From: Cellvibrionaceae bacterium 1162T.S.0a.05
GTDB lineage: Bacteria; Pseudomonadota; Gammaproteobacteria; Pseudomonadales; Cellvibrionaceae
NCBI GenBank assembly: GCA_000964245.1
Contig: LANB01000001.1
Location: 1,157,501-1,221,500, forward strand
Length of the DNA stretch: 64,000 nucleotides
Reading direction: 5' to 3'
Under the pieces are notes generated by a model. The model made no database searches. It had not been told where the DNA came from and worked only from the letters and a program-made list of their open reading frames with translations. A program made the position numbers and the translations under genes. Shown here in pieces: positions 1-64,000 of this stretch (the stretch's first letter is position 1; the number at the start of each line of letters is the position of its first letter).

Positions 1-431
1 GCGTACACGGTATCAACATCATCAAGCGCGGGCTCAAGATGCCAAACGCGTTTAAATTCCCAGGGGCGTTGACTGCCGTCGTACCACTGGTGCGAACCCA
101 GTGGTACGGTTTTCTCATCATAAGCAAAATTTTCACTTTGTCCTTTCGGCATCCCGTCCTCTGTCAGCGGGGACTCGCCCTCATGCAGGCCCATTTGCCG
201 CCATGTGCGGCCACCGTCATCCGAACGCTGAATAACCTGGCCGAACCAACTGGAACACTGCGATACATAAATACGGTTCGGATCGACTGGCGAGCCTTTC
301 ATATGGTAAATCTCCCATCCCGCAAAATGCGGACCGGAAACCTCCCACGTTTGTCTCTGAGTATCCGAAGTTAAAATAAACGCGCCTTTTTTTGTTCCTA
401 CCAGCACTCTTACTCCGCCTGTTGTTGCCAT
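1..431 (-). CDS. Asp-box/BNR-repeat protein (exo-sialidase or sortilin-like fold), 5' part only
   Basis: An open frame runs from an ATG at 431 leftwards off the window without a stop, so only the first about 143 residues are visible. It begins [18 protein letters not shown] and contains an Asp-box (SDDGGRTW) about 70 residues in, the hallmark of BNR-repeat beta-propellers. Proteins of this kind are often annotated as WD40/YVTN/BNR-like or glycosyl hydrolase; many have no proven enzymatic activity. There is no signal peptide, which argues for a cytoplasmic protein. The plus-strand frame over the same bases is a shadow. The family call is fairly safe; the function is unknown. Confidence 0.72.
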
Positions 432-594
432 AACAATCACCCTGGTTAAAGATAGCGACCCCAAACTACAACACAGAGGCTCCACCATTTTGAATATGGA
501 TATTAAAAATATGTCACCGCTGACTTTCCCTGGTAACAGCCATATTCATTCAGCTTTGAAATGAAATCAACGAGAAAGAGACGACCGGGGGCGG

Positions 595-3024
595 TCAGGA
601 ATCTGTTTTTATTCGGTTTAGAAGGGACATTAAATTTTCATTGTTGACGGGCTTGTACATATAGCCATCCATTCCCGCATCGCGCGACTTTTCGAGATGT
701 TTTTCCATCGCATGTGCGCTTAATGCATGAATCTCTACTGGTTTGCCATTCGCGCGTTTGTAATCCATTGCACGAATATTTCTCGAGGCTTCCCAACCAT
801 CCATTTCGGGCATTTCACAATCCATGAGGATCAAATCGTAGGGTGTTTCTGTTTGTTTTTCACACGCTTGCACAGCAAGCAGCCCATTTTCTGCAAGATC
901 GGGCTCAATACCTGCCTTGTTTAGCAAACCGCGAATAACAATCTGGTTCACTGCATTGTCCTCTACAACAAGGACTTTAATATTTGCGAAACTGTTTTCA
1001 TCTTCTTCGTCACCGGCCAATAAATCGCTTTGTGCTTCTCCAAGCGGTTTCAGAAGTTTTAACAGGCCCTCTCGCAATTCGTAATTTGATATAGGTTTCT
1101 CAACGAAAAGACCCACACCACTTTCTTCGAGTTTTTCCAGAGAGTCGGCACTTTTCACTGCGCTTACCAATAAGATCTTCGGCATTTTTGTGCCGTGTAA
1201 ATCCTTGAGCTCCTTACACAGGCTAATGCCATTGGTATCCGGCAAGGCAATATCCACAACTGCGACGTCATAGGGGTCATTACTATGAAGGCCATCAGCA
1301 ATTAAAGTTCGCGCCTGATCACCAAAAGCAACAGTCTCAACACGCATGCCCCAACCTTCAGTAATTTCGTAGATTAGCTCGCCAAAAGCCGAGTGATCAT
1401 CCACCACCAGAAGTTTTTTATCCTTTAACAATTCTGCCGTTTCTTCCTTATCGACTCGCTTATCCTTTTCATAGAGCGTAAAGGGAATATCAACTTCAAA
1501 AGTCGAACCCTTGCCGACACGACTGCGCACTCGAATATCCCCACCCATCAATTCAGCAAGCTGTTTGGAGATTGTCAGCCCCAAACCTGTGCCACCATAT
1601 TTTCGGGTTGTGGATTTATCAGCCTGACTAAAGGGTTGAAACAAACGCGCCAATGCTTTTTGATCAATACCGATGCCGGTATCACTAACGGTAAATCGAA
1701 TCACCCGTTTATTTTGTGCTTCTACACGCACCTCATCAACACGTAACACCACTTCGCCCTGATGAGTAAATTTAAAGGCATTGGCAATCAGGTTATTTAA
1801 AATTTGTTTTATTCGTGTCGCATCACCGAGGACCCAGCGTGGACACGCGGTATTAAAAACAGGCAACAAGGCAACGCCGGTTTCTCGCGATTTAAATGAG
1901 AACATGGCTGCGCAATCATCAACCAGTTTTTCCAGATTAATTTTGCGCTCTTCCAGCTCAATTTTGCCCGCTTCGATTTTAAGCTGGTCGAGAATGCCAT
2001 TAATAATTTCGATCAGTGACTCGCCTGAATTTTGGATAATTTTGATATATTTTTTTTGCTGCTCGTCCAAATCCGTGTCTGCCAATAGCTGAACCATCCC
2101 CAGTACACCATTCATCGGGGTGCGGATCTCGTGACTCATACTCGCGAGAAAGTCAGATTTGGCTTGCGAAGCCTCTTCGAGCTGCAGGGTGCGCTCGTTT
2201 ACCTTCTCTTCCAGATGATTCTGATATTCAACAATTGACGCTTCCTTACTGCGCAGAGAATCCTTCATCTTTTGAAAGGTTTGCAGCGCGTGCCCCACTT
2301 CGTCATCACGTGCCAATAATTCCTTGTCCAGCTCAATAGGGCTACTGAAGTTACCCGTCGAGGGAATCAGTTTGCCCATAACTTCTGACAGGTACTCCAT
2401 TGGCCTGCCAATCATTTTTTTAACTGCAATATAAAAAATGAAACACAGAATTGTCGTTTTAATGAATGCACTGATAACTGTGATATAGAAGGTGTGAGAC
2501 GCGCGCTTAAACACCACATTGGAGTTAGTGACGAAGATAAGCTTGCCCAGCTTTTGCTCCCCCGTGTACTCATGGCTATAAATCAGATCGAACTCGAAAA
2601 AATAACGCTCCACGAGACCGCCACCCGATTTCGACGCCACTGCAGCGGTAGGCATATTGTTGCGATTAAGTAAATGTGTGGTTTTACCGTCAACGTCTTG
2701 CAATTCGACGGTTAATACATCCTGATTGGTCCCCAGAATCCCTTCAAGTGCAGCCTTTACCTGCGCCTCATCCAGATTCCACAAAGCCTGCAGGACTATC
2801 GGTTGGAAGGTCTGCGCAACCTGTTCAATCTCTTGCACCAGGCGGTGTTTTTCATTGCGGTATTCAAGAAGAAGCTGGAGGGCTGTGATACTGATGGCCA
2901 TTGTGAAATACAAACCGAGCACAACACGCAATACACGCCGCGCAAGCCGTGAATGGCTTGAATTGCTGGGCGTGCTGGAAACCACTTGATAGGTGTCGTC
3001 ACACTTATCAACTTGTGTGCTCAT
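595..3024 (-). CDS. Hybrid sensor histidine kinase with two receiver domains
   Basis: A membrane-bound phosphorelay kinase of about 809 residues. Two transmembrane segments (about 32-54 and 180-204) flank a periplasmic sensor of about 125 residues. A HAMP-like linker, a short coiled coil and a HisKA domain with the phospho-acceptor His near 298 (motif MSHEIRTPMNG) follow. The HATPase domain carries DTGIGI and GGTGLGL boxes. Receiver 1 (about 540-655) keeps VVDIALPD and receiver 2 (about 685-805) keeps LMDCEMPEMDG, so both have phospho-acceptor Asp. There is no Hpt domain, so a separate Hpt protein is expected. The frame also permits a TTG two codons upstream at 3030; I prefer the ATG at 3024. 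No cognate regulator lies beside it. It resembles BarA/TorS-type kinases, but the signal cannot be inferred. Confidence 0.93.
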   Translation of the reverse strand: MSTQVDKCDDTYQVVSSTPSNSSHSRLARRVLRVVLGLYFTMAISITALQLLLEYRNEKHRLVQEIEQVAQTFQPIVLQALWNLDEAQVKAALEGILGTNQDVLTVELQDVDGKTTHLLNRNNMPTAAVASKSGGGLVERYFFEFDLIYSHEYTGEQKLGKLIFVTNSNVVFKRASHTFYITVISAFIKTTILCFIFYIAVKKMIGRPMEYLSEVMGKLIPSTGNFSSPIELDKELLARDDEVGHALQTFQKMKDSLRSKEASIVEYQNHLEEKVNERTLQLEEASQAKSDFLASMSHEIRTPMNGVLGMVQLLADTDLDEQQKKYIKIIQNSGESLIEIINGILDQLKIEAGKIELEERKINLEKLVDDCAAMFSFKSRETGVALLPVFNTACPRWVLGDATRIKQILNNLIANAFKFTHQGEVVLRVDEVRVEAQNKRVIRFTVSDTGIGIDQKALARLFQPFSQADKSTTRKYGGTGLGLTISKQLAELMGGDIRVRSRVGKGSTFEVDIPFTLYEKDKRVDKEETAELLKDKKLLVVDDHSAFGELIYEITEGWGMRVETVAFGDQARTLIADGLHSNDPYDVAVVDIALPDTNGISLCKELKDLHGTKMPKILLVSAVKSADSLEKLEESGVGLFVEKPISNYELREGLLKLLKPLGEAQSDLLAGDEEDENSFANIKVLVVEDNAVNQIVIRGLLNKAGIEPDLAENGLLAVQACEKQTETPYDLILMDCEMPEMDGWEASRNIRAMDYKRANGKPVEIHALSAHAMEKHLEKSRDAGMDGYMYKPVNNENLMSLLNRIKTDS

Positions 3025-3837
3025 ACGCAAGCTTCACTACACCAAAATGGATGGCCCCTGGCAAAAGGAACCGGTGATCCATTTAGTATAGAGCGGCTTT
3101 AGAGATTTTTCTCGCGCCAAATGACAAGAGGGGAAATGAACTCGAGCCCACCCCCTGCCTTCCTATCTGGCTGATTTCTCCCATGATTACGCCATTGGCA
3201 CCTGTGTTTGCGAAGCTTTTGATCGGCCCCGTAACGGGGTGTTACTCCTCTTAAAGCCGTGACCAGGTACAGAAGCAACACAATAAAAGAATTCAATTAA
3301 ACAAGACCAAAGTAGGCAGCAACATGGAACAGCAATAATTCAACACATACCCGAAGAACAATAATTACACAGAATGATATTTCGTCAGACAATTTGATCT
3401 GCAAGAATAAACATTGATCATGGCGAAAAAGCGAAAATACCACACACTGTATTCACCTCAACTTTTGCCATAGAAGAAAGTCAATAACAAAATTTATCAG
3501 CTTGATTTAATTTGCTTACTTTTTTTGTTCAATGCTAAGCATTTCAAATCGGGTTCTCGTTTTGAATTGCAACTGATTGTCTGGCACCCATAGACTTTTT
3601 CCCAGCGATAACCCACCAGTTTGTCGGCATCTTATGAAAGTTTGATTAAAACCGGCTGATCTTTCACGCGTAGTTAACATTAATGTTCTAAACTGTAATT
3701 GGCGAAGTTTACGCGCTCACAACTTGCCAAGGCCTTAAGCATTCAGAGCCACTGAAAATTTTTTTGATTGCTCCTGATTGCACGCTTTTTATCGACGGCG
3801 ACACCGCGATAAATAAAACCTGATAAAAAAGAAAAAG
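3025..3837. other. Long intergenic region upstream of the PilZ gene
   Basis: About 810 bases with no credible gene; the 65-codon minus-strand frame here lacks a ribosome site or domain-like composition. The left part is GC-balanced and the right part (about 3290-3830) is AT-rich. Two small perfect palindromes are visible: AATGCT-A-AGCATT at 3531-3543 and AACATTAATGTT at 3676-3687. They could be regulator sites for the PilZ gene at 3838. I looked for a c-di-GMP riboswitch core and did not find one. Confidence 0.5.
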
Positions 3838-4512
3838 ATGACGACCATGAACACCTTACCGCAATTTGAAGATCTCTCTTTACAACCGGGTAGCGAAATT
3901 TTGCTGGTCACCGACAGCAAGTCGCACACAGCCTGGCCTTGCCTCTACGTCGGCTATTTGCCGGGAGCCGCCTTGATGATTACCGCCAACGAAGAGGGCC
4001 AGTTTCCCGATCTGAAAGAGGGGCAAAAAGTGGCTCTCAAAGTTGCGCTACCTCAAGACATAGCAATCTTCACGTGCTCGGTCATACACATGAGTGATCT
4101 TCCCGTTTTTATGGTTTACCTGAGCTTTCCGGGTGAGATTCGCGCCAAACAATTTCGTAACGCTCCGCGTTTAAAAGTCGAGCACCCCATTATGGTGAGT
4201 GATATGCGCGAACGAGGCAGCTTAACGGCCCCCGGACTGTTGCTGGATATCAGCTTAACCGGCGCGAGAGTGGAACTCGACAAATCGCTTGCACAAATCG
4301 ATGAATTAATTAACCTCAAGGGAAAGTTCTTGCTATTTGATAAAGAACGCAATATCTCTTTAAAAGGGCGCGTGCAAAATCTGGTTGAAACCAACGAAGA
4401 CAAAGTGCAATACGGTTTGCAGTTTTGTGACAACCCTGAAGAGCAATTATTGAAATTAATGGCCTTTATTTCCTGCTCTCAACCCAACACGGTCTTGCAG
4501 CTTGTCAATTGA
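3838..4512 (+). CDS. PilZ-domain c-di-GMP-binding protein (YcgR-like architecture)
   Basis: A 224-residue cytoplasmic protein. The N-terminal about 100 residues look like the flagellar-brake YcgR/PilZN type domain. The C-terminal PilZ domain has the RxxxR half of the c-di-GMP site (R107/R111 in RNAPR) and the DxSxxG half (DISLTG, about 137-142), so ligand binding should be intact. PilZ-YcgR proteins typically slow flagellar rotation or alter surface behaviour when c-di-GMP is high; the actual target here is unknown. The gene stands alone behind an 800-base upstream region and converges on the ABC permease at 4604. ATG at 3838 is used; an in-frame ATG at 3847 is possible. Confidence 0.9.
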   Translation: MTTMNTLPQFEDLSLQPGSEILLVTDSKSHTAWPCLYVGYLPGAALMITANEEGQFPDLKEGQKVALKVALPQDIAIFTCSVIHMSDLPVFMVYLSFPGEIRAKQFRNAPRLKVEHPIMVSDMRERGSLTAPGLLLDISLTGARVELDKSLAQIDELINLKGKFLLFDKERNISLKGRVQNLVETNEDKVQYGLQFCDNPEEQLLKLMAFISCSQPNTVLQLVN

Positions 4513-4603
4513 ACGGAACTTACTGCTCCAAACCCCGCTAAAACCAAAACAAGTCTCTGACTATGCCGGGCCGTTTTTCGACCCGAGCATTATCAGTCTT
4601 TGA

Positions 4604-5476
4604 CTATATTTCAAACTTTTTAATCCTCCACAACACACAGACGAAGTACTGCGCAGCAGACAAAAGCAGAATAAGCAAAATCATTCCCATGCCCAGGCCA
4701 CTTGCCTCACCGTGAGCAAGATTACGACACCCGCGGGCAACGGTTTCTATGTATTGCCCAAGGAAGGGCAAGGTTTTAGGTTGCTGAAAAATAAGCAGCT
4801 CTATTAAAGTCAAACCCAGCAAACCCAGAATTAAACTCAGCAAGGGACCACGCTTGGCAATCGCACTGATTAGTAGCAGCCCAAGATGCAGCGGCAATAA
4901 GAGTATGCTGGCAAGTAGTATTGTAATGAAAGGCTGAAAGAAATACTTAAGCCCCGAAAAATACAGGATAAAATTACCAGCAGACCCAACATCGATACCC
5001 GCCATCACCAAACTACCAAGCAGAATTAAAGCCGCAAGAAGGGACGCAATGGAACCAACCAGTAAAAACGAAAAAGGAATCAGGATAACCGACACCAATA
5101 ATTTACTGGCAACATTCTCATATTCTGACACCGGCAACGAACGCCAGAACAAAATACTTTTATCTTTTCTGTCGGCATACAAACTGTCCAACAGATAGAA
5201 AAGCGCAATAATCACTGCAAACACAAAGAATGCGACCGCCGGCTGAAAGTGTAATTTGTCGCTGCTCATGAATTTTTGTAAATCCTGCTCTATAAAGTAG
5301 GATTCGTTTTCCATGGTAAACGTGGTTGTCATATCCACTTCTGTTACCAATAAATAACCTGAGAAAAAAGCGCCGATTTGTACCAGGCACAAGAGCACCA
5401 GGGGTGTAACCCAAAGTGCGCCATAGTGCTGCATGTACTCTCGTTTGATTAATGCGAACCAATATCCCGCTTTCAT
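4604..5476 (-). CDS. ABC-2 type transporter permease of the GntR-linked module
   Basis: A 290-residue integral membrane protein with about six hydrophobic segments (for example near 22-42, 80-96, 125-155, 175-235 and 262-282). It overlaps the ATPase gene by 4 bases, so the two are translationally coupled. Together they form a two-component ABC-2 transporter under a YtrA-type GntR repressor, an arrangement common in bacteria for export linked to envelope stress or antibiotics. A long extracytoplasmic stretch follows the first membrane segment. The substrate cannot be read from sequence. It is a paralogue in role, not a close copy, of the permease at 15010. Confidence 0.85.
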   Translation of the reverse strand: MKAGYWFALIKREYMQHYGALWVTPLVLLCLVQIGAFFSGYLLVTEVDMTTTFTMENESYFIEQDLQKFMSSDKLHFQPAVAFFVFAVIIALFYLLDSLYADRKDKSILFWRSLPVSEYENVASKLLVSVILIPFSFLLVGSIASLLAALILLGSLVMAGIDVGSAGNFILYFSGLKYFFQPFITILLASILLLPLHLGLLLISAIAKRGPLLSLILGLLGLTLIELLIFQQPKTLPFLGQYIETVARGCRNLAHGEASGLGMGMILLILLLSAAQYFVCVLWRIKKFEI

Positions 5477-6357
5477 TGTTTTACCTCCCCGTGCTGTTCT
5501 GCATCCATTACTTTTGCTACAAATAAATCGGCAAGTTTTGCTTGCCGGACTTGACCGAATTTTGAAAGATTTTCCTGATCGGCATTTTCAAACCAAAAAG
5601 TCTGCCCTTCGAGGCCACTCTGTTGATAGAGCGGTTTTAGTGCGAGCAACTCGGCTTCAGTACCACGCTCAGCGCGCACCTCACAAAACCTTTGTGCCAG
5701 TTCGTCGACCGCACAATTTAAAATAACGCTCCCTTCGTTCAAAAAAACAATCCGCGTCACTAAATCTTCAATCTCTTCGATTTGGTGCGTTGTAATCACA
5801 ATGGTCTTATCTTGTTCAAAGTAGTTATCCAAAAGATCGCGATAAAAGTTTTTTCTAAAAACAATATCGAGCCCGAGTGTTGGCTCATCAAGAACCAATA
5901 AATTCGCGTCTATGGCCATGACAAGCGCAAGGTGAAGCTGGGTGATCATCCCTTTGGACAGATGCGACACCTTCGAGTCGAGTGAAATTTTGGTTTGCTG
6001 TAAATAACGAAGTGCGAGATCCTTATCAAACCTGGGGTGCACTGCGGCAACAAACTCCAGACACGCACGCACCTTGATCCAGCGTGGCAATATCGCGGTA
6101 TCGGCAATAAAACTCACACGCTCCATCAATTTTGCGCCTTCTTTGCGTGGATCAAAGCCGGCCACTTCCAACTGGCCTTCCACATTTGCCAACCCAAGGA
6201 TCGCCCGTAACAAGGTGGTTTTACCCGCACCGTTAGGGCCGAATAAACCCACAATTTCTCCACGCCCCAAACTTAAATCAACATGGTCCAATGCCAGCGT
6301 ATTTTTATAACGCTTACTCACGCCCTTTAAAGCAATAATGTGTTCACTTGCGGTCAT
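5473..6357 (-). CDS. ABC transporter ATP-binding protein
   Basis: A 294-residue nucleotide-binding subunit. It shows a Walker A (GPNGAGKTT, near 40), a degenerate signature (LSKGM in place of LSGGQ), a Walker B with LLVLDEPTLGLD and a switch His (TTHQIEE). It sits between the GntR regulator, which it overlaps by 4 bases, and the permease. It presumably forms a homodimer driving the permease encoded at 4604. The C-terminal about 80 residues after the switch are typical of ABC-2 exporters of this group. Substrate unknown. Confidence 0.92.
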   Translation of the reverse strand: MTASEHIIALKGVSKRYKNTLALDHVDLSLGRGEIVGLFGPNGAGKTTLLRAILGLANVEGQLEVAGFDPRKEGAKLMERVSFIADTAILPRWIKVRACLEFVAAVHPRFDKDLALRYLQQTKISLDSKVSHLSKGMITQLHLALVMAIDANLLVLDEPTLGLDIVFRKNFYRDLLDNYFEQDKTIVITTHQIEEIEDLVTRIVFLNEGSVILNCAVDELAQRFCEVRAERGTEAELLALKPLYQQSGLEGQTFWFENADQENLSKFGQVRQAKLADLFVAKVMDAEQHGEVKQ

Positions 6358-6710
6358 AATTCCTCCTTCTGCAAGCGCGCCAATAATTCCGCTGCATCCA
6401 CATTCAGCTCAGCCAAACGCTTCTTCAATACGGGAACTTCTTCTTCGAAAAACTTTTTCTTTTCAATCATCAGCAAATTTTCGCGAGCCGCTGGCAACAC
6501 ATACATGCCCAAGCCCCTGCGCTTTTCGATAATCATGTTATCCACCAGTTCCTGATACGCTTTCGCGACCGTTAAATGGTTAATGTTGAACTCTGCAGCA
6601 ACGCTGCGTACCGAAGGCAGGGCTTCGCCCTCCTGATACACCCCGGTAAGAATCAGGTGCACAATCTTCTCCTTCAGCTGTATGTAGATGGGTTGGTCAT
6701 CTCGCCACAT
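6354..6710 (-). CDS. GntR-family regulator, YtrA subfamily
   Basis: A 118-residue repressor with only a winged-helix GntR domain (about 10-75, including a PSVRSVAAEFNINHLTVAKAY-type recognition helix) and a short C-terminal dimerisation tail of about 45 residues. That length is diagnostic of the YtrA subfamily, which usually governs a linked ABC transporter. It is first in the operon with the ATPase and permease. The palindrome centred 40 bases upstream of the start is the obvious operator, so autoregulation is likely (inference). The inducer is unknown. Confidence 0.92.
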   Translation of the reverse strand: MWRDDQPIYIQLKEKIVHLILTGVYQEGEALPSVRSVAAEFNINHLTVAKAYQELVDNMIIEKRRGLGMYVLPAARENLLMIEKKKFFEEEVPVLKKRLAELNVDAAELLARLQKEEL

Positions 6711-6739
6711 GCGCGTTCGTTATCCTATGAATAGCTATA

Positions 6740-6761
6740 GTGTTATATATAAATATAACAC
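6740..6761. promoter_or_regulatory. Candidate GntR/YtrA operator
   Basis: A perfect inverted repeat with 9-base arms, GTGTTATAT and ATATAACAC, separated by ATAA. It lies 30-51 bases upstream of the GntR start and is AT-rich enough to overlap the promoter -10 region. Position and symmetry fit a homodimeric repressor site. The site upstream of the second GntR module begins and ends with the same GTG...CAC bases but differs inside, so the two repressors may be insulated from each other. Confidence 0.7.
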
Positions 6762-6814
6762 CATATCACAAGCGCGCAAGCAATTTTTTCAATGACTGAA
6801 TCAAGGGAAGATAC

Positions 6815-6838
6815 GGGGCCTTGAGACCGGAAGGCCCG
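6815..6838 (-). terminator. Hairpin downstream of the HD-GYP gene
   Basis: The arms GGGCCTT and AAGGCCC (7 base pairs, 8-base loop) lie about 15 bases past the stop of the HD-GYP gene on its strand. There is no clear T-run after it, so it is a weak terminator or an mRNA-stabilising hairpin. Confidence 0.35.
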
Positions 6839-6852
6839 GGATAACGAAGAGA

Positions 6853-8022
6853 CTAAAGAAAATCCCTGAGGTCGATTTGCAGGTTTTTAGGATCGACTAC
6901 CGCCTGAACCAGCAGATCCTGGCGTTTGGCGAGGTCGACCAATTTAACGGCCTCATAGTGCCGTGATCGCAAATTGTAAAAACAACGCACCAATGGGGAG
7001 TCCGGCTTGTCATGATTGACTTGTATCACCGAAGCCAGGCGCCCATTACTGAGCTCGACAAGTGAACCGACTGGATAAATACTCATGCACGTGATGAATT
7101 GATACACCAAATCAGCATCCAGATGTTTACCCACCATGTCCTGCATAATTTTCAATGTGTCGAAGGGGGTTTTGCCTTCGTGATAAACCCGGTCAGCGGT
7201 AATGGCGTCATAGATATCCACAACAGCAGCCATGCGACTGACCACCGCAATTTGCTTATCGCTCAAGCCCCGCGGGTAGCCACTGCCATCGAGCTTTTCG
7301 TGGTGTTGCGAACAAATCGCCAGTGCAATCGGCGTAATGCCCTCGGAACGCATCAAGACTTCTTCGCCATAGCGAACATGCTCACGCATTTCCCGCCATT
7401 CTTCATCACTCAACTTTCCGGGTTTATTGAGCACATGGTTAGGGACGCGAATTTTGCCAATATCGTGCAGTAACGCGCCGGTTACCATTTGGTGGCGCTC
7501 TTCTTCCGCATAGCCCAGATAGCGCGAAAACACACTCATCAAAAGCCCGACATTGACACTGTGCTCCAACAGATAGGCGTCTTTTTCGCGAATCTGGCTT
7601 AAACACATTAGCGCGTTGGCATTACTCAGTACGGAGTGATTAATTTCTTCGGCCAGGCCTTCAACAGGCCCCATTTCAATTGCTTTGCCGAGTTTGGCCT
7701 TCTTCATCATATCGCCGACGAGATTGCGCGCTTGCTTATAGATCGCTTCTGCATTCTCGCGCTCTTGCTCCAGCGGTACCCGCGCTTTCAGTTCGGCGGC
7801 ACTCAGGGGCAGAGGTACCGCGAATGGTGAGGATTTTCCTTTATCCGGATCGATATAAAGCTCGGCAATATTCGCGGCACGTAATTTTTCCAGCGTTGAC
7901 TCACGCGAAATCACACCCTTGGCGTTAAGACCGCATTCCAGCAAGCCAGGGGTCTGATCCGATACGTACATGCCGAGCTTGGCTCTATCAAGGGGTATGC
8001 GTTGCAGGCGACTCATAAACAT
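6853..8022 (-). CDS. HD-GYP cyclic-di-GMP phosphodiesterase
   Basis: About 389 residues. An N-terminal DUF3391-like domain (about 1-75) is followed by an HD-GYP domain. The metal-binding HD pair lies in LLHDIGK near 187 and the GYP signature in HHEKLDGSGYPRG near 240-252, so the catalytic set looks complete and the protein should hydrolyse c-di-GMP. It has no transmembrane segment. It is a single gene, divergent from the sugar-oxidation module at 8142. The frame has closely spaced starts (TTG 8025, ATG 8022, ATG 8016) and none has a strong ribosome site; ATG 8022 is given. With the PilZ and EAL proteins it makes three c-di-GMP proteins in this window. Confidence 0.93.
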   Translation of the reverse strand: MFMSRLQRIPLDRAKLGMYVSDQTPGLLECGLNAKGVISRESTLEKLRAANIAELYIDPDKGKSSPFAVPLPLSAAELKARVPLEQERENAEAIYKQARNLVGDMMKKAKLGKAIEMGPVEGLAEEINHSVLSNANALMCLSQIREKDAYLLEHSVNVGLLMSVFSRYLGYAEEERHQMVTGALLHDIGKIRVPNHVLNKPGKLSDEEWREMREHVRYGEEVLMRSEGITPIALAICSQHHEKLDGSGYPRGLSDKQIAVVSRMAAVVDIYDAITADRVYHEGKTPFDTLKIMQDMVGKHLDADLVYQFITCMSIYPVGSLVELSNGRLASVIQVNHDKPDSPLVRCFYNLRSRHYEAVKLVDLAKRQDLLVQAVVDPKNLQIDLRDFL

Positions 8023-8141
8023 CAAGAAATCAGGGGTATTCTTTGAGTATAGTTGGCAATTTCGGCAAACGAAGACTTTGACGCTGGCCTTACGGCCCAG
8101 CCGTTAACATTCTTCATGTCCTACCCCTAATGAGAATAATA

Positions 8142-8747
8142 ATGATGACAAAAGTCGCACCCGATCACGCCGCATCAAACGGCAGCCTGGTCCCCCAACA
8201 ACAAGGCAAGGCCGCAGAGCGGCGAAGCTTGTTAAAAAGCCTGGCTTTCGCAGCTACTGTTGCACCCGCCATCGGCCACTGGGCACAAAGTCAGGCGCAA
8301 ATACATGCGTTATTGTCCGCATCCATTTTTTCTGATGACCAGGAAAGCACGCTCGTCTCTGCGGTCGATACCTTACTGCCAAAAACAGGACAATGGGGGG
8401 CGGTTGAACTGGGTGTTCCCCTCTACTTATTAAAGTACTTCTCGCTTTGCATTGAGGAAGATCAGCAACAACTTGTTGTGTCACAACTGCAGGGGCTGAA
8501 TGCAAAAGCAATGCAAAAATATCAGAAAACGTTTTTTACGTGCGAGCGCGCGCATAGAGAAACACTGCTCAATGTGCTGGCAAACTCGGCAAACGAAAAC
8601 GACAAAAGGTTTTTTGGATTATTGAAAAGCCAAAGCATTCACGGCTTTAGAAACACAAAAGAAGTGACAACAGGCCCGTATCGATACCAGATTGCTCCCG
8701 GGCATTTTAACGGATGCCTCCCTATCGACTCTCCCGCCGTCACCTGA
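8142..8747 (+). CDS. Small subunit of a GMC-type sugar dehydrogenase (Gluconate_2-dh3-like), Tat-exported
   Basis: About 201 residues. A twin-arginine-like leader (ERRSLLKSLAFAATVAPA) ends near residue 50. The rest resembles the small subunit (subunit III) of periplasmic gluconate 2-dehydrogenase or glucoside 3-dehydrogenase complexes. Family knowledge: this subunit escorts the FAD subunit through the Tat pathway in a folded complex. That fits here because the GMC gene follows by 15 bases and has no leader of its own. ATG 8142 is preferred; ATG 8130 and 8145 are alternatives. No cytochrome c subunit is encoded nearby, so the electron acceptor is unknown. Confidence 0.8.
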   Translation: MMTKVAPDHAASNGSLVPQQQGKAAERRSLLKSLAFAATVAPAIGHWAQSQAQIHALLSASIFSDDQESTLVSAVDTLLPKTGQWGAVELGVPLYLLKYFSLCIEEDQQQLVVSQLQGLNAKAMQKYQKTFFTCERAHRETLLNVLANSANENDKRFFGLLKSQSIHGFRNTKEVTTGPYRYQIAPGHFNGCLPIDSPAVT

Positions 8748-8762
8748 TAAAGCGAAAGCACT

Positions 8763-10457
8763 ATGACAAGCAAAGACAAACGTACTTACGATGCAATTGT
8801 AATCGGTTCCGGTGCCAGTGGTGGCTGGGCAGCGAAAGAACTCTGCGAAAAAGGCCTGCGCACGCTCGTACTGGAACGCGGCCGCGACGTTCAACATGTC
8901 AAGGATTACCCTACCGCCTCCAAAGGCATGTGGGAATACGAATTAAAAGGTGCGGTCCCACTTAAAGATCAACTCGCTTACGAAGGGCAGCGCTGGATGC
9001 GCGCCGATGTGATGCACTGGAAAGTTCGCAATGACGAACAAGCGTTTATTCAGGAAAAACCTTTTCACTGGTTTCGCGGTTATCATACGGGTGGCAAATC
9101 CTTGCTGTGGGCACGCCAAACACAACGTTGGAGTGACTTTGATTTCGAAGGCCCGGCACGCGACGGCTTTGCTGTCGACTGGCCAGTTCGCTACAAGGAA
9201 ATCGAAAAGTGGTATACCCATGTAGAAAAATTTGTCGGTATCTCTGGCAAAAAAGACGGCATTCCGGAATTACCCGACAGCGAAGTACAAAAACCTTTTG
9301 ATATGACCTGTCTTGAAGACTACTTCAAAGAGAGCCTAAAGAAACATTATGGTGATAAACGCCACCTCATACACGCGCGCTGCGCACATTTAACCGAACC
9401 CAAAGAAATCCATTTCGCACAGGGCCGAGTGAAATGCCAAAGTCAAACTATGTGCAATCGCGGCTGCAACTTCGGCGGTTACTTCAGTAGCAATTCCTCA
9501 ACGCTCCCCTGGGCACAAAAAACCGGTAAGCTCACACTGCGACCTGATGCCATTGTGCACTCTATTCTTTACGATGAAAAAAAATCCCGCGCAAGCGGCG
9601 TGCGCATTATCGACCGTCACAGCGGCGAAGAAATTGATTTTTACGCAAAGATTATTTTTGTGAATGCTTCAACAATTAATAGCAATGCGATTTTGCTCAA
9701 CTCCAAATCCAGTCGCTTTCCAAATGGTTTGGGAAACGATAATGGTTTGCTCGGCAAATACCTCTCTTGCCATAACTATCGCGGAAAAGGCAACGCCGTG
9801 TACGAAGGTTTTACCGATAAGATTACCAGTGGCCGGCGCCCAACCAACGCCTACATCCCCAACTTTCGCAACCTGCAAAAACAGGAAACACCCTTTCTAC
9901 GCGGCTACGCCAGTGGCATAAGCAGCGGGCGCCCTTTTAACCCGGAAAGAACAGACCTGATTGGTTCGTCGTTAACGGATTCTATTTTGAATCCGAAGTA
10001 TCAAGGCTGGTACATCGCGAGCTGGATGATGGGTGAGTGCGTCCCCGTTGAGTCCAACCATATGCGGCTGCACGAATCGCTCAAAGACAAATACGGCATC
10101 CCACAAATTGTGTTGTCGGTGGAGTGGACTGAAAACGACGATTTGATGGTGAAAGATTATCAGGAGCAAACAGAAGAAATGTTCCACAGGGCCGGCTTTT
10201 CAAATATTAATGTGCGCGATACCAAAAGCCCTCCCGGCTCCGATATTCACGAAATGGGCGGCGTTCGCATGGGCCATGATGCGAAGACCTCTTTGCTCAA
10301 CAAATGGAACCAGTTGCATCATTGTAAAAATGTATTCGTCACCGATGGTGCCTGTATGACCTCCACGGGTTCACAAAACCCGACCCTAACTTTCATGATG
10401 TTTACCGCACGCGCAGCAAATTATGCTGTTGATGAACTCAATCGACGAAATCTTTAA
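8763..10457 (+). CDS. GMC-family FAD oxidoreductase, probable periplasmic sugar/glycoside dehydrogenase
   Basis: 564 residues. The N-terminal dinucleotide motif GSGASGG is at 15-21 and ELCEKGLRTLVLERG follows. The C-terminal GMC_oxred_C part has HEMGGVRMG with the expected catalytic His and a GSQNPTLTFM segment with the second catalytic position (Asn), then a final FAD-binding helix. It probably forms a complex with the Tat-leader subunit encoded upstream. Such pairs oxidise sugar hydroxyls (gluconate C2, glucoside C3, fructose C5). The adjacent isomerase/epimerase-like gene favours a 3-keto-glycoside route, but the substrate is not provable from sequence. Confidence 0.88.
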   Translation: MTSKDKRTYDAIVIGSGASGGWAAKELCEKGLRTLVLERGRDVQHVKDYPTASKGMWEYELKGAVPLKDQLAYEGQRWMRADVMHWKVRNDEQAFIQEKPFHWFRGYHTGGKSLLWARQTQRWSDFDFEGPARDGFAVDWPVRYKEIEKWYTHVEKFVGISGKKDGIPELPDSEVQKPFDMTCLEDYFKESLKKHYGDKRHLIHARCAHLTEPKEIHFAQGRVKCQSQTMCNRGCNFGGYFSSNSSTLPWAQKTGKLTLRPDAIVHSILYDEKKSRASGVRIIDRHSGEEIDFYAKIIFVNASTINSNAILLNSKSSRFPNGLGNDNGLLGKYLSCHNYRGKGNAVYEGFTDKITSGRRPTNAYIPNFRNLQKQETPFLRGYASGISSGRPFNPERTDLIGSSLTDSILNPKYQGWYIASWMMGECVPVESNHMRLHESLKDKYGIPQIVLSVEWTENDDLMVKDYQEQTEEMFHRAGFSNINVRDTKSPPGSDIHEMGGVRMGHDAKTSLLNKWNQLHHCKNVFVTDGACMTSTGSQNPTLTFMMFTARAANYAVDELNRRNL

Positions 10458-10474
10458 AAGTAGAGTCAGCCCAC

Positions 10475-11332
10475 ATGAAAAAGACCTTTCTCAATGTATT
10501 TTTTGCAGCCGCAACATTGTTCGCATTGCCGCTTGCCATTGCTGATAATAAAGCAGGTTTTGACAAGCCGCTTGGCATCGCCCCTTACACCTTTCGTAAA
10601 CACTTCCCTGAAGGTGTCGCGGAAACACTCGACATAATCAAGGCCATGGGGTTTGTTTCCATCGAAGGAGGTGGCAATAATATGGATGCTCGCGAATACA
10701 AAAAATTATGTGATGAACGTGGGCTCAGCATTCCCGCAATGGGGGCGTCGTACGAAACCCTGGTCAACGACACACAGTCAATCATCGAACGCGCAAAAAT
10801 TTACGGTGCACGCTATGTCATGACCGCGTGGGTTCCCCACGAAAAAGGCCAATTCAATCTCGACAATGCCAAACAAGCCGTCGAGGACTTCAACACCTTT
10901 GGCAAAAAACTCGCGGACAATGGCATTACTTTCACCTATCACGCTCACGGCTATGAATTTCACCCTCACGAAGATGGCACACTGTTGGATTACATCATTC
11001 AAAATACAGATCCACGTTATGTAAGTTTTGAAATGGATACGTTTTGGATTCAATTTGGTGGTGGCGACCCCGCAGCCCTGCTATTGAAATACCCGAACCG
11101 ATGGAAGCTGATGCACCTTAAAGATATGCGCAAGGGGATTAAAAAAGATATGACCGGCCTTACTGACCCTCATCACGATGTTGAAATCGGAACAGGGCAA
11201 CTCGATTTTCTCGCAATACTTAAAGCCGCTGAGGAAATCGGCATTGAACATTACTTCATAGAAGATGAAAGCGATCGTATTCTGGAACAAATTCCCGCCA
11301 GTATTCGCTATTTACGGAGTCTCACACTTTAA
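10475..11332 (+). CDS. Exported TIM-barrel protein, sugar phosphate isomerase/epimerase (AP endonuclease 2) family
   Basis: 285 residues with a clear Sec signal peptide (about 1-23, ending LAIADN). The mature part is a xylose-isomerase-like TIM barrel. Candidate metal ligands are the Glu in VSIEGG, His in YHAHG, Asp in FEMDTFW, His in LMHLKDM and the terminal Glu in YFIEDES. Family members act on free sugars, keto-sugars and 3-keto-glycosides; export with a GMC dehydrogenase suggests it processes the oxidised product (inference). It starts 17 bases after the GMC stop and a terminator follows, so it closes the operon. Confidence 0.85.
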   Translation: MKKTFLNVFFAAATLFALPLAIADNKAGFDKPLGIAPYTFRKHFPEGVAETLDIIKAMGFVSIEGGGNNMDAREYKKLCDERGLSIPAMGASYETLVNDTQSIIERAKIYGARYVMTAWVPHEKGQFNLDNAKQAVEDFNTFGKKLADNGITFTYHAHGYEFHPHEDGTLLDYIIQNTDPRYVSFEMDTFWIQFGGGDPAALLLKYPNRWKLMHLKDMRKGIKKDMTGLTDPHHDVEIGTGQLDFLAILKAAEEIGIEHYFIEDESDRILEQIPASIRYLRSLTL

Positions 11333-11361
11333 GCGCTCACTGGCGCGACCGAGGTCTATAA

Positions 11362-11392
11362 GGTCGACGTTTGTCTCCCGTCGACCCTTTTT
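11362..11392 (+). terminator. Rho-independent terminator of the sugar-oxidation operon
   Basis: The perfect 8-base arms GGTCGACG and CGTCGACC are separated by 9 bases and followed by C and five T. It lies 30 bases after the isomerase stop. Confidence 0.85.
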
Positions 11393-11668
11393 ACATCCAA
11401 ACCAAATCACCGCAACGAATCTCACTTAACCCCTTGAAAAACCGGCATTTTTTCGAGCTGGCACCCACTTTGCAAACCTTCAATTCAGACACAATCTACA
11501 CCTGCGAAGCATCAGGCCTTCAAACATCAAGCCTTCAAAGGTGTCGACCTTGATAACGGACAGATTCAGCGGCCACCTTTAAACGACACACCATCGAAAA
11601 AGACAAATGTGCGCCGCGAGTTAACAGCAAAACCACGGAAGAACAGGAAAACTCTTGAGGATCAGGAA
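11393..11668. repeat. Intergenic region with a short tandem repeat
   Basis: No credible gene is seen between the terminator and the PEP-CTERM gene. At 11510-11539 two abutting 15-base units, CATCAGGCCTTCAAA and CATCAAGCCTTCAAA, differ at one base. They lie about 130-160 bases upstream of the PEP-CTERM start and could be a regulator site or simple slippage. Confidence 0.5.
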
Positions 11669-12382
11669 ATGAATGCGATAAAGAACACAATCAAGTTTGC
11701 CGCGTCACTTTTTCTAATTTCAGGTATCAATCACTTTGCCTCTGCAACGGTGATTGATTTTGAAGGTTTCGGTGCGGGCACGATCATTGATGACGAATAT
11801 GTTGCCAGTCTGGGCGTCACAATCAAGGGCTACAATGTTGCCCGCGGTGCCGACAATATGGCCGTGGTGTTTGACACCAACAATCCCACAGGTGGAGACA
11901 GCGACCTTGGCGCGCCCTTTTTCAACAACACGGGGCTCGGCACACTAAGCCCCGGCAATGTACTGATTATTCATGAACACCCTGACGAGTGTGACGCTTT
12001 GAGCTGCATTGATCCTGACGATGAAGGCCTTCGCCCCGCAGGTTACTTTGACATTCACTTTGGCGGCACAGTCTTACTCGAGAGCATTGATTTTTTCGAT
12101 GTTGAGGCTGAGGAAAACGGCACATCCAGCAACAATCGTATCAGCCTTTTTGACGCCGATGACAATGAGCTGTCTCCTTTTTATACCCCCAACACCGGCG
12201 GCGACAATAGGTGGACGCGCTTGAACTTTAATATCGAAGTGGCTTACATGCGCATCAAACTGCATGGTTCGGGTGCGATAGACAATATTCAATTCACACA
12301 GGTTCCAGAACCACCGACAATACTCTTATTGTTCGCCGGCATTCTCGGGCTCGGTGTGTTTCGCAAATTAAGAAAAGCCTGA
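11669..12382 (+). CDS. PEP-CTERM-anchored exported protein
   Basis: 237 residues from ATG 11669, chosen over the longer frame because GAGG lies about 10 bases upstream and a signal peptide (MNAIKNTIKFAASLFLISG, to about 29) then starts the protein. The C-terminus has the sorting signature VPEP, a hydrophobic stretch and a basic tail (FRKLRKA). PEP-CTERM proteins are processed by exosortase EpsH/XrtA systems and often belong to exopolysaccharide or biofilm matrices; no exosortase gene is in this window. The body is acidic and beta-rich, with a DFEGFGAGT start typical of PEP-CTERM beta-sandwich proteins. Its ligand is unknown. Confidence 0.88.
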   Translation: MNAIKNTIKFAASLFLISGINHFASATVIDFEGFGAGTIIDDEYVASLGVTIKGYNVARGADNMAVVFDTNNPTGGDSDLGAPFFNNTGLGTLSPGNVLIIHEHPDECDALSCIDPDDEGLRPAGYFDIHFGGTVLLESIDFFDVEAEENGTSSNNRISLFDADDNELSPFYTPNTGGDNRWTRLNFNIEVAYMRIKLHGSGAIDNIQFTQVPEPPTILLLFAGILGLGVFRKLRKA

Positions 12383-12429
12383 AACAGCAACTCTGAGTAT
12401 CATCGGGGTTTATCAATTGTGATTATTAT

Positions 12430-12465
12430 CTGGCTCGCCTACGCCACGTGCAGCGAGCCAGTTTT
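12430..12465 (+). terminator. Rho-independent terminator after the PEP-CTERM gene
   Basis: Nine-base perfect arms CTGGCTCGC and GCGAGCCAG with a 14-base loop, followed by TTTT. It lies about 50 bases past the stop. Confidence 0.85.
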
Positions 12466-12551
12466 AATTAACACTTCCCACCAGCACTATTTACCGTAAA
12501 ATACGCCGTTAAGCTAAAAAAATAATTGCTAACAGTCTCAAGGCGGCGCTA

Positions 12552-13808
12552 ATGAAATATCTTCCCCTGGCTTTATTTGTGTTTTTCTATTCCAGCTTTG
12601 CTCACAGCGCCAAATCAGACACGCTTTATGTCGACGGCCCCTGGCTTTACAGCGCCGCGGGTGAGCGCATTGTTTTACGCGGTTTTAACGAGATGTTCGT
12701 GTGGTCCAATGACAAAACCGGCGAGCGTTTGCTAGCCGAAATTGCACAAAGCGGTGCAAACAGTGTGCGCCTGGTGTGGGATTACAATTTCCCCGGCGAA
12801 CAGCTCAATGCTTTAATCGAAAACACAATAGCCCAAAAAATGATAGCGATTCCCGAGTGTCACAACGCGACCGGAAAATGGAATGCCGAATTGCAAGCAT
12901 GTGTCGACTTTTGGAAACAGGACACGCTGAAAGCCACTATCGAAAAACAGCGTAAATGGACCATACTCAACATCGCCAATGAAGCCGGGCCGCACAACAT
13001 CAGTGATGAAGATTTTCTGCAAACGTATAAGAAAGCTATTACGGAATTACGCGAGTGGGGTTACACCGTCCCCATTATGATCGATGCAACACGCTGGGGT
13101 CAGGATTTATCACAGCTTGTTCGCACAGCGCCTGCGCTACTCCAACACGACCCATTAAAAAATATTATATTTTCTGCGCATTCGTATTGGGATAAGGAAC
13201 TGGCCTTAAAAAATTATCAATTAATGGCAACGAGCGCACACGAGCAGGGCATTGTATACATCATCGGAGAAGGCCCCTCTGTCACCCGCGTTGGCCAATG
13301 TGACGACCCAGAACCTTTACCCTACCTCGAAGGCATGAAGATTTTGCAGGAAAATAATATTGGCTGGTTAAATTGGTCCTGGGGTGGCATGAGAAATGGC
13401 GATTGTGATGATTTTTTGTATTTTGATATTACACATCGCGGTGAGTTTGGTGCCTGGCAACATGAACCCGGTGCACAGATTGTTGCGCTCAGCCCCCACA
13501 GCGTTATGCAAACCTCGGAGCGGCCCGCCTCTTTTTATAATGGCAAAGACGTCGCACCTTCCGGTATTTACCTGCATATAGAAAATACGACGCTCGGCGT
13601 AGGCGAACGCAGCACTTACACATCGCTCGTCGCACCACTCAATGCAGCGAATCAAACCATTGAAATCAAAATTCTATCAGGCAAAGACAAGATCAAGATA
13701 GATAAAACCCGCAAGCAAATTAAAGCCTTGAAGAAGGGGCAAGCGCTTATACGTGCGCAAATTGCCAATACAGAATTGCACTGGGATGCCCCTTTGACGA
13801 TTCAGTGA
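12552..13808 (+). CDS. Secreted GH5-family glycoside hydrolase, mannanase-like
   Basis: 418 residues with a Sec signal peptide (about 1-19). A (beta/alpha)8 GH5 domain runs to about 310. The acid/base is E144 in LNIANEAG and the probable nucleophile is E240 in YIIGEG. The PECHNATG strand resembles the VHDATG element of bacterial beta-mannanases, so an endo-mannanase-type activity is my best guess. About 80 residues at the C-terminus (from about 335) look like a beta-sandwich module. AAGGCGG just upstream of ATG 12552 is a good ribosome site. The gene converges with the acyltransferase gene, 10 bases apart. Family call is strong; substrate is only suggested. Confidence 0.85.
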   Translation: MKYLPLALFVFFYSSFAHSAKSDTLYVDGPWLYSAAGERIVLRGFNEMFVWSNDKTGERLLAEIAQSGANSVRLVWDYNFPGEQLNALIENTIAQKMIAIPECHNATGKWNAELQACVDFWKQDTLKATIEKQRKWTILNIANEAGPHNISDEDFLQTYKKAITELREWGYTVPIMIDATRWGQDLSQLVRTAPALLQHDPLKNIIFSAHSYWDKELALKNYQLMATSAHEQGIVYIIGEGPSVTRVGQCDDPEPLPYLEGMKILQENNIGWLNWSWGGMRNGDCDDFLYFDITHRGEFGAWQHEPGAQIVALSPHSVMQTSERPASFYNGKDVAPSGIYLHIENTTLGVGERSTYTSLVAPLNAANQTIEIKILSGKDKIKIDKTRKQIKALKKGQALIRAQIANTELHWDAPLTIQ

Positions 13809-13818
13809 ATCAAATTCC

Positions 13819-15000
13819 CTACCCAGCCTGAATTGCGCTTGCTGAATGCGGCACTTCAGGCTTGCTGTTTTTACGCCCATTTAACATCCATCCGATGGGC
13901 GTCCATCTGACAAATACAACATACGTGGCAACACAGAATATCAGGGTGAGCAGCGAAGAAAGCGTAAACTCATAGAAGGCACTTCCTGATACATCCAGCA
14001 AATAATATTGAATTAACAGCAATACGGGCAGATGCGCTAAATATATCCAGTAGGATGCATCGGCAAAGAAACGCATCACCTTGTTTTGCCCACTAAGATA
14101 TTTTTTTGCCAATACCAACGATGCCACACTCATAAACACCGCGATATACACCAAACAGAGAACCATCACAATACGATTGAACCAGGGAGGATTGGCCGGC
14201 TCAAAGCTGGCGGCCGCCGGATAAAAATACTGGAAGGGAATAAATAACAACACACTTGCGAGTATCAGCCACCCGGCAGCGTTTGCAAAATACTGAATGT
14301 GTTTCGCCGAGAAAAACAGCACATAGCCATAGGCAAAGAAGCCCCCAAAGAAAATCAGGGCCCAGATTTGCGGCATAAAACTTTCCGGCGCAGGATAAGG
14401 AACGAAACCAAAAATAAATGCCGGTGCGATACACAAAGGCAAAATCAGGATAGCCAATACCGGAGGCAAATCGGCAATTTTTTGTTTCAGTTCGGTCGGG
14501 AGCAAGGTGCGCGCAACCCACAGCAAAATATAAAATATCACCAGATAGTACAAAAACCAAAGGTGGTAGGTACTGGGAGGAGGCTGGGGCGCATCGGGGA
14601 CATTTTGCATCCCTTTTACAAACTGAAGAATGGGTGATAGATGCTGAACATTCTCCAACGCCCACCCGATTGGGAACACAATCGCAACTGTAATGAGCGG
14701 CCAGAAAACAACAAAGGGGAGTAATACCCTGCGCGCTCTGTTCTTAAACAACGCTGTCATGCCGCGACGTTCAGCCAGGAGTGCAGCAAAGAATCCAGCA
14801 ATCATAAAAAACAAGGGCATTCTGAAGGCATGCAAGAAATTTGCAAACCAATCAAAGGCAGGGTGCATAACCTGGTCCGAACTCAGCCAAACGTTATGTA
14901 AAAACGGGCTGTATGCCAACGCTGCGTGAAAAAACACCCCCGCCAACATCGTCAAGGCGCGCAAATTATCCATATAATGTAATCTTTCTGTTGCTTCCAT
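13819..15000 (-). CDS. Membrane acyltransferase, acyltransferase-3 family
   Basis: About 393 residues with ten or so hydrophobic helices. The N-terminal YMDNLRALTMLAGVFFHAAL is the typical first helix with its conserved His, and RMPLFFMIAGFF marks the second. The family transfers acyl or succinyl groups to periplasmic glucans, exopolysaccharide or lipid-linked sugars; OpgC and exopolysaccharide O-acetylases are relatives. ATG 15000 is chosen because GGAG sits 6 bases upstream; ATG 15006 would touch that site. It starts 9 bases after the ABC permease gene, so it is probably the fourth gene of the GntR operon, which is unusual for such modules. Confidence 0.87.
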   Translation of the reverse strand: MEATERLHYMDNLRALTMLAGVFFHAALAYSPFLHNVWLSSDQVMHPAFDWFANFLHAFRMPLFFMIAGFFAALLAERRGMTALFKNRARRVLLPFVVFWPLITVAIVFPIGWALENVQHLSPILQFVKGMQNVPDAPQPPPSTYHLWFLYYLVIFYILLWVARTLLPTELKQKIADLPPVLAILILPLCIAPAFIFGFVPYPAPESFMPQIWALIFFGGFFAYGYVLFFSAKHIQYFANAAGWLILASVLLFIPFQYFYPAAASFEPANPPWFNRIVMVLCLVYIAVFMSVASLVLAKKYLSGQNKVMRFFADASYWIYLAHLPVLLLIQYYLLDVSGSAFYEFTLSSLLTLIFCVATYVVFVRWTPIGWMLNGRKNSKPEVPHSASAIQAG

Positions 15001-15009
15001 AACCATCTC

Positions 15010-15681
15010 CTAAATAAACGAGCGCTTAACCGAAAGTTTTAACAAGGTGAACACAACCGTTCCCGCTGAAAAAGCCAATAAGGCAAGTAAGGTTGTTGTT
15101 TCAAAGGGTGTCCACACCATCACCGCCGAATCGAAATGCTGGTATACCCTGGGATTCTGCGCCAACCACATAATGAAAGGGTTGATCATAAGGTTGACAA
15201 TCACCATGGAAAAAATTGACCAACCTTCGGACTCGGTAAGCATGGCAACACACAGTACTACCGAGTAATTGACCAGCACAAAACAACACACCAGAAACAA
15301 AAAGGGAAAAAGCCCGTTCGGAATGTGTGTACTGAATATCACAAAGGTTACCGCCGCGACAAAAACCGTCCAGAACGTCATGATTAGTACGAGATTGGCA
15401 ATCAGTTTGGCGAAGTAAAATTCAAGAGGGCTCAAAGGCAAGGTAATAATAAATGGCATTACTTGCTCTTTTTTCTCCATAATGACGGTTGTCACAATCG
15501 TATGACACCCCAGGGCAACCATTACAGTTAACAGAATCAAGGCGCCTATATAGAACGCATAAACATGCGGATAAGAAAATATAGCGAGCCCCAGAATACC
15601 CGCAGCCACATAGGCAGCGATCATTTTCTTTTGCAGATCCAGGTCTTTCACAATTAATTTTTTTACCGAAGCCATATTCAT
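15010..15681 (-). CDS. ABC-2 type permease of the second GntR-linked module
   Basis: 223 residues with about six transmembrane segments (first pair near 22-60, last near 190-212). It overlaps the upstream ATPase gene by 4 bases. It is shorter than the permease at 4604, so this is a separate transporter, not a recent duplicate. Substrate unknown; the downstream acyltransferase hints at an envelope role (inference). Confidence 0.84.
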   Translation of the reverse strand: MNMASVKKLIVKDLDLQKKMIAAYVAAGILGLAIFSYPHVYAFYIGALILLTVMVALGCHTIVTTVIMEKKEQVMPFIITLPLSPLEFYFAKLIANLVLIMTFWTVFVAAVTFVIFSTHIPNGLFPFLFLVCCFVLVNYSVVLCVAMLTESEGWSIFSMVIVNLMINPFIMWLAQNPRVYQHFDSAVMVWTPFETTTLLALLAFSAGTVVFTLLKLSVKRSFI

Positions 15682-16565
15682 AACGAATTCTCCCTTTTTA
15701 CATGCGCAACAAAAATTTCTTCCAGATCCATTCGGTTAACTTCCAATACTTCCAGCCCTTTTTCTTGCAAAACACCGGGTACGCCGTCGTTATAATGCTC
15801 GATCTTCAACTCGGTTAATGAACCACTTTCCCTGCGCTGTGTAATACCGGGTATCGCCGCCCAATCGTTCACACTTCCCCGACACAGAATACGTCGCCAG
15901 CCATTTAAAAATGTGTCTGTATTACTGGCAGCGACCACGATACCTTCGTGTAAAAACGTGAGAGTGTCTGACAAACGCTCCACTTCCTGAGTATTGTGCG
16001 AAGAAAATAAAATACTGCGCTCTTCATCCAACAAGACATCGGCAAGTTCATCCATAATTTCGCTACGTGCAATTGGGTCGAGCCCTGTCGTCGGTTCATC
16101 AAGCACCAACAACTGCGTACGGCGCGCCAACAAAAGCAGTAAAAAGGCTTTTACTCGCTGCCCGTGGGAAAACCCTGCGAGCTTTTGATCCTTATTCAAA
16201 CGGAATTTTTTCAGCAAGGTGTTCGCATAGCCCTGATCCCAATCCGGGTAAAAAGCCGCAACCAGTTGCATGTGCCAACCAAGGTTCTGGTTTTTGTATA
16301 AGCGCATATCTTCTGATGCAAAGGCCATTCGGCTTTTGGCTCTTACCTGGTGCTCAGGTAGACGACAACCCAACACGTCGACCTCGCCTTTATCAGCGGC
16401 GATGAGCCCCATAATGATGCGAATTGTCGTGGACTTGCCCGCGCCGTTCATCCCAACCAGCCCCATTACTTCACCTTTTGGCAAATGCAAATCGAGATTC
16501 TTCAGCTGAAAATTCGCGTAACGTTTTTCCACATTGTTTAAGGCAATTGCCAATTCACTTTCCAT
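15678..16565 (-). CDS. ABC transporter ATP-binding protein, second module
   Basis: 295 residues. Walker A is GMNGAGKST near 40, the signature is altered (FSHGQ), and Walker B reads LLVLDEPTTGLD. The switch His is in FSSHNTQE. The ATG overlaps the GntR stop by one base and AAGGAAAG upstream is a clear ribosome site. It pairs with the permease at 15010. Substrate unknown. Confidence 0.92.
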   Translation of the reverse strand: MESELAIALNNVEKRYANFQLKNLDLHLPKGEVMGLVGMNGAGKSTTIRIIMGLIAADKGEVDVLGCRLPEHQVRAKSRMAFASEDMRLYKNQNLGWHMQLVAAFYPDWDQGYANTLLKKFRLNKDQKLAGFSHGQRVKAFLLLLLARRTQLLVLDEPTTGLDPIARSEIMDELADVLLDEERSILFSSHNTQEVERLSDTLTFLHEGIVVAASNTDTFLNGWRRILCRGSVNDWAAIPGITQRRESGSLTELKIEHYNDGVPGVLQEKGLEVLEVNRMDLEEIFVAHVKRENSL

Positions 16566-16948
16566 TATTTCTTTCCTTTCTGCCTGTTATAAATCACACG
16601 CAAATGTTGAATAAGCGTGTCTTCATCGACTTCCGCTTTTATCGCTGTCTGCGCGGCGCTTTCCAGTGCTTTTTGCACCTTGTCATCCAGCACGCCTGCC
16701 TCATTGCGCATAGCAACAAAGGAACCTCGGCCCGCTTTGGTGGCAATCAAGCCCGCCTCCTCCAGATCTGCATAAGCGCGCTTGACGGTGATAACACTGA
16801 CTTTTGTTACCGCAGCCAATTCCCGAATGGAAGGCAAAGGCTGCCCCGGCGGCCAATCACCCGCCATGATTTTTAATTTGATCTGGTCAAATATCTGCGC
16901 ATACATCGGCCGCGCGTCCGACTGCGACAAAAAGAGTTCTTCACTCAA
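16565..16948 (-). CDS. GntR-family regulator, YtrA subfamily, second module
   Basis: 127 residues: a winged helix (about 15-82, with PSIRELAAVTKVSVITVKRA as recognition region) and a short tail. The start is TTG at 16948, with AAGGA about 10 bases upstream. A three-codon reading frame (ATG ATG TTT TGA) overlaps the TTG, which could weaken or couple initiation. It heads the regulator-ATPase-permease-acyltransferase operon. The palindromes at 17066-17100 are likely operators and lie between it and leuS. Confidence 0.9.
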   Translation of the reverse strand: MSEELFLSQSDARPMYAQIFDQIKLKIMAGDWPPGQPLPSIRELAAVTKVSVITVKRAYADLEEAGLIATKAGRGSFVAMRNEAGVLDDKVQKALESAAQTAIKAEVDEDTLIQHLRVIYNRQKGKK

Positions 16949-17065
16949 AACATCATTTTCCTTTTAACCTCTTGCTTTCAAGCTCTTACTTCCAAGCTCA
17001 TCCAGGTCGCTGAAGCCATTCACCGTAATCCTGCATTGTTAATACAGGGCTAAGAAAACCTAGCC

Positions 17066-17100
17066 GTGTATATTTATATACACAGTATATACAGATATAC
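17066..17100. promoter_or_regulatory. Tandem palindromes, candidate operators of the second GntR module
   Basis: The first is GTGTATATTTATATACAC at 17066-17083, perfect 8-base arms around TT. One base later a second, imperfectly related palindrome, GTATAT-ACAG-ATATAC, fills 17085-17100. The pair lies about 120 bases upstream of the GntR TTG and about 130 bases upstream of leuS. Two adjacent sites suggest cooperative binding of two dimers; whether leuS is affected is unknown. Confidence 0.68.
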
Positions 17101-17231
17101 ACAGATAGCAACAGTGAAATTTAATTATTGGGTTTTCATGGTTTTTAGCGCTTTACTTACCTACACCGCCCCGCTGCTTTTTGTCATAATGCACGGCCAT
17201 TTCCTAAGGATGCACGCAAGCCCTACCCACA

Positions 17232-19823
17232 ATGAAAGACAGCTATCAACCCGCTGCCATCGAGCAGGCCGCCCAGGCTTATTGGGACGCCAACCAGAGT
17301 TTTGAAGTCACTGAAGACCCCTCGAAGGAAAAGTTCTACTGCCTTGCGATGTTTCCGTATCCCAGTGGCCGCTTGCATATGGGGCACGTGCGCAACTACA
17401 CCATCACCGATGTGATTGCACGCTACCAGCGCATGCAGGGTAAAAATGTGTTGCACCCCATGGGTTGGGATGCCTTTGGTTTGCCCGCCGAAAATGCGGC
17501 GATTAAAAACAAAACAGCGCCCGCAAAGTGGACTTATAGCAACACTGAATACATGAAAACCCAGCTGCGCAGCCTGGGTTTTGGCATTGATTGGAGCCGT
17601 GAACTCACAACCTGTAAACCGGATTACTACAAGTGGGAACAATGGTTTTTCACCCGCCTCTATGAAAAAGGGCTGGCGTACAAGAAAGTCTCTGCCGTGA
17701 ATTGGTGTCCCCACGATGAAACGGTGCTAGCCAACGAACAAGTCGTAGAAGGCTGTTGCTGGCGTTGTGATACGCCGGTCGAGCGCAAGGAAATTCCACA
17801 GTGGTTTATTCGTATCACTGACTATGCCGAAGAACTGTTAAACGACCTCGATAAATTACCGCACTGGCCCGAACAGGTGCGCACCATGCAGCGCAACTGG
17901 ATTGGCAAGAGTCGCGGCGTTGAAATGCGTTTTGATTTACCCACAGAAATTGCCGCTACAACAGGCTTCGACGTTTACACAACGCGCCCGGATACCCTGA
18001 TGGGCGTAACTTACGTTAGCCTCGCGGCAGAGCACCCCATTGCGCTTGAACTGGCAAAAACCAATGCAGAACTCGCCGCTTTTATAGAAAGCTGCAAAAC
18101 GCAAAGTGTTGCTGAAGCCGACATGGCCAATATGGAAAAGCGCGGCATCGACACGGGCATCACCTGCCTGCACCCTATTACCGGCGAAGAAGTCGCACTG
18201 TGGGTCGCAAACTATGTCTTGATGGATTACGGCTCCGGCGCAGTGATGGCTGTGCCAGCTCACGACCAACGCGACTGGGAATTTGCCCGTAAATATGGAC
18301 TCGAAATCAAACAGGTTATCGCGCCGGCAAAAGGCGAAGATATCGATTTGGAAAAAGAGGCCTTTGTTGAGAAAGGCCTGCTGGTTAATTCCGGTGAATT
18401 CGACGGCCTCGACTTTGTCGCTGCCTTTGAAGCGATTTCGCAAACCCTGATCGCTGCCGACAAGGGCCGAGTGACCACAAATTATCGTCTCCGCGATTGG
18501 GGCGTCAGCCGTCAGCGCTATTGGGGTGCGCCCATCCCGATTTTCAATTTACCCGACGGCGGCGAAATTCCTGTGCCCCTTGATAAGCTTCCCATTTTGT
18601 TGCCCGAAGACGTTGAGATGGATGGCGTGCAGTCGCCCATCAAAGCCGACCCCAGCTGGCGCAAGGATGACTTAAATGGCCAGTCTGTGGAACGCGAAAC
18701 CGATACCTTTGATACTTTTATGGAAAGCTCCTGGTATTACGCGCGGTTTACCTGCCCCAATGCCGATACCATGTTGGACCCGGATAAAGCGAATTACTGG
18801 TTGCCCGTAGACCAGTACGTTGGTGGCATTGAACACGCTATTCTGCACCTGCTATACGCACGTTTTTTCCATAAGCTGATGCGCGATGAAGGCCTCGTCA
18901 AAACCGATGAACCTTTCGAACGCTTGCTATGCCAGGGCATGGTGCTGGCCGATTCTTTTTACCGTAATGACGACGGCAAAAAAGAATGGATAGCACTCGA
19001 CCAGGTTAACATCGAACGCGATGACAAAGGCCGCATGGTCAAGGCCAGCCACAAAGAATCTGGCGAAGTGCTGGAATGCGGTGGCATTATCAAAATGTCG
19101 AAATCCAAACTCAATACCGTCGACCCGGAAGAGTTGGTTCAGCGCTACGGCGCCGATACCGTGCGTCTGTTTTCCATGTTTGCTGCCCCGCCCGATCAAA
19201 GTCTCGAGTGGACCGACAGCGGCGTTGAAGGCGCCTTTCGCTTCCTGAAAAAACTTTGGAAAACCGTCCAAGCGCATATTGAAGCCGGTGAGCCCGGTGA
19301 ACTTCAGACAACTTCGCTTACTGATCAGCAGCGGGATTTGCGCAGAAAAACACATGAGACGATTAAGAAAGTCAGCGATGATTGTTCACAGAATCACAAA
19401 TTCAATACTGCCGTCGCTGCAGTGATGGAACTCATGAACGAAGTGACGCGCAAAGGCGATCGCAGCAACGCGTTGGGCCTCGCAGTTGAACGTGAAGCCA
19501 TCGAAGCCGCAATTCTATTGCTCGCACCCATCGTACCGCATATTTCGCACGCGCTATGGCAGGAACTCGGTAAAAAAACACCTATACTGGATGAGAGCTG
19601 GCCCGTTTTCGAAGAAGCCGCGTTGAAAAAAGATTCAATCGAATTGGTGGTACAAGTGAATGGCAAAGTGCGCGCAAAAATGGAAGCACCTGCGGATGCC
19701 GCCAACGATGAATTGGAACGCGCTGCTCTGGCCAATGAAAATGTGCAGAAATTCATTAGCGGTAAAATGATTCGCAAAGTCATTGTGGTTCCCAATAAAC
19801 TGGTTAACGTTGTGGCAAATTAA
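17232..19823 (+). CDS. leuS: Leucyl-tRNA synthetase
   Basis: 863 residues, the normal bacterial length. The class I HIGH motif is present as HMGH ([15 protein letters not shown], near 42-56) and KMSKS as IKMSKSKLN near 620. The editing domain (about 225-415) contains the Thr-rich TTRPDTLMG motif and [15 protein letters not shown], so proofreading should be intact. It charges tRNA-Leu in the cytoplasm. The ATG follows the weak ribosome region CCCACA. The stop shares one base with the lptE start, so leuS-lptE-holA form an operon as in Pseudomonas. Confidence 0.98.
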
Positions 19824-20515
19824 TGCATTCACGTCTCACTTCTTTTTGGCTGATCCTTTTTTTATCCCTACTGCTGGGGGCCTGTGGCTGGCAGCTGCGT
19901 GGTAAAGATAGCCAAAGTGAAGTGAGCACGGGCAGCACCCTGGAAGCCCAGGGTAAGGTACTCACCAACTCTCAAGGCGCTTCTTCGCAAAACCCTGTTT
20001 CTGAAAACACTGATTCTAAAAACCCTGATTCTAAAAACACGGCGCCAAAATCCGGCATCCATTCCAAAGCAGTTAAGCCTGAAAGTACAAGCACTGAAGA
20101 AGAGAGCAAAAACGGAAATCAAACTGTAGAAAAAACTCAGGGCTTGAGCTTGATTCTGCGCGAACGCAACCACGGTTTATCTGCGGCGATGAATCGCGTC
20201 GCCTGGGAAAACAAGCTGCAATTTAGTGACAGCGGCAATAAGATTTTATTTATTGAACGGGAGACCCTGGAAAAGCGGCCTCTCACGGTAACCGAAACAG
20301 GAATTGCAGCCCAATATCAATTAATCCTCACGATTACTTTCAGTCAGCAGAACAAAAATGGCGACGTATTATTGCCTCGCCAACAACTCGTCAGCTGGCG
20401 GAGTTACGACTTTGACCCCAAGTTAATTGTCGCTAAAGCCCAGGAAGAAGAAGCTCTGATTGTTGAAATGCGCGAGGAAGTGGCTCGCCGTATTTTCTCA
20501 CTCATAACAAAATAA
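19823..20515 (+). CDS. lptE: LPS-assembly lipoprotein LptE, with a repeat-rich insertion
   Basis: 230 residues. It has a lipoprotein signal with the lipobox LLGAC (Cys21), followed by GWQLRG, a hallmark of LptE. LptE plugs the LptD barrel in the outer membrane during LPS insertion. LptE proteins are commonly about 165-205 residues. Here residues about 31-105 are a low-complexity Ser/Asn/Lys-rich segment with pentapeptide repeats of type N-x-x-S-K. The conserved fold resumes with LSLILRERNHGLS and ends with the usual REEVARRIFSL. One-base overlap with leuS couples translation. Identification is strong from context and lipobox. Confidence 0.92.
   Translation: MHSRLTSFWLILFLSLLLGACGWQLRGKDSQSEVSTGSTLEAQGKVLTNSQGASSQNPVSENTDSKNPDSKNTAPKSGIHSKAVKPESTSTEEESKNGNQTVEKTQGLSLILRERNHGLSAAMNRVAWENKLQFSDSGNKILFIERETLEKRPLTVTETGIAAQYQLILTITFSQQNKNGDVLLPRQQLVSWRSYDFDPKLIVAKAQEEEALIVEMREEVARRIFSLITK
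19991..20050 (+). repeat. 15-base tandem repeat inside lptE
   Basis: Units AACCCTGTTTCTGAA, AACACTGATTCTAAA and AACCCTGATTCTAAA abut in frame, followed by a decayed fourth unit. They encode NPVSE, NTDSK, NPDSK and NTAPK. The in-frame period suggests slippage-driven length change of the LptE linker. Confidence 0.85.
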
Positions 20516-20537
20516 GCAGAGAGTCAAACACGCACTG

Positions 20538-21581
20538 ATGGCAAAATTGCGCCCCGAAAATCTCGCCCAGCAACTCAAACAAGGCCTTGCACCGGTGTAT
20601 CTTGTGAGTGGTGATGAGTCGCTGATTGTGCAGGAAGCCTGTGATCATATCCGTCATGCGGCTAAAAAAATGGGTTTCGGTGAACGCGAGCTGTATCACA
20701 GCGAAGCGAATTTTGACTGGCATCACCTCCAGCAAAACCTCAATAGCCTTTCACTGTTTTCTGAAAAAACCTTTACTGAAGTCCGCGTTGGCAACGGTAA
20801 AATTGATGATACCGCAGCGAGTGTGATTAGCGAGTATTGCGCTCACGCCAATGAAGACACCCTGCTCTTATTGGTGCTTCCCAAGATCGACAAGCGCAAA
20901 CAAAACCAGAGTTGGTACAAAGCGGTGGAACAATGCGGCCATACCATCACGGTCTGGCCGGTCGGCCCCGAACAATTACCCCGCTGGCTTGATCAACGCC
21001 TCAAGCACGCCGGGCTGCAAGCCGACTCCGCAGCAATTGATATTCTTTGCACTAAAATCGAAGGAAACTTACTTGCTGCGGTACAGGAAATCGAAAAATT
21101 AAAACTGCTGGACAAAAAAGTCATTGATGCCGAAACCATGGCAAATGCGGTGATGGATAGCGCACGCTACAGCGTTTTTAATCTTGTCGACCGAGCGCTC
21201 GCCGGCGATAGCCGGGCTGCCGTTCGCAGCCTTCATGGTTTACAAGGCGAAGGCCTCGCTCCACTCACAATTCTCTGGGCGCTCACGCGCGAGGTCAAAA
21301 GCCTGCTCGCCATTCGCGAAGCCATGACCAATGGCGAAAGCTTTGAACTCGCAGCGCGCAAGGCAGGCGTTTGGGAAAATCGAAAAGCCTTGATTCGCGG
21401 TGCCGCAAATCGCTTGAAATTGGCACACTTGCAAATGCTGCTGCGCAACATTGCATTAACAGATCGCACAATTAAAGGCATGAGTGCAGGCGATGAATGG
21501 AATTTATTGCTCGATATTGTGTTGAATCTCGCAGGTGTACACACCATCGACACAAAAACACAGAAATTGCAGCTGGCCTGA
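20538..21581 (+). CDS. holA: DNA polymerase III delta subunit
   Basis: 347 residues, the usual HolA length. It begins MAKLRPENLAQQLKQGLAPVYLVSGDES, with the conserved YLVSGDE strand. The clamp-loader AAA+-like domain I-II is followed by a collar domain containing GLAPLTILWALTREVK, a typical HolA segment. Delta opens the beta clamp in the replisome. It lies 22 bases after lptE and AGAGAG provides the ribosome site. Third gene of the leuS operon. Confidence 0.96.
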   Translation: MAKLRPENLAQQLKQGLAPVYLVSGDESLIVQEACDHIRHAAKKMGFGERELYHSEANFDWHHLQQNLNSLSLFSEKTFTEVRVGNGKIDDTAASVISEYCAHANEDTLLLLVLPKIDKRKQNQSWYKAVEQCGHTITVWPVGPEQLPRWLDQRLKHAGLQADSAAIDILCTKIEGNLLAAVQEIEKLKLLDKKVIDAETMANAVMDSARYSVFNLVDRALAGDSRAAVRSLHGLQGEGLAPLTILWALTREVKSLLAIREAMTNGESFELAARKAGVWENRKALIRGAANRLKLAHLQMLLRNIALTDRTIKGMSAGDEWNLLLDIVLNLAGVHTIDTKTQKLQLA

Positions 21582-21674
21582 TTACAATTTCAGGCAGCCG
21601 GGACAAAGCCCTGTCTGTGCAAGTCAAACGCTTTACGCACTCAAAAATCAATTGAACGATAGCTAAAGATAAAA

Positions 21675-22010
21675 TTAATAATCCGCACGGCCGCGTACTT
21701 TTTCAGGCGGGAAACGTTGCTCATTTTTTTTGGTTTTTGCTTTGACAACGTCCAACACATCAATGTCCAGCTGATCCGCCAAGCGCAACAAATACAATTG
21801 TATATCTGCAATCTCTTCTGCTACTGCTTGTTTTTTTTCTGCATTGAGCTCGCTGGATTCTTTTTCACTGAGCCATTGAAAGTGTTCAACCAGTTCTGCG
21901 ACTTCGACGCTAAGGGCCATACTCAAATTTTTTGGGGAGTGAAACTTTTCCCAATCTCTTTCTTTGGCAAATTGCCGCAAGTAATGTTTGATTTCATCAA
22001 GTGAATTCAT
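21675..22010 (-). CDS. MazG-like nucleotide pyrophosphohydrolase
   Basis: 111 residues, all-alpha. The metal-binding helices show EVAELVEHFQW and EEIADIQLYLLRLAD, the EExxE/ExxD pattern of the MazG/RS21-C6 (dCTPase-like) superfamily. Such small proteins hydrolyse non-canonical or excess dNTPs to dNMP plus pyrophosphate. It starts 5 bases after the stop of the GGDEF-EAL gene, so they share a transcript. Exact substrate unknown. Confidence 0.9.
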   Translation of the reverse strand: MNSLDEIKHYLRQFAKERDWEKFHSPKNLSMALSVEVAELVEHFQWLSEKESSELNAEKKQAVAEEIADIQLYLLRLADQLDIDVLDVVKAKTKKNEQRFPPEKVRGRADY

Positions 22011-22015
22011 AGGCG

Positions 22016-23335
22016 CTAAATCAGTCGAATTTCACCGTCTTTGGTCGCACTCGCACTAATTCTGATAAAGCCAAACAAATCGATTTCGCTGAGCGGTTTT
22101 GAATAATAATCTCCCTGCGCCAAATCACAGTGCCGGTCGCGTAACCAGCGTGCTTGCCCGGGCTTTTCGACGCCTTCAGCAACCACTTGAAGATTGAGAT
22201 TGTGAGCCAGATCGATAATTGATTTTGCGATCGCCGCATCCGGCGCACTACGGTCAACATCCTGAATAAAACTGCGATCAATCTTTAATTTTTGAATCGG
22301 GAAGTTTTTCAGATAGGCCAGGGAAGAGTAGCCTGTTCCGAAGTCATCAATTGAAATTGAAAAACCAAGCCGGTTGAGATTTTCCAGAATTGCTATGGTC
22401 TCACCCGCATTTTGCATTGCTGCACTTTCGGTAATTTCCAACTCCAGGTATTCGGGTGCAAGGCAACTATTTTTAACAATACTTTCTATGCTTTCCAGAA
22501 AGTGTTTGTCATGCAACTGGAAAGGCGAAATATTGACGGCAACACGCCCCAGGTTAATATCCTTGCGTAGCCAATGATGAAATTTTTCGCAGGCTTCGGT
22601 GAGCACCCATGCACCCAGCTCTTTTATATGGCCGGTTTCTTCAGCCAATGAAATAAACGTATCGGGCGATATCGTTCCACGCTCTGGGTGTTGCCAACGC
22701 AAAAGTGCCTCGACCCCTCCAATTTTTCCACTGCGAAGATCAATTTGCGGCTGGAAATATAAATTGAATTCGCCATTCTTTACCGCTTGCTGCAAGTCGT
22801 TTTCCAGCAGCAAACAATTTCCAGCAGTGTAGCGTGTATCAATTTCATAAAAATTAAATGTATTTCCACCCTGCTGTCTCGATTCACACATTGCCATATC
22901 GGCATGGCGCAAAAGCAGATCGACAGTATCGCCATCGGCTGGAAAGGTGCTCACACCCACGTTGGCCTGACATCGCAATTCCTGACCACTGATGGTCACC
23001 GGTGCGTTTGCGCTTTCAATTAATTTATCAATGATATTTCTGATGTCTTCATCGCGGGAAATATTTTCCAACATGACGACAAATTGGTCCTGACCGATAC
23101 GTGCAATGGTGTCGGTGTCGCGCAAGTCTTCGAGAAAATTGCGCGCAATCGCCCGCAAAAACCGGTCACCACCATTGCGGCCGGCTTGATTGATCACCTT
23201 GTCCAAATCGCGAAGGTTTAACAATAAAATGGCAAGTGAACTTTGGTCACGTTTCGCGCGCGCTAAACTTTTGTGCGCGCGATCATAAAATAAGGCGCGA
23301 TTCGCAAGGCCTGTGAGAGGGTCGTGATAATTCAT
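22016..23335 (-). CDS. GGDEF-EAL protein with degenerate GGDEF, probable c-di-GMP phosphodiesterase
   Basis: 439 residues with no sensor domain or membrane segment; it opens directly with the GGDEF fold (DPLTGLANRALF). The cyclase signature reads GQDQF instead of GGDEF, so cyclase activity is probably lost. The EAL domain (about 180-430) retains EALLRW, the metal-binding DDFGTGYSSL, the KIDRSF strand and the AEGVEK loop, so it should hydrolyse c-di-GMP. The degenerate half may bind GTP as a regulator, as in some characterised tandem proteins. It lies 11 bases past rimO. Confidence 0.92.
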   Translation of the reverse strand: MNYHDPLTGLANRALFYDRAHKSLARAKRDQSSLAILLLNLRDLDKVINQAGRNGGDRFLRAIARNFLEDLRDTDTIARIGQDQFVVMLENISRDEDIRNIIDKLIESANAPVTISGQELRCQANVGVSTFPADGDTVDLLLRHADMAMCESRQQGGNTFNFYEIDTRYTAGNCLLLENDLQQAVKNGEFNLYFQPQIDLRSGKIGGVEALLRWQHPERGTISPDTFISLAEETGHIKELGAWVLTEACEKFHHWLRKDINLGRVAVNISPFQLHDKHFLESIESIVKNSCLAPEYLELEITESAAMQNAGETIAILENLNRLGFSISIDDFGTGYSSLAYLKNFPIQKLKIDRSFIQDVDRSAPDAAIAKSIIDLAHNLNLQVVAEGVEKPGQARWLRDRHCDLAQGDYYSKPLSEIDLFGFIRISASATKDGEIRLI

Positions 23336-23346
23336 ACATAGTTTCT

Positions 23347-24690
23347 TTATTCATCTTCGCAAACACTGCCGTACAAATCATATTCATCAGCACTGTGAAT
23401 TTCTGCAAAGACCATGTCGCCGGCTTGTAAGCCTTGCGCATTATCAAGAATCACTGAGCCATCGATTTCTGGCGCATCTGCGTAACTGCGCCCAACGGCC
23501 CGATCATTCTCAACACTATCGATTAACACCGCAAGCTCAATACCGACTTTTTGCTGTAAACGTGACGCGCTTACAGTTTGTTGTGTTTCCATAAAAATTT
23601 GCCAGCGTTCCTCCTTGACTTCTTCGGGTACCGCCCCTGGCAGTTCATTGGCTGCGGCTCCGTCTACGGGTGAATATTTAAAACAACCAACCCGATCGAG
23701 CTCAGCTATTTTTATCCACTCAAGAAGTTGCGCAAAATCTTCCTCTGTTTCTCCTGGAAAGCCCACGATAAAAGTAGAACGCAGCGCTAACTCGGGACAC
23801 ATTTCACGCCACCTGGCGATGCGCTCGAGTGTTTTTTCCTGATGCGCCGGGCGTCGCATATTTTTAAGCACCTGCGGACTGGCGTGCTGAAAAGGTATAT
23901 CGAGATAGGGCAAGATGCGCCCGTCCGCCATCAAGGGAATAATATTATCGACATGCGGGTAGGGGTAAACATAATGCAACCGCACCCACACACCCAGTTC
24001 GCTCAGTGCTTCACACAATTCCTGCATGCGCGTTTTAATCGGCCGCCCTTGCCAGAAGCCCGTTCGGTATTTGGTATCCACACCGTATGCACTGGTGTCT
24101 TGTGAAATCACCAGCAACTCTTTGACGCCCGCCTTAACGAGACCTTCGGCTTCATTTAACACCTCGCCAATTGGACGACTCACGAGATCACCGCGCATGG
24201 ACGGAATAATGCAAAACGAACAACGGTGGTTACAGCCTTCAGAAATTTTTAAATAAGCATAGTGACGCGGGGTCAGCTTGATACCTTGCGGCGGCACCAA
24301 ATCAACCAGGGGATTATGTTGCTGCGTTGGCGGTACAAATTCACGCACCGCGCCCATCACTTCTTCATAGGCTGCAGCGCCACTCACGTGCAAAATTTCA
24401 GGAAAATTGTGTTTAATCAGCTCCGCGTCCTTGCCCTTACCCATACAGCCGGTAACGATCACTTTGCCATTTGCTTGCATCGCCTCGTTAATGGTATCCA
24501 GCGACTCCTGCTTGGCGCTATCAATGAAACCGCAGGTATTCACGACAACCACATCAGCGCCTTCATAAGTCGGCACCAGTTCATAGCCGTCAAGTTTAAG
24601 TTGGGTCAGGATGCGCTCGGAATCGACCAGCGCTTTGGGGCAACCCAGGCTCACCATGCCCACTTTGCGCGAAGAAGGTTGTTCACTCAT
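23347..24690 (-). CDS. rimO: Ribosomal protein S12 methylthiotransferase
   Basis: 447 residues. The N-terminal UPF0004 domain has [10 protein letters not shown] and [13 protein letters not shown]. The radical SAM centre CNHRCSFC (CxxxCxxC) lies near 150 within [23 protein letters not shown] domain ends the protein. RimO methylthiolates an Asp of ribosomal protein S12 using two iron-sulfur clusters. GCMGKG, not tRNA-type features, separates it from MiaB. It precedes the EAL and MazG genes on the same strand. Confidence 0.97.
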
Positions 24691-24790
24691 GAGATGTCTA
24701 AATCACTGTCAGTCACTGCTTAAAGAGCGCGCATCTTAGCACGCAGTGAAGCCCGACTCAGCTTTCATTTTTCTGCGCGCAAACGCCCTG

Positions 24791-27487
24791 CTATAGCTCA
24801 TCAGGCAGGAGCCAAGGTTCATGCTGCACTCTCAGCATGGCCTCCATTCTTGAGCTGGCATTTAATTTGGCCAGGATTGAAGAAACATGATGCTCAATGG
24901 TGCGGGGAGAGCGTGAGAGGCTATCCGCAATATCCCGATTTTGCGCCCCTCGCGCCATCATCGCCAGTATCTGCTGCTCTCGCCGTGTGAGCCCCATGGG
25001 ATTGTTGCGTGCAGCTTTGTATGGCCCGCGCCGTGTTTTCGGCATTGCAGCCTCAAGGCCCTGCGCCTGTACCAGGCCCTGTAGTTTATTGAGCGCACGA
25101 CGTGCGCCCATTTCTTCCAACAACCTTTGCGCACGTACGAAGTTTTCGAGGTTTTGCTGCGCTCCCCCCTCGTTGTCACTTCCGCGACTTTGCATTAAGG
25201 CCAATGCAGCCGCATAGGGTAAACCAAGTTTTTCCCAGGCATCGGCTGCCTCACTGAATTTGCCTTCAAACTCCAGCGCATAGGGTTCAGGCAATTCAGC
25301 ATAAAAATCCTGTTCGATAGGCAATTGCAAACGTGCGGCCCAGATTGCGGTCTCCCCGACGCGCCAGGGATGCATTTTTTCTGGCCCCAAGGCGTTAAGC
25401 CAGCCGAGATGTTCGTTGGCATTCTTAATCGTGTCGTCGAGCCAACAGGATTCAATCAAGCCCAGTCGGATAGGCACTATATTTTGCAGTTCGCCCGTCG
25501 CGAGGGCATCACTTAGTGCGCGCGATAGCAGTGCATAGGCATCCTCTTCGCCCATTCGCAAACGCGTTTTGGCGAGTACCGTCAGGGCCGGCAAGCGCAT
25601 AAGCAAGGTTGCGTCTTTTGCATTGACCACACCGGAAGCGATGGCTTCGGCATCCGCTAACTGGCCTTGCTCAAGACGTAATAGTGACAAGCGCCCGAGC
25701 ATATATTTACTCCAGGCAAACAAATCATACTGCGCATTAAAAGCAATTCCTTTTGGGAGTATTTCTTCCGCGAGTTCAAAATCCTTGAACTCCACTGCAT
25801 ACTCCGAGAGATTGGAATAAGCCCGTGCCGCTTGTTCATGAAAACCCTCAGCAATCGCCAGTGAGAGACTGGTGCGTAGCTCACCAATTCCGCGCGTGTT
25901 ATTGCGAAAGAGACGCGCAGTGCCCACGTTGTTCAATGCGTGAATTTTAACTTCCACATTGTTGTGCTCCTCCGCCATCTCAATCGCGCGCTCTCCCCAT
26001 TCCACCGCTTCATCCATACGGTCATTCAACATATGGAGCTGCGAACGCAAGCTATAGGCCATGGCTTTTTCTGCCGACGGCGGCGTATTTTCAAGTACAC
26101 GAATCGCATCATCGGCGTAGTGGCTGGCTTCAGTGGCTTCACCGCGATACCAATGCAGGCGCGATAGATTCCGCAGGTTTTCGCCAACCTTTTCCGGTCG
26201 ATCCAGGGCGCGCCACAAAGTGATGGCATGGCGATAAGCCTCCAGCACTTCGTCGTCCATGCGCAGGGCAATACCCGCTTCGTAGGCCCAACGTTCGTAA
26301 AGTTCGGCCGCCAGTTCAGTGGGGGCAGCACTCACAAAACGCAGTGCGGTTGCCAGGTGTGCGGCCGCTTCCCGGTGGGCGCCAACATCCGCTGCGAGAT
26401 TGGCCGCGCGGGGCGCAAACTCAAGCACTTGTGCACTGTCGAAGGAACCCGCCGCGTGATGCACAAGCTGGTCGAGACTGGCTTTGTGGTGGACGGCACT
26501 GTGTTCCAACTTGAGTAAAGCGTGCAACACACGCCCGTGAAACTCTTTCTGGTTCAGCGAGGACACACGCGCAAGCGTTGCAAGGCGCGCTAATTCGTGG
26601 CGAAAACGTAAACTGCCATCATTATTTTGAACGAGAATATTTCGGCCAACGCAGGCCATCGCCAGGGTTTCACCCTGCTCGCCAAATAGCGTGCGTAATA
26701 AAGCGAAATTAACGGCGTTGGGAATCACACTCAGGGTTTCCAATAATTCGCGCTCCCCTTGTGACAGGCGTGCAAGGCGTGCGCTAACCGCATCCTTCAC
26801 TGACGCGGGCACCATCGTATCGGCCTGGTGTTGACACTCCAGCAGCTCGGTGACAAAAAAAGGATTGCCACCGGTGACACTGTAAAGACTGTCGAGGCTA
26901 TAGCCTTCTGGCACGCCCAAACTTTCTACTGCATCGCGCGACAGAGCCAGCAATTCAATTCGTGTTGTTTGCGAAGGTGGCAGCGAACCAAACACCTGCA
27001 TTAGCGGGTGGGCTTCATGCACTTCATCGTTGCGATAGCTGATAACCAATAAAACAGGGAGATGTGCTATCCGGCGCCCGAGAAAATTCAGCAAATCCAG
27101 GGTCGCGTGGTCAGCCCAATGGGCATCTTCGATAACCAGCACGACACCGTTTTTAAAACCTTCCAACTCCTGCAGCAATGCAGAGTACAAACGTACAGCT
27201 TGCCCTCCCTCTTGCAGTTGCTGAGCGAAGGTCTCGCTAAAATCCTTGGCCATGTCTTGCAATGGGCCCAGAGGGCGTGGGGTAAACAACGCATCGCAGG
27301 CACCCCACAACACCAGCGCTTTGCGGCCGCCCTTGCGCGCTGCCCACTGTTCGCGAAAGGCATTCAGTAAGGAGGTTTTTCCCATTCCTGCCTCGGCCCC
27401 GAGCAGCACAACCGAACCCCGGCCCTGTGCACTTTGCTCGGCCATCTTGAGAAGCTGTTTAAGCGGCTGTTCGCGTTCGAGTAACAC
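24791..27487 (-). CDS. Large LuxR-type transcriptional regulator with ATPase and TPR-like repeats (MalT/LAL-like)
   Basis: 898 residues. An N-terminal AAA/STAND ATPase has Walker A AEAGMGKTS near 32-40 and Walker B VVLVIEDAHWAD. A long helical repeat region (about 350-800) resembles TPRs. The C-terminal LuxR helix-turn-helix (about 830-885) reads LTRREQQILAMMARGAQNRD onwards. LAL/STAND regulators couple ATP and an inducer to oligomerisation and activation. The start is GTG 27487 with AGAGGG at a good distance; an ATG 4 bases further up is out of frame. It is downstream of, and on the same strand as, the holin-endolysin pair across a 437-base gap. Target unknown. Confidence 0.88.
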   Translation of the reverse strand: MLLEREQPLKQLLKMAEQSAQGRGSVVLLGAEAGMGKTSLLNAFREQWAARKGGRKALVLWGACDALFTPRPLGPLQDMAKDFSETFAQQLQEGGQAVRLYSALLQELEGFKNGVVLVIEDAHWADHATLDLLNFLGRRIAHLPVLLVISYRNDEVHEAHPLMQVFGSLPPSQTTRIELLALSRDAVESLGVPEGYSLDSLYSVTGGNPFFVTELLECQHQADTMVPASVKDAVSARLARLSQGERELLETLSVIPNAVNFALLRTLFGEQGETLAMACVGRNILVQNNDGSLRFRHELARLATLARVSSLNQKEFHGRVLHALLKLEHSAVHHKASLDQLVHHAAGSFDSAQVLEFAPRAANLAADVGAHREAAAHLATALRFVSAAPTELAAELYERWAYEAGIALRMDDEVLEAYRHAITLWRALDRPEKVGENLRNLSRLHWYRGEATEASHYADDAIRVLENTPPSAEKAMAYSLRSQLHMLNDRMDEAVEWGERAIEMAEEHNNVEVKIHALNNVGTARLFRNNTRGIGELRTSLSLAIAEGFHEQAARAYSNLSEYAVEFKDFELAEEILPKGIAFNAQYDLFAWSKYMLGRLSLLRLEQGQLADAEAIASGVVNAKDATLLMRLPALTVLAKTRLRMGEEDAYALLSRALSDALATGELQNIVPIRLGLIESCWLDDTIKNANEHLGWLNALGPEKMHPWRVGETAIWAARLQLPIEQDFYAELPEPYALEFEGKFSEAADAWEKLGLPYAAALALMQSRGSDNEGGAQQNLENFVRAQRLLEEMGARRALNKLQGLVQAQGLEAAMPKTRRGPYKAARNNPMGLTRREQQILAMMARGAQNRDIADSLSRSPRTIEHHVSSILAKLNASSRMEAMLRVQHEPWLLPDEL

Positions 27488-27924
27488 CCATTTGGCCCTC
27501 TATTTGTATAGGTATCATCATAAGCGCTCGGCTAAAGCAGGCAAGCCTATTACTGCACTCCGTATAAAAATTAGGTAGGCTTTTTTGAAATATAGGTAGT
27601 CTCACGGAGTGTTGCGCGAGGGGACACTGGTATCGTTTACCTGCGTGGTTACATTGGCTATCGCCAGTCGTTACCACACATCTTGTGTTTACGGACTTAT
27701 TTTGAAAGGGACATCATCGCAAATGCCGCTTGCTACTTAGGGAAGAGAACAGGCTACTTTTGCGATACTTGCTCAAGGATGAGCGCTTTTTTCTTTGATA
27801 AGTATGCCCGTAGCCATCACACATTTTAAACTGAGCAAGACAAACTCAATTTTAACTTAATCCAGGCTTTTTACTTACACGCTTTTAACCAACAGACTAA
27901 CTCCCCCACTGGCTGCCAACTTAT
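27488..27924. promoter_or_regulatory. Regulatory-looking gap between the LuxR-type gene and the lysis pair
   Basis: No credible gene. The stretch nearest the regulator holds three TAGGTA-type repeats (27509, 27572 and 27593) and an inverted repeat CACTCCGT (27556-27563) / ACGGAGTG (27604-27611) that encloses two of them. The remainder is AT-rich and I see nothing specific in it. It most likely carries the promoter of the LuxR-type gene. Confidence 0.5.
27509..27599. repeat. Phased TAGGTA repeats upstream of the LuxR-type regulator
   Basis: TAGGTAG occurs at 27572-27578 and 27593-27599, 21 bases apart; TAGGTA occurs at 27509-27514, 63 bases (3 x 21) before the second. Spacing in multiples of two helical turns puts all copies on one DNA face, as expected for an activator or autoregulator site. 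Confidence 0.55.
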
Positions 27925-28509
27925 TCAGCCGGCCCCACCTTTTATTTTTTTCCACTCTTCCACGACCTTATTTTTCGGTTTTCCTGAGGATTCGGTTATC
28001 GCATCGAATTGCTTTGACGCTGTAGACTCTTCATCAAGGTTCAATTGCCGAAAGGATTTTCGCATTGCAACCAGATTTTTTGCTGCCTGGACGGCATCTT
28101 TCTTGACCGCCATATCCTGCATTTTTATTTGCATGCGGCCGCCAAAGTAAAAACCGATAATGACGCTAAGCAAGGTCCAATACCCTTCCGGCATTAAATT
28201 ATAGGCTTGTGCGATTTCCAGGAACTTGGTGGGGTTCAATGGTGCCAGAACGAAGAAACTCAAAATAGCGATGGTGATCAAAGGTCTCGGCAAGCGATTC
28301 AACCCATCGACAAAGGAATCCCAACGTGTGCGGTTTTGACGGTCATGAAACTCTTTGGAAAATTGTTGCAAGGAAGCCAAATCACGGTCGACATCGGCCA
28401 TCACTTCCTCATGCTTGCGCTGCCCTTTATTTTCCTTATTTTCAACAAACACTTCCGCGACTTCCTTGCCGCCTTTGAATACACTCCCTAAAGAACTTAA
28501 CCAACCCAT
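27925..28509 (-). CDS. Putative holin (3TM, gene-transfer-agent type)
   Basis: 194 residues. An amphipathic N-terminus (MGWLSSLGSVFKGG) and a charged helical stretch are followed by two strong membrane segments (about 76-92 and 108-124) and a basic cytoplasmic tail. Size, order and the partner gene match the holin family named for gene-transfer-agent release (inferred from pattern, not searched). Holins assemble in the inner membrane and let a cytoplasmic endolysin reach the peptidoglycan. Its ATG shares one base with the endolysin stop (TAATG), so the two are made together. An alternative is an uncharacterised membrane protein. Confidence 0.65.
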   Translation of the reverse strand: MGWLSSLGSVFKGGKEVAEVFVENKENKGQRKHEEVMADVDRDLASLQQFSKEFHDRQNRTRWDSFVDGLNRLPRPLITIAILSFFVLAPLNPTKFLEIAQAYNLMPEGYWTLLSVIIGFYFGGRMQIKMQDMAVKKDAVQAAKNLVAMRKSFRQLNLDEESTASKQFDAITESSGKPKNKVVEEWKKIKGGAG

Positions 28510-29048
28510 TACGCCACCTCGCTTGCAAATTCGTCAACACGGTTTAGCCAGCCTCTCAGAAAAACACCCTGCGAAGGGTTGGCAGCAACAATTGCATGAT
28601 AAAAAATACGACGCTCCTCAAATAAGGCTTTTAAAAAATACTCGCCCATTTCCTGTTGAGCCCATTGTGCGCCCTTACGCGTGTTAGGCCCCATTGCACC
28701 GTCCTCCGACAAAGGCGGTTCTCGCCCCGCTTGATTACACACACTCTGCACAAATTTGATTGCTCGGCGCGGTCCGTGATTCACCGCGCTATCAAAAACA
28801 AAGGCTTGAATTTCTTCAGGAAGTGTATTGATTGCGGGGCCGTAAAAATAATTTCGCTCATAAATTTCGCGGGCCACATCTTCAGATAAGTTTTGCACCT
28901 CGCTGACAAGTGCAGCATGGCCGAGATAGCGCGACAAGGTTTGCTGGGTAATCCCGTATTTGGTGGGCCCGCCTCTATCAGCAGGGTGGTCGACATACCC
29001 CCCCTCTCGCCGCAGGATGTCGTTAATCATTTCGTTAACACTTGGCAT
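28509..29048 (-). CDS. GH108-type endolysin (N-acetylmuramidase)
   Basis: 179 residues with no signal peptide. The N-terminal catalytic domain has Glu15 in REGGYVDHPADRGGPTKYG, the GH108/ZliS signature. A peptidoglycan-binding_3-like C-terminal part has SEDGAMGPNTRKGAQ. GH108 enzymes cut the glycan backbone of peptidoglycan and occur mainly in phages and phage-derived clusters. AAGGAGG four bases before the ATG is among the strongest ribosome sites in the window, implying high synthesis once transcribed. It is directly upstream of the holin; no capsid, tail or integrase genes are near. No spanin or antiholin gene is seen. Confidence 0.9.
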   Translation of the reverse strand: MPSVNEMINDILRREGGYVDHPADRGGPTKYGITQQTLSRYLGHAALVSEVQNLSEDVAREIYERNYFYGPAINTLPEEIQAFVFDSAVNHGPRRAIKFVQSVCNQAGREPPLSEDGAMGPNTRKGAQWAQQEMGEYFLKALFEERRIFYHAIVAANPSQGVFLRGWLNRVDEFASEVA

Positions 29049-29148
29049 ACCCCCTCCTTGTTTGACGCCCGGGTACGGATACCACCCTGTTAACCCACGG
29101 CATAGCGATTTATTGTTAACACTGATCGGGCTTAAAAAGAAAGCCTAA

Positions 29149-29187
29149 GGGAAGCTCTGAAAAATGGCCTATTTTTCAGAGGTTCCC
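29149..29187. repeat. 39-base near-perfect inverted repeat
   Basis: Left arm GGGAAGCTCTGAAAAAT and right arm ATTTTTCAGAGGTTCCC pair at 16 of 17 positions around a 5-base spacer. It sits between the CadC-like gene and the endolysin gene. It could be a transcription insulator, or the fused terminal repeats of a vanished insertion sequence; no T-run follows on either strand beyond the arms. Confidence 0.75.
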
Positions 29188-29291
29188 AGGAAATACCATC
29201 AGTGCGGTTTTTGACGCAACAATTCAAGCAATAAATGAAGCAATAACGAACACGATAGTAGCAAAAGCCAATACATTTTCCTGCGAATTAT

Positions 29292-31661
29292 TCACAATCC
29301 TATCTTCGCGAGGACAATTTGATTACAACTTTGCTGCATACTTGCGTATTCCTGAGAGAGTTGATGAAAGGTATCCTTGAAATTTTCGAGCGAATAAACA
29401 ATTTCTTTCAGAATCGGGGTCGAGTTGATCATCCCATAAGGCTTCCAACCGCGATTTTCCATACGCTTAATCACGCCCGCCACCTGTGCTTCATCCCCAG
29501 CCAATGCATGACGCGCCACTTCAACGCGAGCCATCAGTGGCGTATCCCAGCCCTTATTGCGCAGCTCCTGCAAGCGCTCATCCACTTCAGCAATGATGCC
29601 CTGAATCGCCGCCGGTTCTGCATTCAGATGACGCAGTGCCGCTGCCCGATACAATAGCACCATCAATTCAAGCTTGATTTCGGTTTTACGGCAACCGACT
29701 TGTGAACTGATATCCTTGAACTCAGCAAAGAGTGATGCTGCATTTTGATACTCTTTGTTAATGTATTCAGCAACGCCACGCAAATAAATATCCATCATCC
29801 CCACACACATTTGTTGATTAGGGTGTTTGAATTTTTCCTGGTTTTTTTCGAAAAACGTGGCCGCTCTTTTTATTTCATCAATATCCTGACGTGCCAGCGC
29901 CAGGCGCGCGGTCATCGAACCGTGTTCATAAGGTTTAACTGTTTCTCTTGAAATATTGATAAGTTTTTCTGCATCTTCCAGGCGGTCCAACTCAATCAAG
30001 GCTTCAACAACCGTTAACATCGTACGGTTCTTATATTCATCGCTGGTATTGAAACCCACCGCCAGATTCAATACCTCATCATAGCGACCAATATTTAGCA
30101 GTGCGTCCATCAAGGCACTCAAAAATAAATTGCGCGGGTCGGTTTTCAGGTAGTGCTCAAGATCATTAATCGCCTCGTCGTAACGCCCCATTCCGGTTAA
30201 CACCGAAGCATGGTTGTAACGTACCTGCGGATGAAGGGGGTCGTATTTGAGCGCTTCGGAATATTGTTCGAAGGCTGCAGCCACTTCCATGCGGTCATCA
30301 ACCAGAATATTCCCCAACCACATGTGCGCCATCGAATGCTGAGGGTTAAGCGCTATTGCTTTTTCAAACGCGGCGATCGCTTTTTGTTTTTCACCGCGGT
30401 TCATTAAGTACATGCCGTAGGCCGCCTGAACTTCAGCGAGCTCCGGCTCCAACTCAAGCGCGCGTTCGATTGATTGAGTTACCAGCAAATCAATTTCTTG
30501 TACTGGTTTGCTGTCGTAAACAGTCTGAAAAATCAAAGCTGTTGATAAGCCCGCCCAAGCGAGCGCGTAGTTCTTATCCAATGCCAGTGCCTGGCGAAAA
30601 TAATTGACGGCCAGGTCAATGGATTCCGGCGTACGTAAACTCCAGTGATGTTGGCCGAGGAAATAATAATCCTGAGCCAGGCGATTGCCCGTAGTGCCAC
30701 GAAAATCGAGGTTGGCCGTTTGTAAACTGGGGGTGAGTTGCTCTGCAATATTGGCGGCCACTTCCGTTTGCAGGGCAATTTTGTCTGCGAGGTCACGCTC
30801 AAAGGTCGCTGCCCAAAGGGAGTAGCCGTTGCGGGTATCCGTTAACTGCGTCGTAATGCGCAAGCGCTTGTCATGAATACGCACAGTGCCTTCAAGTAAG
30901 GCATCGACATTCAACTGCTCACCAATTTCACGCACATCCATCGGTTTATCGCGAAAGACATTCGAGGACGTACTGGCCGCAATGCGAACATCACCGTTAG
31001 TCATCAGTACATTACGAATATCCTCGGAAATGGCTTCGGCAAAATAAGCATTTTCAATTTCATTCCCCAAGCTGACAAAAGGCAGGACTGCAATCGCACC
31101 AATTCCCTTATTCTCCTTCGCGTCTGGTGCCAGTTTGGGGGTTTCCCGTGCCCGGTCCTCGTGCTCAATGCGAAACTCAATGTCCACCAGGCTCTGGAAC
31201 CCAAGAACGAGTACGACAGCCAGCGCAAATACGGCAACATAGGAAAGCAGCGAACCGCGAGTCTGCCCCTCTTGCTCGTGTTCCAGTTCCTCCTTGATAT
31301 CCTCTTCACTGACCTCCGGCGCAACCGGAACCAGCAATGAATAGCCCCGGCGAGGAATGGTTCGAATATAGGCACGTTCGCGTTCCTTGTCCCCCAGGAT
31401 ATTGCGCAATTCAGAAATACAACGCGTTATCGCATCGTCACTGACAATGACCTTGCCCCAAACCTGCTCAAGCAACATCTCTCTCGTGACAACTTCACCT
31501 TGATGGCAGGCCAGGCAAACCAACACATCCATGATTTTAGGTTCGAGGTGAATCTCACGTTCTTCCATGTAGATCTTGCCAGCGAGGGGCTTGACCTGCC
31601 AACCATTGAGGCGAAAGCCGCGCATCAACTGCTGTTTTACGATCGAAATATCACTTTTCAT
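29292..31661 (-). CDS. CadC-like winged-helix regulator with transmembrane segment and TPR sensor
   Basis: About 789 residues. An OmpR/PhoB-type DNA-binding domain (about 15-105, with ISELRNILGD and a terminal RRGYSLL hairpin) leads to a single membrane span (about 140-158, SYVAVFALAVVLVLGF). The periplasmic part has an adenylate-cyclase-associated-like segment (IAVLPFVSLG) followed by TPR repeats to the end. Such one-component regulators bind DNA from the membrane, as CadC and ToxR do. GTG 31667 is an alternative start; ATG 31661 is chosen. It lies upstream of the lysis genes but is separated by 243 bases and a strong hairpin, so regulation of them is only a possibility. Confidence 0.88.
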   Translation of the reverse strand: MKSDISIVKQQLMRGFRLNGWQVKPLAGKIYMEEREIHLEPKIMDVLVCLACHQGEVVTREMLLEQVWGKVIVSDDAITRCISELRNILGDKERERAYIRTIPRRGYSLLVPVAPEVSEEDIKEELEHEQEGQTRGSLLSYVAVFALAVVLVLGFQSLVDIEFRIEHEDRARETPKLAPDAKENKGIGAIAVLPFVSLGNEIENAYFAEAISEDIRNVLMTNGDVRIAASTSSNVFRDKPMDVREIGEQLNVDALLEGTVRIHDKRLRITTQLTDTRNGYSLWAATFERDLADKIALQTEVAANIAEQLTPSLQTANLDFRGTTGNRLAQDYYFLGQHHWSLRTPESIDLAVNYFRQALALDKNYALAWAGLSTALIFQTVYDSKPVQEIDLLVTQSIERALELEPELAEVQAAYGMYLMNRGEKQKAIAAFEKAIALNPQHSMAHMWLGNILVDDRMEVAAAFEQYSEALKYDPLHPQVRYNHASVLTGMGRYDEAINDLEHYLKTDPRNLFLSALMDALLNIGRYDEVLNLAVGFNTSDEYKNRTMLTVVEALIELDRLEDAEKLINISRETVKPYEHGSMTARLALARQDIDEIKRAATFFEKNQEKFKHPNQQMCVGMMDIYLRGVAEYINKEYQNAASLFAEFKDISSQVGCRKTEIKLELMVLLYRAAALRHLNAEPAAIQGIIAEVDERLQELRNKGWDTPLMARVEVARHALAGDEAQVAGVIKRMENRGWKPYGMINSTPILKEIVYSLENFKDTFHQLSQEYASMQQSCNQIVLAKIGL

Positions 31662-32055
31662 AGGCACTTATTGTATGTCTAGCGTAAAGGCGGAGGAGTG
31701 AATCCACGCGAACGTGTCAAAAATTATACAAATTTTAACTTATTGATTTTATTAACAAAAATTCTTCCTTAGATTTTCCTAAGGTAAGAATTAGAGATTA
31801 ATACGTAAGCACCCCTCTTTCCAAGCCCCTTCATCAGGAAGTTTGCAGTTGAAGTATGGAAAATAGCCCCATCGAAATTTGCGTAAGAACGCTATTCAAG
31901 AGGCAATATCGGGGCCAGCGCTTCACCATTCCCAAAAGCGTTTTCGCGCTCATTTTTCGGAGATCAAACACAAGAGCCACTCGAAGGCGGCCAACTAACA
32001 AAGCAATGCTCAAAAAACAAGCAACCACAAAGACCGTGGTCAGTTACACGCGCTG

Positions 32056-32167
32056 AAAACGCAGCGCACTTAAAGCAGGTTTATTGCCAGCGCGAGGACA
32101 GGCACTGGCACTGATACAACAGTTTGGAAAGTTGGTGATGATATGCACCACTTACGTTCAGGGATGA
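32056..32167 (+). pseudogene. Possible 3' remnant of a small gene
   Basis: After an in-frame TGA, codons read KRSALKAGLLPARGQALAL and continue for about 17 more residues to a TGA at 32165, with only weak start options (TTG, GTG). A terminator follows 9 bases later. The composition looks protein-like. Family not recognised. Confidence 0.25.
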
Positions 32168-32175
32168 ATTTGCAA

Positions 32176-32205
32176 GCCGCCCACCAACCCCCGGGCGGCT
32201 TTTTT
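32176..32205 (+). terminator. Rho-independent terminator
   Basis: Arms GCCGCCC and GGGCGGC with a 10-base loop, then six T. It ends a plus-strand transcript whose gene is no longer evident. Confidence 0.8.
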
Positions 32206-32260
32206 ATTTCTCCTCATCATCCGCGCATCATTGCCCTGAAGCTTGAATACGTTTAGCTAG

Positions 32261-32488
32261 CCCCCCAAACAGCCCGCCATACAGTCTTTCACAACGCAGC
32301 CAAACTTACACGAAGAAGAAATAAATCACCTTCTGACGCTTGAAAGTGATGCTCAAGGCAGCGCGTTGGGCAATGTCAAAGCATATGCTTTTTGGGGAAA
32401 TATCTATTGCGCGGAAGCTTTAGACATCGACATGGATGAGTTCAATAAAATCAAAGTGGGGAAAAAACCCCTTACGAATAATGAGTAA
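32261..32488 (+). pseudogene. Truncated reading frame, family not recognised
   Basis: A 75-codon frame, open from a TAG at 32258 to a TAA at 32486, has no ATG, GTG or TTG in its first half. Its end reads AYAFWGNIYCAEALDIDMDE followed by a Lys-rich tail. The aromatic and acidic composition looks like a real protein C-terminus. A bidirectional terminator follows. Likely the 3' end of a gene that lost its start, or a gene using an unusual start codon. Confidence 0.35.
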
Positions 32489-32493
32489 TGGGC

Positions 32494-32524
32494 ACAAAAA
32501 AAGCCGCCCGAGGGCGGCTTTTTT
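32494..32524. terminator. Bidirectional terminator between the remnant and the sugar porter
   Basis: GCCGCCC and GGGCGGC arms with a 2-base loop (extended by AA/TT pairs) are flanked by an A-run on the left and a T-run on the right. It can terminate both the plus-strand frame and the minus-strand sugar porter gene. Confidence 0.85.
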
Positions 32525-32537
32525 ATAACGCGTAATC

Positions 32538-33965
32538 TTAACCTTCCATTTCTTCCAGCTCGCGCCCTTTTGTTTCATAAACAAATTTAAGCACGAAGAA
32601 AATCGAAAGAATCGCACCCAGGGTATAGAGGCTGTAAGCGAAAGCCAAACCAATACCACCAAGCAAAATCGGGAAGGTGAGTGTTACCAGGAAGTTGGAG
32701 CCCCACTGCGCAAGACCGGCGATCGCCAACCCCGAACCACGAATCTGGTTAGGGAACATTTCACCGAGCATGACCCACATCACCGGCCCCCAGGACGCAT
32801 TAAAAAAGATCACGTAAACATTCGCCGCAATCAAGGCAAGTGTTCCCATTGAGTCACTCAGTTCCAGGGTGGTGTTGCCACCCGCATCGGTGACCAACGA
32901 ACCTGTGGAAAAGGCGACAACCGCAAGCCCCAGGGTAATCGCCATACCAATAGAACCAATTAACAGTAGTGGCTTGCGCCCGATTCGGTCAACCAACAGC
33001 AGTGCTGCGATAACCGCACCGATACTCAAGGCACCCGATACAACGTTCACCAACAATGCCTGCTCTTCACCAAAACCAACCGCTTGCCAAAGGACAGCAC
33101 CGTAGTAAAACACGACGTTAATACCCACGAACTGCTGGAACGATGCCAGGCCAATGCCTATCCAAACGATCGGGCGCACACGGCCAAGCGTTTTGTCGTA
33201 AAGGTCTGAAAGTTTGGGTTTGTGATGATCCGCTGCAAGAGAAGAATCAATTTCCTGCAACTTCGCACTGCCTGCTGCCTTACCGTACAAACGACAAAGT
33301 ACATCGAGGGCTTTGTCTTTTTTCTGTTTAACAACAAGAAAACGCGGACTCTCGGGAATTAAAAACAACGCGAGGAAGAAAATAACTGCGGGCACCAATT
33401 CCACCCAGAACATCCAACGCCAGGTTTCGTAGTTCATCCACAAGACATTCTCGGCTGAACCCGAGATGCCAGCCAAAATGTAATTGCTCAAAAACGAACA
33501 AAACAAGCCCGCAATAATGGCGACTTGCTGAACGGTGGCCAATGCACCTCTATAGCGTGCAGGGGCGACTTCAGCAATATAGGCTGGCGCCATAACGGAC
33601 GCAGCACCCACGGCGAGGCCACCTAAAATACGGTAGACAATGAATTCCCCTGAAGAGGTCGCAATGCCCGACCCCCAAGCCGAAATAATAAATAACACTG
33701 CAGCAACGATAAGCATCGCACGACGCCCATAGGCATCTGCCAGACGACCGGCGAAGAACGCACCAACTGCACAACCCAGTAACATCGAAGCAACGTTAAA
33801 TCCGCTTCCGATATCCTTGGCATTGAAGGCGGTTTCCAAACCCCGCACGGTGCCGTTAATGACACCACTATCGAAACCAAAGAGGAAGCCCCCGATGGTT
33901 GCAACGCAACTAATAAGAATAATAAATAAGGTACTGCCCTGATCCGGGCTATTTGTTTGAGACAT
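32538..33965 (-). CDS. MFS sugar porter (sugar:proton symporter family)
   Basis: 475 residues with twelve predicted membrane helices. Sugar-porter signatures are all present: GRLADAYGRRAM after helix 2, PESPRFL before the central loop, QQFVGINVVFYYG in helix 7, DRIGRKPLL after helix 8, and YETKGREL (normally PETKG) at the end. Close in pattern to XylE/GalP and glucose porters. It imports a monosaccharide across the inner membrane; which one is not decided by motifs. GGTGGAAAG just upstream of ATG 33965 serves as ribosome site. It stands alone, with a terminator downstream. Confidence 0.93.
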   Translation of the reverse strand: MSQTNSPDQGSTLFIILISCVATIGGFLFGFDSGVINGTVRGLETAFNAKDIGSGFNVASMLLGCAVGAFFAGRLADAYGRRAMLIVAAVLFIISAWGSGIATSSGEFIVYRILGGLAVGAASVMAPAYIAEVAPARYRGALATVQQVAIIAGLFCSFLSNYILAGISGSAENVLWMNYETWRWMFWVELVPAVIFFLALFLIPESPRFLVVKQKKDKALDVLCRLYGKAAGSAKLQEIDSSLAADHHKPKLSDLYDKTLGRVRPIVWIGIGLASFQQFVGINVVFYYGAVLWQAVGFGEEQALLVNVVSGALSIGAVIAALLLVDRIGRKPLLLIGSIGMAITLGLAVVAFSTGSLVTDAGGNTTLELSDSMGTLALIAANVYVIFFNASWGPVMWVMLGEMFPNQIRGSGLAIAGLAQWGSNFLVTLTFPILLGGIGLAFAYSLYTLGAILSIFFVLKFVYETKGRELEEMEG

Positions 33966-34113
33966 CTTTCCACCTATACCGTGTAGTTATTGTTAGGTAC
34001 ACCCCCCTGCGGGTTCGGCCGATATTAAACGCTTACCCCCGTGCCCACAAGGTAAAGCTTTGTGGACCCGGCGATTTGCAGTCTTTATTCAGGGAGAGGG
34101 AGGGGCCGAGGCT

Positions 34114-35088
34114 TTATTTCACGGTTTCACCGTGTGCCTGTTTATCCGCGTGGTAGGAAGAACGCACAAGTGGGCCGCAAGCCGCGTGCTTAAAACCCAA
34201 GGCTTCGGCTCTGGCGGTATATTCATCGAATTCAGCAGGTTTAACGTAGCGTTCAACAGGTAAATGATCACGCGAAGGCTGCAGGTATTGGCCGATGGTG
34301 AGCATGTCGATATCGTGTTCACGCATATCGGCCATCACATCGAAAATCTCCTCCTTGCTTTCACCCAGCCCAACCATGAGCCCTGATTTGGTCAAAACGT
34401 CCGGCTTCATGGCTTTATAGCGCTTGAGTAATTCCAGTGACCAACGGTAATTGGCGCCCGGTCGAGCCTGACGATAAAGGCGAGGAATGGTTTCGAGATT
34501 GTGATTGAAAACATCGGGGGGCTCTTGCGCAAGAATATCGAGCGCAATATCCATGCGACCGCGAAAATCCGGCGTAAGCACTTCGACCTGTAATTCCGGC
34601 GATAGAACGCGGGCTTCGCGAATGCAGTCGGCAAAATGTTGGGCGCCGCCATCACGCAAATCATCGCGATCTACCGAGGTGATAACCACATATTTCAATT
34701 GCATTTCGGCAATGGCTTCGGCGAGATTACGCGGTTCATTCACATCCAGAGGATTGGGTTTGCCGTGGCCCACATCGCAAAAGGGACAACGCCGTGTACA
34801 GATGTCACCCATGATCATAAAGGTCGCCGTGCCACCACCAAAACACTCGCTCAAATTGGGGCAGTTTGCTTCTTCGCAGACGGTCGACAAGTTGTTTTTA
34901 CGCAACAGTTTTTTAATTCGCTCCACTTCCGCCGAGGGATTAATGCGAATACGAATCCAGTCAGGCTTGCGTAACATGGTATCGCTGGCAATCACTTTGA
35001 CCGGAATGCGTTCCAGTTTATCAGCATCGCGCAATTTTTCGCCTTGCTTGAGGCGCTCACTGCGTTTTACAGGTAACTCTTTTGACAT
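34114..35088 (-). CDS. lipA: Lipoyl synthase
   Basis: 324 residues. The auxiliary cluster motif [12 protein letters not shown] (CxxxxCxxxxxC) near 95 and the radical SAM motif CTRRCPFC near 122 are both complete, as is the terminal RSSYHAD region whose Ser ligates the auxiliary cluster. It inserts two sulfurs into octanoyl groups on lipoyl domains. It follows lipB in the usual lipB-lipA order, 40 bases apart. Confidence 0.98.
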
Positions 35089-35128
35089 GTGTCACTCTCT
35101 GATTGCGGCTTACCACCGCAAGTAATCT

Positions 35129-35794
35129 TTAACCCGATTCGCCTTGCTCAACTGCCTGATCTGTGTGCAGCCCCATGTTTAAGTGCAAACAAAAAATTTG
35201 TGCAAACTTCAAACCCAGGGTATTGAGGCTGGGGAGATTTTTTTCTTGAATAAAGTCTTTTAACTGGATCATTTCAAGGCCCGGATACCCGCAAGGGTTA
35301 ATCGATAAAAACGGGCGCAAATCCATATTCACATTCAAGGCCACACCGTGGAAGCTGCAGCCTTTACGTACACGCAAACCCAACGAGGCGATTTTGCGGC
35401 CTGCAATGTAAACCCCAGGCGCGTCCGCTTTTGCCGCTGCTTCAAGGCCATAATAGCCCAAAAGATCGACAACCGTATTCTCCAACCCTGTCACCAGGTC
35501 GCGCACCCCGAGTTTTAAGCGTCGTAAATCGAGCAAGGGATAAACCACTAACTGGCCCGGCCCATGATACGTCACCTGGCCGCCTCTATCGCTTTGCACA
35601 AGAGGAATATCATCGGGTTTATCCAACAAGTGCTCCGCTTTACCCGCCTGCCCCTGCGTGTAAACAGGGGGGTGTTCGACCAACCACATTTCATCCGACG
35701 TGGATGCGTTGCGCTTATCAGTAAACTCCCGCATTGCCTGCCAACACGCTTCGTAGGGCATGCGTCGAAGGCTGCGTAGTGAGAGTGTGCGCAT
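35129..35794 (-). CDS. lipB: Octanoyl-[ACP]:protein N-octanoyltransferase
   Basis: 221 residues. It has the signature [17 protein letters not shown] near 75-95, then [19 protein letters not shown] with the catalytic Lys and Cys pair. It transfers octanoate from acyl carrier protein to apo-lipoyl domains, giving LipA its substrate. It begins directly at the ybeD stop, so ybeD-lipB-lipA are co-transcribed. Confidence 0.97.
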
Positions 35795-36067
35795 TTAAAG
35801 AACCATGCGAGTTGAAGGGTGCTTTTTTAAATCTTCAAAAATTGCAGTGAGCTGTTTTTTTCCGGTAGCCTCAATGAACACCGTGATGGACTGGTAGTTT
35901 CCGTTGCGACTATCCCGCACGGTAATTTTTTGCTCATCAAAGCCTGCGGCGTGTTTTTGCATGACCATTAAAACCGCTTCCCGATACGCAGCCGTATTTT
36001 CGCCCATCACTTTTATCGGGTAGTCCGGGCAGGGGAATTCAATTTTCGGCTTTTCTACATCACTCAT
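35795..36067 (-). CDS. ybeD: YbeD/DUF493-family protein
   Basis: 90 residues. MSDVEKPKIEFPCPDYPIKV and the closing LKKHPSTRMVL are typical of YbeD, a small ferredoxin-like-fold protein. Its role is unsettled; it is almost always next to lipB in gammaproteobacteria and an allosteric role resembling ACT domains has been proposed. ATG 36067 is chosen because AGGAG is 8 bases upstream; ATG 36073 and GTG 36076 are also in frame. Confidence 0.93.
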   Translation of the reverse strand: MSDVEKPKIEFPCPDYPIKVMGENTAAYREAVLMVMQKHAAGFDEQKITVRDSRNGNYQSITVFIEATGKKQLTAIFEDLKKHPSTRMVL

Positions 36068-36102
36068 GTACATCACTCCTGGTTTGCTTACTCCGGCGAG
36101 GC

Positions 36103-37299
36103 TTATTCATCCTCGTCATGGAATAGCAACAAAATGGAGTCCCAGGTTCGCGAAAAGAAACCGGCCTGCTCGACATCTTTCATCACCTGTAAATCAATCG
36201 TCGCCAATTCTTCGCCATCCAGTTTGACGTGCACCGAGCCAACGACCTGACCTTTTGCTAAAGGCGCTTCCAAAATGGAACTTACGCGCATTTCAGCTTC
36301 AATGTCGTTGTGTGCTCCACGCGGAATGGTGACCAGCAATTCATCTTTAATGCCGAGATCCACTTGATCGGCCTTGCCCTTCCACACAGCTTCAGTACTG
36401 ATTGTTTCACCGGCTTTATAAAGTGCCAGCGTTTGATAATAACGAAACCCGTAAGAAAGTAACTTTTGCGACGCTGTGACTCGCGCACTTTTAGATTCTG
36501 TGCCCATGACAATAGAGATCAAACGCATGCCTTCACGTTCAGCCGACGCAACCAAACAATAACCTGCGGCATCTGTATGACCGGTTTTAATGCCATCAAC
36601 AAATTTGTTCTTGAATAAAAGCTGGTTGAAGTTTGGTTGATTAATGCCGTTGTGTTTGAAATATTTCTCCGAATACAACTTGTAATGCTCCGGATGATCA
36701 AAAACCAGTGCTCGCGCCAACTTGCTGAGATCACGTGCCGTCGTATAGTGATTTTCAGAGGGCAAGCCTGTGGCATTTTCATAGTTGGTATCCAACATGC
36801 CCAGCAGTTGTGCCTGCTGATTCATGACATCGGCAAAGGCATCTTCGGCTCCGGCGATGTGCTGTGCCAGGGCGATAGCGGCATCGTTGCCAGAAGGCAC
36901 AATCACGCCGGTCAACAGATCAATAACGGGAACTTCCGAGCGCGGCTTGAGAAACATTGTTGAGCCGCCGCTCGCCGAACCACCTCGTCGCCAGGCATCA
37001 TCGGACACCTTGACCAAATCACTCTCTTGCAAGCGCCCGGCAGAGATCTCTTCTGACACAATGTAGGAGGTCATCATTTTTGTCAGGCTCGCTGGCGGCA
37101 AACGCTCATCGGCATTGTGTTCAACCAGCACCTTGCCCGTATGAGCATCGAGCAACATCCACGCTTTCGCCGCAATTTGCGGTGCAGCGGGTACCAGCAC
37201 CCGTTCCGCGTGAGCAGTGGTTCCAGTCAATAAGGTAAACAAACAAAAAGCGATGAGCGCGACAGCGCGAGGGCGATAAAAGCGTTGGAAGTAAGACAT
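36103..37299 (-). CDS. dacA: D-alanyl-D-alanine carboxypeptidase (PBP5/6 family)
   Basis: 398 residues from ATG 37299; the frame extends 27 codons further, but only this start places a signal peptide (RAVALIAFCLFTLLTGTTAHA) at the N-terminus. Active-site motifs are SLTK (in PPASLTKMM), SGN (VPSGNDAA) and KTG (GIKTGHTDAAG). A C-terminal beta-domain and an amphipathic anchor (FFSRTWDSILLLF) hold it on the inner membrane. It trims the terminal D-Ala of peptidoglycan pentapeptides. Confidence 0.96.
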   Translation of the reverse strand: MSYFQRFYRPRAVALIAFCLFTLLTGTTAHAERVLVPAAPQIAAKAWMLLDAHTGKVLVEHNADERLPPASLTKMMTSYIVSEEISAGRLQESDLVKVSDDAWRRGGSASGGSTMFLKPRSEVPVIDLLTGVIVPSGNDAAIALAQHIAGAEDAFADVMNQQAQLLGMLDTNYENATGLPSENHYTTARDLSKLARALVFDHPEHYKLYSEKYFKHNGINQPNFNQLLFKNKFVDGIKTGHTDAAGYCLVASAEREGMRLISIVMGTESKSARVTASQKLLSYGFRYYQTLALYKAGETISTEAVWKGKADQVDLGIKDELLVTIPRGAHNDIEAEMRVSSILEAPLAKGQVVGSVHVKLDGEELATIDLQVMKDVEQAGFFSRTWDSILLLFHDEDE

Positions 37300-37419
37300 A
37301 GAATGTTGTGGCAGGTCTAAAAAATCAGGGGCGAATTGTAGCAGTTTTGGGGCTTTTACGGCCAATGGGCTGTCCTCCATTATGGGTTCCCGGTATAAAA
37401 TTCTCGGTAAATAAGACTG

Positions 37420-38334
37420 TTATTGGTCCTCATAAACAAGGTGAGGGTCTGGCAGCTGGCGCTCTTTCATCAAGCGACGAAGCTCCAGCAAATCAAAATT
37501 ATCTTTCACCGGGCCAATTCTTACGCGAAACAAGGTGTCCGACCCCTGCGGTTCCAGTATGCGCACGGGGTACTGGGTGAGCGCTTGCACACGGTTCCGC
37601 ATGGTTTGCGCACTGTCATAAAGGCTGAACGCACCGACCTGCAGCCAGGTATTGGCGGGCAGTTGATACCCACCGGCACGCACTGGCGTCGGTGCAGCCT
37701 CTTCAGAGGCCGGGGCACTCGGCGGGCTTGTATTCGGGTTGGCCGCTATGCGCGTTTCGCCAGTCTGTTCGGCACCCGCTTTCTTCAGGAGATTTTGTTG
37801 CCAGGCAAGTGGATCAATATATTCCACTTCAACCTCGGCTGTACCACGGTTTTCAAAACCCAATTTCTTTGCTGCGGTGTAGGTTAAATCAATAATGCGA
37901 TTACCGTGAAAGGGGCCGCGATCATTTACTCGTACAATTATCGAGCGTCGATTGCCGAGGTTCGTCACTTTGACATAACTGGGAATTGGCAGGGTTTTAT
38001 GCGCAGCGGTCATCGCATACATATCGTAAATTTCGCCGTTGGAAGTGCGACGGCCGTGAAATTTCCGGCCATACCAGGAGGCCACACCCCGCTCCTTGTA
38101 ACCCTCAGGCGTATTCATGACGTGGTAGGTTTTACCAAGCACTTTGTAGGGTGTGCGATTGCCGGCAATTGTGCGCGGCTCCTCCACCGGTACCGGCTCT
38201 GCTATATGGGCCACGCTCATCGGTCGCTCAGGGCCGCTGTCTTTTTCCTCGGGGAGGATTTGCGCAAATTCACAGGCGGCCAACAGAAAAGCCAGCGCAA
38301 CCAGGATAAAAGATCGATATAACACGCTCAGCAT
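37420..38334 (-). CDS. rlpA: Septal ring lytic transglycosylase RlpA (lipoprotein)
   Basis: About 304 residues from ATG 38334, which puts the lipobox LLAAC at Cys21; ATG 38370 inside the mltB end would give a longer leader. The double-psi beta-barrel has GVASWYGRKFHGRRTSNGE and NDRGPFHGNRIIDLTYTAA (catalytic Asp and His present). A Pro/Ala linker leads to a C-terminal SPOR domain (about 215-300) that binds denuded glycan at the septum. RlpA cuts naked glycan strands. It sits between mltB and dacA as in Pseudomonas. Confidence 0.95.
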   Translation of the reverse strand: MLSVLYRSFILVALAFLLAACEFAQILPEEKDSGPERPMSVAHIAEPVPVEEPRTIAGNRTPYKVLGKTYHVMNTPEGYKERGVASWYGRKFHGRRTSNGEIYDMYAMTAAHKTLPIPSYVKVTNLGNRRSIIVRVNDRGPFHGNRIIDLTYTAAKKLGFENRGTAEVEVEYIDPLAWQQNLLKKAGAEQTGETRIAANPNTSPPSAPASEEAAPTPVRAGGYQLPANTWLQVGAFSLYDSAQTMRNRVQALTQYPVRILEPQGSDTLFRVRIGPVKDNFDLLELRRLMKERQLPDPHLVYEDQ

Positions 38335-38350
38335 GCGAAGCAGTCTACGT

Positions 38351-39337
38351 TCACGCCGCTTCGTATTCATAGCGAATGCGCTGGCTCAATTGCCAAACGG
38401 CCATTGCATAGAGCTGACTGCGGTTGTAACGGGTGATCACATAGAAATTGTTGTAACCCAGCCAAAACTCTTTGCCATAGGTGCCTTCGTACATCAAAGG
38501 TACCGCGCTCTTACTGTCATCGACATCTTTGGCGACCGGTTCAAAACCTGCTTCGCGTAAGGCCGCAACAGTCATGGACGGCTTTTTACCTGTATTCAAT
38601 AAATCTTCCTGATACTCTGTTGCAATACGCGCGCGGCCCAAAACAGCCTCGCCGTTTTGCCAACCGTGACGCTTAAAGTAATTGGCAACACTCCCGATTG
38701 CATCGACCGGGTTGTTCCAGATATCAACAAATTCATCGCCGTCAAAATCAATTGCATAAGCGCGGTAACTGCTGGGAATGAATTGCCCATACCCCATCGC
38801 GCCGGCGTAAGAGCCCTTCGGCTCCAGTGGGTTTTGTTTCTGTTCGCGCGTGAGCAAAAAGAAATGTTCCAGTTCGCCAGCGAAAAACTTTGCGCGCGGC
38901 GGGTAATCGAAGCCGAGGGTCGTCAGTGCATCTATCACGCGATAGCCCCCTTTGTGTCGACCATAGCGCGTCTCGACACCAATAATGGCGACAATGATTT
39001 CAACCGGCACACCAAATTCTTTACTGGCGCGCTCAAGCGTCGTGCTGTGCTCCCGCCAAAACTCTGCACCTTGTTTGATGCGCGTTTCGCCGAGAAATAT
39101 ATTTTTGTATTCTTTCCAGGTCAGGGTTTTTTCTGCAGGCCGCGCAATCGCATCGAGTATGCTTTGTTGTTTCGAGGCCTGCTTCAAGACTGCGAGGACT
39201 TTATCTTTTTCAAAGCCATGCTCACTTTCCATACGCGCCACAAACGCTTCCGCTTCAGGGTGCACGGAGTAATCGGCACTGGCATCAATCGAAAAACAAA
39301 GCAAAACTGAAATTAAAGATGAAAAGGATTTATACAT
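38351..39337 (-). CDS. mltB: Membrane-bound lytic murein transglycosylase B
   Basis: 328 residues with a Sec-type signal (SLISVLLCFSIDASA) without an obvious lipobox Cys, so it may be soluble periplasmic, like SltB. The GH103 fold shows IIGVETRYGRHKGGYRV with the catalytic Glu and GAMGYGQFIPSSYRAYAIDFD. It cleaves peptidoglycan to 1,6-anhydro products. It is flanked by rodA and rlpA in the elongation cluster. Confidence 0.94.
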   Translation of the reverse strand: MYKSFSSLISVLLCFSIDASADYSVHPEAEAFVARMESEHGFEKDKVLAVLKQASKQQSILDAIARPAEKTLTWKEYKNIFLGETRIKQGAEFWREHSTTLERASKEFGVPVEIIVAIIGVETRYGRHKGGYRVIDALTTLGFDYPPRAKFFAGELEHFFLLTREQKQNPLEPKGSYAGAMGYGQFIPSSYRAYAIDFDGDEFVDIWNNPVDAIGSVANYFKRHGWQNGEAVLGRARIATEYQEDLLNTGKKPSMTVAALREAGFEPVAKDVDDSKSAVPLMYEGTYGKEFWLGYNNFYVITRYNRSQLYAMAVWQLSQRIRYEYEAA

Positions 39338-39364
39338 AGCGAAACATCAAACTCCCACGCGGCA

Positions 39365-40510
39365 TTATGCGTCTTGTGTACTTTTTTCTGTAGCAATGGC
39401 CATCAGCAATCCAAAACCAGCGAGTAGCGTTACCACCGCAGTGCCACCATAACTGATTAAAGGCAAGGGTACGCCCACAACAGGTAACAATCCTGTCACC
39501 ATTCCAATATTAACAAAGACATAAACAAAAAATGTGAGCGTAATTCCACCTGCTAACAATTTGCTGAATAAATTACGTGCACGCCACGCGATAAACAAGC
39601 CGCGTAAAATTAAAAGCATGTATAAACCCAGCAATAAACACACTCCCATCAGACCGAATTCTTCTGCCAGCACGGCAATAATAAAATCGGTATGACTTTC
39701 AGGAAGAAAATCCAACTGCGATTGGGTACCCATCAACCATCCCTTACCTTCGATACCACCAGAACCGATGGCCGTTTTACTTTGCCAGATGTTCCAACCA
39801 GCACCCAATTTGTCTGCATCGGGGTTGAGCAAGGTTAATACGCGTTGTTTCTGGTAGTCCTTCATAAAGTAGTGCCACAAAGGCCACAAACTTGCGAGCA
39901 CCGCGACCAGCGCGCCGATAATGTAGCGCCACTGCAAGCCGGCGAGAAACAAGACAATCAGCCCTGACGCGGCGATCAATATCGACGTCCCGAGGTCAGG
40001 CTGTTTAAAAATCAGGACAACGGGAATCGCGACGAAGAACAAGCAAGCGACAATATCGCTGAAACGCGGCGGTACCGCGCGCTTGGCAAACCAGGCGGCA
40101 ACAATCGTTGGCATGGCTAATTTCATTAACTCGGAAGGCTGAAACCGAAAGGAACCCAAGCTGATCCAGCGCGTCGCTCCTTTCGCTTCGACCCCCACGA
40201 GTAACACAGCAAGTAAGAGCACCAATCCACCCAGATAAATCCAGACAGCCCAGCGTTGCAACATTTTGAGATCAACTTGTGCAACGGCAAGCATGGCAAC
40301 AAAGGCCAACCCATTGAGAACAAACTGGCGCTTGACGGTAGCTTCACTCTGTCCGCTGCCGCTGAACAAGACCAACAAGCCATAAAACGACAATAACAAC
40401 AGGATTAACAGTAAGAGGGGGTCGATATGCAGACGCGCCCACAAGCCATCACTGCGGCCAAAGTGCAAGGCGGAATCGGGAATGCGTCTAACAAAATCCT
40501 GGCGACTCAT
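39365..40510 (-). CDS. rodA: Rod-shape SEDS glycosyltransferase RodA
   Basis: 381 residues with ten membrane helices. It has the SEDS signatures GWNIWQSKTAIGSGGIEGKG, LPESHTDFIIAVLAEEFG (catalytic Asp of the SEDS family) and a final PLISYGGTAVVTLLAGFGL. RodA polymerises glycan for cell elongation with PBP2, whose gene ends 38 bases upstream. The first 25 residues are cytoplasmic. Confidence 0.97.
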   Translation of the reverse strand: MSRQDFVRRIPDSALHFGRSDGLWARLHIDPLLLLILLLLSFYGLLVLFSGSGQSEATVKRQFVLNGLAFVAMLAVAQVDLKMLQRWAVWIYLGGLVLLLAVLLVGVEAKGATRWISLGSFRFQPSELMKLAMPTIVAAWFAKRAVPPRFSDIVACLFFVAIPVVLIFKQPDLGTSILIAASGLIVLFLAGLQWRYIIGALVAVLASLWPLWHYFMKDYQKQRVLTLLNPDADKLGAGWNIWQSKTAIGSGGIEGKGWLMGTQSQLDFLPESHTDFIIAVLAEEFGLMGVCLLLGLYMLLILRGLFIAWRARNLFSKLLAGGITLTFFVYVFVNIGMVTGLLPVVGVPLPLISYGGTAVVTLLAGFGLLMAIATEKSTQDA

Positions 40511-40548
40511 TGGGTCACTTTTTTTTCTGGTTCAATTGATAAGGGCTT

Positions 40549-42423
40549 CTATTGTTCGTTCGCCTGTTCGTTCGTCTGGTTCGCCAGCGCTAACCAACTG
40601 TCTATGACTTTACGTACCACCGGCGTCGCAGCGCCACTTTCGCCGTTTTCAACTATCGCCGCAACCGCGATTTGTGGATTTTCTGCGGGTGCAAACGCAA
40701 CAAACAATCCGTGGTCGCGATTGCGTTCAGCCAGCTTTTCGCTGTCATATTCTTCATCCTGAGCGATACCGACAACTTGCGCCGTGCCGGTTTTACCCGC
40801 CATGCGGTAGTCGATATTACGCCCGGCTCTCATGTACGCCGTTCCTCTAAGAGAGTGAACCACGCCTTCCATGGAAGAAATAATGTAATCCCAATTTTGT
40901 TGTTCGCCCTCATATTGACCGAGGATTTCCATTTCAGTTTCCACCCCGCCAACACTTTTAACCAGCCGCGGTTTTATCAGCGTACCGCGTGACGCAAGTG
41001 TCGCTGTCATCACCGCAAGTTGCAGCGGTGTAGCCAACACATAACCCTGGCCAATACTCATATTCAAACTGTCACCAGGAAACCAGGGCAGGCCATGCAT
41101 GCCGCGCTTCCAGGCGCGCGAAGGCCATAAACCCGGACGCTCACTGGGAATATCGAGGCCGGTCTCATCACCAAAACCGAAATGCAAACCGAATTCATGC
41201 ATACGATCAACACCCATATTGAAAGCGAGATCATAAAAATAAACATCGCAGGACTCGACAATGGCTTGTCGCAGATTCACTGAATTACCATGCCCGCCTT
41301 TCTTCCATTCGCGATAGAGACGTTCGTCGTTTTCCAACTGATAAAAACCTGGGTCGACAATGCTGTGACTGCCGCTCACCAAGCGATATTCCAGGCCCGC
41401 CAAACCGTAAACCGGTTTAATGGTTGAACCGGGAGGATACTGCCCCTGAATCGTACGGTTGAATAAGGGCAGGTCGAAACTTTTGTTAAGGGCATCGTAG
41501 TCCTTGTGACTGATGCCATTAACAAAGAGGTTGGGATCATAAGCCGGTGTACTCACCATCGCGAGTACACCGCCACTATCAACCTCAATAGCGACAATCG
41601 CACCGCGGTTTTCGCCAAGTGATTCGCGGGCAATTTTTTGCAAACGCGAATCCATAAAGAGTTCAAGGTCCTGGCCGGGCTGAGGATCGATGCGTTCAAG
41701 CGCACGCAACCAACGTCCATGCGCATTGGTTTCACCGCTTTCACTGCCTACAGCCCCTAAAAGGACGTCTTCATAAAAACGTTCGAGCCCAATTTTGCCT
41801 ATGCTGTGAGTGCCGCGATACGCCTTGTCCTCAGCTTCTGTAAAAGCATTTTTTTCATTCGCACTGATACGCCCGACATAACCGATTGTATGTGCAAACA
41901 AATCTTCCTGCGGATAGTAACGACTCAGGCGCGCACGCACTTCAACCCCGTTAAGGCGGAATTCGTTTACAGCGATAGTGGCAATTTCTTCTTCATTCAG
42001 GTTGTAACGCAAGGGAACCGGTGCATGCGGCCTGCGACTGCGAATGGCTTTTTTAAAATCATCTATCTGGGCATCGGTAATTTCGATCAAGCCCGATAAA
42101 TTTTCGAGCAAGACATCAAGCTTACCTGCGCGCTCCACCACGATTTCCAGGGAAAAACTCGGGCGGTTATCCGCTAACAATTCGCCATTGCGATCAAAGA
42201 TTAAACCGCGATTGGGTGGCACTGGACGAATTTGAATGCGGTTTTTATCCGATTGCGTGATGTAATCCTGGTAGTGACTGACTTGCAGACTGTAAAAGCG
42301 TGCCAATAGCACAAAGAAAAGGCTGAAAACGATCAGGACTGCAGCGACGATACGGCCGGTGAAAATACGCGCTTCGTTACCGTGATCTTTAAAATGATGA
42401 ATTTCGTTTCCTGCCCAAGGCAT
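40549..42423 (-). CDS. mrdA: Penicillin-binding protein 2 (elongation transpeptidase)
   Basis: 624 residues from ATG 42423, 13 bases after rlmH; the frame extends 23 codons into rlmH, which I judge spurious. One N-terminal membrane helix (about 23-43), a dimerisation/pedestal domain, then the transpeptidase with SxxK in PPGSTIKP, SCD in VESCDVYFYD, and KTG in AGKTGTAQVVG. It crosslinks lateral-wall peptidoglycan together with RodA. Length and motifs match gammaproteobacterial PBP2. Confidence 0.97.
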   Translation of the reverse strand: MPWAGNEIHHFKDHGNEARIFTGRIVAAVLIVFSLFFVLLARFYSLQVSHYQDYITQSDKNRIQIRPVPPNRGLIFDRNGELLADNRPSFSLEIVVERAGKLDVLLENLSGLIEITDAQIDDFKKAIRSRRPHAPVPLRYNLNEEEIATIAVNEFRLNGVEVRARLSRYYPQEDLFAHTIGYVGRISANEKNAFTEAEDKAYRGTHSIGKIGLERFYEDVLLGAVGSESGETNAHGRWLRALERIDPQPGQDLELFMDSRLQKIARESLGENRGAIVAIEVDSGGVLAMVSTPAYDPNLFVNGISHKDYDALNKSFDLPLFNRTIQGQYPPGSTIKPVYGLAGLEYRLVSGSHSIVDPGFYQLENDERLYREWKKGGHGNSVNLRQAIVESCDVYFYDLAFNMGVDRMHEFGLHFGFGDETGLDIPSERPGLWPSRAWKRGMHGLPWFPGDSLNMSIGQGYVLATPLQLAVMTATLASRGTLIKPRLVKSVGGVETEMEILGQYEGEQQNWDYIISSMEGVVHSLRGTAYMRAGRNIDYRMAGKTGTAQVVGIAQDEEYDSEKLAERNRDHGLFVAFAPAENPQIAVAAIVENGESGAATPVVRKVIDSWLALANQTNEQANEQ

Positions 42424-42436
42424 GCAGTTTTCCCGC

Positions 42437-42904
42437 TCACTTATGGTAGGGATGGTTCGCGAGTATGGTCCAGGCGCGATAGAGTTGTTCACTCATGATA
42501 ACACGGACCATCGGGTGTGGCAGGGTCATTGCGGAGAGTGACCATCGCTCGTCAGCCGCTTGCAAACAGGCTTCGCTCATGCCGTCGGGGCCGCCAATAA
42601 AAATACAGACATCGCGGCCCTCCATTTGCCAGGTTTCCAGTTTTTCAGCTAATTTTTCTGTACTGAGACTTTTTCCACGCACATCCAGCGCGACCACACG
42701 CGAACCTGGCGGAACGGCAGCCAACAGCGATGCGCTTTCCTCCTGTTTACATTTTTCGATGGAAACATTCTTCGCACGGGTCGCCAATGGCAGTTCGACA
42801 AAATGAACACCCAGTTCACGTGGCAGCCGTTTGAGATATTCCTTGCAGGCAGTCTCTACCCACGCGGGCATTTTTTTTCCAATTGCAAGGAGAGAGATTT
42901 TCAT
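42437..42904 (-). CDS. rlmH: 23S rRNA pseudouridine-1915 N3-methyltransferase
   Basis: 155 residues, exactly the family length. The SPOUT knot is visible: VCIFIGGPDGMSEACLQAADERWSLSAMTLPHPMVRVIMSEQLYRAW in consecutive pieces (FIGGPDG, LSLS-like and EQLYRAW boxes). RlmH methylates pseudouridine 1915 of 23S rRNA on the assembled ribosome. It sits between rsfS and mrdA, the standard order. Confidence 0.97.
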   Translation of the reverse strand: MKISLLAIGKKMPAWVETACKEYLKRLPRELGVHFVELPLATRAKNVSIEKCKQEESASLLAAVPPGSRVVALDVRGKSLSTEKLAEKLETWQMEGRDVCIFIGGPDGMSEACLQAADERWSLSAMTLPHPMVRVIMSEQLYRAWTILANHPYHK

Positions 42905-42925
42905 TCCTGAAGAACGGTGTCCGTC

Positions 42926-43285
42926 TTATTCGGGTTTTTGTTTACGGCTCGCCGGTTCAGTCGACCACAGTTTTTCCAATTCGTAAAAATCGCGCGTTTG
43001 CTGCTGCATAACATGCAAGACAACATCCCCGTAATCAACCAGAACCCATTCGCCGGCTTCCATACCCTCAACACCGAGCGGCCGGCGGCCACTTTCTTTG
43101 AGATCTTCGATTACATTGTTCGCAAGCGATTTTACATGGCGATTAGAGGTGCCGGTGGCAATCACCAGGGTATCCATCACGTCACTCAGTTCCATTACAT
43201 CTATCACTTTAATATCCTGGCCCTTGGTATCGTCCAGAATACTTCTGATCGCTTCCGGCAGGTTTTCTTCAATTTTTTTCGACAT
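42926..43285 (-). CDS. rsfS: Ribosomal silencing factor RsfS
   Basis: 119 residues. The DUF143 fold shows DTLVIATGTSNRHVKSLA and GEWVLVDYGDVVLHVM, both diagnostic. RsfS binds L14 on the 50S subunit and blocks subunit joining under starvation. It lies between nadD and rlmH, the usual arrangement. Confidence 0.96.
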   Translation of the reverse strand: MSKKIEENLPEAIRSILDDTKGQDIKVIDVMELSDVMDTLVIATGTSNRHVKSLANNVIEDLKESGRRPLGVEGMEAGEWVLVDYGDVVLHVMQQQTRDFYELEKLWSTEPASRKQKPE

Positions 43286-43333
43286 TCAACCACTCAACTT
43301 TTCTTTATCGATTTCAATCATTCAATTTTGTGT

Positions 43334-43984
43334 TCAAGCCTTAAAAAGCCCTTTACTTTCAATATAGTTAAGGACCTTGTCAGGCACAATGTAGCGTAAG
43401 GATAAGCCGCGACGACAACGTTCACGGATATCCGAAGAAGCAATTTCAATCAGGGGCGTCGACAAAAAACACACCTTCCCGAAGTGATATTCACGCAGCT
43501 CCTCCTTAATACATTCTCGACCTTGCAGCCACGACTGCAAGGTCGTCGGCAATGCCGGGTTAAAGCCCGGCCGCCTCGCAACCACCAGGTTGCAGTATTC
43601 CAGGATTTCCTCCCAGTGATACCAACTTTCCAATTGCATGAAAGCATCCCAACCCAGCACCCAAAGCAGCGGAGCAGAATCGTGTGCTTCCCGTTCTGCA
43701 CGCAGGGCTTGCAAGGTTTCCACTGTATATGAAGGCCCCGGCTTCTCTACTTCCCGTAAATCCAGCGAAAAATGCGGGTGATCTTCAATCGCCAAACGCA
43801 ACATGGCGACGCGATCCTCAACGCTGCAAGCCGTGGCAGTTTTCAAGGGAGATAAAAAACAGGGAAGAAAATGCAGTTGCGATAACTGCAATTGTTCCTG
43901 AATATCCTGGGCAACCAGTAGATGACCGTTATGCACCGGGTCAAAACTGCCACCAAACCAGGCCTGCAGTTTGTTATCCGACAT
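43334..43984 (-). CDS. nadD: Nicotinate-nucleotide adenylyltransferase
   Basis: 216 residues. The nucleotidyl-transferase motif GGSFDPVHNGHLL starts near residue 10. The ending SSDIRERCRRGLSLRYIVPD is the conserved ISSTxIR-type box. NadD adenylates nicotinic acid mononucleotide in NAD synthesis. It follows proA by 23 bases and precedes rsfS. Confidence 0.97.
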   Translation of the reverse strand: MSDNKLQAWFGGSFDPVHNGHLLVAQDIQEQLQLSQLHFLPCFLSPLKTATACSVEDRVAMLRLAIEDHPHFSLDLREVEKPGPSYTVETLQALRAEREAHDSAPLLWVLGWDAFMQLESWYHWEEILEYCNLVVARRPGFNPALPTTLQSWLQGRECIKEELREYHFGKVCFLSTPLIEIASSDIRERCRRGLSLRYIVPDKVLNYIESKGLFKA

Positions 43985-44007
43985 TCACAGGTTTAACGCT
44001 GAGAGTA

Positions 44008-45294
44008 TTAAACACGCACATGTCCGTCACCAAAGACGACCCATTTTTGCGAGGTGAGCCCTTCAAGGCCAACGGGACCTCGCGCATGAATCTTGTCTGT
44101 GCTGATACCAATCTCGGCACCGAGACCGTATTCAAAACCGTCAGCAAAGCGCGTGGACGCATTCACAATCACCGAACTCGAATCCACCTCACTGATAAAA
44201 CGACGCGCGAGGCTGTAGTTTTCGGTAACGATGGCATCCGTGTGGTGCGAACTGTGATCGTTGATAAAGTTTATGGCTTCATCCACGTCATCGACAGTTT
44301 TAATCGCCAAAATAGGAGCAAGGTATTCGGTATCCCAGTCTTCTTCTGCCGCGAGCTTTGCTTGCGGTAAGATTTTCTGAGTGCGTTCACACACACGCAG
44401 CTCAACACCTTCTTTTTCATAGGCGCTCGCCAACTGTGGCAGGATGTCTTGTGCAACATCCGCAGCAACCAACAGGGTTTCCATCGCATTACACACCCCA
44501 TAGCGATGGGTTTTGCTGTTGAGCGCAATGTTGTAGGCCTTCACCAGATCAGCTTGCTTATCGATATACACATGGCAAATACCATCGAGGTGCTTGATCA
44601 CACTGACCGTGGCCTCACTGGAAATACGTTCGATCAAACTCTTACCGCCTCGGGGAACGATCACATCGACAAACTCAGACATCGTAATCAGCTTGCCTAC
44701 GGCCGCACGATCAGCCGTTTCAATGACTTGTACCGCCGTCGCCGGTAAGCCGACTTTTTCCAAACCCTGCTGAATACAGCGCGCAATTGCCTGGTTGGAA
44801 TTCAGGGCTTCTTTGCCACCGCGCAAGATCGTTGCGTTGCCGGATTTCAAACACAGTGCTGCAGCATCGATTGTCACATTAGGGCGCGATTCATAAATGA
44901 TGCCGATCACCCCCAGGGGGACACGTTTTTTTCCCACTTGAATACCGGAGGGGCGATAACTCATATCGGTAATTTCCCCGCAGGGGTCCGGTAAGCTTGC
45001 GACCTGCTGCAAACCTTCAATCATGGCGTCAATACGCGCATCGTTCAGTTCGAGCCGATCCAGCAATGCGGCTTCCAGCTTGTTTTGATTGGCGAGTTCC
45101 ATGTCCAGGCGGTTAGCGGCCAGAATGTCGTTGCGGGACTCCGAGAGCGCCTCGCCTATGGCCTGCAAGGCAGCATTTTTGCTACCGGTATCGGCTTTCG
45201 CCATCGCGCGGCTTGCGATACGCGCCTGACGACCAAGGGTTTGCATGTAATTTTGCAAATCATCGGCCGCAGAAATTTCACTTACATTGTGCAT
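44008..45294 (-). CDS. proA: Gamma-glutamyl phosphate reductase
   Basis: 428 residues. An aldehyde-dehydrogenase-fold enzyme of proline synthesis. It has [29 protein letters not shown] and the active-site Cys in [12 protein letters not shown]. It is the first gene of the proA-nadD-rsfS-rlmH-mrdA-rodA-mltB-rlpA run. The 130 bases upstream, shared with the end of the ATP-grasp gene, probably hold its promoter. Confidence 0.97.
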
Positions 45295-45424
45295 AGTTCA
45301 GGTGTTTCCACTGCATAGCGTTCCAAAGAGCCCATATTATACGCACATTCCTGCCGCGAGTCGGCTTAAGTACAGCGCTTTCAGGGCGTGTTTTAAAGAG
45401 AGAGTTAAGGTGGGCAACGACGAC

Positions 45425-46408
45425 TCAGGCTGCCTGAATGTGGTGAATGCCAAACTGGGATTGACTGAAATAAATCCGCTCCTCGAGGCTCATGCGCTCA
45501 GGGCGGTCCAGGCTCTCGACCTTGCGCAAGCGCGGCAACAGGCCGGCATCATTCGCAATTTGAATAGAGAGGCCCGGGCGCGCATTCAGTTCTAACAACA
45601 TCGGCCCACGGTTTTCATCCAGTACAAGGTCGACCCCCAGATAGCCCAGCCCCGTCATGTCATAACAACGGCAAGCAAGGGTAAGCAGTTCCGTCCATTG
45701 AGGGACGACAATGTCAGTGAGTTTATGGCCGGTGTCGGGGTGTTCAAATACCGGGTGATCGCGCTGGACCGCGTTAATACCGCGCCCCTCTCCCATATCA
45801 AGGCCAACTCCAATTGCACCCTGGTGCAAATTTGCCTTGCCGGATGAAGCGCGACAACTCAGGCGAATCATCGACATCACGGGAATGCCGAGAAAAACAA
45901 TAATGCGAATATCCGGCACGCCCTGATAGGTATATTCCTCAAAGAAACGACTGCCCGTGATCAAGCCTTCAATTACCGCCTGATCAGGTGTTCCCCCCAG
46001 AGAAAACAAGCCCGCGAGAATATTAGAGGTATGGCGCTCGAGATCCGCCAGCGAAAAGGCTTCGCCACTGCTGCGCAGGAATTGATTTTCATTGTCATGA
46101 CGCAAGGCCAGTATGCCCTTACCACCGGAACCGCGCGCCGGCTTCATGCAAAAGCCACTGACGTCCGCCAGTAACTGTGACAAATCGGCAATGCTTTTTT
46201 GATTGGCGACAACACCGAGCAACTCTGGCGTGTTCACACCGTATTCAATCGCCAATTTTTTAGTCAGTAATTTATTGTCAACAATGGGGAAAAATTCACG
46301 CGCGTTGTACTTGCTGATGTAGGAGATATTGCGCCGGTTCATTCCCATAATCCCGCGCGCGCGCAATTGCCACCAGCGACTTTTTTTAATTTGAGGTGGC
46401 AGCCACAT
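45425..46408 (-). CDS. ATP-grasp ligase related to alpha-L-glutamate ligases (RimK-like)
   Basis: 327 residues. The ATP-grasp features are MKPARGSGGKGI (phosphate-binding loop, near 87-98), the acidic DLVLDENRGPMLLELNARPG at the end (metal-binding Glu and Asn) and DIRIIVF in the middle. It belongs to the RimK-related group always found with an inactive transglutaminase 7TM protein. Such ligases join an amino acid, often glutamate, to a carboxylate on a peptide or protein. The ATG overlaps the stop of the upstream gene (TGATG). The natural substrate of this group is not settled as far as I know. Confidence 0.85.
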   Translation of the reverse strand: MWLPPQIKKSRWWQLRARGIMGMNRRNISYISKYNAREFFPIVDNKLLTKKLAIEYGVNTPELLGVVANQKSIADLSQLLADVSGFCMKPARGSGGKGILALRHDNENQFLRSSGEAFSLADLERHTSNILAGLFSLGGTPDQAVIEGLITGSRFFEEYTYQGVPDIRIIVFLGIPVMSMIRLSCRASSGKANLHQGAIGVGLDMGEGRGINAVQRDHPVFEHPDTGHKLTDIVVPQWTELLTLACRCYDMTGLGYLGVDLVLDENRGPMLLELNARPGLSIQIANDAGLLPRLRKVESLDRPERMSLEERIYFSQSQFGIHHIQAA

Positions 46409-47922
46409 CAGTCTTTGTCCGCGGGCCGGTTAAGCACAGCACTGAAACGCCCCAACTCCAACAAGCGATAACCGGTGTAGTTACCCATCATCAGGATGAT
46501 GGCCATCAACACCAATTGCAGACCCAAAAAGTTAAAGGTGAGATGACGAATATATTCATTCATCATCAGGGCATACGCCCCTACCGCCACAAACAACGAG
46601 CCACCGACTTGTTTAAAAACTTGCTTGGGACCTTCCTCTTCCCACAGTATCGACATGCGCTCTATCGTCCAACTTAATATAATCATTGGGAAAAGCGTCA
46701 CTTTTAAACCTTCACTCAGCCCCAGTTGATAGGACAAAAGCGAAAAGGCGGTGATCATCATGATCACTGTCACAATCACTGCCGATATCCTCGCCACCAA
46801 CAGTAAATTCAAATTACTGAGGTAGCTGCGTATCACCAATCCGACCCCTACGATGAGTACAAAACCCACCAGCCCAGTCACCAGAGAAGTTTGAATAAAC
46901 GCAATCGCTATCAATACCGGCATGAAGGTGCCCGAGGTGCGCAAGCCGATAAAAATACGCATAAACACCACAACCAGCACACCGACGGGAATCAGCAAGA
47001 TCCCTTTGAACACCGCTTGCTCCTCGAGTGGCAGGCTATGAATACTGAAACCGAGAATGTCATCAAACTTGCTCAATTGTGTTTCCAGTGAGACATCCTG
47101 TTCAATAAAAGAAAACAGAACCGAGGATTGCGAACCGCCCACAATGTCCAGCAAGGCTCCACTTTGATATTCCCACAACAATTGATTCGGTTTTAAGCCC
47201 TGCTCGCCGCTAAGCGGATCAAAGACTTCATAGTGGCGCCCTTCAAACACCTGCAGCAAGGGATACAACTCTTGACGACGGCGACCATCTTCGAGGTTGA
47301 GCACATAAATCACGCGCGCCGCCGCGCCTGCCTCATTGAGAAGATCGACAAGCCATTCACTGCGGCTCTTGCGCTGGGTGAGAAATTCCGATTGTTGACT
47401 CGATGCCTCAAACTCACGAATTAATTCGCGAGCCAGGGTGTAATTATCCGCTGACCGCTCGCGCGCTCGTTGCAGAATTTGTCGCGCAGCGGTTGTGTAA
47501 GGCCCGGTATCGCCATTCAAGCCGGGTTTAATTGCCGGTGGATCCTGCTCTCGCTCCCCGTGATCTTCGGTAACCAGCATATCGACACGGTAGTAAAGTG
47601 TTTGCAAACCGATGGCGCGTCGGATCGACCATTCCGCGCGGCGGCCACCTTCTTTCTCATGAAAGGCCAAACCGTAACCGGGGCTTGCAGTGTGCTCACC
47701 CACGCGTTCAAAACCCAGCTGGCTATCCGGAATTGCCAGCGACGCTTTAACAGACTCGCCACTCGCCTGAAACTCAACTTTGGCTTCAATTGACCAGATC
47801 TGCCTTTTTTCGCCGGGAACAAAAGGAATACCCTGCTCGCTGTGGCGTTGCCAAATAAGTGCAAAGCCAGAGAACAGCAGAATTGCGATTAACAAATAAA
47901 AAGGGGTGCGCGATTTTTTCAA
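46408..47922 (-). CDS. Inactive-transglutaminase / 7TM membrane protein
   Basis: 504 residues. It has an N-terminal membrane anchor (about 8-24), a periplasmic domain with a transglutaminase-like core (about 150-260) and then seven hydrophobic helices (about 305-490, starting AVFKGILLIPVGVLVVVFM). The usual catalytic Cys-His-Asp triad is not evident, agreeing with the 'inactive transglutaminase' label of the family. It is the conserved membrane partner of the ATP-grasp protein downstream. It probably presents or senses a periplasmic peptide (inference). Confidence 0.82.
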   Translation of the reverse strand: MKKSRTPFYLLIAILLFSGFALIWQRHSEQGIPFVPGEKRQIWSIEAKVEFQASGESVKASLAIPDSQLGFERVGEHTASPGYGLAFHEKEGGRRAEWSIRRAIGLQTLYYRVDMLVTEDHGEREQDPPAIKPGLNGDTGPYTTAARQILQRARERSADNYTLARELIREFEASSQQSEFLTQRKSRSEWLVDLLNEAGAAARVIYVLNLEDGRRRQELYPLLQVFEGRHYEVFDPLSGEQGLKPNQLLWEYQSGALLDIVGGSQSSVLFSFIEQDVSLETQLSKFDDILGFSIHSLPLEEQAVFKGILLIPVGVLVVVFMRIFIGLRTSGTFMPVLIAIAFIQTSLVTGLVGFVLIVGVGLVIRSYLSNLNLLLVARISAVIVTVIMMITAFSLLSYQLGLSEGLKVTLFPMIILSWTIERMSILWEEEGPKQVFKQVGGSLFVAVGAYALMMNEYIRHLTFNFLGLQLVLMAIILMMGNYTGYRLLELGRFSAVLNRPADKD

Positions 47923-47954
47923 AACTTAGAATACACAAGCATGGTTACACGATA

Positions 47955-48689
47955 TTAGCGGGATACAGTCTGTTCATCTATCTTCGGCTGTACATGTTTG
48001 CGCGCAACATCAACCACGGCAATGTCGCGAAGGTAGTCACGCCCGAGCGCAAGGCTATAAGTAAGCCCTTCCTTACTTGTTAAGGTTAATTCCGTTTCTT
48101 CCGTGGTATTACCCAAACGTACGGCCATTTTAATCACGGGTCGTCTTTCGAGATCCTCACCACTGCCATTACGAATGCGAATGTGGCGCTGCAATGGGGC
48201 CTCCCAGGCGTCTTCTTCATCCGCACTCAAATTAAACCTTACCCAGGCTTCGCCGTTGCGCTCAAAGGGTTGGATATTCAATACATTCAAGGTTGAAGAA
48301 CGCGAACCGGTATCAATGCGTGCTTCAACATGACGATCAAATAACTCCAGCCACACCCATTCGCTGCGGCCGACGACAATTTTTCCGTCCAGCGGCACAG
48401 CCACAGGTTTAACGACTTTACGCGGCTTTTCTACCCGAACTTCCGTGCGTGTTGCCTGTTGTTGCATGTTCACTAACTGTTCCTGCACCGCAACCAGCAT
48501 ATTTGCCATGTTTTCCTGATTGGCAGACATTTGTTCAAGTTGGTCGTTTTGCAAACTCAACAGTTCCTGTTGCGCCTCAATGAGCGCGGTATTGGAACTC
48601 ACACTGTCTTGCAGGGCCGGGGCTTTCACAGCCTGCATGCTGCAAGCAGAAAGCAAAGCCAATAGTGCGAGGGGAACCAAACGGTACAT
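47955..48689 (-). CDS. Retropepsin-like aspartic protease lipoprotein (RimB-type / 'ATP-dependent zinc protease' family)
   Basis: 244 residues. The lipobox LLSAC places Cys16 as lipidation site. A Gln-rich coiled coil (about 32-80) precedes a retropepsin-like domain with ARIDTGSRSSTLNV near 130, the D-T-G-S aspartic-protease motif. Databases often call this family ATP-dependent zinc protease, but the fold is pepsin-like. It lies 32 bases upstream of the 7TM gene, giving a protease-7TM-ligase operon. The signal peptide means the protease is in the periplasm, so it acts on the far side of the membrane from the ligase. GACAGGAAATTCCC precedes the ATG. Confidence 0.85.
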   Translation of the reverse strand: MYRLVPLALLALLSACSMQAVKAPALQDSVSSNTALIEAQQELLSLQNDQLEQMSANQENMANMLVAVQEQLVNMQQQATRTEVRVEKPRKVVKPVAVPLDGKIVVGRSEWVWLELFDRHVEARIDTGSRSSTLNVLNIQPFERNGEAWVRFNLSADEEDAWEAPLQRHIRIRNGSGEDLERRPVIKMAVRLGNTTEETELTLTSKEGLTYSLALGRDYLRDIAVVDVARKHVQPKIDEQTVSR

Positions 48690-48820
48690 GGGAATTTCCT
48701 GTCTTTTATTTAAGCGTTTCAGGGCCAGCTGAAAGCTGCCGTATGATAGCAGCGAGAAACTATATTAATGAGAATACTGGCACACTTGAAAGTATTATTT
48801 TGCAGGAATGCAATGATTTC

Positions 48821-49357
48821 TTATGCTGTCGTTGAAAGTGCCTGCAATTGAATCTTACCGCGCGCCACTTCTGGCAAATCGTCGGTATCAGCAAACAAAC
48901 TGACACTGTATTCCCCCGCTTGCCAGGTTTGTCCGCGAGGCAACTCCATGTACTGCGTGCCAATTTGAAAATTCACGGGATAACGGTGCAGGGCCACCAC
49001 CCGTTTGTTGACGGTATCAAAAAAGCGCAACAACAAATGGCGGCAATTTAACTCTCTACCAGGATGGTAAAGCGCGTAAATAGGCGAGAATTGCTGGATG
49101 AATTCCAGTGAAATTGGAAAGCGAATTGCGCTTTTGGTGGCAATGGTAGAAAACCGCAAGGTATCCCCAGGCGCTATCCCTTTTGCTTCCAGGTCCATAA
49201 AAAGTAAGTCGACCAGCCGGTCGATGTAGGCCGCTGGGTCTTTCATGCTGTGAAAGCCGTACTCGTGGACGAGCGTTGACTTGGCTAGCAAGTCCACCCA
49301 ATCCATTTTATCCATGCTATCCAGCGTTTCAGCAAATAGCGAACCTTGTGCTTTCAT
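48821..49357 (-). CDS. Protein of unknown function, 178 residues
   Basis: I do not recognise the family. There is no signal peptide or membrane segment. The N-terminal half is helical and acidic (ETLDSMDKMDWVDLLAKST), the C-terminal half is beta-rich with aromatic strands (YPVNFQIGTQYMELP, YSVSLFAD). Its ATG overlaps the preceding gene's end, so the two are co-translated. It lies 131 bases upstream of the protease gene on the same strand. Real gene: coding-like codon use and tight coupling support it. Confidence 0.75.
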   Translation of the reverse strand: MKAQGSLFAETLDSMDKMDWVDLLAKSTLVHEYGFHSMKDPAAYIDRLVDLLFMDLEAKGIAPGDTLRFSTIATKSAIRFPISLEFIQQFSPIYALYHPGRELNCRHLLLRFFDTVNKRVVALHRYPVNFQIGTQYMELPRGQTWQAGEYSVSLFADTDDLPEVARGKIQLQALSTTA

Positions 49358-49650
49358 TGATCACCCGCTGCCACACTTGCAATAGTGAGCTGCGCAGTTT
49401 GCGGTCGTGTTGTAGCGGACTCGCAAGCCTGCCTGCTTGCCAGTAAGGCTTCCTGCATTGCAAGAGGTCTGTGTTCGACGACAATACGCTTTTCAACATT
49501 TGAGCTACTAAAGCGACCAAGCAGTATGCCAACTGAAAAGAGTATCAACGCGCCAACAAACAGCGTAGTGTAGGGCACAGTATTAAGAAACCTCATTGTC
49601 GCTTGCTCTTGCGTGACTCGATATTTCGGACTGACTGCGTCGTTATTCAT
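49354..49650 (-). CDS. Small single-pass membrane protein of unknown function
   Basis: 98 residues from ATG 49650, chosen because AGGGAGG lies 9 bases upstream; a longer frame extends to 49722 without a ribosome site. One membrane helix (about 27-46, TTLFVGALILFSVGILLGRF) separates a short cytoplasmic N-terminus from a C-terminal about 50-residue soluble tail. It overlaps the 178-residue protein gene by 4 bases. The pair is divergent from the Ser/Thr kinase gene, 285 bases away. Function unknown; possibly a membrane anchor for its partner. Confidence 0.7.
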   Translation of the reverse strand: MNNDAVSPKYRVTQEQATMRFLNTVPYTTLFVGALILFSVGILLGRFSSSNVEKRIVVEHRPLAMQEALLASRQACESATTRPQTAQLTIASVAAGDQ

Positions 49651-49935
49651 TAGAATCGCCTCCCTGCGAGCGACCGAAGCCGCCTCCTGCATTTCAAAGA
49701 AGAAGTAAATACTTGTTTCCACTTATTAGAAGCAGGAAAAATCCGAAAATTTGCCAATAAAAATTTCTCATGCTCAAATTTGTCCGCTTTCCTGCTTTAA
49801 CTAATGAGCGGGTGTCGAAACCGCTTATGGCTAATGGCTAAATGAAATGGATAGCCAAAGGATAACCAACGCGACTTGCGTTATTCACAAGCACTGCAGG
49901 CGCCCTGAAAATCGGCTCACACACGAGGAACACCC

Positions 49936-52900
49936 TTGAGTAAAAACTGGGACAAGATTCAATCGCTGTTTAACAAGGCCATCAATGAGCCCAGGGAGGG
50001 TCGCCGCGCCTTTTTGGATGCCGCGTGTGCAGGAGACAGCGATTTGCTGGAAGAAGTCCTCGCCCTGCTCGAACACGATGATGACGGCGACAAGGAAATT
50101 GAATCGGCACTGGCGCGTGGCGCCGATGCACTTTTGCAAGACCCGGATTCCACAAACAGCTTCTGGTTGGGAAAGCGTCTCGGGGCATGGCGAATAACGG
50201 AACATATCGCCAGCGGCGGCATGGGTGCAGTCTATCGCGCTGTGCGCGCTGATGAAGAATACGACCTCACCGTTGCCATCAAATTATTAAACCCGGCATT
50301 TTTTAACGAGAACTTTAAACAGCAATTTGCAGCAGAGCGGCAAATCCTCGCACGCCTGAATCATTTGAATATTGGTCGCCTGCTCGATGGCGGTTCCACC
50401 GAGGACGGTGTTCCCTGGTTGGCCATGGAATACATTGACGGCGAACGCATCGACCGCTACTGCAAGGAAAAAAGCCTGAAAGAAAAACTGAACCTGTTTA
50501 TTCAGGTTTGCCGCGCAGTCGAATTTGCTCATCAGAACCTTGTGGTTCATCGCGATCTGAAGCCGGGTAACATCCTTGTCGATAAACAGGGGCAAGTAAA
50601 ATTATTGGATTTTGGTATCGCAAAATTATTACAGGAAGACAGTTCCGAAGCGGCACCAACACGTATGGGCATGCTGACACCCGGCTACGCCAGCCCCGAA
50701 CAAATCAACGGTTCAAGTATTACTACCAGTACAGATGTCTATGCGCTTGGCGTTTTACTTTATCAGCTACTTTGCGGCCGTTTACCTTTTGAACGCGAAC
50801 AAACACAAAGTGAAATGGAATTTATTCAATCCATTTTGCAAACGCCGCCACCCCTGCCCAGCGATATGTTAACGCGCACCGGCAGCCAACACGGTGTCCT
50901 CGACATCGACACTCGCAGTTTACGCGGCGATCTCGACAACATCGTGCTATTCGCATTGCGCAAGGAGCCGGAACGCCGCTACGGCTCCGTGCAGGCGCTG
51001 CGTGAAGATATCGAACACTTTCTTGAAGACAAGCCTGTGACAGCTTGCCCCGACAATTTCTGGTATCTCACCCGGAAGTTTTGTAAGCGCAATCGCCTCG
51101 GGCTCGGCATTGCGGCTTTGGTATTTTGCCTTTTTGCAGGCATGCTCACGATACACACGGTGCAGCTCAAACTGGAACGGGACAAAGCCCAACTCGAAGC
51201 CGAACGCAGCGCACAAATTTATAATTTTCTGGTTTCGGTTTTCAAAGATGCCGACCCGACGAAGGTACTCGGCGCAGACATTCGCGCTCGCGAACTACTC
51301 GACACGGGCTCAGCCCGTATTCGCTTTGAATTACACAATCAGCCTGAAGTTCAAAGCAGCCTGTTGATCCTTATGGGTGATATCTATCTTTCGCTTGGTG
51401 TCCTCGACAAGTCACTCGACTTTTTAAATACAGCTGTCAGTCAAAGTGCGCGTTACACGGATCCACACATTCATATCCAAAGTTTAATTACGCGTGCCGA
51501 AGTGAATTTTGCCATTGGCAATTTATCTGCATCGGAAGCGGACTTTATTCTCGCCCTGCAATACCTGGATGAACACCCTTTTCCTGCACTCAAAATTCAG
51601 GCCCTTAGCGATTACGCAAATCTGCTCGACAAACAAGGCAACACCACAGAAGCAGAAGCACTGCTGGAAGAAGCTTTGCTCCTGAGTGCCAGCGACGAGG
51701 CCCTCAATATTCGCAGCTTACATGGCTACGCTGCGGTGCAAGCGGGAAAAGGGCAACTCAAAGACGCGGAAAACAGTTTGCGTGAAGCCTTGCAAAGCAG
51801 CCAACAGTTGTACGGCGAGCTTCACCCCTCCAACGCGTTGCTCTACAACAATCTCGCTTGGGTGCTGCGTGAACAAAGTGCCTTTGCAGAAGCGGAAGAC
51901 GCCGCAATCACGGCAAGCGAACTGAGCCTGCAAATCTACGGAGATGAACACTTTGTTTACCATGATATACGCCTAACCCACGCCGGCATTCTTGAAGTAC
52001 GCGGGGCTTACCTTGAAGCCGAAAAAATCTATCGTGAAGTATTGGCCAATTTTGTCCGCAACTATGGCGAAGATCACTATGCCAGTGCCCTCGCTATGAA
52101 CGACCTGGCCGGGGTGTTAATGAAACGCGGCGCATTTGAAGAAGTTCACACGCTTTACCATCATTCCCTCAAGATTCACCGCCGGGAATTTGGTGAAGAT
52201 CATTACGAAGTTGCAACAAATTTAAGTAACCTGGGCGTACTGGAAAAACATCGAGGCAATACCCGGCAAGCGATTGAATACGTGCGGCAAGCCCTTGAAA
52301 TACGCACCAAAGAACTGGGAGAGAATCACCCCGCCACGATCATCACCTACCGCATTCTCGGCAGCATTCTTTTTGATGAGGCTCAATTCGATGAAGCAGA
52401 AAAGTGGTTAAACAGGGCGCTGGTGCAAGGTAAACTTTTTTGGGGTGAGGTCCACCAGCAAAACGCATTTACCCTTGTTGATATTGCGGTTTTAAAACAA
52501 AGCCAGGGGCATATTAAAGAAGCAGAAACCCGGTTTCGCGAAGCGCTGGATATGCATGCCTCCATACTCACACCCACTCACCCGAAACTCGCGTGGAGCC
52601 GCATGTTGCTCGCCCACAACTTGAGCGAACAACAACGTTTTGAAGAAGCCAACCCCTTGTTCGAATCGGCAATTAACCACTACATTGCACGCTTTGGCGA
52701 AACGCACAACGACGTCGCAACCGCGAAGTTACTTTACGCAGTCAGTTTGCTCAAACAAAAAAACTACAAGGACGCCCTCAACACAGTGCAAGATGCTTAT
52801 GAAATTCGCGTGAAGGTATTTGAAGACAATTGGTACGTCGCCGAGGCACAAGCCCTGTTTGGGCATATCCTCGAACAATTCAACCCGGAAGAAGGCTATG

Positions 52901-52992
52901 TATTAAAAATTGAAGGCCTTGCCTATCTAAACAAGAATCCGGGAGCAAGCCATTTTATTACTCAACGATTAAAAGGCTGGTTGGAAATATAA
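49936..52992 (+). CDS. Ser/Thr protein kinase with transmembrane segment and TPR repeats
   Basis: 1018 residues. A short N-terminal helical region (about 1-75) precedes a Hanks-type kinase: glycine loop IASGGMGAVY (91-100), VAIK Lys116, VVHRDLKPGN and LLDFGIAK are all intact, so it should be active. A membrane helix (about 390-410) leads to at least eight TPRs in the periplasmic half, several of the Kinesin-light-chain type. TTG 49936 is the start, with GAGGA 7 bases before it. Convergent with an ECF sigma gene of a type often partnered with such kinases. Signal and targets unknown. Confidence 0.9.
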   Translation: MSKNWDKIQSLFNKAINEPREGRRAFLDAACAGDSDLLEEVLALLEHDDDGDKEIESALARGADALLQDPDSTNSFWLGKRLGAWRITEHIASGGMGAVYRAVRADEEYDLTVAIKLLNPAFFNENFKQQFAAERQILARLNHLNIGRLLDGGSTEDGVPWLAMEYIDGERIDRYCKEKSLKEKLNLFIQVCRAVEFAHQNLVVHRDLKPGNILVDKQGQVKLLDFGIAKLLQEDSSEAAPTRMGMLTPGYASPEQINGSSITTSTDVYALGVLLYQLLCGRLPFEREQTQSEMEFIQSILQTPPPLPSDMLTRTGSQHGVLDIDTRSLRGDLDNIVLFALRKEPERRYGSVQALREDIEHFLEDKPVTACPDNFWYLTRKFCKRNRLGLGIAALVFCLFAGMLTIHTVQLKLERDKAQLEAERSAQIYNFLVSVFKDADPTKVLGADIRARELLDTGSARIRFELHNQPEVQSSLLILMGDIYLSLGVLDKSLDFLNTAVSQSARYTDPHIHIQSLITRAEVNFAIGNLSASEADFILALQYLDEHPFPALKIQALSDYANLLDKQGNTTEAEALLEEALLLSASDEALNIRSLHGYAAVQAGKGQLKDAENSLREALQSSQQLYGELHPSNALLYNNLAWVLREQSAFAEAEDAAITASELSLQIYGDEHFVYHDIRLTHAGILEVRGAYLEAEKIYREVLANFVRNYGEDHYASALAMNDLAGVLMKRGAFEEVHTLYHHSLKIHRREFGEDHYEVATNLSNLGVLEKHRGNTRQAIEYVRQALEIRTKELGENHPATIITYRILGSILFDEAQFDEAEKWLNRALVQGKLFWGEVHQQNAFTLVDIAVLKQSQGHIKEAETRFREALDMHASILTPTHPKLAWSRMLLAHNLSEQQRFEEANPLFESAINHYIARFGETHNDVATAKLLYAVSLLKQKNYKDALNTVQDAYEIRVKVFEDNWYVAEAQALFGHILEQFNPEEGYVLKIEGLAYLNKNPGASHFITQRLKGWLEI

Positions 52993-53045
52993 ATCAGCAC
53001 AACTGGAATTTTTGCTCACCAAATAGAGTCGAGGAGCAGCACCGC

Positions 53046-53618
53046 TTAGCGTCGCGCTTCACTCAAGGCGTGTTTTAACCAGGCTTTTGCGAGGCGCAAT
53101 TCACTGTTCAAGGTGCTGGTTGAAAGTTGTAAACACTCTGCCATTTCCTCGTAGGTTAGCCCAGCAAAATAATACAGTTCCAGAATTTCGCTTTTGCGTG
53201 AATCAAAGTCGGCAAGTTTCGTAAGCGCATCATCAATATCCGTTATTTCGACGCGATTATTCCCTGCCAACTCCTGCACATCTTCCAGCGGCAGGTTTTC
53301 TTCACCACCGCCACGTTTATCCGTTTTTTTTGCAACGGCGTGGTTCACCAGAATGCGACGCATCTGTCTCGCAGCGAGTGCAAAAAAATGCGCGCGATCC
53401 TGCCACTCCACCTTGGCATCAACCAGCGATAAAAATGCTTCATTCACCAGGGCTGTGGGTTGCAAGGTATGATTTGCGCGCTCACCTCGAAAGGACTTTT
53501 GTGCGAGCCGGTGTAATTCACGATAAACCAGCGGTGTTAGCGCGGCAAATGCGTTTGAATCTCCACCGCGCCAGGCGTGCAGTAAGCGTGTTACTTCTTT
53601 GGACGACGATGCCGACAT
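53046..53618 (-). CDS. ECF-type RNA polymerase sigma factor (TIGR02999-like group)
   Basis: 190 residues. Region 2 has FAALTPLVYRELHRLAQKSFRGERANHTLQPTALVNEAFL, matching the extracytoplasmic-function group often found with Ser/Thr kinases. Region 4 has LTYEEMAECLQLSTSTLNSELRLAKAWL, the -35-binding helix-turn-helix. No anti-sigma gene is adjacent; this group is usually controlled by a kinase or by a C-terminal extension. Its 3' end is 53 bases from the kinase stop, tail-to-tail. Confidence 0.9.
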   Translation of the reverse strand: MSASSSKEVTRLLHAWRGGDSNAFAALTPLVYRELHRLAQKSFRGERANHTLQPTALVNEAFLSLVDAKVEWQDRAHFFALAARQMRRILVNHAVAKKTDKRGGGEENLPLEDVQELAGNNRVEITDIDDALTKLADFDSRKSEILELYYFAGLTYEEMAECLQLSTSTLNSELRLAKAWLKHALSEARR

Positions 53619-53763
53619 GGCCTCCCCTCTTTAAGTTATTTCAGTCTTTCCACTTCAATCGCACGATTATAAAGCGATTGTGGTTCGGTATTTGCTCCTT
53701 ATCCCTTTTATAAGCCCGATATTTGCTGCTACGTCTCGAATGAAGACCTAAAACAGTGCAAAA

Positions 53764-53779
53764 ATCGTAAAATTACGAT
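53764..53779. promoter_or_regulatory. Palindromic candidate operator of the glucosylglycerate operon
   Basis: ATCGTAAAATTACGAT is a perfect 16-base palindrome (7-base arms around AA) lying 40-55 bases upstream of the first gene. TGTAAAATAAT at 53784-53794 could be the -10 box, so the palindrome would cover the -35 region. No regulator gene is adjacent. Confidence 0.6.
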
Positions 53780-53818
53780 CTGGGTGTAAAATAATACGCC
53801 CCAACATGGTGCATATAA

Positions 53819-54733
53819 GTGTTATCACGATTAAAACAATGTATAAAAGATCAGCAATTACCTGACAACTTTGGCCAGCATATCAACCAATGGTATCGAC
53901 CGCTGGCTGAAAAGGTGGCTCCCCTTGCCGCAAAATTGACTGCGGACCAAAACGGCGGAAAAAGTTTTATGCTCGGCATTCAGGGCTGTCAGGGCAGCGG
54001 CAAAAGCACGCTGGCCAGCTTCCTGCAAATCCTGCTTGAAGAAGAATACCAGTTACCCACCGCCGTACTTTCTCTCGACGATTTTTATTTAACCCTCGCT
54101 GCGCGTAAACAACTCGCCGACAGCATACATCCCCTGCTATTAACGCGCGGTGTTCCCGGCACACACGATTTACCGCTCGCGCTGAAAACGTTCAAGGATA
54201 TAAGCCAACTTAAAAAAGGCCAAACACTGCGACTGCCGCGTTTCGACAAAGCCCAGGATGATCGCGCTAAAGAAAACACCTGGCCAGAGGTCGAGGGCCC
54301 CATTCGCGTAATCATTTTCGAAGGTTGGTGCGTGGGCGTCGGGCCCCAAAGTGAAGAGGCGTTGACCCCTGCAATTAATGAGTTGGAACAGCTCGAAGAC
54401 GGTCGCCAAATTTGGCGAAAGTTTGTCAACAAACAATTAGCCACCTACGAAAACACTTTGTTCAACCAGCTTGATAAACTTGTGGTCTTACAGGCGCCTT
54501 CTTTCGCTTGCGTCTACGAGTGGCGTGCTTTGCAAGAAAAAAAATTACGGGAAAAAACGCGCTTACTTAGCGACAGTAAAGTATTGAGTGACGTCGCATT
54601 AAAACGTTTTATTGCGCACTATGAACGCTTGAGCCGCCACTGTCTGGCAAGCTTACCTGCGAAAGCAGATTGGCTTTTCAAGCTCAACGAGAATCAGAAA
54701 ATTTACGAATTCAGGGAAGGCTCACATGCCTGA
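53819..54733 (+). CDS. D-glycerate 3-kinase-like P-loop kinase
   Basis: 304 residues. The P-loop is GIQGCQGSGKST near 53-64; SLDDFYLT and GTHDLPLA and PRFDKAQDDR follow, all typical of the glycerate kinase (GLYK) class related to uridine and pantothenate kinases. It should convert D-glycerate to 3-phosphoglycerate. The start is GTG 53819; no ATG is in frame. It overlaps the phosphatase gene by 8 bases. In this operon it would recycle the glycerate released by the phosphorylase. Confidence 0.85.
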   Translation: MLSRLKQCIKDQQLPDNFGQHINQWYRPLAEKVAPLAAKLTADQNGGKSFMLGIQGCQGSGKSTLASFLQILLEEEYQLPTAVLSLDDFYLTLAARKQLADSIHPLLLTRGVPGTHDLPLALKTFKDISQLKKGQTLRLPRFDKAQDDRAKENTWPEVEGPIRVIIFEGWCVGVGPQSEEALTPAINELEQLEDGRQIWRKFVNKQLATYENTLFNQLDKLVVLQAPSFACVYEWRALQEKKLREKTRLLSDSKVLSDVALKRFIAHYERLSRHCLASLPAKADWLFKLNENQKIYEFREGSHA

Positions 54734-55550
54734 CACACGCTATCTGGTTATCACCGATCTGGATGGAACCTTGCTCGACCACCACACGTATCAGTGGCAG
54801 GCGGCCCAACCCGCGCTCGACTGGCTACAGGAAAAGCAAATACCTGTTGTGATCAACACCAGTAAAACACGCGCAGAAGTTATCGAGCTGCAACATGCGT
54901 TAAACATAAACGCGCCTGCAATCGTTGAAAATGGTTCCGCTATTTTTCTTCCCAAAACCCTGATCACCTCGCTACAAAATGCGGATTGGCAGGAGAACCA
55001 ATCCAGTTATTTTCGTGTATTGGGAAAAACCCGCCAACACATCCTTGAGCGGCTGCATGAATTACGCGATAAGAATAACTGGAAGTTTGAAGGTTTTGCC
55101 GATTGGTCAGTAGAACAAATTGTCGACGCAACCCGCTTGCCCACAGAGGACGCAAAACGTGCGAGTGCGCGCGAATACTCGGAAGCCTTAAGCTGGTTTG
55201 GTGATGACAACAGTCTGCAGGCTTTCCAGACGCAATTACGTGAAGAAGGTTTTCAGGTTCTCAGGGGTGGGCGTTTTATTCACGTGTTGGGGCAGAGTAA
55301 CAAAGGCCTCGCAAGTCTCGTGTTAAAGGATTTTTACGCACAACAGTGGCATACCCTTGCCAGTACAATCATTCTGGGAGATGGCCCCAATGACCGCGAC
55401 ATGCTCGAAGTGGCCGATATTCCAGTAGCGGTAAAATCACCCGTAAACGACTTTCCAGAAATTAATCACGCATCCGTTTTTTATACGCATGCCTTCGGCC
55501 CGGAAGGCTGGAACGAAGCAATTTCCCATTTTAAAACATCAATAATCTAA
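54726..55550 (+). CDS. HAD-family mannosyl/glucosyl-3-phosphoglycerate phosphatase
   Basis: 274 residues. HAD type IIB motifs: TDLDGTLLD with D11 and D13, NTSKTR (motif II Thr/Ser), a cap domain, and GDGPNDRDML (motif IV). The pattern HHTYQWQAAQPALDWL is that of the mannosyl-3-phosphoglycerate phosphatase (YedP/MpgP) group, which also covers glucosyl-3-phosphoglycerate. It would dephosphorylate the product of the next gene to glucosylglycerate. It is 10 bases upstream of that synthase. Confidence 0.87.
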   Translation: MPDTRYLVITDLDGTLLDHHTYQWQAAQPALDWLQEKQIPVVINTSKTRAEVIELQHALNINAPAIVENGSAIFLPKTLITSLQNADWQENQSSYFRVLGKTRQHILERLHELRDKNNWKFEGFADWSVEQIVDATRLPTEDAKRASAREYSEALSWFGDDNSLQAFQTQLREEGFQVLRGGRFIHVLGQSNKGLASLVLKDFYAQQWHTLASTIILGDGPNDRDMLEVADIPVAVKSPVNDFPEINHASVFYTHAFGPEGWNEAISHFKTSII

Positions 55551-55560
55551 GGACATTCTC

Positions 55561-56784
55561 ATGGCAGATTTTTACCAGAACGGCATCATCACTACGCTTC
55601 ATAATCTCGGCCAGCGTCCGATAGAAGATATGGAAGCCGAGCTTCTCACGTTCTCTAAAACGCGCCCCATGACACTCGTACTGCCTTCGCTTTATTCTGA
55701 GCTACAAGGCGATGCCTTACCGAATATTGTCCAGGAACTGAGTAAGGTCAACTATCTGAGTGAAATTGTTATCGGGCTTGACCGTGCCAGTGAAGATGAA
55801 TACCGCAAAGCGCTGGAATTTTTCAAACCCTTGAATCAAAACTTTAAATTATTGTGGAATGACGGACCTCGCTTGCGCGCCCTTGATGAGAAGCTCCACG
55901 ACGAAGGGCTCGCACCCCTTGAGCCAGGCAAAGGCCGCAATGTTTGGTACTGCCTCGGTTTTGTTCTCGCTTCTGGCAAAGCGCAGTCGGTTGCCTTGCA
56001 CGACTGCGACATCGTCACTTACGATAAGAGTTTGCTTGCGCGACTTATCTATCCGGTTGCCAACACCAGCTTCAACTACGAATTTTGCAAAGGGTATTAC
56101 GCACGTGTCGCCAACGGAAAAATTCATGGACGCGTGAGCCGCCTGCTTGTAACGCCGCTTATCCGCGCACTCAAGAAAACCGTTGGCCACCTCGACTATC
56201 TCGATTATATCGATAGCTTCCGTTACCCACTTGCAGGCGAGTTTTCTTTCCGCACGGACGTGATCAATGACATTCGTATCCCCAGTGACTGGGGCCTGGA
56301 AATCGGCGTACTCTCCGAGCTAAATCGCAACTATGCCAACAACCGCTTATGCCAGGCCGATATTGCCGAAACGTACGATCATAAGCATCAAAAACTCAGC
56401 GCTGAAGATGTCAGCAAGGGCTTGGCGAAAATGTCGATCGATATCTCCAAAGCCTTGTTTCGAAAACTGGCCACCAATGGTGTGGTCTTTAATTCAGAAA
56501 CTTTCCGCTCAATTAAAGCGACCTATTTCCGTATCGCACTCGATTTTGTAGAAACATACTATAACGATGCCTTGATGAATGGCCTTAAGCTGGATATTCA
56601 CAAAGAAGAGAAAGCTGTAGAGTTATTTGCCCGTAACATTCTCGTCGCAGGGCAAAGCTTCCTCGAAAACCCCATGGAGAAGCCTTTTATTCCCAGCTGG
56701 AATCGCGTCATCAGTGCTGTACCGGGAATACTTGGGGATATTCGCCAAGCCGTCGAAGATGATATGGCCGAATACAATACTTAA
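55561..56784 (+). CDS. Glucosyl-3-phosphoglycerate synthase-like glycosyltransferase (GT81)
   Basis: 407 residues, cytoplasmic. A GT-A fold: MTLVLPSLYSEL, VIGLDRASEDEY, and the metal-binding HDCD motif in VALHDCDIVTYD; FRYPLAGEFSF and DWGLEIGVLSEL are typical of GpgS and its relatives. It transfers glucose (or mannose) from a nucleotide sugar to 3-phosphoglycerate. I favour glucose because a sucrose-phosphorylase-like enzyme, which handles glucosides, follows. The ATG is 10 bases after the phosphatase stop, with AAGGA before it. Confidence 0.9.
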   Translation: MADFYQNGIITTLHNLGQRPIEDMEAELLTFSKTRPMTLVLPSLYSELQGDALPNIVQELSKVNYLSEIVIGLDRASEDEYRKALEFFKPLNQNFKLLWNDGPRLRALDEKLHDEGLAPLEPGKGRNVWYCLGFVLASGKAQSVALHDCDIVTYDKSLLARLIYPVANTSFNYEFCKGYYARVANGKIHGRVSRLLVTPLIRALKKTVGHLDYLDYIDSFRYPLAGEFSFRTDVINDIRIPSDWGLEIGVLSELNRNYANNRLCQADIAETYDHKHQKLSAEDVSKGLAKMSIDISKALFRKLATNGVVFNSETFRSIKATYFRIALDFVETYYNDALMNGLKLDIHKEEKAVELFARNILVAGQSFLENPMEKPFIPSWNRVISAVPGILGDIRQAVEDDMAEYNT

Positions 56785-56797
56785 GAGGTAAAGATAG

Positions 56798-58555
56798 ATG
56801 GATGCTGTACAAAAAAACCTGGGGTTTATCGTTACCACCCATCTCGAGTTTATTTACGACAGTGAGAATTTTCCGGAGGTAAACCACAAAACCCTTCGCA
56901 CAAATTTAATTCTCGCTATGGGGCTGGATGAACACTGTGAAAAACCCGGTGTTCATGAAAACTTCTGGAATCAGAAAGATGTGTGGCTGATTACCTATGG
57001 GGATAGTTTGCTTGCGGAAGATGAAGCACCACTTAAAACCTTACACACATTTCTAAATGAGGATTTAGGGTCCGCTGTGAGCGGGGTACATATTTTACCT
57101 TTTTGCCCCTACAGTTCCGACGATGGTTTTTCGGTAATCGACTACACGCAAATCAATGACGGCCTGGGCGACTGGCAACATATTGTGGACATCGCCAACG
57201 ACAAGGATTTAATGGCGGACCTGGTGATCAACCACTGTTCCAGTCGCAGCCGTTGGTTTGATAATTTTAAGCAGTGTAAAGAACCCGGTCTTGATTACTT
57301 CATCGCGGTTGAACCGGATATTGATACCTCACAAGTGGTTCGCCCAAGGACGCACCCTCTATTACGAGAAGTCGAAACACTGGAAGGCAAGAAGTATGTT
57401 TGGTGTACCTTTAGCCACGACCAGGTAGACCTTAATTTCGCGAACCCCGACGTCCTCCTTGAGATGGTTCAAATTATTAAACTGTATCTCGATCGAGGTG
57501 TAAAAATTTTTCGCCTGGATGCGGTAGCGTTTTTGTGGAAAGAATTAGGAACCCCGTGTATTAACCATCCTAAAACACATGAGGTTGTGCGCTTATTGCG
57601 AACCTTGATCGAACATCACTCACCCAACGCGATCATCATTACCGAGACCAATTTACCAAACCACGAGAATCTAAGTTATTTTGGTAACGCCAACGAAGCC
57701 CACGCGGTGTATAACTTTTCGCTGCCCCCGCTGCTGGTACACGCGCTGGTAACCGGTACAAGTCAATTTTTAAAAGCCTGGCAAATGACAATGCCACCAG
57801 CACAATTCGGTACATTTTATTTTAATTTTATTGCCTCACACGATGGCATCGGTCTGCGACCGGCCGAGGGCTTGCTGTCCGACGAGGACATCGAAGGACT
57901 GGTGAATACCATGCAGAGTTTCGGCGCCCGCATCAGTTGGCGCAGTTCTGAAGGCGGACGTAACAAACCCTATGAAATCAACGTCACGCTTTTTGATGCC
58001 TTGCAAGGCACCGCTGCACACGGGCCAGACAAATGGCAAATCGACCGTTTTATTTGTGCTCACGTCATTATGCTCGGCCTCGAAGGCATCCCGGGCATTT
58101 ACATTCACAGCTTTCTGGGGACACAAAACTACATTGAAGGTGTTGCGCTCACAAATCAAAACCGAACGATTAATCGTTACAAATGGCCCTACCAGGATTT
58201 GAAGAAAGCCCTGGACAACCCGCACAGTCATCACAGCAAGGTATTCAATGAACTGAAACGCTTACTCGCAATTCGCAGTCAACAAAGTGCCTTTCACCCC
58301 AACGCCACGCAGTTCACCTTGCATCTGGGCGACCAACTATTCGGTTTCTGGCGGCAAAGTGTAAAACGGGATCAAAGTATTTTCTGCATTAGCAATGTCA
58401 CGAGTGAAGAAATCAGTATCCCGCTATCGTCGATCAATTTGATTTCCCTTGATAAATGGAAAGATTTAATCAGTGGGGAGGTTTATCAAGACTTGCGTAA
58501 AGAGTTAACATTAGGCCCCTATCAAAGTGTGTGGCTCAGCAATAAAATCGTTTAA
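56798..58555 (+). CDS. Glucosylglycerate phosphorylase-like GH13_18 enzyme
   Basis: 585 residues. GH13 motifs: [12 protein letters not shown] (region I), [12 protein letters not shown] (nucleophile Asp, region II), [12 protein letters not shown] (acid/base Glu, region III), and [12 protein letters not shown] (region IV His-Asp). The overall arrangement is that of sucrose phosphorylase relatives; length and the HCSSRSRWF element fit glucosylglycerate or sucrose 6-phosphate phosphorylases. Likely reaction: glucosylglycerate + phosphate to alpha-glucose 1-phosphate + D-glycerate. This would undo the product of the two preceding genes. It lies 13 bases after the synthase. Confidence 0.88.
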
Positions 58556-58599
58556 TTCGCACCTTGAAAGCCTCTAAACATTCAGGTTGTATTTACTCC

Positions 58600-59250
58600 A
58601 TGATTCAAGCAGTTATTTTTGATCATGACGGCACGCTCGTTGAATCTGAGGGCCGTCATTTTGAACTTTGGCAAAAAATCCTTCAGCCCTTCGATATTGC
58701 CTTTCAGGCAGAGGAGTACATCCGTGAACACGCAGGGATTCCAACCTTAAAAAATGCTGAAAGACTGGTAGAGAAGTACCGCCTCGCACTCAGCGCGGAA
58801 GAGCTTTACGCGATAAAGGAAAAGGAAGTTCGCAGTAGCCTGCACGGCGTCGCTTTTGATTTATTACCGGGTGTGATCGAAAGTATGCAAGCCTTTAAGG
58901 ATGCAGACCTGAAGATGGCCATCGCTACCGGTGCTGGTCAAACAGAAGTGCGCTCATCGATACAAGCACACGGTTTTGATCGTTTTATTGAGCACACGGC
59001 GACCAGCGATGAAGTTGAAAATGGCAAACCCGCGCCAGATGTCTATTTGTTGGCGGCAAAAAAGCTTGGGATAGCGCCCGAAAATTGTATTGCCATTGAA
59101 GACAGTAACAATGGTTTGCAATCAGCCATCGCGGCGGGAATGCCCTGCATTGTAGTGCGTAACCCCTGGTCCGCCGCGCCGCGTTATGATGGCGCACTTG
59201 CGGTTTTTAATTCCATGACCGAGGCGCAGGATTATATCCTGCGTGCTTAA
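58600..59250 (+). CDS. HAD-family hydrolase or mutase, beta-phosphoglucomutase-like
   Basis: About 216 residues from ATG 58600; an in-frame TTG at 58564 is less likely. HAD type IA motifs: FDHDGTLVES (both Asp), IATGAGQTEV, GKPAPDVYLLAAKKLG and EDSNNGLQSAIAAGM. It resembles beta-phosphoglucomutase and small phosphosugar phosphatases. The expected phosphorylase product is alpha-glucose 1-phosphate, which beta-phosphoglucomutase would not use, so a phosphatase role is equally possible. It closes the operon 44 bases after the phosphorylase. Confidence 0.85.
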   Translation: MIQAVIFDHDGTLVESEGRHFELWQKILQPFDIAFQAEEYIREHAGIPTLKNAERLVEKYRLALSAEELYAIKEKEVRSSLHGVAFDLLPGVIESMQAFKDADLKMAIATGAGQTEVRSSIQAHGFDRFIEHTATSDEVENGKPAPDVYLLAAKKLGIAPENCIAIEDSNNGLQSAIAAGMPCIVVRNPWSAAPRYDGALAVFNSMTEAQDYILRA

Positions 59251-59322
59251 GTCACCCCTCTTTTAAACCCCCTCCGCCCTCTCTCCCGCCAGGTGAAACC
59301 GCCTGCAAAAAACCTGCAAAAC

Positions 59323-59339
59323 ATTCAGACAGGATTCAG
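59323..59339 (+). promoter_or_regulatory. Direct-repeat response-regulator box and promoter
   Basis: ATTCAG occurs at 59323-59328 and 59334-59339, 11 bases apart, the spacing used by OmpR-family regulators. A plausible -10 box TACTCT begins at 59351, so the repeats sit where a -35 element would be. The OmpR-type regulator gene at 60449 lies in the same direction downstream. Confidence 0.5.
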
Positions 59340-59389
59340 GGAGCAGCGCTTACTCTAGGCCTACGTTCTCTAAAAAGAGGAGAGAATCC

Positions 59390-59986
59390 ATGAAATTAGT
59401 CAAAGCCGCTCTTATCAAAACCTCGCTGACCAAGGCCCCCCTGATTGTCAGTGCCCTGATAATGGGATTAGTAGCCGCGCAAGCGCAGGCCCACAATCGC
59501 CACGACAATGTTGTTTGGGCTCGCGTTGTCGACGCCAAGCCAGTCTATCGCTGGGTTGACCACCGCGTGCCACGTGAATCCTGCTGGATTGAAACAGTTG
59601 CCACAGAGGTACACGGCACTGACCGCGCAGCGGGAACCCTTGCGGGTGGCATCATTGGTGGTGTGATTGGCCATGCGGCCGGGGATACCCGCCGTCAGAA
59701 ACGCGTGGGCACTGCAGTTGGCGCCATGATCGGCGCGGCAGTCGGCAACGACATCGCACGTAAACACGAACGCCGACCACGGGTGGAATACCGTGACGTT
59801 GAGCGCTGCGAAGTGAAACATGTGAAACGTCGCAGCAAGGAGTTAGTGGGGTACGACGTGGTCTACCGTCTGCACGGCGATCTGTATAGCGTGCGCACAC
59901 ACAAACATCCAGGCCGCCGAATCGCGGTGGACATGCGCCACTCACAGCGCAAGCACTACAAGAAACACAAGAGACACTACCATTAA
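59390..59986 (+). CDS. Exported glycine-zipper 2TM-domain protein
   Basis: 198 residues. A signal peptide ends near 34 (VAAQAQAHN). A glycine-zipper hairpin (about 81-124: AGTLAGGIIGGVIGHAAG and GTAVGAMIGAAVGND) is the Rick_17kDa/glycine-zipper signature of outer-membrane-associated proteins. The tail is rich in Arg, Lys and His (RHSQRKHYKKHKRHYH). Proteins like this accompany envelope-stress systems; the His-rich end could bind metal. It precedes the PepSY gene by 79 bases. Confidence 0.84.
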   Translation: MKLVKAALIKTSLTKAPLIVSALIMGLVAAQAQAHNRHDNVVWARVVDAKPVYRWVDHRVPRESCWIETVATEVHGTDRAAGTLAGGIIGGVIGHAAGDTRRQKRVGTAVGAMIGAAVGNDIARKHERRPRVEYRDVERCEVKHVKRRSKELVGYDVVYRLHGDLYSVRTHKHPGRRIAVDMRHSQRKHYKKHKRHYH

Positions 59987-60065
59987 TCCGGCTGGCAGGC
60001 CGGCGGAGAGTTGACGTAAAATGAGCTTCCCTTTTGATCCAGGCAATAAGAAGGCACCTGGCCTT

Positions 60066-60413
60066 ATGAATCGGAAAACGCTGTATCTCATTTCGTCGCT
60101 CTCCCTTGGCTTGTTCGTCAGCACGGCGATGGCAAATGAATTGCCCTTGCCTCTACCCCAGCAAATTGAGCCCATGCGATTGATGGAAATGCCACAATCG
60201 GCACATAAAATTGAAACAGAAGCGTCACAATGGCTGTTATTAGCCCAGGCCGCATCCAGCAAAGCTGAAGCTGCGCAAATTGCCAAAGCACGCCACGGCG
60301 GCAAGGTATTGAGCGTACGCAAATCAGGCAATGGCTGGCAGGTAAAACTGCTGCTGGACGGCAAGCGCGTAAAAATGGTTTACGTCGAAGGCAGTCACAG
60401 CGATTCAAAATAG
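60066..60413 (+). CDS. Periplasmic PepSY-domain protein
   Basis: 115 residues from ATG 60066, which starts a signal peptide (MNRKTLYLISSLSLGLFVS) directly; ATG 60021, with GGAGAG upstream, is an equally possible start adding 15 residues. The mature part contains one PepSY-like unit (AEAAQIAKARHGGKVLSVRKSGNGWQ). PepSY proteins beside two-component genes are common and may modulate the sensor kinase or a protease. It is 35 bases upstream of the regulator gene. Confidence 0.78.
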   Translation: MNRKTLYLISSLSLGLFVSTAMANELPLPLPQQIEPMRLMEMPQSAHKIETEASQWLLLAQAASSKAEAAQIAKARHGGKVLSVRKSGNGWQVKLLLDGKRVKMVYVEGSHSDSK

Positions 60414-60448
60414 CCTGGCCTGTATAAACAGACCAAAGGGAGTCGAAA

Positions 60449-61120
60449 ATGAGATTACTGATTGTTGAAGATGAAGCCGCAATTCGCAAGCAGTTGGAAG
60501 ACTATTTCAAAGCAGAGCGTTTCGTCATCGACGCCGTTGCCGACGGCAAAGAAGGCCTCTACTACGCGAGCGAATACGACTACGACCTCGCCATTATTGA
60601 CATCGGCTTGCCGGAACTCGATGGCATCAGCCTGATTAAGGAAGCCCGTAAACTGGGTAAGCGTTACCCGGTTCTGGTACTGACAGCGCGCGGCCACTGG
60701 CAAGACAAGGTCAAAGGCCTCGAAGCCGGTGCTGACGATTACCTGGTGAAACCGTTCCATACAGAAGAACTGAAGGCGCGTGCAAATGCCTTGATTCGCC
60801 GTTCGACAGGTAATGCCTCGCCCGAATTAAATTTCGGGCCTATCAGCATTAACACCTCTGCCAAGCGCGTTTCCCTGAATGGCGATAACGTGGAACTCAC
60901 AAGTTACGAATACAATACCCTTGAGTACCTGGCTTTACATGCCGGTGAAGCCATTTCCAAAACCGAACTCACCGAGCATTTGTATCACCAGGATTTTGAA
61001 CGCGACAGCAATGTGATCGAAGTGTTTGTCGGTCGCTTACGTAAAAAGCTCGACCCGGATGGCAGCATCAAGCCGATTTCCACAGTGCGTGGTCAAGGCT
61101 ATCGCTTTTTGGTTAACTAA
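60449..61120 (+). CDS. OmpR-family response regulator (PhoP-like)
   Basis: 223 residues. The receiver has the acidic pair EDE near 8-10, phospho-acceptor Asp in IIDIGLPELDG and Lys in LVKPFH. The C-terminal winged helix has the SYEYNTLEYLALH and SNVIEVFVGRLRKKL elements. Residue pattern YASEYDYDLAIIDIGLP is close to PhoP. It is co-transcribed with the sensor kinase 21 bases downstream. AAAGGGAGT before the ATG is a good ribosome site. Confidence 0.93.
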   Translation: MRLLIVEDEAAIRKQLEDYFKAERFVIDAVADGKEGLYYASEYDYDLAIIDIGLPELDGISLIKEARKLGKRYPVLVLTARGHWQDKVKGLEAGADDYLVKPFHTEELKARANALIRRSTGNASPELNFGPISINTSAKRVSLNGDNVELTSYEYNTLEYLALHAGEAISKTELTEHLYHQDFERDSNVIEVFVGRLRKKLDPDGSIKPISTVRGQGYRFLVN

Positions 61121-61141
61121 CGCTCAGGTTAAGGACAACTT

Positions 61142-62494
61142 TTGTTCGCACGCCAATCTCTGATCACCCGTCATTTATTGGCGTCTGCATTCCTACTGCC
61201 TCTGCTGCTCGGCTTTAGCGCCTTCGCCCTTGACCGCGCATTTCGCGAAAGTTTGTTAAGTGCCGAGGGCGAAGCACTGAAAGCGCAACTCTATGCCTTG
61301 CTCGGCGCCGCAGAACCGGATGGCGAAACGCTTTTTTTACCCGAGGTATTGGCAGAACCCCGTTTTAATTCACCGGAATCCGGGCTCTATGCCAAAGTCA
61401 CCAACGTTTATGGCTTAACGGTTTGGCAAAGTAATTCACTCACCGTGTCCGATTTACATCTTGCGACGGATGCAAACCTCGAGATTGAATCTGGCGAAGG
61501 GCTTTTCGATCAAATTGATATTGGTGCCCAGCGTTATTTTCGATTTATCTACGACACCATCTGGGAGATTAACGAAAAAGATCGTTATTTTCGCTTTTAC
61601 GTGCTGCATTCCTCCGAAGCCCTGGATCAGGAATTAAACATTTACCGCAATACCTTGTGGTTGTGGCTGGGTGCCCTTGCTGTTTTAATCGTATTAGCGC
61701 AAACAATTATTGTTCACTGGGGGTTTCGCCCGCTTAATCGCCTTGCAACCCAACTGCGTTTGTTCCAGGAAGGAGAGACAACTTACTTAAAAGGTCGCTA
61801 TCCCAGGGAAATCGAGCCCATCACCACCAACCTGAATTTACTTTTGGAAAGCGAGCGCAAACAACGAAAAAAGTACAAAAACACCTTGTCTGATTTGGCC
61901 CACAGCCTCAAGACGCCGCTTGCAATTATTCGCAGTAATATCCATACCGGTGATGATGCCGCCATCGAAGAACAACTCGAACGCATGGCCAACATCATCG
62001 ATCATCAGCTGCGCCGCGCAACCACACTCAGCACGGATTTGAACCGGGTAAGCACCAATTTATGTGCAATTGTCGACCGACTAGGTAAAGCTTTGTTAAA
62101 GGTCTATACCGACAAGGGTATAAAATTCGAAAACACAGTGGATACTGACTGTGATTTTGTCGGCGACGAAAACGATTTAATGGAAATGCTCGGTAACATT
62201 ATTGAAAATGCCTTCAAGTATGGTGATTCACGTGTACTCGTGAGCAGTGAATTACAAAAAAAGTCCGTTACTCTGATTATCGAAGACGATGGCAAAGGCA
62301 TACCGGAAGAAAAACGGCCCTATATCTTGCACCGGGGCGCGCGTGCAGATACAGTCACGGCCGGCCAGGGTATCGGTTTGGCCGTCAGTATCGACATCAT
62401 CAGCAGTTATAATGGCAGCCTCGAAGTGGCGCAATCTCGTTGGGGTGGCGCGGCATTCCGAATTTCACTGCCTCATCGTCACAAACATGAATAA
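61142..62494 (+). CDS. PhoQ-like sensor histidine kinase
   Basis: 450 residues starting at TTG 61142 (AAGGA upstream). Two membrane helices (about 9-29 and 173-197) enclose a periplasmic sensor of about 145 residues rich in acidic residues. HAMP follows, then HisKA with the phospho-His in LAHSLKTPL, then HATPase with N, DDGKGIP and GQGIGLAVS boxes. The acidic sensor and PhoP-like partner suggest a divalent cation, acid or cationic-peptide response (inference). Confidence 0.93.
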   Translation: MFARQSLITRHLLASAFLLPLLLGFSAFALDRAFRESLLSAEGEALKAQLYALLGAAEPDGETLFLPEVLAEPRFNSPESGLYAKVTNVYGLTVWQSNSLTVSDLHLATDANLEIESGEGLFDQIDIGAQRYFRFIYDTIWEINEKDRYFRFYVLHSSEALDQELNIYRNTLWLWLGALAVLIVLAQTIIVHWGFRPLNRLATQLRLFQEGETTYLKGRYPREIEPITTNLNLLLESERKQRKKYKNTLSDLAHSLKTPLAIIRSNIHTGDDAAIEEQLERMANIIDHQLRRATTLSTDLNRVSTNLCAIVDRLGKALLKVYTDKGIKFENTVDTDCDFVGDENDLMEMLGNIIENAFKYGDSRVLVSSELQKKSVTLIIEDDGKGIPEEKRPYILHRGARADTVTAGQGIGLAVSIDIISSYNGSLEVAQSRWGGAAFRISLPHRHKHE

Positions 62495-62503
62495 GGTTGT
62501 TTC

Positions 62504-62896
62504 ATGCACGCGATTTTTCGTTTTCTGGCAACACCAGCACTTTTGGTCATCGGCAAACTGCAACTAATACTTGCCGTTTTGATTTATTTTTATGCAGCGT
62601 GGACGGCCTCACCCGTTGGTATTGACGTGCTGCCCGACTACGTCATGCATTTTTTAGGCAACGCGATGTTGTTTGGTTCCTTCTGGTGGGCTTTTTTCTT
62701 GCGTCGACCCGCATGGAAGATCTGGTTTTTCCTTTTGCCTTTTTCGGTGCTGGTGGAACTTGGACAAGGCATGACCATACATCGTACCGTATCGATAATT
62801 GATATCGCCGCAAATGTTCTCGGTATCAGCCTTGCCCTGCTATTCGCACTGTTTTTACAAAAGCAAATGCTAAAAGCACCGCAAGAAAAACCATAA
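62504..62896 (+). CDS. VanZ-like small membrane protein
   Basis: 130 residues with four membrane helices. The family elements GNAMLFGSFWWAFF (helix 2), LPFSVLVELGQGMT (acidic-aromatic signature of VanZ proteins) and DIAANVLGISLALLF are seen. VanZ proteins influence glycopeptide resistance or envelope biology; most are uncharacterised. It starts 9 bases after the kinase stop, so it is probably part of the same operon. Confidence 0.83.
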   Translation: MHAIFRFLATPALLVIGKLQLILAVLIYFYAAWTASPVGIDVLPDYVMHFLGNAMLFGSFWWAFFLRRPAWKIWFFLLPFSVLVELGQGMTIHRTVSIIDIAANVLGISLALLFALFLQKQMLKAPQEKP

Positions 62897-62903
62897 TCCG
62901 CTG

Positions 62904-64000
62904 TTAACCCGTCTGCGAAAACGGTTTAACTTTCAATATGATTGTCGGTAACAAAAGCAGCGACCCCATCATCGCGGCCAGCATGGCCAAGCCTGTTAGC
63001 GCGCCAAAATAGATCGTCGGAATAAATTTCGATAATCCCATAATGGAAAAACCGAAAATAATAATGATAGAGGTGTAGTACATAGCGCTACCAATCGACG
63101 CGTGCGAACGATGCATTGAGGCAATGTAATCCCCATCTACTGCGAGTTCTTTTTGAAAGCGGTAAATATAGTGAATCGCATTGTCCACACCAATACCAAC
63201 GGTAATGGCAGCAATTGTGATTGTCATCATATCGAGGGGCAAACCAATCAACCCCATAAAACCGAGAATGGAAACGGCTGCCAACATGTTCGGAAAAATG
63301 GCGATCAGCGCAACCGGTATAGAGCGGAAAAGCACCACAAACATCAGCATAATGCCGAGGAAAACGGCGCCCAGGGTCAGGATTTGCGAACTGAATAAGC
63401 TTTGCAACATATTGTTGTACAAAATTAAAATACCCGACAACCTGACATTTTCTGCCTTCACTGCACCGTGATTCTTCACGTAATTTTCTATGCGTTCAAC
63501 CAGTTCCTTACGTTTTAAGCCCGGGTACAGGTCATGCACCCGCAGAGTGATTCTTGCCTGATTGTTTGCCACCGAAATATACGGTGTGTACAACACATTT
63601 TTGACTTCGTCCGGCAGCGTGCGCTCCATTATTGCCAATTCAAACGCATTCAGGCTGCCATTAATATCTTTACCGACGCGATAAAGCGTCGCCAATGATT
63701 GCACGACACCAATTTCCGGTTGTTCTTCCAACCACGTGTGAATCTCGTCAATTTTTTTGAGGCCGGCAACGGTCATCCAATAATTGGGTTCGGGGTCTTC
63801 GACACCACCGAGAAAGGGGTCACCGTCGGCAAAGGGGTCACCTTCATCCTCAAAGGCGTCAACAGCAAAAGGATCTTCCTCTTCACTGGCAAAGGGGTCT
63901 TCCTCATCGGCGCCATAAAAATCACCGTCGTCCATTACCAGCAGCTCAATATCTTCTTCATTGGCAGTCAATAAAATATCGAGCGATGTGGTGCCGCCAA
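62904..64000 (-). CDS. RND/MMPL-type exporter, C-terminal half only
   Basis: The frame is open at the right edge of the window, so the start is missing; the TTG at 63971 is not the true start because codons continue upstream as GGTTSLDILL, a standard MMPL porter element. What remains is a periplasmic porter domain and five membrane helices (about 205-345). It has GLPLDMMTITIAAITVGIGVDNAIHYIYRF, the helix with the conserved Asp used for proton coupling, and GSAMYYTSIIIIFGF. A DPF-repeat insertion lies in the porter domain. It converges with the VanZ gene, 7 bases apart. Substrate may be lipids or hopanoids, as for related proteins, but this is a guess. Confidence 0.87.
   Translation of the reverse strand, partial: GGTTSLDILLTANEEDIELLVMDDGDFYGADEEDPFASEEEDPFAVDAFEDEGDPFADGDPFLGGVEDPEPNYWMTVAGLKKIDEIHTWLEEQPEIGVVQSLATLYRVGKDINGSLNAFELAIMERTLPDEVKNVLYTPYISVANNQARITLRVHDLYPGLKRKELVERIENYVKNHGAVKAENVRLSGILILYNNMLQSLFSSQILTLGAVFLGIMLMFVVLFRSIPVALIAIFPNMLAAVSILGFMGLIGLPLDMMTITIAAITVGIGVDNAIHYIYRFQKELAVDGDYIASMHRSHASIGSAMYYTSIIIIFGFSIMGLSKFIPTIYFGALTGLAMLAAMMGSLLLLPTIILKVKPFSQTG
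63813..63899 (-). repeat. Acidic DPF-repeat segment in the RND exporter
   Basis: Within 29 residues the motif DPF occurs four times (three followed by Ala), embedded in Asp/Glu. The corresponding DNA has repeated AAAGGGGTC-type units. Typical exporters of this family do not carry this segment as far as I know. It may bind calcium or magnesium or be a flexible spacer. Confidence 0.8.

Follow-up and report, generated by a model that had tools for sequence, protein, structure and literature searches.

A phage-free lysis cassette of the gene transfer agent type in gammaproteobacteria and its possible link to contractile injection particles

The holin and endolysin gene pair described here is read as a domesticated release cassette of the RcGTA type, and its cargo in the host family is most likely a contractile-injection (eCIS-type) particle; we favor this reading tentatively, at rather less than even confidence. 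The components of the cassette are of known kinds. As far as the literature shows, two aspects appear to be new, namely the recurrence in gammaproteobacteria of an RcGTA-type lysis cassette that is free of phage genes and not accompanied by an RcGTA-type agent, and a statistical and, in one lineage, also positional link of the cassette lysin to eCIS. Bacteria in which an agent of the RcGTA type was not found carry the lysis part of a gene transfer agent (GTA), and in at least one genus selection maintains it. The features of the cassette and its flanks are compiled in Table 1; the window is the whole stretch of DNA that was analyzed, 64,000 nucleotides in length.

Table 1. Features of the lysis cassette and its immediate surroundings (positions in the window).
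Feature	Position	Strand	Basis or remark
GH108 N-acetylmuramidase (endolysin), 179 aa	28509..29048	-	Pfam PF05838 and PF09374
GTA-type holin, 194 aa, two evident transmembrane helices	27925..28509	-	Pfam PF11351
Strong ribosome-binding site AAGGAGGGGG of the lysin	29050..29059	-	sequence read directly
Palindrome of 39 nt (arms of 17 nt) located between the lysin and the regulator upstream of it	29149..29187	.	possible regulatory site or terminator
ToxR/CadC-like regulator (Trans_reg_C and TPR), neighbor	29292..31667	-	not a conserved neighbor
AAA/TPR LuxR-type regulator, neighbor	24791..27487	-	not a conserved neighbor

The lysin matches two Pfam families far above the cut-off (GH108, E = 1.7e-26; PF09374, E = 2.3e-13), and its N-terminus (MPSVNEMIND...), judged by eye, has no obvious signal peptide. 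The AlphaFold model of the lysin has a pLDDT of 94.7, and its matches in the PDB are Brucella SagA, the best one with 30% identity, and TtsA of Salmonella Typhi. The residues E15, D20, and T29 fall at the positions of Glu14, Asp19, and Thr28, which form the catalytic triad of TtsA (PMC6996933), and E15 and T29 are invariant in alignments of 18 and 23 relatives. The holin also matches its family, GTA_holin_3TM, far above the cut-off (E = 1.1e-19). While the Pfam name says 3TM, two hydrophobic helices appear evident in the window holin, at about residues 74-91 and from residue 108 onward, in an AlphaFold model of modest confidence (mean pLDDT 62.8). The core of the holin is conserved in alignments of 13 and 15 members. 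Genome-wide statements on the host genome are based on family searches, and these revealed one copy each of GH108 and GTA_holin in the 4.40-Mb genome, which consists of one contig. A preliminary description of this DNA had proposed a GH108 endolysin without signal peptide, a two-helix GTA-type holin, a TAATG junction between the two genes, and a very strong ribosome-binding site, and it was borne out in all these points: the stop codon of the lysin and the start codon of the holin overlap as TAATG, with one base common to both ORFs, and the ribosome-binding site is indeed strong. GGAGG-like sites are also present upstream of the lysin in most relatives.

The palindrome upstream of the lysin might be a regulatory site or a terminator. 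It occurs once in the window, and among the fetched loci its exact core is present only in the host genome's own copies. Neither a LexA box nor a sigma-54 site was found upstream of the window lysin, and control of the window cassette by LexA or sigma-54 was rejected on these grounds. No convincing flanking direct repeats that could represent insertion ends were detected around the cassette, and a search next to the pair did not reveal an adjoining ORF with a lipobox, i.e., a spanin candidate.

Lysin relatives with 47-78% identity are present in other genomes of the host family, in Marinobacter, Marinobacterium, Alteromonas, and Microbulbifer, and in several MAGs, and in most of them a homologous holin gene follows directly downstream. 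In the carriers that were read, the cassette is localized at differing, unrelated chromosomal places, phage genes are absent nearby, and no neighbors of the pair are conserved beyond close relatives in the neighborhoods read. Both reading frames are intact in many genera, and in one genus, Marinobacterium, the pair is under purifying selection, with dN/dS values of 0.08 for the lysin and 0.09 for the holin in a congeneric pair. The cassette is not a one-off leftover. Most genomes of the host family do not contain it, and Microbulbifer and Zhongshania contain the lysin without a recognizable holin. As a separate observation, the holin-less lysin of Microbulbifer lies near an integron-integrase-like gene (L027:7886-8908 and L028:2649-3671), and about 6 kb away from it a further lysin relative of larger size (437-457 aa) is encoded.

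Particles of the eCIS type leave by lysis of the producer, and yet some eCIS loci do not contain a lysis cassette (PMC10598620, PMC4122934), which raises the question by which route such particles exit. The host genome contains an eCIS-type cluster (G000:C1, about 3,782,500-3,803,600; loci L204 and L205) with genes for sheath, tube, CIS_tube, hub, spike, gp25, baseplate J, P2-I, and Pvc16, and no lysis gene was recognized in it. If the chromosome is circular, the cluster is about 1.8 Mb away from the cassette by the short way round. For the analysis of co-occurrence, 144 host-family genomes were used, of which 10 contain the lysin (called above 150 bits), 39 contain the eCIS marker Pvc16, and 8 contain both. 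Therefore, Pvc16 is present in 8 of the 10 lysin carriers versus 31 of the 134 other genomes (Fisher p = 0.0005, uncorrected for phylogeny). The p-value is 0.0014 with one of the near-duplicates G135 and G147, also uncorrected for phylogeny, and a split by genus g4, the genome count of which is a lower bound, yielded phylogeny-uncorrected p-values of 0.007 inside and 0.01 outside the genus. Pvc16 was chosen as the marker after the sheath match in the host genome was known, and before the test with 144 genomes the majority of the 10 carriers were already known. Outside the host family the carriers are mostly without Pvc16, including Marinobacter, both Marinobacterium, both Alteromonas, and others, and, therefore, eCIS cannot be the universal cargo. 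In addition, no eCIS genes were present in the fetched flanks of the first carrier set.

The positional link was observed in the near-identical, Microbulbifer-type genomes G147 and G135. Their lysin, which is 68-69% identical to the window lysin and has no holin beside it, is encoded directly downstream of a sigma-54 activator gene, which diverges from the first gene of an eCIS cluster. Related activators (44-51% identical) are encoded at the same place in the host genome and in strain Bs31. Good sigma-54 sites are present at all four eCIS operons examined, and that of the host, TTGGCACAGGCTTTGCT, is a strong match and starts 28 bases before the first gene. According to the site search, control by sigma-54 is not common to the host eCIS operon and the window cassette. 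Taken together, the link of the lysin to eCIS is suggestive, and it is not exclusive.

The preliminary description had interpreted the pair as a chromosomal lysis module that serves a distant particle cluster or controlled lysis, had drawn the analogy to GTAs, and had proposed to search the genome for particle clusters and to analyze their co-occurrence with the pair. The analogy is good at the protein level, with both genes being homologous to the RcGTA cassette. This homology, the phage-free recurrence, and the distant eCIS cluster fit the interpretation as a chromosomal lysis module, while an RcGTA-like GTA as the partner had to be abandoned, since the RcGTA-type marker GTA_TIM is absent. 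The proposed analysis of co-occurrence had a mixed outcome: most carriers in the host family have the eCIS marker, and most of those elsewhere do not.

In holin/endolysin systems, the holin opens the inner membrane, and a muramidase without signal peptide then reaches the peptidoglycan. After the cassette is switched on, the holin would make the inner membrane permeable to the GH108 muramidase, which has no obvious signal peptide; the muramidase would cross it and cut the peptidoglycan, and the cell, probably one of a minority of cells, would free a large cytosolic cargo. The leading candidate for this cargo in the host family would be the contractile eCIS-type particle, whose genes lie in another part of the genome. 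We infer both that the pair lyses or permeabilizes the cell and that eCIS particles are the cargo. In a more general form, lysis cassettes of the RcGTA type might act in trans as exit machinery for eCIS clusters without lysis genes, which we regard as conceivable, but doubtful. If true, this would explain for one bacterial family how eCIS particles leave the cell. The co-occurrence of the lysin with eCIS and its localization behind an eCIS regulator in one lineage make the question of eCIS exit testable.

The main rival to the eCIS reading is a cassette that resembles a type 10 secretion system (T10SS) or serves release in general, and whose cargo is not linked to it. The pair would then not be tied to eCIS; it would let out soluble enzymes, vesicles, or DNA, with or without lysis of the cell, and a local regulator, e.g., the ToxR-like gene, would control it. 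A holin and a signal-less peptidoglycan hydrolase constitute the core of a T10SS, and in Salmonella a ToxR-like regulator drives the chitinase T10SS, which has no spanins (PMC13284979). The nearest solved structures, SagA and TtsA, and the ToxR/CadC-like gene upstream of the window pair agree with such a system, and the carriers without eCIS need another cargo. However, no cargo gene is common to the loci read, and the ToxR-like neighbor is not conserved. The two large flanking regulators that had been pointed out in the preliminary description are present, but neither the ToxR/CadC-like nor the LuxR-type regulator is conserved beside the pair, and the regulators that flank it differ between loci. 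A release cassette of this kind is, in our view, a serious, but somewhat unlikely explanation.

It is less likely that the pair is the leftover of a prophage that has no present function or has not yet been lost. GH108 lysins are common in phages, and the absence of the cassette from most host-family genomes would fit a leftover. A prophage-like region in G006 (L019:9567-19477) contains a 50% identical lysin beside tail-like genes, identified by eye, which is consistent with a phage origin; the same genome also carries a phage-free cassette. Against a leftover argue the absence of phage genes around the carriers read, the intact frames in many genera, and the low dN/dS values of about 0.08-0.09 in Marinobacterium. 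Furthermore, the holin did not match any of the records of 50,697 phages, and the lysins of these phages are at most about 41% identical to the window lysin; a recent phage origin was, therefore, rejected. In the lysin tree, the window falls within a well-supported set of 12 rows, all of them loci from genome assemblies, and relatives from viral contigs (50-52% identical) are located outside of this set. In agreement with the preliminary description, which had noted a lack of phage structural genes and integrases nearby, none of the head, tail, portal, terminase, or integrase families was found for the 43 other window proteins among the 25 of 52 PHROG families listed. Judged by eye, most neighbors in the window are housekeeping-like genes of an ordinary chromosome.

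Still more improbable is a self-lysis module that provides public goods or defense: the pair would kill the cell so that DNA or vesicles are set free, or in reaction to an infection or to stress on the envelope. In principle, a free pair of holin and endolysin suffices to lyse a cell, and signaling proteins are encoded beside the pair in some genomes (e.g., G007), but a conserved sensor or defense gene beside the pair was not found, and the lack of a LexA box upstream of the window lysin also argues against this explanation.

That the pair is the release cassette of a GTA hidden elsewhere in the genome, as their homologs in the RcGTA cassette and the one HK97 capsid gene in the host genome might suggest, is hardly credible: GTA_TIM was detected in none of 17 carriers (the host genome and 16 others) in contrast to the rhodobacterial control, most carriers are devoid of HK97 capsids, and the host capsid is part of a small element in which an integrase-like gene is present. 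Due to the absence of GTA_TIM an RcGTA-like particle was rejected as the partner, and an RcGTA-like agent as a hidden partner is largely refuted; a particle with an HK97 capsid was likewise rejected as the common partner, since it is absent from most carriers. The element with the host capsid (L202:14570-20000 and L203:1-2100, corresponding to G000:C1 about 4.379-4.387 Mb) also contains a tape-measure-like ORF, and is a satellite or prophage remnant. The capsid of G054 (L207) is encoded in a similar-looking element. Near the contig end (L203:9950-19824), large ORFs with the repeated protein motif NPVNDNPVANDD...GDGTLNYVPNADFNGSDTITY are present.

Of the known systems, the RcGTA cassette is the one to which both genes of the window are homologous. 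In Rhodobacter capsulatus rcc00555 is reported to encode the endolysin and rcc00556 the holin of RcGTA, and after disruption of rcc00555 the particles stay inside the cell, showing that the lysin is needed for release (PMC3423380, PMC8601537). Like the window pair, the cassette and its relatives in Rhodobacterales contain the lysin gene followed by the holin gene. The window lysin is 34-39% and the holin about 30-41% identical to the fetched rhodobacterial loci, and the order is the same in most loci; the homology of the window to rcc00555 runs via these loci and the Pfam holin family. The window lysin reached 115.3 bits with the RcGTA-type equivalog NF040573, below the cut-off of 240. Both the RcGTA cassette and the window pair are localized apart from any capsid cluster. 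However, the RcGTA-type marker is absent from the window host. In addition, ccmE and ccmF are present in at least 33 loci of the rhodobacterial type, while the gammaproteobacterial loci vary. In L043, one of the loci with ccmE and ccmF, the cassette is localized between these two genes, and L043 and the 32 other loci of this kind are mostly from Rhodobacterales.

The T10SSs, i.e., Serratia chiWXYZ, Salmonella chiH/chiP and TtsA, and the system of Yersinia entomophaga, resemble the window pair in the combination of a holin with a signal-less peptidoglycan hydrolase outside of a phage, and TtsA has the same fold as the window lysin. Spanins are part of the Serratia and Yersinia systems, but both T10SSs of Salmonella lack them (PMC13284979); next to the window pair no spanin candidate was seen, and a spanin might be encoded farther away. 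In contrast to the T10SSs, the window has no linked cargo gene, and none is common to the neighborhoods read; its holin belongs to the GTA family, and its release function is a prediction. Brucella SagA, the best structural match of the lysin, is a stand-alone muramidase for which a holin partner was not seen, whereas the window lysin has one. The lysis genes of R-tailocins are localized inside the particle cluster (PMC10598620), while the window pair is far away from a particle cluster; they also encode a holin and a lysin that release a contractile particle, as is proposed here for the window pair.
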